Shown piece by piece: positions 1-64,000 of a stretch of 64,000 nt of DNA (within the stretch, counting starts at the first letter, position 1; every line of letters starts with the position of its first letter). Position numbers and translations under genes: made by a program. Below the pieces are notes generated by a model. It did no database searches, was not told the DNA's origin, and saw only the letters and a program-made list of their open reading frames with translations. The stretch comes from Dictyophora rubrovolvata (lineage: Eukaryota > Basidiomycota > Agaricomycetes > Phallales > Phallaceae), in the NCBI GenBank assembly GCA_029959195.1, contig CP114119.1:1612001-1676000 (forward strand), given 5' to 3'.

Positions 1-152
1 GGTTAAGCTAAATCACACGCCACAAACCAGGTAATACTTATGACACTTCGGAAGTTACTGGTTCAAAAGCACGATTGGACAAAAATCATTTATTCATATA
101 GTTCACATTGTGTATTCCAATCATAACGGTTTGGTCTTCTCAGTATTTGAAT

Positions 153-2090
153 TCAAGCATCCTTCCAAATTCGTTTGGCAGCCTCAACGACAAGTGCAAG
201 TTTACGTTCTACGTCCTCTTCTGTAACTTGATTACCTTCACTGTGGGATGCAAAGCCGCACTGGGGGCTAATGCATAGTCTAAAGAGATGTCGATAGACG
301 ATTAGCATTTACTGAACGAAACAAAGTGGACAATCACGGCACGAACTGGTTCAGCGCTTCCTCGGTTGAACGTTTCTCCTGGCCGTTTGCAATTGTTTCA
401 GCCGCGGAACGCACACGTTTCTCAAGCTCTCCAACATCTTCAAGCTATTAGATAGCGGTTATCACGATTTACAATGGTCATTTCGAATCAGTCAACTCAC
501 GGATCGAAGCTTAGTTGATATTAAGCCGAGAACGACGGTCTTGTGACGAGGGAGGTATTTGAGGGGCTCGAATGTCCCGGCTCTTGCAGTATCGTACTCC
601 AGCTAAACAGGAAAAGGATGATAACGATCACCCGAATGTACTGAAACGGGAACCAAACACATACATAGTATGTATTGACATTTAATTTGTTGAACAATTT
701 GATAGCAATCCTGTCGTAACCACCTTCAGCAAAATGTCTACCATCCTTTTTTAAGAGGTTAGAACTGGAGAGGATGATGAAAAAGAAATCATTCGTTTAC
801 TTTGAAATTTCCGCGACAGAGATGAATGCCGACATTGAAATCTTTGGGAAGGTCCCGAAGACAGTCATTATAAGTTTTGACATATAGGTCGAAAATCGCC
901 TCAGAATCAAGACCTAAGGGAAACAGCGTAAATTATTTTGTCGCTGGCACCACATGAAAATAATCACCATCATTTTTCATGCCTTCGAGCATGGGCTCTG
1001 AGCAGAAGTAACAAATCATTGGATCATCGAACTGGCCATCGTTAGTCGTGAACGTAAAAAAAATTTAGGTCACTTGAATATACCTGAACATTGCGACATC
1101 CAACGGAATACAGTTCAGCTAGTTCTTCCCGATATGCCTGAGCAATATCAGTAAAATATTCCTCTTGAAAAAACGATTAATATTGCTTGATTTCGGTCAT
1201 GCTGAGATTTGGACTCTACCGTCATTTTTGTAAACCTCCTTGGGATATCTTCAACGATGCATCAGTTTCATGCTCCCTCCTTCATTTTGTACCATACGTA
1301 CGCATAGGGACCGTGCCGCAAATGGAACCAATGAGGAACACACATGGTCAATTTGATATTTTTAACTTCCTAAGAATATCTGTTAAGCTGACGTAGTTCG
1401 CATGTGATATGAGATTTAGAACAAGCCTCCGGAGGTAAAAATTTGGCCAACCCCAGGAATTGATCTTTGTAAAATGGCCTAGCGCGACTAATTTTCCCCT
1501 AAAATTGTGACGTAAAGTTTCTTTTATTTAGGTCTTGATTTCAGTAGGAAGTAACGTACATTACAAAGATATGTGGCGGCGTTCTTGAAATCGAGTTCTT
1601 TAAATGCCATTATATCGGGGACATATGACTACATGACAGACTGTTCATATCTTTGAAGGGGTTATTGTTCCGGAACGAATTACCATGAACTTGTATTCGG
1701 GAACTTGACGATGGCCGGAGTCAGATGGTGCATGTATATGGCCTTGAGACAATGGAGTGAACCTACCGGGCTTCACGAATTCCATGCCTTCAAGGTTTTC
1801 AAACACACCGTCATAAAACATATGCCTTCGTATTTTTTGAGATATAACATTGAGCGATCTTAATCCATCACGGACCTTCTGAATTCGCCATCAGTGGCGG
1901 CTTTAATACCTGTTTTGCGCTGCATTTCGACAATATTGGCAATACATTTGTCTTCTATGACGCGCAATTCATCGCTATTAATTTTACCTTGATCAAACAA
2001 AGATCTGGCATCAAGGAGTTCACGAGGTCGTTTAAGACTTCCGATCTGCTCAGCGCGGAAAGGTGGGTAAAGGTGAACGGTCGCGGCCAT
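153..2090 (-). CDS. MetE-like cobalamin-independent methionine synthase family protein
   Basis: Fungal YxjG-type relative of the C-terminal half of MetE, a zinc-dependent methyltransferase fold (UROD/MetE-like). The N-terminus after the chosen ATG carries PPFRAEQIGSLKRPRELL, the typical opening of this family, followed by ATDGEFRR. Further exons show MICYFCSEPMLEG, GIHLCRGNF (probable zinc-binding Cys) and, near the end, SPQCGFASHSEGN with the last zinc-ligand Cys; the stop follows IWKDA. Several short introns interrupt the gene; one joins GEFRR to HMFYDGVFENLEG. An in-frame ATG exists further upstream (about 2285), but homologues begin close to the PPFR motif, so I start at 2090. Lacking the MetE N-terminal folate-binding half, it may use a methyl donor other than methyltetrahydropteroyl-triglutamate. 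Family assignment is firm; the exact reaction is inferred. Confidence 0.85.
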
Positions 2091-2126
2091 TGTTCTGGAT
2101 GTGAAATGCTTACGGAAAGGTGGGTA
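2056..2126. repeat. 14-bp direct repeat flanking the MetE-like start codon
   Basis: The sequence CGGAAAGGTGGGTA occurs at 2056-2069, inside the first codons of the MetE-like gene (where the other strand encodes YPPFR), and again at 2113-2126 in its leader, so the leader also reads YPPFR in the same frame. Exact copies, 57 bp apart. Probably a small local duplication. Confidence 0.6.
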
Positions 2127-2252
2127 TATATATGTATATGCGCTGGGAGTGTCGGAGTAGATGGAGGGAAAAAAATTGAGCCCAAGGCTAAGCCATACTA
2201 AATTCACACAGGGGTGTCTCCAAGCCGTGGGCAGCTCAGAGCTGTATGTTAT

Positions 2253-2259
2253 TGACTCA
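2253..2259. promoter_or_regulatory. TGACTCA box, possible Gcn4/Cpc1-type site
   Basis: Exact TGACTCA lies 163 bp upstream of the MetE-like start codon. This heptamer is the known binding site of Gcn4/Cpc1 bZIP regulators of amino-acid biosynthesis in fungi, so it would fit a methionine-related gene. A single 7-mer can occur by chance. Confidence 0.4.
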
Positions 2260-2601
2260 GCTCGGCTGCATGAAATATTATACACTGTCGTTGACTTACT
2301 TCAATGCAATGCCAGCAGCGAGACAGCCTTTCCTTACGAAAAAGTAGGATTTGAGACGAAAACGTCAATGAGCAATTACATTGTTGGATCGTTGCATTCA
2401 CGTCGCGTGGATGTCTTACTCGGCTAGTTCAGGGCAATGCCATGTTATTGTGGCCATGCATTCGGCGATTGGTCGACAGTCATGAGAAAAAAGGCGGAGA
2501 CATTCTGCCCACCTCGGCAAGCTCCGGAGCGGGAGTCCAAATCAATAGCCGCCCACATCAACAGTCCCTCCAGCTTTCGACGACTTCAAGACACCTCGAC
2601 G

Positions 2602-2775
2602 GTGAGTAAATGTCTTTCTTGAAGATATCTTTTGCAACCTGGATGGACGTTCGAAGCATACTGTGAATCCTGCTTTAGGGCACATTTTCAGTCCCGAGAG
2701 TTGGATGGATGCAGAGTCTCGTTTTTAGATGACACCCTTTGGGTTTTGATCTTGGGCTTACTATTCTTCTTTCAG
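2602..2775 (+). other. Probable intron in the 5' UTR of RPL13
   Basis: A strong donor (GTGAGTAAAT) at 2602 and a pyrimidine-rich acceptor ending TTCTTTCAG at 2775 sit just upstream of the RPL13 start codon (2792). Leader introns are common in ribosomal protein genes. I looked for C/D snoRNA boxes in its 174 nt and found no convincing pair. Confidence 0.55.
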
Positions 2776-2791
2776 ACCGTGTAAAAAGACC

Positions 2792-3575
2792 ATGGTCAGC
2801 CACAATAACGGTTTGTTCTTTTGATTGGATTGCACGAGCTGTCTATTAATTTGTGCATGTGCAGCCCTCCCAAACGCCCACTTTCACAAGGACTGGCAAC
2901 GCCGTGTTCGTACTTGGTTCGACCAGCCCGGACGAAAACTCCGTCGTCGCAATGCCCGAAAAACCAAGGCTGCTGCCTTGGGCGTCCGCCCTCTCCACTC
3001 ACTTCGACCTGCTGTCCATTGTCCCACCCTTCGGTATAATATGAAAATCCGTGAGGGCCGCGGTTTTACTTTGGCGGAATTAAAGGAGGCTGGTATCGGA
3101 AGAAAGCAAGCGAAAACAATTGGGATTTCTGTCGACCACAGACGAAGAAATCTAAGCGAAGAGGGCAAAAAACTTAACGTGGAAAGACTTCTGGAATACA
3201 AAAGCAGATTAATCGTCTTTCCCAAAAAAGCCTCCAAACCCAAGAAGGGTGATTCAACAGTATGTAACCACGTTTGATTCCGAAGTCCCTACGTTTAAAA
3301 AAGTTCGCATCCTTGTAGGGAGAAGATCTTAATGCTCCTACCACCCGTCAAACTTTGGCCATCGCGGATTCCTACGTTCCGGAAGCCCCTCGCAAGATTA
3401 CTGACGAAGAACGTGAATTCCAAGCATACCGCACTCTTCGCACCGAACGTGCTCGCGCACGCTACGAAGGTGCAAGGAAGGCTCGTGCGGCTAAGGTAAG
3501 GATTACCCATCAGCGTTTTTTTCTGGCTCAACTCTTTTTTAGAAAGAAGAGGAGGAAGCCAACAAAAAGAAATAA
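2792..3575 (+). CDS. RPL13: 60S ribosomal protein eL13
   Basis: Cytosolic large-subunit protein eL13. Four coding exons, 2792-2810, 2865-3259, 3319-3495 and 3543-3575, give 207 residues with all junctions in phase, the usual eL13 length. Recognisable blocks are [18 protein letters not shown] at the start, [13 protein letters not shown], the basic run [32 protein letters not shown], and [21 protein letters not shown]. The tail is strongly basic and lysine-rich, as expected for rRNA contact. The first coding exon is only 19 nt, typical for fungal ribosomal protein genes. It shares a long divergent promoter with the MetE-like gene and converges on the desaturase gene downstream. Confidence 0.97.
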
Positions 3576-4002
3576 CCAGTTTATGATTTTTCTATCTAAT
3601 GGGATTGCCTACATTTGTATGTATTCGCCAAAACCTTCTTCACATGTAGCCAAGCACCGCGCTACTTCATCCTATTGCAAGTTATATCATGCCATCATCG
3701 AGTATGCAAATAAACATATGCTATGCTTGCCAGCTTTCATCTTGTGCACTGGTGTTCCAGTTGCAGATACTGACGCACTCTTTCTTACCCACTCGCGATT
3801 ATCAAGGGACACGCGCACAAAAGGCCTTCGTCCCTCAACGCGAGCTTGGAAGATCCAACTACACTTTCCACACTTGACTGTGCTCTCTTTAAGAGTTCAT
3901 TAATTTCAGAGCAAGTACTATTCTGATGTAAACATTCTAATATAAATTATACCGCATATTCCATTAAACGTGTTAAATTGTCGGTCTATATTAAAAATGC
4001 TT
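3576..4002. other. Intergenic, convergent 3' ends
   Basis: 427 bp between the stop codons of RPL13 (+) and the desaturase (-). Open frames here show no conserved motif. It most likely holds the two 3' UTRs; AT-rich stretches near 3930-4000 could be polyadenylation signals. Confidence 0.6.
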
Positions 4003-5701
4003 CTAATTAGCTGTAAATCCCAGTTTTTCTTGAATGTTGGCGTCCGCAACCTTCTTTACGATGCGAACTTGCTGTGCAACCTGTCGCAAAACTCCCCGAA
4101 TTTCTTTGTTGCCTTTGATGAATCCGAATTCGGCGTATTCGAGCCCTTGATCACGGGCATATTCCTTTACCAGCTTACTCGCCGCCTTGAGATTATGCCG
4201 GGGCAGTCTGGGGAAAAGATGATGTGTAACTTGCAGATGCAATCCTCCATGTAAGAAAGCAAGATACGGCGGACAAATAACATCTATGGTCGTACGAAGT
4301 TGTCGAGCGGGAAACGATTCTATTGGTCCAAGGTCCTCTGTTGAGCGCGAAAAGTGAGACAGGACAATCTTTTATCACCCAGAAGGTACGGTTTAAAATT
4401 AGGAAGTACATGGATAAGCTTATGCCGACATACCTGAACGTGTACGGGACTAGACACCATGTTGCTAACCAAAAGATACGCTAAGGCGACCTTCCAACTT
4501 GGCGTCCCGTACAAAAGCAACCCATACCATGTCCAGAAACCAGCGACAGCAAGCACTTCGATGATCCAATCCCAGGTTCGACGAGCTTGAAGAAGCATGA
4601 AGGAATACGAGTTGGCATAAAGATTAAATCTTGCCAAAGACAGAACAATATAGAATAGTTTATGCTGTAGTGGGATCAATGCAGCAGCGAACGAATCGAA
4701 GGTCATGACGCGCTTATAGTAAGTGGACCAAAGATTGGTGAAAAATGCAGGTGAGATTGCGAAAAATGGTATGTGCTGTTAAAAAGACTCGTCAGCGATA
4801 TGACTATTACAATGAATTTGAAATATACTTGGATATCAGGGTCATGAACGGGATGATTGGTAACAACTGTTGGAAAGTTAAATTATCTCGACTACGCTAG
4901 CTAGCATTATAGGGCTTACGATGATGAATGTTGTGGTTCTATAAAATTGTATTAACAGCTGAAAAAAAAAAATTGTTTTGAACTTACATCAACCCACCAT
5001 CCAATGCTTATACCACCTAGGAAGTCGGCTACGAAGATTCCAAGCAATCTATCCATAGTCCAATCGTGGGTTACTCCATTATGTCCAAGGTCATGGGCAG
5101 TGAATGTTAACTGATGCCAAAATGCTCCAAGAAATACGGCGCTGGTGATAAACCAAGAACAATGATAAGCATATGCTGAACAGACGAAAAGAAACGTATA
5201 ACGGATGACTTCTGGACCATAGCCAGCGATATAGCGAGTCTGGTACAAGCCTGCTTCTTTTATACGTCGATGAAGCTCTCGGTAGGCTTGAACATGTTGC
5301 TCCTGAATTTCCAAAGAAAGTGTGGTCGGTGGAGGTTGAAGATCAAGAGACGAGTTTTTCAGCAGGAGCACTTGTCCCGCTGAAGCGTCTTTTTCCCAGC
5401 CTATCTTTGTGCGGACCCAGCCGGACATTACAGGGGGTAAAAGAGGATCCCAAGGAAGTCGCACGCGTGCTACGATGTACGCATTCATACGCTTCAAGGT
5501 ATTCTCCGAGTGATAGGCATCCATTTCTTGGGAAGCATCGCGACCAATGAAGTGCAAAATGGCGAGCGAGCCGCCGGGATGAGATGAAAGCCATTTTTCA
5601 GGTATTTTGAGGACATTTCCGTGGCGTATAAGAAGATACTCTCCATTGCGAATCCGTCGCGCGATGTCATCCCGAGCCCATACAGGAAAATTGACGGGCA
5701 T
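4003..5701 (-). CDS. Sphingolipid delta-8 desaturase with N-terminal cytochrome b5 domain
   Basis: Membrane front-end desaturase that introduces the delta-8 double bond into the long-chain base of ceramide, needed for fungal glucosylceramides. The N-terminal about 90 residues are a cytochrome b5 domain with the haem motif HPGG (KWLSSHPGGSLAILHFIGRD). The fatty-acid desaturase domain has three histidine boxes: HDLGHN, HNIHH (after an intron) and QVTHHLFPRLPRHN, the last with the QxxHH signature of front-end desaturases. Hydrophobic segments lie between boxes 1-2 and 2-3. ATG at 5701 opens directly into the b5 domain. Several introns are present, including between the first two histidine boxes. 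The b5 fusion plus QxxHH box favour the delta-8 sphingolipid enzyme over delta-6 or delta-9 acyl desaturases. Confidence 0.88.
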
Positions 5702-5786
5702 TACTTATTTCCAACTGCAACCGTTCTGCAATGACCGGGACAGGCGACGCGTGACCAATTTGTCACGGCCACATGGGCATATGTGG

Positions 5787-5807
5787 CACGTGAACGTGTG
5801 ACACGTG
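5787..5807. promoter_or_regulatory. Two CACGTG E-boxes in the desaturase/PAL1 divergent promoter
   Basis: CACGTG occurs at 5787-5792 and 5802-5807, centre spacing 15 bp, within the 197 bp separating the desaturase and PAL1 start codons. CACGTG is the palindromic site for fungal bHLH factors such as Cbf1, Ino2/4-like or SREBP-like proteins. A regulator of lipid genes would suit the desaturase, but which factor binds is unknown. Confidence 0.5.
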
Positions 5808-5898
5808 ACAGCGGAGTAACGCAACAGGGTACCTTGGAACGGATCGTCGTGTAATATTTTTCTTAGGTGTACACTTAGGTTCCTTCCTGTCCTTTACC

Positions 5899-7344
5899 AT
5901 GTCCTCTCGCCGTGCTTCCGATCCCTTCAGAGACCATAATCACAGCCATAATAATCATCCACACCGAGAAGATATGCTTGCTGCTGTCAGAGACGCTGTT
6001 ACTGTTAAATCTTCTCCCCAAGACCGTACAAGACCCTCCAAGACTCATTACACTCAGTTTCGTCTTTTTTGAAACTCGTTCACCTTTCACGTTTTATTGA
6101 CTTTGCCTTACAATAGGGCGTCTGAGAATTTAACGCCTCCTCGTCAACGCCGTTCTCATAGTACGGATTCTCCCCCTGTAGTTCCAGACAAATCTTCGAA
6201 ACCGTCTCGCCCGAAACCAAGCAAAAAGGCGAGTATGCACGCAGATGCCATCGATAGACTTGATTACTCTGGTGTCGGATTTGCCAGTAAGTGCCAGCCT
6301 ACCGAATAGCACTCTTTTTCGTCATTCTTGTCACATTTCTCTAATCCTTTGATAGTGCTCCACCATGATGGCCCTTTCGACGCCTGCGCTCCTTCGAGAA
6401 ATAAAAACAAACACAAGGCTCCAATGTTGGCATGGTCTCCCTCTGACGGTCCTCCTGACCTTAGTGGTATCCCGGATTTGTCAGCTCATCATTCTCCTAT
6501 GGCCCCGTCATCGGTGGACTCCCCGTATGCGATGGCGCACTCCGGAGCGACCGGGATTTATCCTGCATATGCCTCTATTTCTTCTTCAAAGAAACGCCCG
6601 GATGCATTGGCAGAAGCTTGGGGCGTAGCCGAGCCTGAGCCATTCGAGGAATTTTCGGCGGGTGGTGGCGAACGGTCTGCTCCCAATTCCATAAGAAATG
6701 GCAAAGAATCCTCTTCAGCTCGATTCGCCAAGGGGTCTCGCGAAGCATATCGGGATATTCAGGAATCCAATCATCGTCATAGGTCCCGTCCTACTATCCC
6801 TCCTCCTCAACCCATCTCTCTTCCGGGCAGTCGACCTATGAACCCACACTCGATATCACCAGACGACGGTCAATACTCTCCTACTTACTATGCTCAGAGT
6901 GATGGTGGTCGTGACATCTCCCCTCGACGAACCAAGTCCCTCATTGCTCGCATTAAAAAAATGAGAGATGCCCCAAATGTACCCGTTTCATATGATGAGG
7001 GAGACAGCGTTGAGTTCAAAAGCGATAACCCCGACGTCACTTCCATAGACCCAGTTCCAGCTGCTTCTACTCCACAACCTCGACCAACTCACAAGCATCA
7101 GTCATCATTCCTTGGTTTGTTCAAGACCGGAGGCACAGGTAGCACACCAGTATCCCCAACTTACCCAACTGAAGATGTTAACTACGCATATCCTGAAGAC
7201 GTTAAAGATAAAGATCTTCCACCAACTCCCATGGATTATTTTGGGGATGCACGACGCCCGGGGACGGCTCCAGGTTTAGGAAGGAGAACGTCTTTAATGA
7301 AGAAGATTAAAGGTGTACGCAACCGAAACAACTCGAAGTCGTAG
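5899..7344 (+). CDS. Pal1 family cell-morphology protein
   Basis: Cortical protein related to fission yeast Pal1, which acts in cell shape and early endocytic patches. The diagnostic block LHHDGPFDACAPSRN, followed by KHKAPMLAW, is formed across an intron (TTT GCC A | TG CTC). Start is ATG 5899; the first exon encodes a histidine/asparagine-rich stretch, then an intron with donor GTTTCG near 6057 leads to the ASENLTPPRQRR exon. The long C-terminal part is disordered and rich in Ser/Pro, with basic patches (SPRRTKSLIARIKKMR and a C-terminal RRTSLMKKIKG run) that could bind membrane or be phosphorylated. It shares a short E-box promoter with the desaturase. Confidence 0.85.
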
Positions 7345-7684
7345 ACTTTGTGTAGAAAGATGTATTTTAGGTTTTGTCTCGATATTTCCTCTTGAAATTT
7401 TCATTTTGGCCGACTGATTACCATCCTGCCGACCACCGCATTTTCTTTCCCCTTTTTTTCTGTGTTTGAACATGTCCTGCTTCTACTGCCCCTCCTTCGT
7501 ATGTAATCTTCTTCTCCACAATTCTCGTTCCCTGTTTTCAATTTTGTTCGCACCATGTAGATTGTACTATGTACAATTGTTCTTCACTCAAGTTTTCAAG
7601 GGCCATTCCACATCTCATGTACAGTCTGTTAACTATGTAGTTGGTCTGATATACATATCTACTGAGGACGTTGTCTCTCTTGAC
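7345..7684. other. Intergenic, convergent 3' UTRs of PAL1 and HIS7
   Basis: 340 bp, pyrimidine-rich on the plus strand with many TTCT/TTTC runs. No coding potential that I can support. Confidence 0.6.
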
Positions 7685-9460
7685 TCAGCGAACATTGATC
7701 CCTTTATTAGAGAGTTCTCTTTTTACATCTGATATTTCGACCTCCCCTCTATGGAAAATACCTGCCGCAAGGGCAGCCTCTGCGCCAGTAGATTCGAAAA
7801 CATCGATGAAATGTGAAAATTTGCCGGCCCCACTGCTGGCCACGACCGGAATCTTAACAGCTTGTTTGACAAGATTGATCAAATCCAAATCGAATCCCTG
7901 CCCTGTACCATCACGATCGATACTATTGAGTAAGATCTCTCCCGCGCCCAAGATTTCGACTCCTCGAACTAGCTGCACCACACTGACTGGCCGCAGTTCT
8001 CTGCCTCCAGCCACAGTACACCGGTACCACCAAGCTTTCCCATCTCTGTCACGAATAAGCTCGTCAAGATAGGGGCCGGCGTAATTTTCCGGGTTAACAT
8101 AGACACGTTTCGGATCGACTGATACAACCACAGCTTGTCGACCATACATCCGTGCAATCATTTCAATGGAAGTTATCCCCGTCGGTTTATTGTTATTTGC
8201 CAACAATTGTTCGACAGCAAATACTGCGTCACTGCCTATACTGACTTTATCGGCCCCAGCACGGAAATATTCACCTGCGACTTCCACAGCTGATCTGACT
8301 GTCCCATCAGGCTCAGTAGTATCCTGAAACAAAGCTGATCAGATACAGTTTGGGAGAATAAGTAAACGCATTATACCTTAATGCCGCCACCGACAGTCAA
8401 AGGTACGAAAACTTTTTCCGCCGCTGCGCGAACGACAGCTAACATTGGTTGATCGTAAAGCGGAGAAGAACGGAATGAAGTAATATTCAGAAAGCAAATC
8501 TCATCTGCGCCAGCCACGTAATATCGTTCAGCCAATGTTACTGGTTTTCCGAGGTTTCTGACTGCTCCGCCCGTCTTCACGGACAAATCACCCGACGAAT
8601 CCTTCTCTCTAACATCGTACTGATCTCCTTTAGTAACAACTAAGTCACCATCATCGTTCGTGCGCACATCCAGGCAGGCCACAATTCGTCGAATAAAACT
8701 ATCCTTTTGAGCGAAAGACTTCGACGGGACAGTTTGGGAGATATCGGTATGCATTAGGGCGAAAGTTGGCGTTTTTAGCCATTGGTCTAGTACATGTATT
8801 CCAGCCGACCCAGATTTTTCTGGATGAAACTGAGTCGCAAACACATTGCCATTCCTGACAGTCGATAGAAACCGCTCTTGCCCGTACTGCGTGACCGTGT
8901 GTGCCCATCTTAAAAGTTCGTTATTTAAATCTGAGTCATATTCCGCCCTGTAGGAATGAACGAAGTAATATGCCTCTGATTCAGATATTCCATATGCAGC
9001 CTCCGGGGTAATTTCTTCGACAAAGAAACTGCGATTCCATCCCATGTGAGGCACTGCCTTCGTACTGTTGTCGAAGCGTTCTATACGTGCGGGTATAATC
9101 CCGAGGCCTTCAACAAGAGACTCAGCTTCAGAAGACGACTGGAATAGGACCTGCAGTCCAATGCAGATCCCGAAATAAGGCCTCCCAGAAAGTATATAGT
9201 GTTTCAGAGGTTCTAGCAGATTCTTATGAGCCAGGTACTCTATCGCAGTTTGAAACGCCCCAACGCCAGGAAAGATCAATTTCTACTGAGCATTCCGTTT
9301 GTTATTTACTCAAAAATAAGAGTACAAAGCATGGACTGACTGATGCTTTGTCAAAGTCAGCGGGTGATCGAATCCACCGGAACGTATAACCCAACTCAAC
9401 AAGGGAATTCGCAAGGCTTTGAACATTACCTGCGCCATAATCCAAAAGATACAGACCCAT
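7685..9460 (-). CDS. HIS7: Imidazole glycerol phosphate synthase, bifunctional glutamine amidotransferase/cyclase
   Basis: Fifth step of histidine biosynthesis: converts PRFAR plus glutamine to imidazole glycerol phosphate and AICAR. Fungi fuse HisH and HisF in one chain and both are here. The N-terminal amidotransferase starts MGLYLLDYGAGNVQSLANS, has the nucleophile Cys in GICIGLQVLF, the oxyanion-strand KLIFPGVGAFQTA, and the catalytic His-Glu in FATQFHPEKSG. The cyclase barrel begins near IRRIVACLDVR (first catalytic Asp) and carries NSIDRDGTGQGFDLDL (second catalytic Asp), VPLTVGGGI and VVASSGAGKF phosphate-binding loops. Two introns are clear, one after ADFDKAS and one after GGGIK. Start at 9460 gives the expected N-terminus; about 540 residues, matching the family. 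Confidence 0.95.
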
Positions 9461-9573
9461 TAGTCTTGGTCGTAACTCTTGAATACTCCCCGTACTAGCA
9501 AATGTAGTCCTGTGTGTGTGATTTCGGTGAATGGCTCGATTAACAATATTACATAACAGATTTTACGTAAGGC
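9461..9573. promoter_or_regulatory. Short divergent promoter HIS7 / RINT1
   Basis: Only 113 bp separate the two start codons, so both genes share it. It contains a TTACGTAA palindrome at 9563-9570, a shape bound by some bZIP factors, very close to the RINT1 ATG. No exact TGACTCA is present. Confidence 0.5.
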
Positions 9574-12489
9574 ATGACATCCAAATCTGCGAGGACGGAC
9601 ATCGAGCTTCAAGCAACTAATTTGTTGAATTCGAAATTTCCCAGTTTGGTTGATGTTAATGCACGGAGTGATGCGTTCGAAGAACTTACAGAGCTAGTAG
9701 AAAAATCAAAAGCTGCATCTGAGCTAAGCCGGCTAGAGGTGTGTAGACATCTTGAGGTATCAAGAATCACAAGATAATTCTTCTTTTAGTTCATCGAAGC
9801 GAAGAAGTCAAAGGCTGCTCATATCCATGAAATAATATCATGCATATGTAACTCTCTCAACATTGCCCAAGAACAATCTCTTAGCAGCCACGCCGCCGCT
9901 GACGAATTAGGATCCTTAACGTCCGAGCTAGTATCATCACATTCGCAAGACCGACCACCGACTATTTTGGAAGACCTGGAACTTTTTCATAGAAACTTGA
10001 AGGAGCTTACTAGTGTACGAGACTACCTGTCGGTGATCACCCACGTCCTGCGCTTGAGGTCTGACGTTGTGTCCTAGTTTGAGAATCACCGTGCTGATGG
10101 CTTCACAGTGAATCAAGCATATCTCAGATCAAGACTTGGTTACCTTCCGCATCCGCTTTAGATATCCCTGTTCTACAAGAATCATATTTATCAAATTATA
10201 GTGTTTTACACTCCTTCGTCAGTTCTATATCTCAGAAAGTATCCGCTGAGTCATTCGGAGCTCTTGCCCCTTTAAGTTTGGTGTCTTTCCTCTTCAAAAT
10301 CAGAGATCAAACTTGGACTTCTATCAAAGGGATTTTATCATCGTGAGATCGATTATAATTACCCAAGTCTTCCATTTGACCGTTAATGTAGACAACTGCT
10401 ACAGCTTCTCGAATCCATTGGTTGGCCCGGCATTGTTGACTTGGATATGGTGTCAAAACAAACTCAATTTGGAGTTGCTTTCACGAATTTGCTGCGACTC
10501 CAAACTATGTAAGTAGTTTTATAGCAGAATCCTGAGAGTGTTCTAAGTTCCTCTCAGGGGCGAGGATCTGCACAAGGATGATGTACGTTGGAAAAGCTCC
10601 GGTATATACCCAATTCAAACACTTGTCGTTCCGATTTCTTTGCGCTTCAAATTTCACTTTGAGGGCAACCGTGATACGAATCGAATAGATAAGGTATTTG
10701 GGCACAAGGCAGAAAGGATAGACATTCACAATTTTTTTAGCCGGAGTGGTTTTTTACTCATGTCGCCAACGAAATACATAAGCATCGGCCTTTCCTTGAG
10801 ACACATGTGACACGTCTATTGTCGTCTACCAAATATAAGCAGATCAACGCTTATGTGAGTTATCTCACCAATTAACTTAGCTCCTCTCTCAAATTATCCA
10901 GAGAGAATTCACTTTAAACCTTTTACCCCTTTTAACTCGGAAGATTCGACAAACTGTTCCCAGCATACTGGGTCATCCGGCTCTTTTAGCACATACTATC
11001 TACGCGTGCCTGGCGTTTGATGCTATTATTCAAGAAACGGGGTTTTCCTTCGAAGGAACGAATGCAGCTATAGACAAATCTCCCTATGATACCATAAAGG
11101 GTGCTTGGAAAGGTTTGACAACAGAAATCATAGGAAATAAGGAATGGTTTCAATCCTGGTTGGAGGGCGAGCGCCAGTGTACGTGACTGACACTCGCGAT
11201 TGTATAAGCCCAACTGAATGTTATTTTCAGTTGCCAATAATCAATACATTGAAATCATCAGCGATCCTGAAGCATGGCAAATTGCAGATAACGATCATGC
11301 ATTTATGGGTGACGTACGTCATGATTTCAAACCCACGAATTCGTCCCGTAGGTTAACAGCTCTGATGGAACAAATAACCGGTATATGCTTTTGTTCTTTT
11401 CTGCGATGAACAACTATCTAATGTGATACGAATTGGAGAACGTTATCGCTCCTTGCCGGGGTTTTATTTCCGGACACAGTTTCTTATACATGTTCAATTG
11501 CCTATCCTTGAAATGTACCACTCCCGAATATCCGCCTCCATGGATGCATTTGAATCGTTGTCGACATCCTTCGTTCGTGCTGTTCCAGGAGCTCTGGCCC
11601 ACCAAATTGGACACGCTGCAGATACCCGTAACCCAACGAGTGGCGTGGATGGTCTGGACAAGCTAGTCCGCGCTGCAATCAGCGCGTCATATGTCGCCAC
11701 CAGACTTGATAAATGGAACGAAGACCAGTTCTTCCTTGAGATGTGGGCAGAGATTAACACTCGGGTTGCATCTCGCGATAAATCATCCGTTCCGTCTGGG
11801 AGAACCTCCAGTCTGAACGAATTTGCAGCAACTCAAGGAACTATTTTTCAAGAGCTGGTAGACCAGTATCATAAATTGATTCAGCGAGCTGAAAGTATGA
11901 TCGTCAATCACGTTTGTTTCGAAGTGGAGCAGGCAGGAAAAGTGTATTTCTCCAGGTGCGTTTAACAACAAGTGCTACTTTCGTTGAATAATGACACAGG
12001 TCCCTTTGTCTCAGTCAACATGCCTCTGCAGAAGAATCATCAAACTCTTTGGCACTGCCATTGCTATCGTTATCGACGCACCTTAAGCTTTTGGTTTTGT
12101 CATTACCGACGGGGACATTTATACCATTATATCGACGAATAGTTTCGCGCTTATCAGATCTTTTCTATGAACGTCGGATTTTTGCTTTAGGCAGACAGTT
12201 ATCTTTCGGGGAAGCAGCACAAATGGCGGAAGAATGTCTTTTGTGGATCCAATCGTGCAGAATGGGTTTGGAACCTGTTGTGAAACATTCCGACGGGCCT
12301 TGGAAAAGACTACTAGACATAATGAAGATATTGACCCTTTCGGAGGATAATTTCCAAGCCGTGGCACTCCGAATAGGTAAAGTCGAACCCGGGGATGTTG
12401 ACTTAATTCAGGATGATATCGATACAAGTACTTTGGATTTGAACGATTTGAAAAATATTGTAAAAATTAGGCAGAATTTTCGCCAATAA
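9574..12489 (+). CDS. RINT1/TIP20 family vesicle-tethering protein (Dsl1/NRZ complex)
   Basis: Subunit of the Dsl1/NRZ tether that captures COPI vesicles returning from Golgi to ER. After an N-terminal helical region (leucine/glutamate-rich, with the DLELFHRNLKELTSVRDYL block), the RINT1_TIP20 domain covers most of the chain: PEWFFTHVANEI, then REFTLNLLPLLTRKIRQTVP, LPGFYFRTQFLIHVQLPILE, GTIFQELVDQYHKLIQRAES followed by MIVNHVCFEVE, and the C-terminal FGEAAQMAEECLLWIQ that closes the family. The order matches the family end to end. Many short introns break the 5' half. Start ATG 9574 lies 113 bp from HIS7; the stop is only 97 bp before the GCP4 start. Some exon joints between 10.0 and 11.4 kb are approximate. 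Confidence 0.85.
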
Positions 12490-12586
12490 ATACGTGCGAA
12501 TGTTGTCCTACTAATTATTGTTTGACGCGATTGGCTGGACGCGTCAATGGGCGTCCTTTTATCTACGCTCCTGTCGTCATCATCTA

Positions 12587-14904
12587 ATGATCGCCGAGGT
12601 GTTACTGGTACTCGCAGGTCATGATTCCTCTATTTTTCAAGACTCCACAATAAACTCAACGTTTGCTCGTTCATTGCACCCAGGCGAGGAACAAGCTTTA
12701 AAGTCGCTTGCGGAATTAGCAGTCCGGTACCGGAAGATACGCTCATTTTGTCAATCGTATTTCGATAGCAGAAAAAACCGTTATCTCTGTGTAGTCTGTT
12801 CAACAATTTCATCAATCCTCGTCACTGAATACGAATCCCTGATTGTTGAAACTGAGGCTAAAATCCTCAAACGAGATGATGCCTATGTTGCCAAAGGGGC
12901 TTTCGTCGCCATATCGACCATTCGTGCAGAATTCTCGATATGGGACGCACCATTGAAAGCTTTGGAGCTTTTCCTTGACTATCTAGAACAAAAGCCTACA
13001 TGTCCTCCAGGTTACTTGATTGATCTCGTTCTAACTCGAGTTGATTGTGGAATCCAGACGGTCGCCAGAATCTTTTCTAAAATATTCGACACCGTCCAAA
13101 AACTATGGCTGGCTGATCTAGCTGGATTTCTGGTTTATGGAACGATATCGGAAGACTTGCCTCTCATCGTTGAAAAGCAGCGTTCTGCATTCGTTTTCCA
13201 AGAAGACTGCGTACCGTCCTGTGTTTCCGAGCGTCTCAGAGACTCGATTATACACATAGGTCGTTCAGTTGTTGCTGTCAAACGGGTGTCGACTGCTAAA
13301 CAAATCCCCCACGAAATGGAGGTGAAACATACTAGGTCGATAAGCAGTCTTTCATTGCAGGACATTCACCAGTTTGAAGATGGCATAGACCAGATTAGGA
13401 GCACTATCAATGAATGGCTGTGGGTCAATGTTCTGACCAAAGAAGATGTCGAGGAAACATTAGAATCACTGTAAGAGTAGTCATATTGTTCTTCATTCTG
13501 AATCTCGTACTTATGCATCTCTGTAGGGCGAATTATTTTTTAATCTGCAATGGTGAATTTGGTGTCTCTTTAATCAGGTAAATTTGATTTAACCTACCTA
13601 CCTCGTCGATATTAACTGGAAAAGAGAGTTTGAACGACTCAAATTATCACGACTGATTTCGAAATCGTCCACGGAGCAAATACAAGTGATCCGCGAACAA
13701 GATTTACATCGAGCTGTGCTGCGAGCATCAATTGGCACCTTGGCACAATCCGATCCTACCTTCAGCCGACTTAGGTTTGTATTACCCTCGGGACCACTTC
13801 GACCATTGTTACATTCTCTGCAGCCACCGCAATCTCAGATATATCGAAATGCCTCCATGGACGATATGTTACTTGGGACACAGCTAGTACTGACATATCT
13901 TTTACCATGGCCATTAGACCTTTTCTTGACACCTTCTGCGCTTTCCTCTTATAATGGGCTATATGCCTATTTGTCGACACTGAGGAAAGTTCATATTCGG
14001 GTACTTGAAACGTGGGTTTCTCTGTCAAATTCTCAAAGAGCTCGACGACGTTGGACAGGAACGGGGGAAGGCGGGACAGCGGAAGATCGACCCCTACGGG
14101 AATCTTTTGCTCGGTGTGCTTGGGGCTTAGCAAGAACCATGAATTGGTTTTTGGAAGTTCTCATGGAGTATACGTGGATAGACGTAATAGATGAAGAATA
14201 TAATTCCTTGAGGACGCAGCTTGGTAAATTTCCTTCCACGGATGATGGAAAAGGTGATGCTTTAGGAAACAACGTGCACAACGAAACCCGTGAACAACTA
14301 GACTTTAATACGCTCCGTATTTTGCACAACGTCTACCTTGGGAACCTTCTGAGCAACACTTTGGTTGGGCAATCCACGCTTATGACGACACTGAGGACAA
14401 TTTTTGAGATTTGCGAACTGTTCGTAGCGCAAGTCGAAAGATGGGGTGGCGACGTTCTGCCGCCTCTTCTATCTGAAGGTAGTTTAGGAGACCACAAGGA
14501 AGCAGGTAGCATGGTTGGCAAAAGATGGAACGTAGTCAAAGAAATCAACGAGGTAAGGACCTATCTAATATCCTATCTCTAACTTAAAAGTTCACTACTC
14601 TCAGAAACTCAATGAGGGGCTTGAGATGTTTCGCGAGCAGCTACTGGCATTGATTTCCCAGCCATTCACTATTGCAGGAGATGCCTCCATGCGATCATTC
14701 ATAAACGTAACATCGATTACATTGCAATCATTCGTACGAACAAAAGGTCTCAAAGGTGAATTATCGAATTCCTCGGAGGAAACGCGCCGGCACGTGGAAC
14801 GCCTGCTTATGAGACTTGATTTCAATGGGAAATTTCTCAATCTCCGTGGAAAAGAGATGTCAAATACACAAAATATATTGAAAGAAGGTGGATTCACGGA
14901 GTAA
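12587..14904 (+). CDS. Gamma-tubulin complex component 4 (GCP4-like, Spc97/Spc98 family)
   Basis: Core component of the gamma-tubulin ring complex at the spindle pole body, where it helps template microtubules. The start MIAEVLLVLAGHDSSIF resembles the MI-ELLLAL-G opening of GCP4. An open frame reaches further upstream to 12518, but only without an ATG, so 12587 is preferred. The grip1 N-terminal part shows YLCVVCSTISSILVTEYESL; the hallmark loop ANYFLICNGEFGVSLIR lies on a short exon between two introns (13.47-13.63 kb). The gamma-tubulin-binding C-terminal domain has WPLDLFLTPSALSSYNGLYA and LSTLRKVHIRVLETW. The C-terminus reads ILKEGGFTE. The size of about 740 residues fits the compact GCP4 rather than GCP2/3. 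Confidence 0.87.
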
Positions 14905-15018
14905 ATATGTACATACGTACTAGTACATTACTATCATATCACGCCATTGCTCGTCATCCGTGAAATGTATTTTTAAGAGGAGTGAAATCGTCAGGGATCC
15001 TTTTCCAGTGTAGGAACG

Positions 15019-15900
15019 ATGTCCGTTATTCAAGAAATTGCTGAGGCAAATACCACATATGTGGAGAACTTTCAACGCAAAGGGCTCGGCAGTCTTCCTT
15101 TACCGCCAAGCAGAAAGGTCCGCATATTCTACTAGTTCCTACTAACTTCTTTTTGAACTGTTTTCTTAATGTTTCTAGTTAACAGTTGGTATGTGGCGAT
15201 TGATACTGCATACATTAACGTAATCTTGAAACCCTGATCCAGTGACATGTATGGATGCTCGTATCGAGTAAGTTTAGTCGACTCAAGCCAGCTCAACTGT
15301 TCGCCTCTAATTAATACAAGTCCTGCAGCCTCACTGGGGATTAAAGAGGGCGAAGCGCATATAATCCGTAATGCCGGTGGTTCAGCGTTGGCATTGTTCC
15401 ATACTGCAGCAGTTCCAAAGTCACTGATTAGCCCCTCAGGCGGGATGCCTTACGATCAGTCCTGATATCCCAACACCTTCTGGGAACAACTGATATAGCG
15501 ATCTTCCACCACACGGATTGCGGCATGTTGACATTCACAACTGAACAATTCCAAAGTCAGCTGAAGGTGAGCTGAGTTTAGTTCGCATACCGGAACGAAA
15601 AGGAATTTTTGACTTTTTACATAACATCAATTATAATACATCTAGGACAACCATCCTGCTGACTCGAAAGAGATTGAATCAATCGACTTTTTGACTTTCC
15701 CCGACCTTGAACAGGATGTGAAATCGAATGTGGAGTTTATAAAAAGCCACCCGCTTGTCCTTAATAAGTCGAATGTTACTGGATGGATTTATGAGGTTGA
15801 AACAGGAAAGGTAAGCTTTGTTTTTCTCACCGCATACACTGTTATATCGTCGCAATTGGCAGCGTCTGAACTCGTTCTGCAGATTCGTCAAGTTGTTTAA
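15019..15900 (+). CDS. Beta-class carbonic anhydrase
   Basis: Zinc enzyme interconverting CO2 and bicarbonate. Zinc ligands are visible as Cys in VTCMDARID and His/Cys in FHHTDCGMLTF; the Asp-Arg dyad of the CMDAR motif is intact. Other family blocks are HIIRNAGGSARDALRS and LISQHLLGTTDIAI. The coding region is split by about six introns, and the CMDAR motif lies on a very small exon (about 25 nt) between two of them. The last exon adds IRQVV and stops at 15898-15900. No targeting peptide is evident, so it is probably cytosolic. It sits 114 bp behind GCP4 on the same strand. Confidence 0.9.
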
Positions 15901-16292
15901 TATGGCGAAGAAAAAGCACTCTGGAAGCTCGTATCGCTATATTCTGACGTCGAGCAAGTAAAGGAAATAGGAAATAAGACCCGAGATCGCCGTTTTTGTT
16001 ATAATCCCCAATAAGGGAACCATTCTTAGTGTAAATAAATACGATACTTGACAGCTGATAGAGGGAAGTGAATGAGTGGTGGGTAAACAAGACTTTGAAA
16101 GCAAGAAGGCGAACCTTAAGAGTGTAACCCCAAAGAGTACCTTCGAAGCGAACGAGGCATCTTCCAAGCGTGAAGAAGCTAGGATGGAGAGGCGATTGTC
16201 ATTTACATTTAAATCAGAGGGCTAAGGAGCCCGTATTACATACGTTGAATTCGTTATCGCTTTAAATCTTCAAAACTGCGGGTTTTTATTTT
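15901..16292. other. Intergenic, convergent carbonic anhydrase and PEX10 3' ends
   Basis: 392 bp with AT-rich stretches near 16200-16300. The open frames here lack start context and conserved motifs. Nothing else recognised. Confidence 0.55.
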
Positions 16293-17578
16293 TTACAAAT
16301 TATATATAGGAAGCAGTTTCGTAGGATTTAGAGCCTGTCTACAGAGTGGACATTCGTTCTACGAAATACGAGATCAAAACAACGGCTTTCAATCTTTGAG
16401 AAAAGGATACTGACCCTTTCTTGTCCCCACGATGAAATACACACCCAACAAAAAAGATGGCCGCATTCAGTCGCACAAGATGAGGTTCGTTCTTCAAGGC
16501 AGAGAGCGCATCGCCTACTTGAGCGCTCTTCGTCTTTCAATTGAGAAATGTCGAGAATTGTACTTTCATCAGCGGAAGGCTCGCGATCGTCCAATGGTTT
16601 CAGGAGAGATGAAATATTTCTCTGGTCTAAGAAAATGTCAGTCTGATGTTCTTCCTCCAACGTCGAGGTGGACGAAGTAGCTTTGAACGAGGGAGAAGTT
16701 GTCTTGGATAGAAACTTGGACAACTCATATGCCATTCTGATAGATATAAGCATTCCCAAAAGGGAATACGAAGGTGGTGATAAATTAGGATTCGGGGGGA
16801 TGGTAGTGACCTAAGGAATTATAGACACAAGCGTCCTTTGGATAACTAATTAGGCTTACATTGCGAAACCCGAATAGACGTTTGATGAATTGATAATATG
16901 AGCCCCAAAAATAAAACATGGCTAGATTTATTTCGGAAAAGACACCGACAACACTAGGCAAACGTGCCAGATATTTAGTGAGCCATAGACGTGGATGATT
17001 TTCATTCATGTATGCAATGACGCGGTATAGCACATAAGAAGGAACGGTGCTTGCAAATACAAAAAAGAGTTGCCACTGCCGAGGGAAAAATTCTTCAAAC
17101 GTGCAACGAAGACAAAAAAACAGCGGACACACTTTTCGTGAAGGAGGTCTCTTTTGACGAGTTACCGTCCATATATCTGTGTACTCCTCACCAAGAGTTT
17201 GAAAACCTATTTTTGTACTATTAGACGACAGCCCTGCCCAGGAGTCTCAACGTACATACTCCGAGCGGTGACGAATGAGTAGTAAGCACATTTCGAGAAT
17301 AGTTCTAATTCTTTCTCCCACTGATTGGTCCGTCTTGTTCCTTTGATAAATTTTGTAAACCAGTCCGTTTAAAATGCAATATTCTCTTTTTATTTTGGCT
17401 TACCAAAAAATGCCCGGAAGAGTGTATCCAATTGTTCCCGTAAAGATGAGACGTGGTATACATCTCGTTGGTTTGATCTAACTTGTTTAAACGCAATGAA
17501 CATAGAAGAAAAGAGAGAGAGAAAGGTGATCTTACTGATCTGAGCTTGGTTCGCGAATGGAAGACCTACAGCAGACAT
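16293..17578 (-). CDS. PEX10: Peroxisome biogenesis factor 10, RING E3 ubiquitin ligase
   Basis: Peroxisomal membrane RING ligase that, with Pex2 and Pex12, ubiquitinates the import receptor Pex5. The N-terminus [15 protein letters not shown] is followed across introns by [19 protein letters not shown] and [18 protein letters not shown]. Next come [18 protein letters not shown] and the membrane part [20 protein letters not shown] with [15 protein letters not shown]. The C-terminal C3HC4 RING starts [18 protein letters not shown] and [13 protein letters not shown], then after an intron [20 protein letters not shown] and stop. All eight zinc ligands are visible. Start at 17578 shares a 118-bp gap with MGR2 on the other strand. 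Confidence 0.92.
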
Positions 17579-17696
17579 CGACGCAAGGTTATTATGCCAT
17601 CCGAGTCACTGTACTTCAAGTTACCCACACGGCATCTGCCGGCGAGACCAAGGTTGCAGTCACTTCTCCACCGTCGCATACTGCTTTCGAAGGAAC

Positions 17697-18265
17697 ATGC
17701 AACGCCCAGCAGTTCACGAACCCACTGTGTGGCAAAAATGTAACTATAATGTTCGCTCTCTATTTTGTTTATCTACGGCTGACTTGTGTTTTTTTCTAAG
17801 TAAAGTGAAGTATCCATATAATGACAATTCTCCGCCAAATTAATGCTCTTCAAAAAGGATGGGAGCCCTCATGGGCGGAGGGGTTGGTCTTACCATTGGG
17901 TTTGTATTTGGCTCGTATAGTATCCTAAGGTAGAGTTCACTTTGGACAGACTAACGTCGTGTAAACATTGATTGACTTAGTTTGGGAATGAAGACAAGGT
18001 GCTGGTCCACGAGGACTCCTAGCTACCCTCTCACAGTACATGCTGAGTAGTGCTGCTACTTTCTCGTTCTTCCTGGCAATAGGCTCAGTAAGTCCGCTGC
18101 TCAATCCTCAAGATATAAGCTTTTATTCCGCATCCCCGTTGTCCTTAGGTCATCAGAACCGATGCCGAATTTGAGCATCCCATGTTATATCGGATGCGTC
18201 ATCCACCTCAAATAGCTTCAAGGATGGAAGGTGCATCGTTTTTAAGAAGAAAGTGGGGGGAATAA
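17697..18265 (+). CDS. MGR2: Mitochondrial Mgr2/ROMO1 family protein (TIM23-associated)
   Basis: Small inner-membrane protein; yeast Mgr2 is a lateral gatekeeper of the TIM23 translocase. Two hydrophobic segments are seen: MGALMGGGVGLTIGFVFGSY, with its glycine-rich face, and SSAATFSFFLAIGSVIR, linked by GAGPRGLLATLSQYML. My model begins MQRPAVHEPTVWQKLKMG and needs a 4-nt exon (17806-17809) between introns 17740-17805 and 17810-17857 to keep frame and restore the K-hydrophobic-K-M-G motif of the family. A later intron joins SILR to QGAGPRG. The tail EFEHPMLYRMRHPPQIASRM is hydrophilic. About 109 residues. A shorter product from the ATG at 17859 is the alternative. Confidence 0.8.
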
Positions 18266-18382
18266 GTCAGTGTTCCGATAAAGCCTGCAGGCCAAAAAAA
18301 AAAAAGCATACACCAGAGAGAAGTAGGGAGAAAGAGACCAGGAGAGACAAAGACGGGTCGATGTGCATATTACATGATTCCA

Positions 18383-19476
18383 TTATAAAATATGTTTACC
18401 AGGACCTTCCAACATCCACTCTGATACTTTCTGCCAATCTTTTACTTTCCAAATACCTTCCGATGGGACTGCAAGATTATCCTTTGTCCACCATTCAATG
18501 CCAGCTCCTTGGTTTATTTCATACTCGTTACGTTCCTCAAAACCTAATAAATCTTGACTTTTCTCTACCAAGGACAATCGCTTTCCCCAGTCATAGTCTC
18601 CGAAGAGCAAAGCAGGCACTCTAGCCGCTACACAACCCCATATGTTTTCGAAAGCGTCGTCAATCAAAACCTTTGCCTGAAGATGCTTACAAGTCTACTT
18701 CATTAGAATTGTCCAGAGAAAATAACAAAGATATACCTCTGCTTTGCTTAGCTTTGTAACACCCGGCTCAGCGGCTCCTGTTTCTGAATACACCGAAGAG
18801 TCCGAAGTATTACGAGCCAGTGCTACGTGATCTTCGAATTTCTGCTGTGTAAAGTCCTGCGAAAAGTATACAGCTTCGAAGATATCTATCATGTTAGAGC
18901 GTTGATTTTTGGAAGATCGTTCTACGATAATGTACGATACCTGGATACCATTTCTCAAGCCAAGATTCGGTCAGTGCCTTCAACTCTTCCGGATCCCTTG
19001 ACGTCAAGACTGCAAATCGGAGGCCCGCAGTTTTCAGTTTTCGTAGAACTTCATTTGCGCCCCGGATTGGTTGAACATTTCTGAACTCTTCAGATTTATA
19101 AAATAGATCTGCTTTTATTTCAGTTTGCTCAACAGAACCCCAGCCAGGATTCTACCAACAATCAACCCAACCACGCAGGCTAGTACTCAGCCAACTCGCA
19201 CGTTAAGATCATAATGACGCACTTTCCACCAATGATAGTCTTCCACCGGAATCAACATGGTATCTGCATGTAACGTATTGTGGCTTACAATGGAAGTCAT
19301 CCAGTTGAAGTCCGGTGTGAAACTGCCTGTTGTGCCCTGCCACCATCGATTAGTAGTATCACACTGTTTTCCCACTGAATGGGGATGAATTTACAAATGG
19401 AAGCAGCTTCAGTCGTACAGCTCAAAACATCATCTAGATCAACAAGAATGAGGGATGACACAAGCGAAACACACAT
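18383..19476 (-). CDS. HAD-like hydrolase, fungal family of unknown substrate
   Basis: Haloacid dehalogenase superfamily protein. Motif I is in MCVSLVSSLILVDLDDVL (DxDxV form). After an intron with a TACTAATC branch site come WHNRQFHTGLQLDDFH, then YYHWWKNPGWGSVEQTEIKA and FYKSEEFRNVQPIRGANEVL. Motif II is FAVLTSRDPEEL, motif III lies around the lysine-containing exon KNQRSNMIDIFEAVYF, and motif IV is VLIDDAFENIWG. The conserved WHN and HWW-NP-WG blocks mark a fungal subfamily rather than a characterised phosphatase. Motif I has a second Asp two residues after the nucleophile, so phosphohydrolase activity is possible, but the substrate is unknown. Confidence 0.72.
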
Positions 19477-19514
19477 GGGAAACTAGAAAGATAGAGAATG
19501 ATGAATGATGTTAA

Positions 19515-19544
19515 TGACGATGACGGTGACGGTGACGATGACGG
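19515..19544. repeat. Five tandem TGACGR hexamers
   Basis: TGACGA, TGACGG, TGACGG, TGACGA, TGACGG follow each other without gaps, 39-68 bp upstream of the HAD-gene start codon and just beyond the homoserine kinase stop. TGACG is the ATF/CREB half-site, so the microsatellite may double as a regulatory array. Confidence 0.6.
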
Positions 19545-19594
19545 ATGAGTGAATGGTAAGGGCGAATGCAAATTCGGCAACAACAACAACCGGT

Positions 19595-20808
19595 TTAGGA
19601 AAGTCCCACCACCTCACTTCCGCCAACGACTTCCAAGACTTTCCAGTCTACGCCAACACCTTTCTCATTAAATATGCGTTCTGCGTCGTGCGCTATTCTT
19701 TCAAACCCTTCTGTCGCAAGCGCCAGAATAGTAGGACCGGCTCCGGAAAGACAAATTCCCAGCAGGCCTTTATGTGTTTGAGGTGTGATTATGGAAGTAA
19801 CCTCTGTCAAACCCGGGATCTAGATAAAATATGTTAGGAGATCAGATATGAATGCCAAGCTATGCTGCCTTTGCCATAGCATCATCCAAGACCACTCACT
19901 AGTGACTTTCTATATGGTTGATGTACTCTATCTTTCATAGCTTCGTATATTAATTCAGAATCAGGCGGGGATTGTCCAAGAGCGGTGGTTAAGACAGCCA
20001 ATCGCTGCATGTTGAAAACCTAGAGAAAAAGACAAGAAAAAGAGTAAGCCAATCCAAGAATGTAACACTTGACCGCACAAACCAGATCTTTTCGCGAGTA
20101 TGTGAGTGGAAGGACTTGTCTAGCTTTAGCGGTACTTAGTTCAAAACGAGGGATAATAGCCAAAGCTCGGATTTCCTTCGTCCATTTGAATCTCACGAAA
20201 TGTCCGATACCTAGCGGTGCTACGGGAGGATTCTTACCCCAATCCTCACCAGCATCTGGTGGATACTCTGGAAGAACTTCTGATAGAGGAACAGATGCAG
20301 CTTCCATTGCCGCGGGTTCCAGTTCGCGAAGATACGAGCCAACGAACCCGCCAACCAATGCAGCCGTCACATTGTCAGGATGTCTTTCGACCATCAATGC
20401 AAAATCAAGAAGACGGGATTGTGGAAGATTGAGCTTTCCGAGAGCGTTTGCCAATAAAACACCTGCTATCACAGCAGCACCAGAAGAACCTAAACCACGT
20501 CCGAAAGGAATCTCATTGTGAGCGTGTAAATGTAGTGCTGGAAGCTTTTGGATGCCGTGACATCTTAAGACATAAAGGGCAACACGAGTGGTGAGATTCT
20601 TGTATATATCAAGCGGAACGACGTCGGCGCCTTCGCCCGAATGTGTGATTGCAGACTTTGGAGGAATGGATGACGAGCCCGAGGGATATACATATACGGT
20701 AATAGTCAGTGTTAGATATAGAGACAAGGAGAGCCCGACGACATCAAACCCCGGGCCTATATTAGCACTTGTTGCGGGTACTTTGATAACGAACTTGGGG
20801 CTGGTCAT
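19595..20808 (-). CDS. THR1: Homoserine kinase (GHMP kinase family)
   Basis: Phosphorylates homoserine to O-phosphohomoserine in threonine biosynthesis. The start MTSPKFVIKVPATSANIGPG carries the GHMP substrate loop; the ATP-binding GHMP motif 2 is IPFGRGLGSSGAAVIAGVL; motif 3 is GICLSGAGPTILAL near the C-terminus. PDNVTAALVGGFVGSYL and IRALAIIPRFELSTAKAR are also typical. Two introns interrupt the 3' half, one after YSRKDL and one before the IPGLTEVTSI exon. An in-frame ATG at 20871 would add 21 residues; family members start close to FKI/FVI-VPATSAN, so 20808 is chosen. It is transcribed divergently from MED9. Confidence 0.92.
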
Positions 20809-20898
20809 CGGCAGTGACAGTGACTCAAGACTTGGCAGTCGGAGTTCAGCGTTCAACGACGTCGCATACACCGGACATTACATCGCAGGTCAACGTTG
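20809..20898. promoter_or_regulatory. Short divergent promoter THR1 / MED9 with TGACTCA
   Basis: Only 90 bp lie between the two start codons. An exact TGACTCA (Gcn4/Cpc1 consensus) is at 20821-20827, 13 bp from the chosen THR1 ATG. If THR1 starts at the upstream ATG 20871, this motif is coding and less likely to be regulatory. Confidence 0.4.
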
Positions 20899-21296
20899 AT
20901 GAAGTCCTACAGGGACATTCTTCCAGCGTTGGCGGACGTAATTGAAACAAGTCAGCAGCAAACTGACGTCGCAACAAAACAGGATTTGTTAGCAGCCGTG
21001 CGTTGGTCCTACGAACAAGTTTGTTTCAAATCTAATCTCACCTTCATTCTTCATAGACAAATAGATTCAAGGAATTATTAGCAACGTCAAGGAAAGCTGC
21101 TGTTGATTTTCCTGGCGGCGACATGTCGCTCACCGATCAAGACCAGGTCATCAACGCACTTGAGCAATTGCGCGATCACAAACAGTGAGCTCACCAAATC
21201 TCTCGACTCCTAGGAACGGGCGTGTTCACCTATCACAATTATACTAGAAAGCAGCTCAAGAAGTTTTTACTCATGCAATCACCTCAGGGAAAGTGA
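20899..21296 (+). CDS. Mediator subunit Med9-like protein
   Basis: Small helical protein of about 98 residues in three exons: MKSYRDILPALADVIE to YEQ, then TNRFKELLATSRKAAVDFPG with GGDMSLTDQDQVINALEQL, and a last exon QKQLKKFLLMQSPQGK. The LPGGD-S-DQ-x-LI-LE motif with following lysine-rich helix is the Med9 signature (here FPGGDMSLTDQ). Med9 belongs to the Mediator middle module bridging activators and RNA polymerase II. Start ATG 20899 is 90 bp from the THR1 start. The short length makes the assignment less secure than for the enzymes around it. Confidence 0.68.
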
Positions 21297-21404
21297 TCAA
21301 CAGAGGGTATATTTATTAGATTGGGTAGCAACAAGTGTATGTAGTCTGTATGAGTGCGTGTAAATATATATACCAGATGTATGTAAGAAACTTTTTGGCG
21401 GTCT

Positions 21405-24400
21405 TCACTGGCCACCAGCTGTTAAACAAACAGCCCTCATCGCCACTAAATTGGTGTCAGTTTTGGAGAATGCAAGCTCGACTGTAAACAAGACGTCGCT
21501 TCGGTCAACATTGAGATAGACGGGGAGTTCGACAAATGCGGTCCCGTCAATGGCCAGGTCACTCTGAGCTTGAACCCATCTGAGTTGCGATGGTCCGAGC
21601 CGAGTGGTTTCGCCGTCATTCAAAGAAAGTTGATTGCCAGATAATGCCGCTCCTTCCAACACAAGTCCTAAGAAAAATCTTGATCAAAGACAAGCTACGG
21701 GGAAATCAGTTCAGCTTCACACACCATCTAGAATGAACCCCTCTGGATCTTGAATCTGCTCCAAATCAAGTCTTAAGTGTAACGTTTCTAGGGACCACTT
21801 CTTGCGGTGGGCTACAGCTTGTCTAGTCGCAGTAATGTAAGCTTCAGGGAAAAATAAGCCACCCAACCAGACTTCGGTATCAGTGAATGAAGTCCATTGA
21901 GATATTCGTTCTAATTGCCCTAGCCGACGACTCAGGTTCGGGATCCATTGAGACACTGAGGTCGTTCTCGTGACTTTATATCTTCGCCAATGATCGGGGA
22001 TAGTACCTGGGGGAGACAGTCAATGACACGCTATTGAGTATATTCACAAGTCCGGGATAACAATACCTTTCATCAATTGTCCCATCAAGTTCCGGAGATG
22101 ATTGGTTTGTTTCAAAGCTCCTTCACAGACTTTGACAACGTCTGCCAAGTCTTTACGAACGCAAGTCAGTAGGTTCCGACCAAGTAAACCTTCTCTCATG
22201 AAGAATCTGAACAGTGGATCCCCGTTGTCACCATCCTGCTTTTGGAGAATATTTAAAGCCTGTGAAACCTTGTTAATTGTGTTTACTTGACAGAACTTTA
22301 CGGCCTTTATATTTTACCTCGGGTAGTTCTTTTAACCAGTCTTGACAATACTGTAGTAGGCTACGCATCCATGCAGGCTGTTGTGAACCGCCACCGGCCA
22401 CAGGTTTTCCGGAAGTATCATTCTCTTCATCGTCGACCAAAGCTCGCATTTTTCGAAGTTTTCCGAGAAGTAAATTGCCTCTGGAGATTGCGATCACTCT
22501 CTCTGCAGTAGGCGGTAAGCTTAACCACGAAGGTGGCTCCCGCTCAGGCAGTTTCTGAACCCAAGTTAAGAAATGCTCCAACTTAGTTCCTTCGGGTACA
22601 GTCACGACATCTTGTCCATCAATACGAGGAACGAGGTCGAAATCAACTTGATATGAATCAGGAGTGAACAGTCGGTCGACGAACGCATCCAAGACTTTCT
22701 GGTCGAAATCGCTATCGATTCGTCCTCCATAGACAGACTCTTTGACAAGTGTCCTAACGGCATCCCAAGGAATGGCAGCAGGATCAATGTTGGCACGCCC
22801 TTTTGCAACAGAATGCAACCACGTATCAATAGTATTAAAAGCAGCAGCCATATCAGAATCGTTGAAATCGTAGGTTTTGCTCCATCCAAGAGGGACATAT
22901 CTCAACCGTTCCTGTACGACGGCATGGAACCAAGCCAATACGAAGTACAACCGGAACTTTTCAGCCGGCCCTTGACTAAGGCGGTTAGGTGCTATGTTTC
23001 GTAGACTATCCTGCAAATTGGCTTTGATCCCAGGGGGCGGCTCATTCATAAAGATTCGCGATTGTCGTAGCAGATTGACTGGGATGACAGGATTGATCTC
23101 CATAGTCAGGAATACACGGAAGTTAGGATGAGGATTGATAGTCTGAAGACGTTTCTCGAGTTGACCCAACCACGATGGTGCGAGATGGACGTTCTTTAAT
23201 AGTACCCAAGTTCCTTGTCGGGCAGCGGTGGCAATGGCTTGATCAGCAAGCGCGAATCCTTCCTGAGAGCCCATAGCTACAGGAGTACACTTAGACCCTG
23301 TGTTTTTGACAAGGTTATCGACACGATAACTAGCATCGTAGCCAATCACGGAAACAAGAGCCAGCGGTGTAGTTGGCTGGACTTCGTGTTTGACAATTTC
23401 CTCTAAATTGTAATTCGGCTCATCCACGATATCATCTCCGAATACTACCTTAACAAAGATAGCTGTGGCTTGCAGCAGACGATCTGGACGTAAGCACTTT
23501 ACAACCGAAAGATTTCGAATAGAGCGGACGATATCTAAACCATTGTAAGAATCCAAAGAAAATATTTCGAGTTGAAAACCTTACCCGAAACACCAGTCCA
23601 TAAAGTGGGCACATTTTCTTCAGGACTTGATGATTCAATAACAGGTTTCCACTCGTCTTCATGCTCCGACAAATGCTTCGGTACGGTATTGAATATTGGA
23701 TTTCCAAAAAACATATGCAGACGCTTCTGTTGATCGATTGACAAGTAAGCCGCTTGGAATTCTGAGGATGTGCCTGCTCCATTGGAACCATCTCCACTTT
23801 CAAGAAGAAATTCGGTTTCCTCGGTGATTTCTTCGATGCCTCGCAGCTTAATTTGAGCGAGAAGAATGGCCAGCATGATATGATCTTGATGTAACAGGGC
23901 ACGCGATGTACGTTGGTACACCACAGTGAATAGGTCATCAAGAAGTATTTCCCGTCGTTGCCCAGGATCTTTAACATTCAAGAGATTTGGGTTTTGATGC
24001 AAAACATAATCAAATATGTCCAAGAAGAAACGAAGCGAAAACTGATAGAAGTGGTTGATCAAGTTCAGCTGCTCCAAGATAAAGAATATGGAACTGCATG
24101 CTTGAGCTAACGGAATATATTCCGCAGTAACACCTTCAACTTCTTTGATAACGATGTCGGTCTCCTCCACTTTCCGAGTGATTTCGGCCGCTTCGCGTTT
24201 AAGAGTCTCCAACGTATCTATGACTTTATCGTCATCGAGGATATTTCCTGTGGACTGATTCAAGGCTTGTAGTAGTAACTTCTCCAACGTCCGCAACCTC
24301 AGCTTGAACTCCCCTTGTATCTTCATCAGATCTGTCCGTTTTTGATCTGTCTCGGGACGTTCAACCTTCAAAACTTGATCAAGTGACTGGCTTTGTAAAC

Positions 24401-27400
24401 TGCTGCGAGTCATGGTGAAGTTGACAAACGTAACACGACTGCAAATATCTGGTGAGAATTCGACAGAAGGATCTCGGGTCGATAAGAACATGGTGAATGA
24501 AGGCGAGAAGTCGATGTCTTGATTTCCAAGGCGTATAAGGACACGTCCACCAGTTCGCCTGATTTCTTTGTTGAGGACGGCATTCAATATGGGATCCAAG
24601 CGTTCTACATCTTGAATCAAAAGTGCATTTCCAAAACGTAACGCACTTTCTAAAATTTTCAGGAAAGCCTCGTCAAGGAAGCTAGTGACCGTGATCTTTC
24701 GGTCTTTGTACTCATTGAGAAGGAACGTTGTAGCCTGCCCCGTGGGATCAATAATGAGAGGGTATCGACTGAATCGTTTCAGCATAATTGCATTCTCAGT
24801 ACAAAGAACGTCCGAAGGCAACGACTTTGACTGCCAGTTGAGGCGGTCATCAGGGGTGGAAAGATATTCGGTCAAAGAAAGCTCTTGTTTAAATTTGAGG
24901 TTAGCATCGGTCAAATGAGCTGTCCATTCGTGCCACATATTCTCGCGATATTGCTGATCGAAGAATCCACCATAGGCTATGAAAGCCGCAGAAAGTAAAA
25001 CGTCTCCAACGATGGTGCTCATTTCTGTTTCGAAAGTACGACTGCCAGCTTCCCATCGAGCACGTTCTGAAGACAAGGATTCTAGCAGCTTTAAACTACG
25101 GTCAACTTTGCTCTGAACGCGTTCCATTTCCGCTTTTATGGCTTGGGTCTCGCTTATCAACAAGGCGTATTCTTCCTTATATCTTCCAATGCTGGCTTCC
25201 AACTCCGCAATCATTTCCACCATAGTCGCTGCTTGCTTCTTGGTCTGCTCAGCTTGATTCTCTAGCGACTGGACTTCATTCCGAAGCGGGTCGACCCTTT
25301 CCAAAATCTCGGAGTAGTTGATTTGAGCAATGACCCATTTGACGACAGGACCGCAGGCTTTACTAGCATGATTCACAACCTCGTAATTATAAGAGGGACG
25401 ACTAAGATATTCCTTCTTCATAAATTCTCGAAGTTGTTTTGTGAGCTGACGGTTTGTATCAAACCCTAATATCCTCTGCTGAAAATTGTCTTGACGAATG
25501 ATGCCTTGAACAGTACGCCAGCTGTCAACCTTGTGGCCAAGAATCGTACAGGCAGATTCCATGGCAAGCTTTACTGCCTCTGGAGGATTACCCATAGCCC
25601 GAACTTCTTGCATTTGATTACGTCTGATGTTGTTGACGGCGGCTTGAGCTTCCATAACGGCTGGTTCAGCATTAGCTAAATCCGCCAATACAATAGCACG
25701 CCTTTGCTCAATATTTTTGTCTTGTTCGGCTAGAGCGGCCTGAATTTCTATGGAAGCTGCTTTCTTATGTTCTGCTTCCTGTTGATCCGCCACCATCCGT
25801 CTGAGCTTCTCGTTTGCCTCCGCATCTTTCATTTCAAGCTGCTTGCGCTTCATAGCCAGACTAGCACGCAATTCCTCCACTTGAGTCACAGTGTCCCGAA
25901 GCTTGTCCAAACCAACATGTAGATGCCGTTGTTGTTCCTCTAACTCATCTCGTTTTTCTGTGTACAAATGCACATAGTGATGAAGGCTATACACAATGTT
26001 AAGTAACGGTCTTCAGTGATACAATTGATGGACATACAAATCCAGATAGTGCCGCGGAGTGACGTAGTTATATCTCCCCTGTCGTCGACTTAGTCGACTA
26101 TTGAAATGGTGCATTGTTTGGTGAATATGCACGAAGGCATTAACAACACCCGTACGATGGGTAGGAGGCATATCTAAATGACGGTAAGCTATAGGAAAGT
26201 GCATCGGCGGGATATAAGAGGGAAGATCCAAATCAAGCGTCCTGGTGAATTCCATTCCTACTTGATAGAAGGCTTGATCATTCCAATCACCGAACCAGTC
26301 AAGAACACATCGATTGAAAAGAGCCGGGGAAGTAGCGGCACGAGAAGCAAGTCCGTTTTCAGGGGGGTTCATAGTGAAAACAACGTGAAGGTTTTTGGCG
26401 ACTTGTTGAGTGAACCATCGATAAAGTTCTTCGTGAGAATCAAGCATGAGACCGTCCCGCTGGGATCCTTCTTTACATGCTGTCATCAGGGCCGAATATT
26501 CGTCCCCTTCAAACAGACCAGGTACTTCAGCATTTGCCAGAAGAGTGTTCATACGCTCCAAGAATCCGGAGTCTAAAACATTGGATTCGTCCATTATGAA
26601 ACAGATTTTTTCACCCTTAGTTCCTGATCGACGAAGAACAGTACGTAAATCATCATCAAAATCATCTCCAGTGTACTTGTTAGAAACTTTGATTTGAAAG
26701 ACATTTAAACCGTTCATCCAAGCAACAAAGCGAGACAAAGTTGTCTGAAAGCATTCAGGCAAAACTTAAGTGATATACAATGGACACTTACTTTGCCACT
26801 CCCGCTCACTCCGATCAGCAGTAAATGACCTTGGATTTGACGGAAAACTCTATCTATGCGGAGAACGTGATCCAAAACATCGTTGAAGAGAACCAAGGGA
26901 ACGTCAAGTTCTTCTTCGTGGAAAACACGAAGCCGAGCCTTAGTATAGTCTCGCAACTGTTCACGATCCACAGGTATATAATTCTTAGAAGTCCAGTTTG
27001 AAAAGAGTATCGGTCTGTTTAGTGCTTCCTCGCAATTAGTATTTGGGAAATTTTCCATGGCCGTAGAATCAACATTCTCATCTGTCCATTGTTTTTCTTC
27101 TTCGGTTACAAGACGATCTTGGAAGAGTCGTAGAGCTTCGTGGCCCCAGACTCGTATAAGGCCCTCCACAGATAAGGAATCCAAGGGTTTAATGGCTTCG
27201 TAAATACCGCGGACCCACCTCGTCAATTCACGAGGACTATAAACGTAATGCGCTTGAATGTCGCTCGTAAACCGCTTTTGTGAGGCCAGATAAAATGAGA
27301 CCATAGCATCCGTTAACGGTTCTGCATAAGCACGCAGATTCGGTACAACTTTGAGCATCGCTCGATTGTATGTACCATATATTTGTTTCAGCGAAAGCTC

Positions 27401-30400
27401 TCCTGGATAATCGACCATAATCAAGGGTGAGTGTCGCAAGAATCGATGACTCAACGGCACCCGACCGGGATCTGTAGGAGGATTACAAGCCCCAACAAAT
27501 TGGATTCTCTCCAAATTTACCCATGCCATATCTGTCGGTCTGTAATAGCCACCACATTCGACTAGTTGGCGCAGAAATGATATAACACGTTGAGTGCCAT
27601 ATTTATCGGGGGCTGGAAGATTGATTTCATCGCAGAACAAAACAAGCCATCGTCCTATTTGCACTGGTGAAAGAACGACGCCATTAGGTGTTTTACGATA
27701 CTCGCAATATTGTTCAAATGTCTTCATGATCAACTCCGGAGTAGTGGCACTGGAAAAGTTCAATCCAACTACCTCCATATCTGGCAGCTTTCTCAGGGCG
27801 CTAAATAATGTCATTGTTTTCCCGGAACCAGGAGGCCCGCAGAGCATTAACGGTTTGTGTTCTGATAGCCACGAGTATAGAACCTCTTCGTGTCTAAGGG
27901 TATCCACTGTTGGAACAACGACATCCGAAGCCGTAACCGCATGGGCCTCGATTTCTATTGCAGGGACTTTAGATTGCCACGGAACCCATTCGTCTGGATT
28001 TACGGAAACGTCGTAGTCCAACAAGGATAAATTAGCGGTGGTCAATGGCACATCTATTCCACTCCTACTGGATAGAAAATTGCCCAATTCAGCACGTGCA
28101 TCAAGTTTGCAATCACCGGAAAAAGCCCAAATTATATTGAGTAGCAATCGCCTTGTTACGTACTGCTCCATTCGATCGTTGGAAAGGGGGAAGTCGGGAT
28201 GTTGATTATTGTAATCAATAATGTTACGTACTGTTTTGTTGACCAATGAGAAAAGAGTATTGAGGGCGCGAGTAGTCGTGAAGTCCATTATGTGCTCGAA
28301 GGACTCGACGTGTTGCAAAGCGGCGCTGATAAGACCGTCCGATGTGAAATAAGGCTCGAGCATGCCTGCAACGTGTTGCTGAATTTCGAGGTTGGGAAGA
28401 GATATATTGGGGACGGAAATGCCTGAACGACGAGTGACATTGTCAATCAATTCTTCATCATCCGCATCTAACGTAACGGCAGCCAATGTATCCAAATAGT
28501 TCCGATATATCATCGAAGGGTCAATAACATCGTCGCTGAACCAAATCATTCCACAACGACTGACTGTAGCGAGCGTAGCATACTTCAGGTGTTCAACCTC
28601 GAACATTATGCGAACATTAGAAGGAAGGTTTAATCTTTCTCCGTTTGGTAGCGTAAGAAGTTTGTTATCGTCGAGCACACTGCACACGACAAATAAGAGA
28701 CAAGCATTCAAGTGCAGATACTTAACTAACCTATTCAAATTCTCAACCCATTCAGGATCCACATCACCGTCAAATACGATCCAATGACGCTTGCTGCTTT
28801 CCCCACGAACGTCGTCTACAATTTTTCTCAATATATGCGTGAATAAACCGTCGTTCCATTCCCGCGTAGTAGAATCCAAAGTTCCGTAAAGGGCATCTTT
28901 ATGCATTGCTTTCGGATCAATGACGTAGAAAACCCCCTCTGTACCGTCCAAGTTTTCCAAAGCTTTAAGGAGCACCTGCCAGGCATTGGTCTTTCCGGTA
29001 CCAGATGGTCCAACCATCATTAATCCATGTTGGATTTTTTGAATCTGATAAAGTTGCAAAATTTTGGCTACCCAACCTTCACCGGGCACCAGCCGTCGCT
29101 GTTTACAAACCTGAATAATTTGCTTGTGTAAAGCATCGAGGTCAACAGGTACATAATCAACACCTGGAAAAACATCGGCGAGAAGGCTGAGGAATCGTCA
29201 GCGCATTACTATGTATCGAATTCGATCTTCAAATACTGACCTTGTCAAAAGAGGTACATCGTCAGCAACTAGTTTTGGAACAATAGTTTCTGTAACACTT
29301 TGAATGAGAATGACTTGTTCCGAAGCCGCATCTGATAGACCTTCAGTCGGAAGGTCTGAGTCAATGGTTGATGTTCGCAGCGATTGTAGACGTTCCCGTT
29401 TGAGAATACCAGCACTTGCCAAGACAGCCTTGAGAGCACGCAAACCAAAATCATAATGTGGTTGCGGCGATAATTGTTCTGAACATAGATTAAAGAAGGG
29501 AACTATCTTTGAAGCCAAGATCTCGGCAGTACGGAACCCTTGAGAAAACAACATAACCTGGGCAATTAACTCTCTATCCGGACGGGTCATTGCCATTCTA
29601 TATGATCATCAGTATCTATAAAAACATAGGGAATGCCCACATACGGCCGGAATAATTTCGTAAGATTTGGGGGGAGTGTAGAGCGACCGGCATAATTAGG
29701 ATTTGTAGTGATAAAGATACCTGTAAAATAAAATTGTCGCTCGACGAATAGCAAATAGTCAAATTATCATACGAACCAACGTTTGGGTTGATTTTCAGAC
29801 TTTTCCCTACAAGTTCTATCTCTGCATTGGGATTTTGGGCTAGCGAGGCCAAACCCTGCTGAATGCTTTGTACTTGTTGAGAAACTGCACTTAGAATCCG
29901 TTCTTCTAAACGATTGAATTCATCAAAGCATCCCCAAGCCCCAACTTGACATAAGCCAACAAAAATGCGACCCATTGCCTGAAAATCAAATGTTTCATCG
30001 CAGCAAAATACTAGGACGAAGCGACCAAGCTGCACTCCAAGAGCCTTGACCGACTCCGTTTTACCTATAATATGAAATGAGGTGAGGACAATTATTTGAC
30101 TGAAGACAATGCTTACCAGTTCCAGCAGGACCGAAGGGAGAACCACCAAGCTGAGTGTCCAGCGCCTGAGTTAACGTAAGATAGCACCTATCAGTCAAAG
30201 GTGTCTGGACTAATCTATCCGGTACTCCCAGGTATTCCCATCCGTACGAAAATTCAGCATTGGCTAAACGAATCTTTAGTCTGTCCAGGGGGTTTTCAGC
30301 TTTGCCATCCAAATTGAGATAAAATCTCATCTGATACAACCAGTGGAAAGCTCTGTTACTATGAACCCCTTGGGAAATAAGGTTCCGTGTTACGTCCCTT

Positions 30401-32794
30401 TGATGGACCAGCTCTGTGATTAGATGCTCGCATTTGCGCCTGGAAGTTGGAACAAGTTCAGTTAAAACAACATCAGCTAATAGATCTAAGCCTCTCCGAA
30501 TCATGTTTAACGTAGCGTCCAATGATTGAGAGTTCTCGAGCGAATTCTCGACGGCGGAAGTCCAGGCTACTTGTATGGCAAGCGAAACTAATTGAGCGGG
30601 ATATTTCTCTATCCATGGCAGAAATAGGTCCAATGTAAGCGTAGGGCCAGTCGCATAGAACTCTTGAAGTTCCGAAACGGCTTCACACAAAAGATGAGCT
30701 AGAGATAGTCGCATCTCGGACTCTACCTTCGTGAGCCAGTCATTGATTTTCGGGAACTCTTGAAGAAGTATGGCATTTTTGAACATCACTTCCTCTCCTT
30801 CTCGAGAAGCCATTCCACGTATTTCCGTCAATTCTTCGTCGAGCTGCAGAGTGGATATCCCAGCAAACATCTTCTTCAGATGTTTCATGATCCGAAGTAT
30901 GTCCTTACTGTTGCCTATTATTTCGAGAAGATCTTCATCACCGACGAAATAAAACCGTGGAAATGATGAACGTTCGCGTTCCAAATATTCCCCCAAGGCC
31001 TTTTGAATCTTGCCTAGTAGGTCTGCTAACCGTTCCAAGCTTTTCTGAATACCAGGTATATTCATGACGTCGATCACGAAAGGTGACTTATAGACCTTTT
31101 TCATTACTGTGAGAAACTCTGCGTTTATATTCGAAAAACGAGCTGTTTCAACAGGGAGCAAGTGTTTAATGTCGGCGCTTCCAGAAAATATTCCTTCTAG
31201 GTATACCCATTGTCGTTGGACGTCAATCCATACATCTAAGGGCAATTAACTTTCGTCACACATAATACAAACGGGTCTTACCGAATAAAACATGAATGCG
31301 ATTTAACTTTTCCTCCCATGAACTTGCCTACAAAAAAACTTTGATGAGTCTTAGCTCCATACGGAAGACTGGCAGCTTACTTCTTCTTCAAATACTGAAG
31401 ACAGAGTGTCAAAATTAATACATATGGGCCAGCAATCCATTTCGTACCTTTGTAATAAGGAGATAGCTTCATGGCGACAAGCGAATTCAGGTTTTCACTG
31501 CATTTCGCAAATAATTCATCCCAGCTCCTATAAACATAACCAGTTAATTCCAACTTTATTATAAAAAAAACACCTTCATACAGACCTTATAAGGCGGCAT
31601 TTATTCTGATAATTTACCAGATCTAGTGTATAATTGGACCAAATCTCCTTGACCTGTTTGATGTATTCTTCCAAGCCCATCTGTAAATAATATTAGTCAG
31701 TTTCGAATGTAAGCACGCAAGATTACATACTTCTCCCTGAGCTTGCACGATAATCTCTTTTATCAGTGTTTCGTTCCTCTTTAGGTCTAAATCATACACA
31801 TGCCCGAGACTCATCCTTAAGAAACATGTAACGATAAATCATATTTGATGGAAATGAACACTTACTGGGTTAGTACGATATTAGCTGGGACGTGCAATAC
31901 CTTGAATAGTTGTTTCCAGTGCCGCTCTTTCATGGCTTCTGACTTCAGCTCCGTAATAAGCACATTAGACTTCAAAAGGCTGCTTAAAGTATCTTGAATA
32001 TATTCGTAGGCTGCGTATTGCCTCATTCGAGTCGGCATTTCTTTGGTGCTGGATATTAGGGAATTAATGCTTTGCCTTAGCTTTCTTGGTTGCGCTGTAG
32101 CCCACGGCGATTCTCTAAGATCATTTATTTGACTCCATATTCCAGATAAAGCGGTCCAAACTGCTTTCAAGTCTTTGAGTTCTTCAAATACAGGATCCAG
32201 GCGGGTGTGTCGAACAAGCTCTAAATCAAGAGCCTCCTTCGCGCGACAAATAAGATTGTATTCCTCTTGGACCCGTGTCAATTTGTTTTCGAAAGCACTG
32301 ATGGCATTTAAGGCAGTATCTGCGCGCATATTGCCTTGGACAGGACGCGTTTGCTCCCACTCTGTAAGTATGTCGCTTATCTTGTTTTCGACTATCTTGT
32401 CTTCAGCCGTCACTTTAAGCTGAAGACCAGCTAAGGGAAAAGATTAGACAATAAGACCTTGGACCTTGAAAGCAACATAAATCATGTACCTAGCTGTTCT
32501 TGAATAGAGTCGCTCTTTCGTTTCAGTATTTCATTATACGCGCTCCATTCACCCCTCAGCTGATCACTATAAAGCCAATCTTCCGGAAATTGGTATCTGA
32601 AACGCTCCAAAGTCTTCTCTCCACTTGCGCAAAGATCTATCATAGGACCCCACACTTTGGTTTTGCGCTTGAGGTCCTGTACAAACGTAATGAAGGTAAC
32701 AGCAGCCGCTGTCGACGAATTCGACGAAGTCAAAAGAGCCTGATATGTTTCAGCTAGATTTATAGAATTAAATACCGTATGACTTTACCTCCAT
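21405..32794 (-). CDS. dhc2: Cytoplasmic dynein heavy chain, motor half (split gene, dhc2-type)
   Basis: Minus-end microtubule motor, about 3,400-3,500 residues over some 15-20 exons. It opens [20 protein letters not shown], which corresponds to a position deep inside ordinary heavy chains, so the dimerising, intermediate-chain-binding tail is absent. Then follow the linker, AAA1 (GPAGTGKTES, CFDEFN), AAA2 ([13 protein letters not shown]), AAA3 ([20 protein letters not shown]), AAA4 ([17 protein letters not shown]), a coiled-coil stalk flanking the microtubule-binding tip, AAA5 (degenerate IIDPTGQAT), AAA6 and the C-terminal domain with [18 protein letters not shown]. The first coding exon is only ATGGAG (32789-32794); an in-frame stop sits at 32816-32818 and SmE starts 163 bp away, leaving no room for a tail. 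Agaricomycetes are known to encode tail (dhc1) and motor (dhc2) separately; this matches dhc2. Confidence 0.9.
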
Positions 32795-32957
32795 TTCAGA
32801 ATAGTATACGGTGGCTCAGATGAAAACTCTAGTCCATGGACTGCGTCACGACCCGTACAACCGCAGCTGGGTTTGAAAACGCGTTACCACCGTCCCTCTA
32901 CAGCGTTTTACTCAAAAAAAATCTTTCTACAGCTTGTTAATCACTAAGTAGTACATC
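32795..32957. promoter_or_regulatory. Divergent promoter dynein motor gene / SmE
   Basis: 163 bp shared by two head-to-head genes. It holds an in-frame stop for the dynein frame (32816-32818), showing that the dynein frame does not run on upstream. No specific regulator motif recognised. Confidence 0.5.
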
Positions 32958-33373
32958 ATGTCTGGCCGACAACAACGTGTAATGGTTCAACCCATTAATG
33001 TTATTTTCAAAAATCTCCAACAGGTATGAAACATTCTGCGGCTGGATATCTTTCTCAAGGCTAAGCGCAAGAATAGCGGAATAAAATATCAGTTTGGCTA
33101 TATGACAATGTCGATATGCGTATAGAGGGAATTATAACCGTACGTTTATAACCTGTAGACCCGGAATTTCAGTTACAGTTTTATTCTAGGGATTCGACGA
33201 GTTTATGAACCTGGTAATTGACGATGCTGAGGAAGTTTATGTCAAAGAAACTCATTCACGATCGAAATTAGGTCAGATTTAGCAACTATCCTGATAAATA
33301 ATTACTCAGTGCAATAATAGGTCGAATTCTTCTGAAAGGCGACAATATAACACTGATTCAACAACTCCCATGA
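32958..33373 (+). CDS. Small nuclear ribonucleoprotein E (SmE)
   Basis: Member of the heptameric Sm ring on U1, U2, U4 and U5 snRNAs. Four exons, 32958-33023, 33077-33139, 33190-33271 and 33321-33373, give 87 residues, the normal size, with every junction in phase. The N-terminus [20 protein letters not shown] is typical of SmE. Sm1 is formed by [20 protein letters not shown] with [12 protein letters not shown]; Sm2 is [14 protein letters not shown]. The stop lies only 16 bp from the stop of the ABC transporter on the other strand, so the two mRNAs must overlap at their 3' ends. Confidence 0.96.
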
Positions 33374-33389
33374 TACTGTACTTATTCAC

Positions 33390-36441
<3,052 letters not shown>

Positions 36442-37888
36442 TATTGATGTTGGTTGAGTATTCTGAGTTGATTCTGAGTTGATTCTGAGACGTGGCTGGA
36501 CCAGTTTGCATGTGATTTCCTCTGTGAGTCTGTGACAGATCGGTGACCAGTGGCGCACGTGACGACTGGGCTCGCCGTGAGTCAGAAGTCTGCCAACGTT
36601 CCAGTTATTTCGTTGTGCTACCTTCTGTTTTTTTATCTAACAACGGGCTTCTGTTGAATGTTGACGTTAACATACAGCGCTTTACATAACATGGTGTCGG
36701 ATGCGGTTAGAGTGTCGAAGGTAGACTTGAAGCTCACTGACTCGCTCAGGCGGCACCTAGTATGTGTAGATAGTAAATATTCTATATAATTTAGTCATGC
36801 ACTCGCTCAGAGTTCAAGACTTGATTTAGTACATATTTCAGCCATAGTTTTCGACCAGCTCCTGTGTTGAAGATAGACAGCGCCACTAACTTCGAGCGCC
36901 TATGTAGTTAGTTTTAGCTTAGTCATTCGCTCGCCTAAGGTTCAAGGCTTCGCCTTGAACTCTTAGCTATATCCCATTGCTCGTAATATAAGTTATATTA
37001 CTCTAGCTGTTATTATCCTGTTGTTATCTATATATAGCTTCCCCATATGACCCCACCCAATCACTCCCCCGACATTTTCCGCGTCCATTGTTGAGGAGGG
37101 CCACGGTTGTTGGGTCAACGTAAAACGATCTCGATCATGCGGCAGACCAACACTACGCATGATATATGCTATCTATAATTCAACGCTCCAGCTTTTTTAG
37201 TCACGAGCGATATCCATTACGTATACCAATGAGCTCGTAACTAGGGTTCAATTGCCAAAGCATTCTATCAAAGCACTTGAAGTCTTGCGGAAATGCATAT
37301 GACACGGAACAGATGACGTGCTTAAAGAAAAAATATTCTTTATACATAAACTCTCAAGCAACCAGTAGTGCACAATTTATTGTATGTACATACAAACGTG
37401 CATTTGCGTCGTAAAGAATCAAGCCACAGTTGAGCCCGACTATCCACTGGCATGTAATCCTGCAGGAACGAATGAACCCGACCCCGACTCCACTGTTTAA
37501 ACAGGACTGCAGAAACCACAGCCTGAGCAAGACACCTAGAAAATGAAAGTCACGGCCCGTTAGCCAGGCGTCCAAGGTCGATTCTTAGTTAGTGCGGCAA
37601 GTCAAAAAGTGCGTGTCCTTCATGGCAGCTCAGGATGCATTTAGAAAAGCGGACCTCAACCATAATTTATCATGAATCCAATCAGAGTCGCGCTCAGAGG
37701 CGAAGCAGCATAGCAAGTCACATAAGAAAGTTACGTAGAAACTAAGAAGGCCAATAGGTCCAGAGAGACAGACATGCGACACGCAAAAGACAGAAAGATA
37801 GACCTCTCTGACCTCCCCGGCAAATAGAAACAGCTGGGAGAGTCCCCGTAAGAATGTATTTAAACTGAAGCTGAAAGTACGGCGAAGA
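36442..37888. other. Longest gene-free stretch, possible retroelement remnant
   Basis: About 1.45 kb between the ABC transporter start and the RNA-binding protein stop. 36442-36600 is the ABC promoter. 36660-37060 holds a string of short degenerate repeats: an ACTCGCTCAG-like core recurs near 36745, 36804 and 36926, and the word GTTCAAG follows the last two. It also holds two perfect hairpins and, at about 36691, TGGTGTCGGATGCGG preceded by ACATAACA, which looks like an LTR end followed by a primer-binding site. No reverse transcriptase, integrase or second LTR is visible. The rest looks like 3' UTR; its open frames show no motif. Confidence 0.35.
36940..37000. repeat. Two adjacent perfect inverted repeats
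   Basis: 36940-36960 is a 9-bp stem GTTCAAGGC with a TTC loop. 36984-37000 is an 8-bp stem TAATATAA around a single G. Both are perfect and lie 23 bp apart in the gene-free stretch. Confidence 0.75.
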
Positions 37889-39647
37889 TCAAGGTCTCCG
37901 GGTAAGATCCCCAGTGTTACGACCAGAACGCAATGGATAATCTCTGTCACGAGTGCTTGGGCGATTGGCAGATGGAGGATAGCCACCGGAAAAGTTCCCA
38001 GACGAGGATGAGTATCCCTCAGCGTTATATAAAGGCGCAGAATAACTTCCGGAACCGTAGGGCAAAGCAGGTCGGCCCGGACTTGACGAACGTCGTCTGA
38101 GAAGCACATGTAATCCTACAAATGCAAACTGAGCATCAAACCTCAAACCTACCGATAACGGGCATTGTCATTCACCCCACGTCCATTTTCAGGGTAGCGA
38201 GATGGCGTTGTTGCTCTGCCACGATAATCAGAATAGTCTCTATATGCGGTTCATAAACAAACTATGTGAGAGAAGACTGCAGATGCTCGAGTCACCTTGG
38301 AGGAGGGGGCCTATCAAAATCACTGCGAGGCGGCGTCCTGGATCTACCATATGAAGGAGGAGGATAGCGACCACTCGGAGGTGGCCTTCTGTCGTAAACC
38401 GCGCGAGAATCATATGGGCGAGGATCATACGAGTCGTTTAGGGCCGTGTGACTCTGTCGAGAGTTATAATCAGCCTCAGAGTAATATCCACCGCGAGTGT
38501 CATAACGCGAAGAATGAGAGCCACGGAGATCTCGTCGATACTCATCCACGTCACGAGACGATCTATCAACAACAGAGTAATCTCTATAATCTCTTGGTGG
38601 CGGCGTTGTGGGCCGAAAATCTCTCGGCCTATAGTCTTGGCGATCTCTTGATGGGGGTCGAGGCGGTGGTTGGGAATCATGGTAGGCATATCGCGAATCT
38701 CTTGAAGGACGATAATCATTGCGAGGAGGAGAGTAACCCCTGGGCATTAAATCGCGGGGAGGAGGATGTGTCACTCTATCCATAAGAGTGTTTTCAGACC
38801 TTCTGTTTCTACTAAAAAAGGTAACTAGAAAAATTGGATGAGCTCAATTATGAAGGCTCACAAAGCAACAACATGATTGGGACACTCTCTAAGGTAAATG
38901 AGTGCGAGATTCGGAAAAAGATATAAAAGACTTGGTCACCTCGCCCAATGACCCATTTGACCGCATTTAAAGCAAGCACTCGCGTCTCCAGTAAACCTAG
39001 CAGACCTACCTCCTCCATGGGACAGCTCAACTCGTATCTTATTTCCCATGAAATATCCCTCATTATATTTGGACACACTCTCTTCTGCTGACTGGCGATC
39101 CGCAAATTCCTAAAGGGGGGGCACAATGCTATTGTGTATCTTATACTCGAAAGGCATAACTCACAACAAAGCCAAATCCTAACCTATGTTGACGATTCAG
39201 TGAGCCCCTACTTTAAAACACGCTCATTCACGTACTTTAATTCTATCGAGACAATCCGCCCAATTTTTCCGAAACAACTTTGTAAGTCTTCTTGGCGAGT
39301 ATGTTCAGGCAAGCCACCGACATATACTTTGCTTGGCTGGAATCCACTTTAGTATCTAACATTCAAATGTTATCAATAAAAAGTACGTTGATTTGTTTTT
39401 CACGATAAATCGTGCCATGTTTTTCTCCTGGCACTCCTGAATCGAAATCCTTTGTTGCTTTAGAAGGCGAGACCGACCTAGAAAGAGGCTTCTCGATTTC
39501 GTCGTGTCTGCCAGTGTTTCTACTGAATTCTACGTTATCTTGGTGAAGCTTATCTCCATCAACAATGTTGGATTTTTCTTCGGGATGATCTGCGTCCCAG
39601 CTCTCTTGCTGGGTAGACTCGAATCGACGAGGAAGTGGCGAAGACAT
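37889..39647 (-). CDS. RNA-binding protein with RRM, CCHC zinc knuckle and Arg/Pro/Ser/Tyr-rich tail
   Basis: Probable SR-like splicing or mRNA-processing factor. The first about 80 residues are acidic/polar (MSSPLPRRFESTQQESWD). An intron with a TACTAA branch then leads to an RRM: RNP2 KVYVGGLPEHT, helix ..RQEDLQSCFGKIG.., RNP1-like LGFGFV..EFADRQSAEE. A zinc knuckle CFKCGQMGHWARECPNH follows (CCHC complete across an intron). The rest is low-complexity, rich in RDY, RPPPP, SRDR and GRSRTPPRSD-type repeats, and ends LRSGRNTGDLTRRP. The RRM-knuckle-RS order resembles SRSF7 and plant RSZ proteins. All exon joins are in phase. Start ATG 39647; the stop at 37889 terminates the Arg-rich frame. Confidence 0.82.
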
Positions 39648-39816
39648 TAGCAGAAATCGCTCACATAATCAAAAGTATATACTCTTTGCCGAAAATCGTG
39701 CCGATTTCAAAAGTAGTAAAATCCAAAACACAAGCTTTATTACGAAAGTCAACTGTGCAGAATCATATATAAAAAGAACGGAACATTGTTCGAAAAGAAA
39801 GTCCAATTTTTAAAAA

Positions 39817-41847
39817 CTAAACCACAAGGGTCCAAATCCCTCCACCAATTAGAGCGACCAACGTCAATGAAATTCCCATTACAGCTGTTCTCACACTTCC
39901 TGAAGAATGTGTTGTACCTGAGCCACCACTTCCGCCACCACTTCCGCCATTGCTTCCGGATGTCGTGGCTGGAGAAGTAGGGGTGAATGTAGCTGCAAGG
40001 TTCGCCAAACAGGAAGTTGCTGCAGCTTGAGCAGCGGAAGGGGAAGGTGCATTCGGAACGATTGAGGCATTTCCAGAAAAGTCGCAAGACTGAGGATTGC
40101 GATTTGTGGCATCAAAAAATGCTGACATAACAAAGTTGAGTTTTGTAACTGTTGCGCAATACAAGTCTTAATACTGAAACTATGGCGACGCTGCAGGATA
40201 TAACTTACCGGGGTCACAGAAAGAAACGGCTCCGTATTTTCCAGTAATACCCGATCCACCTATGGGGTCACAGCTGCCGTTTTGTGCGCCCAACAATGAA
40301 CAACCTTCATTGATCAACTCTCCTACGATTGCACTTTCCTGAGGACTGCTCGTTTGTATAAATTTGCAACTAAAGGCGTTTTGGTTCAAACATTGGCACG
40401 CTCCGTCATTGGGTGTAGGCGGTAAGTTTGTCGAAGCAAGCCAGATTGGAGGAGTAGGTGAGGGACAGGTAGCAAATACATCTTGCCCAGCATCCGCCTG
40501 TGTAGGAGTAGTTGTGAATGTCACGTTGCCATATTGTTCCTTGAGACGGGTAAAGTCATCATTGGTAACGACAGTTTGGTTATCGCTGCCAGTAATTTCG
40601 ACTAGTCCATAACCCCCAGTAGCGTTGAAATACCCAAATGCAATTCCTCCGGACCAATCCTTATTCATCTCGGGTCCATAAAGTGCAGCCACTTCAGTCC
40701 ATAGACGCGGTGGGTTGGTAACACAGCCAAATTCACTGAAAATCAGTGGAACGTTGGCTGTAGAAAATGTCTGTTCAGTGCTTGCATATGATGCTGCAAA
40801 GCTCGAATTTCCACACCACTCGCTGAAAATTGGATAAACAGTGAAATTTGTTGAGACAATGTTGCTCCTACAACGTACTAGTTATTCAAGCCGAATATAT
40901 CCACAGAGGTGGCATCTGAGTCGCAAGATAAATATTCGAAAAGTGGCTCCTAGAAATAGTCATTAAATTGCCCGATACCTGGGAGCCATCACTCACCCGC
41001 CAAGAATCTGGACCGTCTGTAGATGTGTAACTAACTATGAGGGGAGGTATTAGTACGCTAATCTTTACCCAAAAATCTCATAATGAACCTAGAACGCTTG
41101 AATTTTTCGATTTAAGGAAGGCTTTGACGTCTCGAGCGGCGGCCTTGATGTAAGGTCCGGCTTGTGTAGCATTCGGGATTACGTTTAGCTGGCCGACGAC
41201 TTCGTTTGCAACGTTGAATGCAAGAACATTGCTATACTTAAGAAACGCGTTAACCGTGGTTAGATATTGATCCAATTCTACAACACTCCATTCAGGGTCA
41301 GCGCGATTAATTGAAACGTTAGGTGTTGACAGATCGAGACTAATATAAGTTAACAACAATGCGAGCAGTTCATAAAAAAAAATCACATCACATAAATCCC
41401 AGCGTCATTGAACAGGTTCATACATGTATCATGATTGAGGGAGGGATCTACGGAGTAGCTTCGAATACAATTGACGTCAAGTTCCTGTAAAATTGGAAGA
41501 TCTCTCTGACAGCCAGTACCGTCTGCCAATGGATCTTGATAGTAAAAGAAGTGATGTTACTATTGAACAAGGTTGTTTGACGACGAGAACTTGCCTTTGA
41601 AAGTACCCGGCTCAGGGAACTCATCATTGGGATCATTTGCAACTACACCTGTAGTTATGTCGTGTAAGTACGACAATGTCATAGAAAAAAATAGAAAACC
41701 TATACCCTGTTGCTGATATGCCACTCCTCTCACGTAAAACCGAGTGCCATCCGATGAGTTGTAAAGGTACTTGCCATGGCGGGAGATGGAAGAGAGGGCA
41801 TGAGCCAAGGGGAGAATACCCAGTGCACACAGCTTGCTGAGATGCAT
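39817..41847 (-). CDS. GPI-anchored beta-1,3-glucanosyltransferase, GH72 with X8 (CBM43) module
   Basis: Gas/Gel-type cell-wall enzyme that cuts and re-ligates beta-1,3-glucan chains. A signal peptide is seen ([20 protein letters not shown]). The GH72 domain starts [20 protein letters not shown]; the acid/base Glu is in [10 protein letters not shown] and the nucleophile Glu lies in the [13 protein letters not shown] exon. The cysteine-rich X8 module follows ([38 protein letters not shown]). Next are a Ser/Gly/Thr-rich linker and a hydrophobic tail [19 protein letters not shown] suited to GPI attachment. The presence of X8 puts it in the GH72-plus group. Numerous introns; the order of exons is clear but a few borders near 40.9-41.5 kb are approximate. 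Confidence 0.92.
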
Positions 41848-42355
41848 GGCCTTTAGAATGTGAATATGAAAGAATGTAAGGGTTCTGCCCCGGCGAGTTG
41901 AAAAGAAGTTGTTAAGTAGACGTTATACGCCCAACGAAAAGTCAAGACAGAAATACTATAGTACACTAACCATTTAAGCGAATGCTGGGCGCAGTTCACA
42001 CGTTCACGGCTGTAGGAGAATGCCGGTCGGCACGCGGGATTTCCGCATAATAATATTAGTAGTGACTAGTGATGGTTCCTAAAAGTACCTAAATGAGAGG
42101 TCTTTCGTGCAGTCGCATGTCCTACTAACTCAGTTGCCAATATTTGCATGATGCTTGTCATGTGGCATCGCATTCTGTGTCTACCGAGACCTTCTTTCAT
42201 TGATGATATGGGACACCAGACAAAAATTTTTTCCCTACATTCTACTTACAACAATTATGTGGAATCAACAGCGCTAGGCCGATACAAAAGAATGGTATGA
42301 ATTGCCTTCATGTATTTAAATGATATTTGTCCGTTAGATCGTACATCATCCAAGG
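41848..42355. other. Intergenic, GH72 promoter and SUR7-like 3' end
   Basis: 508 bp. The part next to 41848 serves as the GH72 promoter; the part next to 42355 is the 3' UTR of the SUR7-like gene. No additional gene or clear motif seen. Confidence 0.55.
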
Positions 42356-43514
42356 TCATACAAACCGTGTTCGATACGTGTGGCAACTAAAACCATGTTG
42401 GATCAGAACCATATACGAGTGATTTTTCAAATACCTGACGATATAAGGCAGCAGGGACAGAAATAAAATGATAAATGCGGCCCAGATTAGCCATAATGCT
42501 GAACCAAATGTAACGGTTATACCGAGGGGTGCACCAGATATAACCTTACCACACCATGTGAGCTCATCTGGATCTAAGGTGACAAAGGAAACATTTGATA
42601 CCTGAACAGAATTGATGGTTCGGGTCTGATGAATCAATGCTGACCAAAGCGCTGCTCCGACCAGAAGGAGAATTGCTGCAAGACAAGCAAATATGGAGGC
42701 CAAAACATATGATACCGTTGATTGAGGGATACCGCTATATCAAGGCCATTATTTCGGGGCAAATGACAATTAACTGATAGGCTCCCACCAAAACAACGCC
42801 AAAGCCGTACAAATAGTCCCTATAAATATAAGGTAATATGCTGCCCGAGTGGAACTACGAAGAAAAGGTGCGTTGCTAAATGTCTTGTTAGGACTCGATA
42901 TCAAGACTCTGACCGCCACTGAATAGTTCGTCGGTGTGTCCGCTAGGATCGAGTCAAGAGGATCGAACTGAAAAGCAAACGAATTATTCGCGCATCTGCC
43001 ATGTGAAGAGTCCGTGTATGCACAATAGCTATACAGCCCCCATTTGTAGAACAGACGCAAGCCGGCTTGCTGAGCGAGAGGGGTTGATGAATTGTTGGTA
43101 TAAAGGCCAGGAATAGGATCTGCCGTCGCGTTTTCTAGTGCATTTCTACTCCGACAGTTGTGGTAAATAACAAAGAAATATAATGGTGTACACATTCACG
43201 AACCCAAATGCAGAGACATCTACTGACACCTGTCTGTCAATGTTTACAAGGTAATCGGAAATTCTCGGAGCAAAAGACATACCATGGATATTTGACGTGG
43301 AGTTTTCGAGACATTGATTTGACCGATCTAAGCATATTTTAGAAAAAAGGTAGAAATGGGAAAAAATCTGGAGACTTCACATGCGCAAATATGAGAAGCA
43401 AAAGAGCCACGAAACTGGAACAAGACTCTCAGAATGATCTTGGGCTATGCGTCAGAAATGAAAAACGACACACGTTAAGAAAGTAGCGCTGCGAATGCAA
43501 GTTTGGCCCTTCAT
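42356..43514 (-). CDS. SUR7/PalI family four-span plasma-membrane protein
   Basis: Four hydrophobic segments in the SUR7/PalI arrangement: one near the N-terminus (CSSFVALLLLIFAHIGQI), a large outside loop, then three more (YYLIFIGTICTALALF; VLASIFACLAAILLLVGAAL; FGSALWLIWAAFIILFLSLL). The loop holds possible N-glycosylation sites and the family WGLYSYCAYTDSSHGRC motif (G-YC...C). My model starts MKGQTCIRSATFLTCS at 43514 and ends SLLPYIVSCHTYRTRFV after a final small intron, typical of basidiomycete members. Relatives organise eisosomes/MCC patches or sense ambient pH. Six introns are inferred; the first two exons are the least certain. It is divergent from the sterol glucosyltransferase (277 bp). 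Confidence 0.75.
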
Positions 43515-43791
43515 TTTTTTTTTACAAAAAACACCTCTCTTTAATTTATGAACGTTTTTTGGTAAGGGGTAGTTTGAAGCAAGCACAGGGCCTCGAGGCT
43601 CAGGGAGCCGCAGAGGAGCGTGTCACTCCAGCCCGTAACGCCGAAGTGGGTCGCCTCAGCAAACTCTCTCTGGAGAAGTAGCGCCTGTATTTTCGACTTA
43701 GGGGATAACAAACGTCACGTCGTGCACAGCAGGACCTCCATCTTATACTCTGTTGTCTCATTCACCCACAGTGCTTTATGAGAATTTGGGG

Positions 43792-46700
43792 ATGATGTCG
43801 AAGCCACCACAACCCTCCCCGTCGCAGGATTCGAACACCACAATTGAGACATCGTCCAGCACACACAAGGGAACAAGTAGCGATGCAGCAACATCTGTGA
43901 TAACTCAAGGTGTAGGTTCTTCACCACGTTTGTCCGGTAGCATTATGAAACGCACAATGGAGAAGTTCTCGTTGAGTGCGCAAAATCCACGTTTGTCGAA
44001 ATCAGAAATTCAAAGGCCGTCTCAAACTCGTAAACGCCTTTTCAGCCTCACTAAGAGGGGGAAAGATGAACAGAGCATTCGGGATACAAAGCCTGGTGAA
44101 TACATACACGTTGTTCTGACAATGCCCTATACAGATAATAATTCCGATGAACAGACCGGAAAGCCGACCCGATGGATTTAGCCACCCACAATGTTGCAGA
44201 CTCGCCTTTCATACGACCTCCTTCTCCAGAAGATCCTTCCGCGCCACCAAATCAAGTTATGTTAGGAGATTTTAGAGGAACTGGTTCGGTGGGTTGGACC
44301 ACAACAAACAACCTGTCAATTTGCCTCATGATTCTTTAGATGCATCCGGGCACTCAAACCTTGATACAGGCGATACAGGCGTTGCCATGGACAGAAGAAG
44401 AAGAACCCGACGATGCAGACAACTCGGAAGGATCTTCGGATACGGACGAAGAATGTATGTGTTTTCTCCCTCCTGTTTGTGTACCTAACAGAGCCATTGT
44501 ATTGGCTACAGTTACGCCGCCGTCTAAACATGCTATTAGTCAATCTACGAGCGAACAAAATTCTAACAAGACTACGGAAGGAATTCAGCCGCAGCAGCAT
44601 GACTCAACCGTTACAGGTGTTAATGACGGCTCAGCTCGTATTGGTATTGAAAGTTTGCCGAAAGATGGAATAAGTCGATTAAATCATGAACCTTCGCGCG
44701 ATGCCATGACGCACAATGGCAGCTACGCAAACTTTCTATCACAGCATCGAATGGACTTGGCTGCGAAACTTCGTGAAGCTTTTGAAATGGATGATATCTC
44801 AGAAGTTATAGCAGGTATGTCAATTTTACAAGGATTTTAAACCAAAATCTGATTGGCACTCTAGAAATCCCTTGCTGGATGCTCAGATCTATTTGTAGGT
44901 ATTCTATTGGTTGTATATGTTGATCTGACCAAGTGTGGCCGTCAGTGCTTCAGGGATTTTTGTATTTGACCAACGCTTACCTTTGCTTCTTTGCGCGTAT
45001 ACCGTCGCGGGAAGTGTGTATCTTTAATCTGCTGTCTTTGACGAGTATTTTACCACTATTTTAGGAGCAAGTGCTCAAATCGGGTTCGCTCCAGAGAAAG
45101 GCTCAGAGAACTAAGCGGCTTTCGAAATATTGGTTTATTCTAAAGAACGACGCCTTATCTTGGTATAATTCCTCTTCTGTGAGGTGTGGATTATAGTTGT
45201 AGTGCTTTACTCATCATATCTCTCAGGATCCTTACTTCCCTCGCGGAATGGTGGATTTGCGGTATATAGCTAGTTGCGATATATGTGGGGAGAAAGGCTT
45301 GGAACTTCGAACCCGGGATCGAGTTATAAGCCTGCTGGCGGATTCCACTTCAAACAGAGATGAATGGATGAAAGCGATTCAAAAGGTTCGTGTCATGCTT
45401 GTTTTACATAGCTCCGTTATCCCCCATTAATTCCACCCTTTTGAAATTTCTCGTATAATAGGTCATCTTCAAAGCCCAAAACATGGGTGAATGCGTGAAA
45501 ATAGCTATACCTTATTCGTTAATAATCGACGTCGATAAATCATCTACAATGGGATTTAACGAATTATTAGAAGTAAAAGTTATAGACAAAGGAGTCGTCT
45601 ATTCGGTGGATTCCTATTATTTTACGTATTTTCGGGATCCCCCACGGGTATTGGAACAGATTCGAAGTATGGTTAGGGAATTCCAACAGCTATCTCCTAG
45701 CCAAGACAATTTGGAGATCAAAGATACCACTGCAGCCCGGTCAGGAGCGCCGAACGCAGACCCGATTCCTTCCCCCGACAAACTTACTTCGGACAGACCC
45801 TCCAGTTTCAGGCTGACCTCGTTGTTCAAAACGCTCTCCACTTTCAATAATACTGTTCCTGATTCGGAATTCCGCGACACAACCTCGACATTTCCTCTCC
45901 CGTCTTCCTATGACCGATCGAATTCCTGCACTGGTCCTCCTTCTCATCCAAAGCTAAACAATACTTCAACCGTCAATGAACCATTAGCAGGTTCTGAGCT
46001 CCTTGATGCCCATGATACTAGTCTGTTATCATCCAACCACACATACCCACCACCTCCTTCTCCAGGTAATTTATCTTCAGGCGAGCTACAGGGACTATGG
46101 GGCATCTCAGTTCCCGCTTGGCTTCGTATACCTGGTCGACGGGTTCTGAGTGGGATTAATTTATTAAATATGTCTTCTTCGAGCGACAGTGTTAAGGAAA
46201 TATACACAGCTGGGACTTTGGCAGCGGCTGAGGATAACGCCAACATGGAGTTTTCTGTGATCGAGACAAATGAAGGAATGGATCCGGAAGTTATCGCTAG
46301 GTTCCACTCGTCCTTTGCACTGAATGAAAAGGAAACCCTTTTGGGAGGTAAGTTAAACCAAACGTGCATTGCGAGAACTAATTATAAGCTCACTTTCATT
46401 ACAAAGTGATACCGGGATCCCTGTTTCGAGCTCTTCCCGTCTGGGGAAAGTTTTATATCTCGTCGTCTTATCTCTGTTTTCGTTCGTCAAAGTCTTTAAC
46501 CAAGACCAGAGTCAGTAAAGGTTATTAGACCCAGATTGTAATTGGTACTAATGCACCACATAGATGATTATCCCGATTCAGGATATCCTGAACTCAGAGT
46601 CTGCGAAGGGTTACCGCTTTGGGATGCATGGTCTCGTAGTTATCATTAAGGGCCACGAGGAGTTATTTTTTGAATTTGGCTCTGCGACACGCAGAGACCT

Positions 46701-48733
46701 ATGCGCCGAGCTGTTAAAGAAACAGTTGGATCAGATTCATCTCGGACAAACAGAGGTCGAACTTCCCGGCTTTGTCGACGATGCGAGAACGGAAAAATTT
46801 TTCTCGGAAGGATGGGAACTTCAAAATCCTTTGAATCGTTCTGCTACAGTCCTTTCAATGCAATCACAGACAGACTCTCTCCCTGCTGTCATGTTTACTT
46901 CTTCTTCTTCGACGTTCTTAACCTTCAAGCCAAGTAAACCATTGCACTTCACTCTCCTGACTATTGGATCACGGGGAGATGTCCAACCATACATAGCTTT
47001 AGGAAAACGGCTTCTTCAGGAAGGACATCGCGTCCGTATCGCGACTCACGGTGAATTTCAATCGTGGATAGAATCTGTGCGTGCATTGCATATGTTGAAA
47101 GAGCTCATGTGGGAACCTTTTTCTTCGTGTAGCACTGTATTGAGTTTGCATACGTCGGAGGAGATCCCGCCGAGCTAATGCGGATATGCGTTGAGAATGG
47201 CGTGTTTACAGTATCATTTCTGAAAGAATCAGCTGCCAAAGTATGCCTTTTCTAAACGCTAAACTATGCGTCTCACTAGCCGATTCGCTTTCAGTTTAGA
47301 GGTTGGATAGACGATCTATTAAAGACATCTTGGGAGGCTTGCCAAGGAACAGACGTCCTCATTGAAAGTCCTAGTGCTATGGGCGGAATTCATATTGCCG
47401 AGGCACTTGGGATTCCATATTTCCGAGCTTTCACTATGCCTTGGTCTCGTACTCGTGCGTATCCGCACGCGTTTGCTGTCCCTGAGCGCAAGGTACGTTC
47501 TTAGAAGTACCTATTAAAATTACAACGTTCATTCCACTTGAATTAGATGGGCGGGAGTTATAATTATATGGTAAGTCGAAGTAAATCACAGAATCATGAC
47601 TGAAGGTGTTGGGTAGACCTATGTATTGTTTGACCAAGTTTTCTGGAGAGGTATTTCAGGACAGATTAATCGCTGGCGACGTAAAACCTTAAAGCTTAGT
47701 GCTACCAACCTCGACAAGATTGAACAGCACAAAGTCCCTTTTTTATATAATTTTAGTCCCTTTATTGTGCCGCCTCCGCTCGATTGGTATGAATGGATTC
47801 GAGTAACAGGTATGTCTTGGTCGAAATGCCTGAAGTAAATATTTATCTCTCTCTGGAGGTTATTGGTTTTTAGACGATGCCGATGTCAGTGCCAATAAAT
47901 GGACGCCGTCCCCGGAACTTATTCAGTTCATTGAGAGAACTAGAGCTTTAGGGAAGAAATTAGTTTATATAGGGTTTGGGAGCATTGTTGTTTCTGATCC
48001 AGAAGGCATGACAAGATGTGTCGTGGAAGCGATTGAAAAAAGCAATGTCCACGCAGTCCTTTCCAAAGGGTGGTCGGACAGATTATCGTCCAAGAAACTT
48101 CGTATTGAAGAGCCCAAAGAGGAATTCCCGGACTCTATATTTCCTATCAAATCTATCCCGCATGATTGGCTATTTTCACAAATTGACGCAGCCTGCCATC
48201 ATGGAGGCGCTGGAACGACGGGAGCTAGTCTAAGAGGTATTTTTTTGGAAGAGAAATAATTCATTGCGTCTCATCAATTTTTAGCCGGTATACCGACAGT
48301 CATTAAACCATTCTTTGGTGATCAGTTTTTCTGGGGTGACCGAGTAGAGGCTCTGGGGGTTGGGACCAGCATTCGCAAGTTAACGGCAGAAGGCCTGACG
48401 ACTGCCCTCGTGACGGCCACGACCGATGCCAAACAAATCTCGCGAGCCAAATTGGTCGGTCAAACAATACGTAGTGTGAGTTTATATCGCTCGCGTCTAC
48501 ATAGACTAATTCTTTAATAGGAAGATGGAGTGGGGAAAGCGGTGGAAGCCATATATCGTGATTTGGAATATGCACGTTCTCTTATTAAAAGAGATGGTGG
48601 GCTCGTCCAGACCCAAGAGGACTCGAGACCTCCGTCGCCGGGCATCGATCTTCAAAGGTCGCCAGGATCCATTCGTCCTTCTAGTGAGGACTGGTCTGTG
48701 ATATCCGAATATATCGATAGAGATTTGACTTGA
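43792..48733 (+). CDS. ATG26: Sterol 3-beta-glucosyltransferase (UGT51/ATG26 type)
   Basis: Transfers glucose from UDP-glucose to ergosterol; in some fungi needed for pexophagy. Order: a disordered Ser/Thr-rich N-terminus (from [17 protein letters not shown]), a first GRAM domain starting in the [15 protein letters not shown] exon, a PH domain ([32 protein letters not shown]), a second GRAM region ([20 protein letters not shown], then [14 protein letters not shown]), and the GT1 glycosyltransferase ([70 protein letters not shown]). The UDP-sugar motif HHGGAGTT is intact. About 15 introns. Junctions between 44.1 and 44.35 kb in the disordered part are unresolved. Stop after EYIDRDLT. Confidence 0.92.
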
Positions 48734-48856
48734 TAATTATCCCAAGATAACGCTTCGTACATACGGCTGAATATTTCCGTGTTTTAGACATCACAATTCA
48801 ACTATCTATATCCTACACAGTATACAAATTTAAATACATGCCCCCTAACGTTTCAT

Positions 48857-50347
48857 TTATGTGTTATAGTGTTCATGTAGTACATGTTTGCTGAAACTAC
48901 CGAAGGTCTCCTCAGGACTAATCTGGACATCAGTGTCTGGCTGCATGAATAGAGCAAATGTTTCTCGGCTAATATACTCGGCACCTGGCCTGTTTTCCAC
49001 GCGAACACAGTGAGGTGTTGCACGTAGTCTTCCGTTCGTGGCCAGTTCAAGCGCTTCGCCTATTTGGAAAGCCAAACAGTCTGGAGGAATTGATGCCTTT
49101 ATTAGGGAGCCACCGCGAGTCCTAATGTAAAGTCCAGATTGAGGTGACGCTGCGGAGCGAGTCTTTGTCTCTCCATTATCTTCACAGGAAAAATACACTG
49201 CCTATCGAATAATTATTAGTCAATACGAGAGGGAGAAGGCCAGATGGAATCACCGAGCACAGGCCAGTGATCAAAGAATGGTCAAGATGAAAGCCACACC
49301 ATGAGTCAAAAGGTTCATCATTTGCTGTTGTCCCGCTGGGTTGCGGCGGAAAATAATGAAGCAAACGTGCTTTAGTTGTGTTGGGGGATATTAGGTCAGG
49401 CAGAGAAATTGCTTGGTTGGTCAAATAGGAAGCCGCTGGTTTTATAACGCAATAATTCTTAAACGATGAGAAATAGCTCCGAAGTAACATACCGAAAGGT
49501 TGGCAAGCAATGGCTAGTTCCCGTCCAACTTGGAAGATAAATCTAAAATGCCAGGTAAGATAACGGATGCAATCCGTGAACAACGAATGAAATACCGTCC
49601 GAGCGATTTAAAAGCTTCTTCAAAGCCTTCGATGCCATCCTCTTTTGGCCATACATTGCGAGAGTAATATTCTGGAAAATCAAGTTTTTGCTCCGGAGTC
49701 GTGTTTGGTTCGTCGAGGATGGGATTAGCATAAAAGGAGCCCTTTAAAGTATCTGAGACGAATGTCAGAATATAGAAAACAAGGCCAACTAGCTGAAGAT
49801 AAAACACGAACCGGGTTTACCGTTCATAATTTCCTTCGGAAATATCATATAGGACATTGATATAACTATGCCAAGCGGTTATCACGGTACCTTCCCATGA
49901 GACCACCCAAAACTGACGAAGAAAGGGTTCCAATATAAGCTTTCCATACTACGAGTGCGTATAAATTATCATACCTAAATTTGCTCGCGGCATCCGCGTA
50001 TTTTTCACGAATTGACTCGGGCAGGGAAGCAAACTTATTCCCGAGTGTAAGAAGCCTCCCGCGAAGCGTTATATACTCCTCAGGTAGACCGGCGATAATA
50101 ATTAGGCCCTGCAATTATGGACTTTGGTCAAGTACTAATGGTGGGTTATCCAAAGCTTAATTTATACCAGGCAGGAGGGTTCTGCGCCGAATCCTTTTGA
50201 GATAGCTGCTTGTAGGGAATCTGGAGCAGACACCAGCCTATCGTAGGGGACGATGACAGCCCCCTCAGAACTAAACTGTATATCCTGTAGTGTTTGAGTC
50301 TGATTTGTCCTATGTATCAGAAGCTTCATACATACTTCTAATTGCAT
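48857..50347 (-). CDS. 2-oxoglutarate/Fe(II)-dependent dioxygenase-like protein, substrate unknown
   Basis: Jelly-roll oxygenase of the isopenicillin N synthase/clavaminate synthase-like fold. The metal triad is visible as the HxD pair in FHLDHSLITGL and the distal His in RATPHCVRVENR; the 2OG-contact Arg follows nine or so residues later in ISRETFALFMQPD. The N-terminal half contains GLIIIAGLPEEYITLRGRLL, YSFGWSHGKEIMNGKPDTLK (formed across an intron) and NVWPKEDGIEGFEEAFKSLG. About seven introns. Start is ATG 50347, with an in-frame Met six residues later as an alternative. No cluster of secondary-metabolism genes surrounds it, so a metabolic role is more likely than antibiotic synthesis, but the substrate is not predictable. 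Confidence 0.78.
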
Positions 50348-50549
50348 CTAATAATGAATGACAGGTGCTACAGTTCTTCGGGACCAGAAAACTTTTTTTT
50401 TCTCACAGTACTAGTATGTTAAATAGTGCTTCAGCGTCACCATGTGATGTTCACATGCCGACATTGTATGCATATATAATTGTACGTATGTACAACGCGG
50501 GGTATACCATTACATGTCTAATAAAACATAATAAAGATACTTAAGCAAC

Positions 50550-53500
50550 TCAACGCTTTTCAAGCGCATCCAAATTTATTTGGGTCAGGACATGCTGAAG
50601 AATTTGTCCGGACGAATCAATAGAACGAAGAAACCGGAATAAGTCTCGACATAAAATCCACCTTTTTGTTTCAATGGCACGTCGGAGAAGTCGTATAATC
50701 TCGTCGCTTTGCGTATCAAGTTGCTCCAAATTATGCAACACCAGTAGATATGATCCGGCTGTTGTGAGCAAATTTGATGATAGACAGGACTAGGTACGTG
50801 TAATATCAGTCGATAATTATCCGCCGACAGCTAAACTTATAAAGGAACTTGCCTCAAACAAGGATCTCGGATTTCCGACGATGTCGAACAAACGAGGCCA
50901 GCGAGCCATTTCGGTTTTCCTCGCACATCCAACTATAACTTCCAGAGCGGCATTAAAGTGATCGAGGAACTCGACCGTTACAGGAAGTAAGTTTTCGTCC
51001 GGGGACACTGTCGCATTCTCGTCTTCTACATCTTCCTCAACTACAGTATGTAAAAGAATTTCCAGTGCATGTGTAAAAAAGACGAGATTTTGATAGTGTA
51101 CTGCGAATTGAACAGCCTCGTTCGCTTGTCCTCGACGGAGATGAAACCGCAATACGTGATGCAAAAATAGGTGTGTCTATATCAGCAGTTTAGATTAGCA
51201 GTGATATATAGAGGGGTAGACTCACACTAGTTACTATCCGAAACATGGTAAACGAAAGTGTGGGTCGTGTTACAGTTTCCTGTTCAATGCCTATGATGAT
51301 TCCCTTATCCATGAGAACAGCTGATGAATCTTCAGAAATAGTAGGCTCTACTTTGCTTGAAACTCACACAGCGGGTAGAAATCTAAATGAATATTGACAC
51401 TTTCTTGGACGCTTTCATATGTGTCATTTTGAGGATTCACGGCGACGGATTCTATCGTTAAAGCATCCAACCATAATCGAATTCCTTGCCCGTCATATCC
51501 CCATAGAGAATTTTCGAGGGTACCGATACCTCTCAAATGTATCCAACAAAATTCTATTCGGTCGGCAAGGATTTGCATGTCATATTTGACCTCTTGTGCA
51601 CCAGACTAAAACTGATAAGTTAAACATTCAAAAAGTTTCAAGAGGCGATTACTTTTCGTGGACGCAATAAAACCAATTTACCACCAACAAGCAGTAAGAT
51701 GGTCGCCACTACAAGGTCATCCACAGGATCGCCTAGCTCTAAATATCATAGTTAACAAACGAATGCAAGCCCTGCAATACTGGGTAGGACGCACGTTTTT
51801 GAACGTTGGGTATCATCCAACTCAGACCTCGAACAAACTTAGGGACAGCCACAATACCAGCAAAGCTAATACTTCCGCAAAAGTGAAGCCTAATTGAGTC
51901 GCTAGTTGGGATTATTAGGTAGTGCATTAAGGTGTTATCCGCCGTATACACTAGGAAGGAGTTATCGACCAATGAAACAAGGACGACCGGTGATTTGAGT
52001 AATTCGCGATAAAGAACATTTTGGTTTTCAAGATCTAAATCCCTCGAATATAGTCGTACCTATGGAACAATAAAGATGAAATAACGGGTAGTGAACAAAA
52101 CAACTGACCTGATATGAATTGGATACATCCACAGCTGCAATCAAAACGTGATGAAACCAAACAAGTCCTCCTTTCACAACGAAAGCCTGCTCTTGCAATG
52201 GGTCCCTAAACATCTTCCACCGTCCCGACGAAGTGCTGTAATGCGCAAGACCTCTTCGACCAGCTACTGCAATCAGTCGACCGTCATTACTTATTGTCGC
52301 ATATCGGATGGGCCAATTCGTTTTAATGTATTCCAAAGGAATCTGGAGAAATGAAAGTTATGACAAACTCCCGAATTGCTGGATAGTGAACCAACTTTTA
52401 TGGACTGCCAGACATCAGATTCTGGATTAATGACGCTCATGTCCGGCTGGTCGGCTCCACGATAAACTTGAACGCGGTCGTCCATTTGAAGCAAAGCATA
52501 TCGTGTGTTATCCTAAAATTGTTTGAGTAATTATGACGGCATTGACAATGTGATGCGCACTGGTGTATGTTGTCCTGCGACAGCACTTTTGGCAAAAGGT
52601 ATTGAAAATAATTGACTTGCTAGGGAAAAATGAGGGAATAGATGCACTAAAAGACAAACTCACCATCAGAATCAATAGGCTTCCCTAGAGCAACTAGCTC
52701 ATAATTGCCGGGCATCCAAAACTGCCCAACGATTGAACAAAGAAATATGACAACATGTAATACGTGCTAACCATGTCCACTACGCCATGCATAAAGCAGT
52801 CCTGAAATCTGAGCAGGCTCCTGAGATACGAGGATACATAAATAGTAATAAACAATACCTAGCATTCTTTACTGAGTTTTCAACTCCTAGTGCCCAAACC
52901 AAGCAACGTCCGCCGATACTCCATACACTCCATCCATTTTCCCAACCTACAGCTAGAGCATACCCATCACTAGACCAAGACACGCATCGAACCTCTCCGG
53001 TATGTAAATGCGGAAGGGGGAAGCTGAAAGTTTCCACTCTTGGAGATACGCCCGAATGTGAAGGGAAGTTGGCAATCTCAACGGTCCCTCTGCCATATGG
53101 AAAGATGGGTAGATATAATAAAGATGATGCAACTCGACTCACTCTCTAGTCCCAACAACGATCAGCGAGAAAATTGAATTGATCGAGGTGCAAGTGGCAC
53201 CATCAAGTGTATGATGGTCTGAATGTCCTTGAGAGTGGAGCGTCGATCTCTGTTCTCGTACGTCGTAGATACAGGTTCCGTCCCATCGAGGGGCATTCAC
53301 CGTCTGGATACTCTCAACAGAAGGGTGAGTGGTATCTTCTGGGGTAGACTTCTTTATTTCTCCATCATCTAAGATATACGTGAAGTAAACTCTTCCATCT
53401 GAAGTTATCCATGTCTCGCCTCTGGTGTTCGGAGAATACACGATGTTGTCAATAGTTACTATGCAAGAGAGCAAGTGATGAGTACATGAGTACACTGTTC

Positions 53501-54257
53501 ATTGACTATAGAACTAGCAAGACTCACCATCGACTGTTCTCAACCAGGGAAAATCTTGGTCATTCAACAGCCAAGTGTCGTGCCCCAAGCACTTCTTGTC
53601 GTCTTCCGAGAGACCATTCTCTTCGCGCGAGGGCCAAGGTATTCTTTGGATGGCAGGGGGGGATTTGGTAGAAAAGTATATGTGCTGGCTTCTAGGAGAA
53701 AGACTGAGAAGCCCCCCTTTAATGCGAATTATTCCTTCAATGTGTAAACTGGTACTTTGACGTAACCCCTCCCCTGGTCCTGGTTGAAATTGTCGCTGAG
53801 CGGCGATAGACAACTTTGGTGTAGACTCGGATGATGATGGAGAAACATGTAGCACGACCAGTATAAGATAAGACTGTGTCGTCTATTTCCTGGTTAGTGA
53901 TACAGGGATCCAACATATAACAGAGAACCACGCACCTGGATTATGAGCCGATTGGCATCAACGGACCAAGTGACGTGCGCATTCGTCCCGTGTTCAACCA
54001 GGGAGGCCTGAGTGCGCGTCATATGTGCTAAGACAACCGGGGGCTTTGATAAGACGTGAGTGATCGTGATAGGGATCATGAATACTGAATACATGGCGAC
54101 ATACCCGTCCGCGCCATAACCATAGTGCGTCTTTAGTGAGAGTAGCAAACGAGTGCTTGTGAGGGCTAACAGCTACTGAAATAATAGGATGTGACAGGCC
54201 TGTTTTGCATGAAGGTTCTGCTGACAAAATACGTGCAGTACCGGTAGGAAAATACAT
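50550..54257 (-). CDS. RIC1-like guanine nucleotide exchange subunit for Rab6/Ypt6
   Basis: Large Golgi protein that with Rgp1 activates the Rab GTPase Ypt6 in endosome-to-Golgi transport. The N-terminus MYFPTGTARILSAEP resembles the MYWP-x-x-R opening of Ric1, followed by WD40-like repeats (HPIISVAVSPHKHSFATLTK; VRCVSWSSDGYALAVGWENG; IRYATISNDGRLIAVAGRRG). The C-terminal RIC1 domain shows VLRFHLRRGQANEAVQFAVH, FFTHALEILLHTVVEED and, in the last exon, SYLLVLHNLEQLDTQ and RRAIETKRWILCRDLFRFLR. Roughly 15 introns of about 50 nt split it. It follows the PRELI-type gene on the same strand with 192 bp between. Confidence 0.85.
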
Positions 54258-54448
54258 GGATTATCACAGACATACGTCCAATACTCGACAAACAGGTTGT
54301 CCGTCACACCCGGTCTTCCGAATACATTCGGCGTGACATCATGATCAAGTTCAAGTACCTCAGGATCCTCAGATTCATTCAGCTTGAGTAGGTGTGTATT
54401 TTTACATTGTATTTCAAAAGTACAAAAATTAAAGTAGGCTTTTTTTTT

Positions 54449-55309
54449 TCAACGTCCTTGAAAACGAGTTTTTAAATTGGCCCACCACGGCGTCGGAGGT
54501 GTCGGTATATCGGTCTTAGGAACTTCTATACCCGCGCGTGGAAGCTCGTTTCCCGAAAATTCCTTGGATTTTGTTTCAGAATTTTGCACCAATACCGATG
54601 GGTTCGAGAAAGCAGGTGGCGCTGCTGCATCAGATAATGTAAGGGGTTGTAGTCGAGATGTGCGCATCAGGTTGAGAATAAATGAAATGATTTCTGGCGA
54701 CTGGAATCATTTGTTAACAAAGGACAGATCGAAACTAAAAATATCTCTCTCACTCTTTGGATGTGAGGTTTCACCCTATTCAGCCCTAAGTTTTCAATCC
54801 GTTTTGCTAAACCCCATCCAATTTGAGAAACCAAACAAACCTCGCTGTGCTGTAGTGTTTGGCTAGAACAGCATCAACTTGGTAATTCCCCGTGTCAGCA
54901 TACCACGCACCCAGAGGCTGTCTGATGCAGTCGAAAAGTTTCCACAGCTTGGAGCACTTTAACGTAATTCAAGTTCTTGGTAATACATTGCACTATCCTT
55001 CCATGCGGGTCCACCTCGCTCTCTTCTATCACCCATGATTCTGGACGGGGGACGAGTTTTCGGGTCCATTTGGGGAGAGTAGACTTCTTGAGAAGGAGTC
55101 GAGATGTTTTCAAATGTCCCTCGGGTGTTACAGAACGAGAGATAACATCACAAGACAGGATATGAGAGGCGTAAGGATTGGGATATCGCAAAAAATATGC
55201 CAATGTTACAGTGGGCCAGGGGTCGCTATATAGCGTGTCAGTCCCGATCATACTATAGTCATATTATAATTACTGACTCATATGTGTACCTCTGTGAATA
55301 CCACTTCAT
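54449..55309 (-). CDS. PRELI/MSF1 domain protein (Ups1/2-like mitochondrial lipid carrier)
   Basis: Intermembrane-space phospholipid transfer protein family (with Mdm35 partners). The PRELI/MSF1 core is clear: DPWPTVTLAYFLRYPNPYAS, HILSCDVISRSVTPEGHLKT, SRLLLKKSTLPKW and ESWVIEESEVDPHGRIVQCI, then TKNLNYVKVLQAVE. Downstream exons give SQIGWGLAKRIENLG and SPEIISFILNLMRTSRLQPL, the helical end typical of the family, and a proline-rich tail. The start MKWYSQ at 55309 is on a tiny first exon; the acceptor that follows is ambiguous (join to MIGTDTLYSDPW or directly to SDPW). Closest to the Ups2/PRELID3 group by feel, but I cannot separate Ups1 from Ups2. Confidence 0.85.
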
Positions 55310-55784
55310 AGACGAATGACGGTCTCTGGACACACTGGTCTTAGGGCGAAGGTCAAATTACGTAATTGAAGTTATGTATGCAACAACTATGCAATGCATA
55401 TATCGGAGACCCCAGAAAGATGTACATGTACTATACAGAGTTCTCAATTGCACTCTTTAGCATTCTGAATCCATCTCGACAAGAACATGCACTGATATAA
55501 GTTGAGGTTGAGAACTGAAACTAACTTGATCTTAAATTACGAGATTTGAAGTCATGGCGCGCAAACCCGGAACTACCGTCATGTCAAGTAGCACAGCACA
55601 AATAGAACAAGCTTTGGTTGTACGCCGCAAAGCCACCTCAAGTCAAGTTTTTTGAAGTTTTTCTGCTCGTCGAAGTGAATTTAACGCATCCTGTCAACTC
55701 TTTCAAACATCAGTCATTGGGTCGCGATTGGCTTCGGCTCAAGTGCTGATATGCTTCTTGATCTGGGAACCGACCAAGTCAGGT
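55310..55784. other. Intergenic between PRELI gene start and DRG2 end
   Basis: 475 bp holding the PRELI-gene promoter and DRG2 3' UTR. A 34-codon ATG frame on the plus strand near 55554 (MARKPGTTV...) has no recognisable motif and is probably chance. Otherwise nothing seen. Confidence 0.5.
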
Positions 55785-58263
55785 TTATTGTTCCAATACA
55801 AGCTCTGAAAGAAAACTCGAAAGAAAACGTCTAAACGCTAATCCTGATAACTCGGATACTTATTTCGTGAATACTGTGAAGTATGGAAAGATCAAGATAT
55901 TAAAATAATTTAACCTAAATAATAGACTCACTGCTGACTACATCCTCGTCTTGCACCATATGGTTCAGTCCCACCTGTTTGGATATTACACACAGTCATG
56001 AAAAGTCAATAAACTATGTCATTCAGTAAGCCGCTAAGTACCTTCTGAGCATGAGGCGCAAATTTAGATGAACGCCCCTAATTCCTAGACCGTCAATACG
56101 AAAGCTTGGTAAAATATAGTACACTTGCCCTAAGAATAATTTTCGTATGAAATAAATCAGCAGGGAGTGAGCGTAAACGCCTACCAAACGAGACCATAGC
56201 GAAAGTTTGCCACTAGCGATCGGTGAATTCCATTGCATACATCCGCAACAGTAGCACCTTTCCGTAAACACTTTTTTGGTTCAGAAAAAAAGACAAATGA
56301 GAAGCTCGTGGACTGTTTCACTAACAATAGGATCCGTAAGGTCAGGGTGTTCTCCTCGCTTCTTGGTATACACCCTAACTAAACCTAATTCCTAAAAAAT
56401 TAATTTGGCCATTCTGGCATACTACTAGTAGCTTTAAAATCCACCAACCTCCCATATTTTTTCCAATAAAAAATCTAAATTCAAATCCATCTCGCAACTT
56501 ATTACCAATGTGTGATCCTGCCTCGCCAAAGTATCCATTTGCTCAAGGCTTATTGAATCGACTTTGTTGTATACATCTAGTAAAGTTAAATATTTGGACT
56601 TGTTCCATGCTTCAGAAGCTCACATAAACAGGGAAGATATTTCCGAGTCCCTGAGGGCGGTGTCAGATTGACTACATAACAAATGAAATGGTTTACCAAT
56701 CAAGACATCAATGAATTCGTCGATTGTTATCTAAAAAATCAGTTTTATATTAACAGTGAAAACTGAAGGGAAAAGCTCTGACATCCTAGTACGCCTTAAA
56801 CGAAATTCAAAAGGAAGCTAAAGGAATGAGTTACTTACTTCTCGTATCATAACATCGCAATTATGGATTTTATCTAGAGAAATCCAGTCCGAATAAAGAG
56901 GTAATTATAAGCAACAACATACAACCAGCTAGGACAGCGTGAATAGTCCTCTCATCTGTTTTGGTGAGTTTAGTGGTTGTATTCAACTAAGTCTTAAGGT
57001 CAGTGTCACAGTATTTAATGGTTTGGATATGAAACTACAAACCGTAATCTGATGACGGAACCAATTAAACAGAAAGAATATTTGAGGGTAACTTCAAGGA
57101 CTCACACCTCCGGTATTACGTTGTTTAATTACTACATCCGGTCGTCGTCCATTCAATCTGATTCCGACGGCGTCAAGTTCGATTTCAAGCAGACGACGCT
57201 GTTCTTGAGACTTGGTGGCATCAAGCATTACTATAATGAGATCAGACGTCTTGGCAACTGCAGGATAAGAGCATTAATAAAGAGCTATTATCGTTCACCA
57301 GTAGAATTTTACCCGAGACCACCTGTCGGCCACGGCCACGGCCTACAGACGGGGTTGTAATAGCTTTACTATGCAAGTGTTAGTAACCAGTAAGTACCTT
57401 GACTAGCTCCTTCAACTATTCCTGGAAGATCCAATAATTGTATTCGTGCACCAGAGTACTCTAGAACACCAGGAATTGCCTACATAAATATATATGGTTT
57501 AAAGGCCAAGGCGTCAGATCAAATGAATTTACGTACAGTTAAGGTTGTAAACTCATAAGCGGCCGAAACAGATTCTAAGGGAACGTTGAGAGCAATATAT
57601 GGAAACTAAACTAGTCTCGACCTGTATGTGTCGTTTTTGATAAAAGAGTGGATTTTCCGACGCTGGGGAAACCTTGATCCGGTGATGAAATTCCCTCCCC
57701 GGCAATACAATACGTGTGCCAAACGAACCTATCAATGCTACTCTAGCGACTGATCCAACGGTCAGATGAGAAGTTGGGATGTCTCTAAGATGCGTCATAC
57801 CCCCACTTTTCTGAACATCGAAGCCTTGTCCCACCGGTCCGGACTTGGTTGTCGGCTCTAGTAACTGTGCCCGATAGCGCGCCAACTTTGCTTTCAGAAG
57901 ACTGTACCATTGAGGTTTGAGGTTAAATTGGTCAACCATAAGGGCAATTTAAACTACCCAAGGTGGTATTCTGTAGCCTGCGCGATAATGCTTGATATGA
58001 GTATTGAGAACTCAAACTAATGTGATAATCCAACTTTATTTTTTTGAGCTATAACAAATGATAAATGCCATGAACGGAGCTTTTTGGTAAAACCGACATA
58101 CTCCGAGCCATTTCCTCTACTCGAGAAGGTCGTTTGTATTAGTGTATGCCACTTTAATTCTGAATCTGGAGCACATTACCTTCTATTTGTTTTATCTAAT
58201 CCACAGAGATTAAAGAATCAACACTAGCCTCAGCACAAGGCGTACCTTCTCTGTTAGTCCCAT
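55785..58263 (-). CDS. Developmentally regulated GTP-binding protein 2 (DRG2/Rbg2), OBG-like GTPase
   Basis: Translation-associated GTPase that pairs with a DFRP partner (Gir2 in yeast). Reading across at least a dozen introns restores the whole DRG2 chain: [40 protein letters not shown], then G1 [16 protein letters not shown]2 [14 protein letters not shown]3 [55 protein letters not shown]4 [15 protein letters not shown]5-like [15 protein letters not shown]. The TGS end follows: [40 protein letters not shown] and [14 protein letters not shown]. The first five coding exons are 18, 16, 15, 14 and 20 nt. The last junction is uncertain: I join DVVS to KLVLEQ and stop at 55785-55787; reading through gives a stop at 55915. 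Confidence 0.88.
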
Positions 58264-58340
58264 TCCTGAAAAGAAAAAGTACCAGTGATATGGGATCAAG
58301 ATTAAATGTGTTTACGTAATTCGAGGCCGAGTCGCGTCCT
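58264..58340. promoter_or_regulatory. Very short divergent promoter DRG2 / MAPKKK
   Basis: Only 77 bp separate the two start codons, the tightest head-to-head pair in the window. The promoters and leaders of the two genes must overlap, or upstream non-coding exons extend into the partner gene. No specific factor site recognised. Confidence 0.5.
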
Positions 58341-61300
58341 ATGCCTCACCCACAAATCCAAGCGTTGCGTCATACACCGACTTTGTACCCCCACGTCGAG
58401 GATGACGCTGAGGGCAGGCTCGAAGGCTGGACCTCCTCATTGACTCCCGCTGTCCCCGCCACTAGCCAATTTTCGCTGTCGAATATCGGATATCCTCAAC
58501 CAGGCATGTCGGTTGGCTCATCTGCTGTTGAAGAAGCCAGCAGCATTCCCACATACACGGATATATACCCCAAATTCGTCAAGCTTTTTAGACATCCAGG
58601 AACATCCGATGATTATGCGAAATACGATCCAGATAGTCATTATTTCCAACGTGGTCTCGGACAGCTAATCGACGACGCCGGAGACAGTGAAGACGAGGAT
58701 GTCTCAAGAGGTCTTACTGGAATTGATCATCGTGAAAAATTTTTGCCAGTTCCTGAGCCTGAAACATTGGGAAAAGTTACCCCCCAAGAGAGAGAACGCC
58801 TGGAATGGCAGATTATGCTAACGTCTGTTTTGGATGGGGACGTTCTACGGTCTGAGAAGAAGAGAATCGTCGGTGCCCTGCATGCCTCTATGGAACTCAA
58901 TCGTCAATATGACACTTGGTTGGGAATACGTGCTCGTTTGCGGCGCAGAACCGAATCCGAAGAGAAGAGACGCCTTATTGAAAGACGTATGCGCGTAATT
59001 GACCCACTTGTTTCGGACGTTCTCAGCTTCCGTTTCGATACCTCAAACGATGACCTTGATTCATCCGCAAGGAAGGAAGCAGCCAAACGAGTCGAGGCCC
59101 TCCTGTCTCGACTGGAGATTGCTCAGTCATTATATCCCAGTCTTAAAGCCATGTATGCAGATAAACCGAGCACCACAGAGCATGAATTTCAAACACGCTG
59201 TGACGCCTTAATATCCTGGCATAACATCAACACACGCCTTAAACTTCAATTATCTAGCTTACAAAAATGGACTGATAGTGAAACTCTGGACGTCACTCAG
59301 CATAGCCTATCGGCTGAAACAAATTCCTATCCTGCTTTCTTACCCTCCGGGTCGGCTGACCACACGGATGCCACCACTTTCGTCGAACGGGTTCTGAAGG
59401 AGGTTTCGTTGCAGACTGCTTTTGAAAGGGGATCGTTAACAACACTCCATACTCTTATCAGCCAGTCACGGGGGACATTGATCAATTACTCCGCTATGTT
59501 TCGAACGATGAATCTTCCTGGATTCCGAAATGAACTTGTGCAAATTGCAAGTTTTCCGTCGAAACTTATGGAAGCCTCACTTCATGTTCGCTTGGATTAT
59601 GCTAATAAGGTGAAGGATCCTGAAGTGCTCATAATCGACCAATTATTGGACGACTTTAAAATATCAATTGCTCTGGCGTGTACGGTCAAAAAGGAATACC
59701 AGTGGTTATTAGCACCAGTTCCCGAAAGCAATTGGAATTTACCGCCTTGCATACCGCCCACTTACGACAAAGCTATCTTGGATGCCTTGCGCTTCTTTTT
59801 CAAGCTAATTCACTGGAAGTTGAAAAGTGGAGCTAAGGGTATCTACTTTAAGGAGACGGATGTATTGGAGGCCCAGTCTATACTCTTTTCCGAAGTTAGC
59901 ACCACTACCGATGAAGGTTCTCTCCTGGTTGCAGAGCAGCTTTGGTAGGCATTCTTTGAATAGTCTAAGAATTCAGTTTTACCGTTTGGCCAGTTCTCTC
60001 ACCAACCGTTTAATGATACGTGTTACGGATTATTTCGAGACGCAACTTCGAGTGCCTTTTGTGAAACGAAAAGAGGAAAGTATTCACACGGAACCGGATG
60101 TACCAATTCGTATCGAACCCGGGACATATAATGATATCTTCCACATATCCGAACATTCTCATAAAGCAATGTCTGAGGAACAAATGGTGAGCTGGTTTGG
60201 CAAGGTTCTGACTAGTGTTCGACTGCGTTCCCGTAAGCTTCTACGATACGTTAGGTATGTATACGTTGGGCAAGGCGAACTTTGGTTTGAACATTTTTTA
60301 GGGTTTTGACCCAACGATACAGTAACTCGGCAGAATATAGCTTGGAATGCGTCAATTTCAACGTATTCATTGAGGCTCTCGTTGCAACTGGTCATACGTT
60401 GGTTTATACAGAGTGTTTTGAAGAACAAGGCATATATTTAATTGCATCGGCGGCACTACACGAAAACTCGGATTTGATTCGTCGAATGCTGCAAAGGGCT
60501 TACATATCCGCTTCTGATCTGAAGACCAGAACATCTTTCAACGGCTGGTCCACGAAAGCGGAGGATTTTTCGACCGAAACATTTGATGAAAAAAACGAGC
60601 ACGTTGGCTATGTACTTTTACTTTCTCCCCAGATTGAGTTCGTTTGGCAGGGCCCTATCTTAGTGGTCGATGTGCCTTTTTTAGATCTTGATTTAAAGGA
60701 GCAAAGGATACGTTTGATCGCTGATGGTGGCCACAACCGACTTGTCAAAGCTAAACAATCATTTGTTGACCTTTTTACAATTTCGGATGGCGATGACGGT
60801 GATGCGGTTGAATCCCCTCTTGGAGTGCTCAAGACTGTAACGGACCAGCAGGCGCATCTTCCTTCCATCAATCGTGAATTGCGAAAAAATATGCGAGCTA
60901 CAAATCGCCTGGCGGAAGGCATCATCAATTCAGTTCATCATGTGCGTCGGGCTCTCGCAGGTGTGGAAAAATGCCAGGAGTTGTTAGAAAACTGGTATAG
61001 CTTTGCTTCCGAGCATGGCGAGCATGTGCAAAAACATATGGACAGAGCAACCTGGATCCGATTTAATCGACTTTTAACCCGTCTAGCAATATCGTGGGTA
61101 TCATTCATTTGCGATGATTGCGACCCAACCGATCGAAAAACGTTTCGATGGGCCGTAATGGCTCTTGAATTCACCCTTCTTCGCACTCGACATAACAATA
61201 TTTTACATCTTCCAGAAGACCAGTTCCGTCTCCTTCGTCAGAAAGTAGCCAGCTGCATGAATCTTCTAATGGCACACTTCGACATTCTTGGAGCTAGATC

Positions 61301-62728
61301 GAGCTTTGAAGCTAAAAAAGAAAGAGAGAAACAAGAGGCTCTCCAACAACAAGGTCTTGAGACTTGCACCGACGAAGACGCGCACTACCTATCTACTGAA
61401 GAAAACAATATCAATAAGGGAATGCAATTTGTTGCAACTCGCAGTGTCAGACTTTTTTGGGAGGAAACGGTTCGATCTCTACAGGAGTTTGAGAAACTTC
61501 GACATGAAGTCGAGTCTAACCATCGTACTATCGGACGAGTATTGGACAATGAGAGACCGGAAGACCGGTCGCTGGTGTTCCTTGCATCTGCGGGGTCAAA
61601 TATATCTATACGATGGCAGCAGGGTCGTTTCATTGGCGCTGGAGCATTTGGTTCTGTATATATGGCTGTCAATCTCGATACCGGGTCTCTCATGGCAGTT
61701 AAAGAAATACGATACCAAGATGTTTCTGCCTTACCAAGCCTTGTCGCTCAGATTCGAGAAGAACTGCGAATAATGAGAATGCTTCACCACCCTAACGTTG
61801 TTGAGTATTATGGAATTGAAGTCCATCGCGATAAAATCTATATTTTTGAAGAGTATTGTCAAAACGGAAGTCTCGCGGCACTATTGGAACAAGGGCGAAT
61901 TGAAGACGAGGGAATCATTCAGGTTTATACGATGCAAATGCTCGATGGCCTTGCTTATCTTCATTCTAACGGCATCGTGCATCGAGATGTCAAACCGGAT
62001 AGTAGGTTTTATGTATATACTGCTGGTATAAATCGATAATGACAATTTTTTTTTTTCAGATATCTTGTTGGATCATCGAGGTGTTATAAAGTTTGTAGAT
62101 TTTGGGGCTGCCAAAATTTTAGCAAAGAACCAAAAAACATTTCAACGATCCAGAATAGCAACACCAGGCATGAGTAACGGCTTGGAGAACAACAGTCTTA
62201 CAGGAACGCCGATGTATATGTCTCCTGAAGTTATAAAAAACGACAAACGAGGTCGCCACGGTGCGATGGACATCTGGTCTTTGGGATGTGTAGTCCTCGA
62301 ATTTGCGACGGGTCGAAAACCTTGGAGCAACTTAGATAATGAATGGCAAGCACACATTTTCTTCCAATGATTTGACGAACTTAGTTGTATATTTCAGGGC
62401 GATAATGTTTCATATCGGGGTTGCTACTCAGCATCCTCCGTTACCTGATCCTGACCAACTGAGCGAACTAGGCATAAACTTCATCAAGCAGTGCCTGACT
62501 ATTGATGCTATGCGTCGACCCACTGCCGTAGAACTCTTAAACCATCCTTGGATGGTAACATTCCGTCAGGCCCTGGAAGAATATGAAGACGAAGCTGTCA
62601 GAATGGACGGCACAAGCGACTCCGAATCCATGCTATCAGCAATAACGAGACAAGCGATTATCGCACATGATAGAGAAGTCGCTGAGATACTCGCATCACC
62701 TTTGCCCTCCATTCGTTCTGAGACTTGA
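58341..62728 (+). CDS. MAP kinase kinase kinase of the Ssk2/Ssk22/Wis4 (MEKK4) type
   Basis: Top kinase of the HOG stress pathway, normally activated by the Ssk1 response regulator. The long N-terminal region (about 1,050 residues) has the family block VAEQLCSLTNRLMIRVTDYF, formed across a 49-nt intron (59945-59993). The C-terminal kinase shows GRFIGAGAFGSVYMAV (P-loop), VKEIRY (catalytic Lys), HSNGIVHRDVKPDN (HRD), VDFGAAKILA (DFG), LTGTPMYMSPEVI (activation loop), MDIWSLGCVVLEFATGRKPW and NEWAIMFHIGVATQHPPLP, the last joined by a GC-AG intron. All catalytic residues are present. About 1,390 residues and five exons, few for this neighbourhood. Start ATG 58341 is the first Met of the open frame. 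Confidence 0.93.
62346..62397 (+). other. GC-AG intron in the MAPKKK kinase domain
   Basis: Removing 52 nt with donor G|GCAAGC and acceptor TTTCAG joins GAA TG to G GCG, giving the conserved NEWAIMFHI. Reading through instead gives NEWQAHIFFQ and a stop. No GT donor fits the phase here. Confidence 0.8.
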
Positions 62729-62885
62729 AACACGGATGCTAAATACTAACATATGCCTTAACTTGTCATCTCATTAATTTTAAAGAGTGTATCACTAGAC
62801 TTCTTCATGTCATTCTAGTCAAACAGGTATTTCATATATTTCCCTATGAAAGTGAAAATCTATTTGCAAAAGTATGACTGCTTTA

Positions 62886-64000
62886 TCATTCGATCACCCA
62901 GCGTTTGAATTTGTGCTCGCTTTGATGCTCTACATCACTTGCTATGCTGCTCGCATGGCTGGAATGACTGGGCGTTCTAGCTAGCTGAGAGTTTGTGCTG
63001 TCACTAGCAATTCTGCCAGGACCCCCAGACGTGCTACTGGTCAATTGGTACGTGATCCAAGGTAGGGAGTCTGCATCAGAGCTGACCGAAGATGTAGGGC
63101 CGACGAATTTGACAGTGGGAAAATCTACTTTTTCCATGTCTGGATATTCATCTTCATCCGGTGTTTCATTCAAAGAATGGAGATATCGTGGTAGGCCCTT
63201 TCCAAAATTCAGTCGACATATAATTCCCAAAAAGAGGGTCGTCAACATTAAGGTTCCCGACACACAGACCATAACCGCAAAAAACGGCCAAAGGACGAAA
63301 GTCCACCGGAAAGATGTCCTGAGAACGAGTATGAGTGTAAAAAGAAACTCGCAGCGAAATGAACCCGTACGAGTCAAATATTCCCGCCCAAAGACCGATG
63401 AATACCAAGTTCACGAACAGAAATGCCAGAAATGTTTTGCGCATTTCCAGACGGATAGTGAACCAACCCTTTTGTTCAGTAGACGTTTATCATTGACAGT
63501 AATTCCTTGATGAGCAGGTTAGAGTACTCACCAAAGTAAGCCACGGAATAAGTAACTAACAAATTGTTAAGATAAGTACTTGGTGGTTGCGGTGTGAAGT
63601 GCGTACGATGAACATGATGCAAACTCCTGCTTTGTATAATTTATCCAACGTTGCTAAACGTCCGACGGCACTATTATACAACTGGTCGATCCAAAGCGCG
63701 GCTGTGGCGACCATGAAGAATAATGCCATCTGTATGCCAATTGATTGAATCAAAACAAATTTATAAACCCGATTTATCGTGAGCGAGGCCCCAATACGTT
63801 TGAAGGTCTGCCAGCCGAACAACTACAAATATGTATGTCGAAATCAAAAAATTTCTGTGAACTTTGAGGACGGCTTTTACCTTCATCAATTTGTAATGGA
63901 GGAATAAATTGAGAACAAATACGATCCCATTAAAAGCTGCACTCGCAATTTCAGCCATTGCACGTTGGTGCCAATAATCACCTAATAGGCTACTTGGGCT
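62886..64000 (-). CDS. Basidiomycete multi-pass membrane protein of unknown function (partial)
   Basis: The 5' part lies beyond the window: the frame stays open to the edge through SPSSLLGDYWHQRAMAEIAS. Hydrophobic segments include AAFNGIVFVLNLFLHYKLM, IQMALFFMVATAALWI, KTFLAFLFVNLVFIGLWAGI and FVLWPFFAVMVCVSGTLMLT, with a conserved intracellular-looking block FGWQTFKRIGASLTINRVYK. After the last span comes LGIICRLNFGKGLPRYL and a Ser-rich, acidic tail ending FKRWVIE. At least six spans are expected. I recognise it as a family common in agaricomycetes but know of no function. Several introns; borders between 63.5 and 63.9 kb are approximate. Confidence 0.65.

Follow-up and report, generated by a model that had tools for sequence, protein, structure and literature searches.

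Dynein transports cargo along tracks in the cell. In Schizophyllum commune and other Agaricomycetes and Dacrymycetes, its heavy chain is split between two genes, dhc1 and dhc2 (Brunsch et al. 2015, PMC4540427). Table 3 of that paper presents Dhc1 proteins ending in ...RNDLEHQSIEG plus a few residues, the ending being GLVGAPRRF in 6 of the 11 published rows, and Dhc2 proteins most of which start with ME. The heavy chain of Ustilago maydis is also encoded by two genes, dyn1 and dyn2, with the cut located within the fourth AAA module (Straube et al. 2001, via PMC4540427), and their products have been reported in one complex in vivo (via PMC4540427). The U. maydis split is an event independent of the agaricomycete one. 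How two such halves re-form one motor, the question with which the initial annotation of the present locus ended, is raised in PMC4540427 as well. Among the titles and abstract beginnings listed in literature searches, none dealt with the joining of the halves or with a 6-nt first exon such as the one described below; PMC8950801 cites PMC4540427 in its reference list.

The gene studied here, dhc2, occupies positions 21405..32794 on the minus strand of the window (the whole 64,000-nt stretch of DNA analysed) and encodes the motor half of a dynein heavy chain plus its neck. Its 20 predicted exons join into a single open frame of 3465 aa, and the 19 predicted introns measure 46–60 nt (median 51). 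Intron 17 has two possible 3' splice sites, exon 18 starting at 22268 or nine bases further, between which the sequence cannot choose. When 9 of the 20 exons were scanned, Pfam matches were obtained for the DHC_N2 linker, AAA_6, AAA_5, AAA_7, AAA_8, the MT stalk, AAA_9, Dynein_heavy, AAA_lid_11 and Dynein_C, all far above chance level (e.g. 1.8e-68 for DHC_N2). The linker region extends over 30682..32194 (minus strand; DHC_N2 span in exons 3 and 9, 2.4e-22 and 1.8e-68, positions from exon translations), exon 16 (23586..25985, minus strand) carries the microtubule-binding stalk (MT, 3e-38) and AAA_9 (1.1e-77), and exons 17–20 (21405..23534, minus strand) carry the AAA6 P-loop region (Dynein_heavy), AAA_lid_11 and the C-terminal domain (Dynein_C). 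Four Walker A motifs are present at residues 749, 1053, 1427 and 1769, and a search with the first 510 residues matched the human dynein-1 heavy chain with an E value of 3.1e-206. By its linker, AAA modules, Walker A motifs, stalk and C-terminal domain, the dhc2 product is the motor of a cytoplasmic dynein heavy chain, the domains found being those listed in the initial annotation.

That annotation had also stated that the protein has none of the tail. This is true of the counterpart of human residues 1–1159, to which the part missing from Dhc2 would correspond on alignment, but not of the motor-side portion. Residues 1–301 (31734..32794, minus strand) form a tail/neck remainder. Since residues 9–301 align to human 1160–1455, the latter being the end of a human tail construct of solved structure (6f38), about 290–300 neck residues are kept.

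The predicted first coding exon is only 6 nt long (ATGGAG, Met-Glu; 32789..32794, minus strand, start ATG at 32794-32792). It is followed by a predicted phase 0 intron of 49 nt (32740..32788, minus strand; GTAAAG...TATCAG) and by exon 2 (32490..32739, minus strand), which begins at the split point and aligns to the human heavy chain from residue 1160. Left unspliced, intron 1 gives the peptide MEVKSYGI followed by a stop. Upstream of exon 2, its frame stays open for 15 codons, none of them Met, and the next Met in this frame is residue 35. Because read-through of intron 1 hits a stop and the open upstream codons offer no Met, the 6-nt exon is required for dhc2; this necessity, together with the predicted model, upholds the two-codon exon as first described. 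Reading of the sequence also located the in-frame TGA announced upstream of the start (32818-32816 on the coding strand). This TGA lies in the 163 nt (32795..32957) that separate the dhc2 ATG from that of an SmE-like gene (LSM domain, 1.2e-16), which begins at 32958 on the plus strand and is divergent from dhc2, with the distance and orientation that had been noted. The promoter or promoters of the two genes presumably lie within this interval.

The 28.2-Mb assembly (11 contigs) was scanned with four Pfam heavy chain families, only the best candidates being scored. Among these, all three DHC_N1 matches fell in a single tail-only gene, dhc1, located at C3:1112972-1117341. The tail gene to be sought elsewhere in the genome thus exists, and on the same contig as dhc2. 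It has 13 predicted exons and encodes 1236 aa in a predicted reading frame that is intact and ends with ...RNDLEHQSIEGLIRR-stop; the first 97 residues gave no alignment to the human heavy chain. The two genes are separated by 516063 bases and lie on one strand. Among the best candidates scored with the other families, the three DHC_N2 matches (one under the cut-off), both Dynein_C matches and 4 of the 5 AAA_6 matches were in dhc2. The fifth AAA_6 match, on contig C9, was under the cut-off, and matches of that strength also arise in 3 of 14 control genomes. No second heavy chain gene was found by the DHC_N1, DHC_N2, AAA_6 and Dynein_C scans among the best candidates of the 28.2-Mb assembly, including the second full-length one that had been named beforehand as evidence against a split. 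The view that dhc2 is a truncated paralogue standing beside a full-length gene is thereby left with a negligible probability, as every above-cut-off match of the four families in the assembly (best candidates) belongs to dhc1 or dhc2.

Remnants of a duplication were sought by tblastn. Dhc1 gave no match in the 64,000-nt window, and Dhc2 residues 1–450 gave none at E <= 1 in a 10-kb stretch that includes 2.97 kb downstream of dhc1. Two weak matches looked like chance and were discounted: Dhc2 232–262 to the opposite strand within the dhc2 gene (E 0.54), and Dhc1 1007–1044 to sequence upstream of dhc1 (E 0.17). Genes for dynactin p150 and LC8 are present in the genome; the DLIC (light intermediate chain) family gave no match there, in a search that cannot show absence.

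When both products were aligned to the human heavy chain, Dhc1 residues 98–1231 matched human 25–1159 and Dhc2 residues 9–509 matched human 1160–1663 (first 510 Dhc2 residues searched). The two halves therefore meet at human 1159/1160, with neither overlap nor gap. In the four 40-residue blocks adjoining the cut (two on each side), identity to human is 45–55%, the remaining ten blocks of the human 951–1460 comparison ranging from 22 to 60%; at the level of sequence, the cut flanks fit a putative interface under continued selection. Beyond the aligned regions, Dhc1 has only 5 residues at its C-terminus and Dhc2 only 8 at its N-terminus. Such short extensions speak against a split intein, or a different added domain, ligating or clamping the two chains, an explanation to which we give practically no weight.

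Single-sequence models of the last dhc1 exon and of dhc2 exon 2 were used for helix ends only. In these models, the predicted helices stop before the cut and restart just after it, the Dhc2 helix beginning at residue 7 of exon 2. The predictions are weak, with mean pLDDT values of 46 (dhc1 exon) and 64 (dhc2 exon 2) and values below 50 at the cut on both sides. The model of the last dhc1 exon has another short helix at residues 134–138 of 140. The consulted parts of PMC5473941, PMC6733598 and PMC10886578 did not give the residues at which each of the nine tail bundles begins and ends, and the cut is therefore left without an assignment to a particular helical bundle.

A full-length chain could in principle be rebuilt at the RNA level, by trans-splicing of the dhc1 and dhc2 messages, and dhc2 intron 1 does offer an acceptor exactly at the junction. 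Trans-splicing of this kind is not known in these fungi. By reading of the sequence, the GT beside the conserved SIEG end of dhc1 (GAAG|GTCTC) makes a poor splice donor; it stands in phase 1, against phase 0 for the acceptor of dhc2. Moreover, a start codon opens dhc2 and a stop closes dhc1, and trans-splicing is accordingly very improbable.

Together, these results lead us to propose, with a probability of about 0.82, that the locus is the dhc2 gene of an agaricomycete two-gene dynein-1 heavy chain, that dhc1 is its partner, and that the two products are translated separately and rejoin non-covalently. Dhc1 would supply the tail, the dimerisation and the expected sites for the intermediate (IC) and light intermediate (LIC) chains, and Dhc2 the motor, each being made as a separate chain. 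The cut would lie in the motor-side portion of the tail, with a predicted alpha-helix on either side. As no intein or added domain is seen at the cut, rejoining is most likely non-covalent, by helix packing: helices packed across the missing peptide bond would hold Dhc1 and Dhc2 together. Neighbouring subunits would perhaps brace the join; in human dynein, helical bundles 6–7 provide the binding site of the light intermediate chain (PMC5473941, PMC10886578). With one Dhc2 motor on each chain, a Dhc1 dimer would then work as an ordinary dynein.

The jobs of the two proteins could also be partly separate, the motor half driving nuclear migration with other partners and without the Dhc1 tail, in addition to its place in the shared complex. 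In S. commune, deletion of dhc2 blocks nuclear acceptance in mating whereas a dhc1 deletion strain mates normally (PMC4540427). These differing phenotypes suggest that Dhc2 may also act without Dhc1, as the authors of that study propose, although a single dhc1 deletion strain was obtained there. The present locus points the other way: the predicted dhc1 frame is intact, the cut flanks are conserved like much of the neighbouring stretch, and the Dhc2 N-terminus, with its 8 extra residues, shows no alternative dimerisation domain. We consider such a division of labour unlikely.

A tentative and rather doubtful scenario for the origin of the cut places it within an ancestral intron of the heavy chain gene, the 6-nt ATGGAG exon being a conserved scar of this event. 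The motor gene would have acquired a new promoter together with a two-codon exon that was joined to the pre-existing acceptor, and the tail gene would have run a few codons into the old intron (GLIRR here, GLVGAPRRF in 6 of the 11 published rows). Several rows of Table 3 of PMC4540427 bear on this scenario. In its favour, 9 of the 11 Dhc2 rows start with ME. The row for Coprinopsis cinerea (MEVRPNTIQ...) does not otherwise look like the family, and resembles read-through of an ATGGAG|GT intron. Against it, Dhc2 starts with MPQA in S. commune and with MSME in P. chrysosporium. The F. mediterranea row (MEVRLEVAFASPNSS) also falls short of the length expected for read-through of a whole intron. 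If the intron scar were real, the cut would have been tolerated because it lies between helices, and dynein would have rejoined by itself from the outset. The two-codon exon could be of use in dating the split and in explaining it.

MIP flanks matA. Three of the 7 Peptidase_M3 matches in the genome form one gene at C3:2058662, 414 kb from dhc2, the remaining 4 being on C4; of the 5 Homeobox_KN matches, 4 lie at C3:2063941-2114350, 419 kb from dhc2, and the fifth is on C7. Searching the genome with Mating_C gave no candidate, and this search cannot show absence. By position and domain, the locus about 414 kb from dhc2 is matA-like, so that the linkage of dhc2 to a matA(-like) locus, a feature of the agaricomycete split type, is found here too.

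Comparison with the published systems places the locus among the agaricomycete dhc1/dhc2 pairs, as had been suggested from the motor gene: a tail gene is present, no other heavy chain was found, and the cut falls as in Table 3 of PMC4540427, between SIEG and SST(A)... The Dhc2 start resembles that of Wolfiporia cocos in this table, and its ME agrees with 9 of the 11 agaricomycete rows; the Dhc1 end is SIEGLIRR, whereas 6 of the 11 rows have the longer SIEGLVGAPRRF. The type of split, the matA-like linkage and the resemblance to the W. cocos Dhc2 start together suggest that the organism is an agaricomycete. In common with the S. commune type, both genes are on one contig, dhc2 is linked to a matA-like locus, and no added interaction domain is seen. 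The sizes of Dhc1 and Dhc2 are close (1236 and 3465 aa here, 1180 and 3450 aa in S. commune). The arrangement also differs: dhc1 and dhc2 are on the same strand here and on opposite strands in S. commune, the gap is 516 kb instead of 413 kb, slightly above the overall "up to 500 kb", and 12 and 19 introns are predicted in dhc1 and dhc2 against 9 and 16 in S. commune (published values from PMC4540427). The split itself is already published, and the locus is a further clear example rather than a new phenomenon. It is a clean one: both genes are mapped, each was found once, and the position at which their products meet on the human heavy chain is exactly defined. A force-bearing motor divided between two proteins is a test of how far the dynein tail has to be covalently continuous, and the locus sharpens the question of what bears the load across the cut. 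The cut of the Ustilago type is not seen, AAA_8 matches running across exons 14 and 15 of the single dhc2 gene. In human, DYNC1H1 is one chain; Dhc1 and Dhc2 placed end to end give the same domain order from two genes.

A family search of the D. rubrovolvata genome (28.2 Mb, 11 contigs) returned three DHC_N1 matches, all within one gene, dhc1, on the contig that also carries dhc2 (C3, CP114119.1). The initial annotation had suggested looking elsewhere in the genome for a tail-only gene to accompany the motor half, and dhc1 is such a gene. It lies on the minus strand at C3:1112972-1117341, 516063 bases from dhc2, which is also on the minus strand. The dhc1 model comprises 13 exons and 1236 residues, ends in ...KARNDLEHQSIEGLIRR-stop at C3:1112972 and carries the DHC_N1 domain at residues 312-871 (Pfam). 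Its third intron (L004:5986-6042, minus strand, in the 10-kb stretch around dhc1) was modelled as GCAAGT...GTCCAG, the sole GC-AG intron of the model; by reading, splicing instead at the GT four bases later would shift the following exon out of frame.

Dhc1 residues 98-1231 align to residues 25-1159 of the human dynein-1 heavy chain, the first 97 residues being without alignment, and Dhc2 residue 9 corresponds to human 1160. The two products thus adjoin on the human chain with 0 gap and 0 overlap, leaving 5 (Dhc1) and 8 (Dhc2) predicted residues over at the cut. Dhc2 residues 9-301 align to human 1160-1455, and human 1455 is where a solved tail construct stops. By this alignment, Dhc2 retains about 290-300 residues from the motor-side end of the tail (neck), and the portion absent from it is human 1-1159, not the entire tail. 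The description of dhc2 as a motor half without tail therefore stands for the equivalent of human 1-1159 but not for the neck.

The dhc2 gene (window 32794-21405, C3:1633405-1644794, minus strand) was modelled as 20 exons that form a single 3465-residue open reading frame, separated by 19 predicted introns of 46-60 nt (median 51). The human comparison covered the first 510 residues and Pfam the remainder; the motor domains occur in the expected order (Pfam on 9 of 20 exons), and the joined-exon translation contains four Walker A motifs. The first coding exon is ATGGAG (6 nt), followed by a 49-nt intron within the size range of the others. The 6-nt exon is needed for a plausible ATG start: reading on through this intron runs into a stop after MEVKSYGI, and the frame of exon 2 is without Met for its 15 codons upstream, the first one after that being residue 35, within a conserved region. 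The in-frame stop at 32816-32818 and the divergent SmE-like LSM gene 163 nt away were both confirmed. Between dhc2 and SmE there is also an upstream ORF of two codons (ATG GAC TAG, window 32829-32837, minus strand); it starts 43 nt ahead of the dhc2 ATG and possibly controls dhc2 translation, if the leader extends that far. Past SmE, the one ORF scanned (window 33636-33893, minus strand) is an exon with similarity to a peroxisomal long-chain fatty acyl ABC transporter (TIGR00954, 1.3e-17, short of the cut-off for the whole protein).

In the same genome, dhc2 holds all three DHC_N2 matches (one below cut-off), both Dynein_C matches and four of five AAA_6 matches; the fifth, on contig 9, is below cut-off, at a score level also reached in 3 of 14 control genomes. 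Since the matches fall in dhc2 bar this one, no second full-length heavy chain that would make dhc2 a truncated paralogue was found in the assembly. No Dhc1 remnant was found in the window, and a search of the 10 kb surrounding dhc1 with Dhc2 residues 1-450 likewise found none.

Each of the two genes was thus found once, and their predicted products meet at a single position on the human chain. We propose that Dhc1 and Dhc2 would be translated separately and rejoin non-covalently. Identity to human in the 40-residue blocks at the cut is 45% and 55% before it and 48% and 52% after it, compared with 22% (a 9-residue block) to 60% in the remaining ten blocks across human 951-1460, the stretch compared; the cut is therefore not a relaxed region. 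In low-confidence single-sequence predictions (pLDDT <50 at both cut ends), the last dhc1 exon (140 residues) forms a long helix to residue 130 followed by a short one (residues 134-138), and in dhc2 exon 2 a helix starts at residue 7, so that the cut probably falls between helices. In human dynein, bundles 6-7 carry the light intermediate chain, and this subunit and the intermediate chain hold the heavy chain sandwiched between them (PMC5473941, PMC10886578). The light intermediate chain might brace the join. The DLIC family gave no match in the family search of this genome, which we do not take as absence; dynactin p150 and LC8 were both detected. Possibly, the two halves also have partly separate functions alongside a shared complex, as suggested by the authors of a Schizophyllum commune study, where dhc2 deletion blocked nuclear acceptance and a single dhc1 deletion strain mated normally (PMC4540427).

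A Peptidase_M3 (MIP-like) gene starts at C3:2058662, 414 kb from dhc2, and a second one lies on C4. The MIP gene is paired with the matA locus. Of five homeodomain matches, one is on C7 and four are at C3:2063941-2114350, 419 kb from dhc2; the four form two clusters of two, about 46 kb apart, near the MIP-like gene, and may together be a matA locus made up of two sub-loci. As the Mating_C family gave no match in this genome, we call the region "matA-like" by its position and domain content. This neighbourhood resembles the matA linkage of agaricomycete dhc2 genes reported by Brunsch et al. (PMC4540427). Each dynein half also lies near one homoserine-branch enzyme gene, probably by coincidence: homoserine kinase 3' of dhc2 (window 20020-20877, minus strand; TIGR00191, 1.8e-61, above its cut-off) and a homoserine O-acetyltransferase-like gene 3' of dhc1 (L004:1809-2828, plus strand; TIGR01392, 1.6e-79, below the curated cut-off).

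The freshest point of the dhc2 locus is its two-codon first exon, possibly a scar of the splitting event. In Table 3 of PMC4540427, 9 of 11 Dhc2 rows start with ME, the exceptions being S. commune and P. chrysosporium, and the Wolfiporia cocos start (22 residues) can be set against that of the window (23 residues). The Coprinopsis cinerea row (MEVRPNTIQ...) looks as if an ATGGAG|GT first exon had been read through without splicing, and this published start may therefore be a gene-model error. In the present genome Dhc1 ends in SIEGLIRR; 6 of the 11 rows have a longer end, SIEGLVGAPRRF.

The split heavy chain system is already published, and the present locus is a further example of it. As described by Brunsch et al. 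(2015, PMC4540427), S. commune encodes its heavy chain in two genes that share a scaffold at a distance of 413 kb, dhc1 (1180 aa) and dhc2 (3450 aa); the cut carries no added interaction domain, and co-localisation is potential. The same source gives the split as common to Agaricomycetes and Dacrymycetes, and those of Ustilaginomycotina and Wallemiomycetes as independent. The arrangement in D. rubrovolvata matches this account and supports the agaricomycete dhc1/dhc2 split first proposed for the locus.
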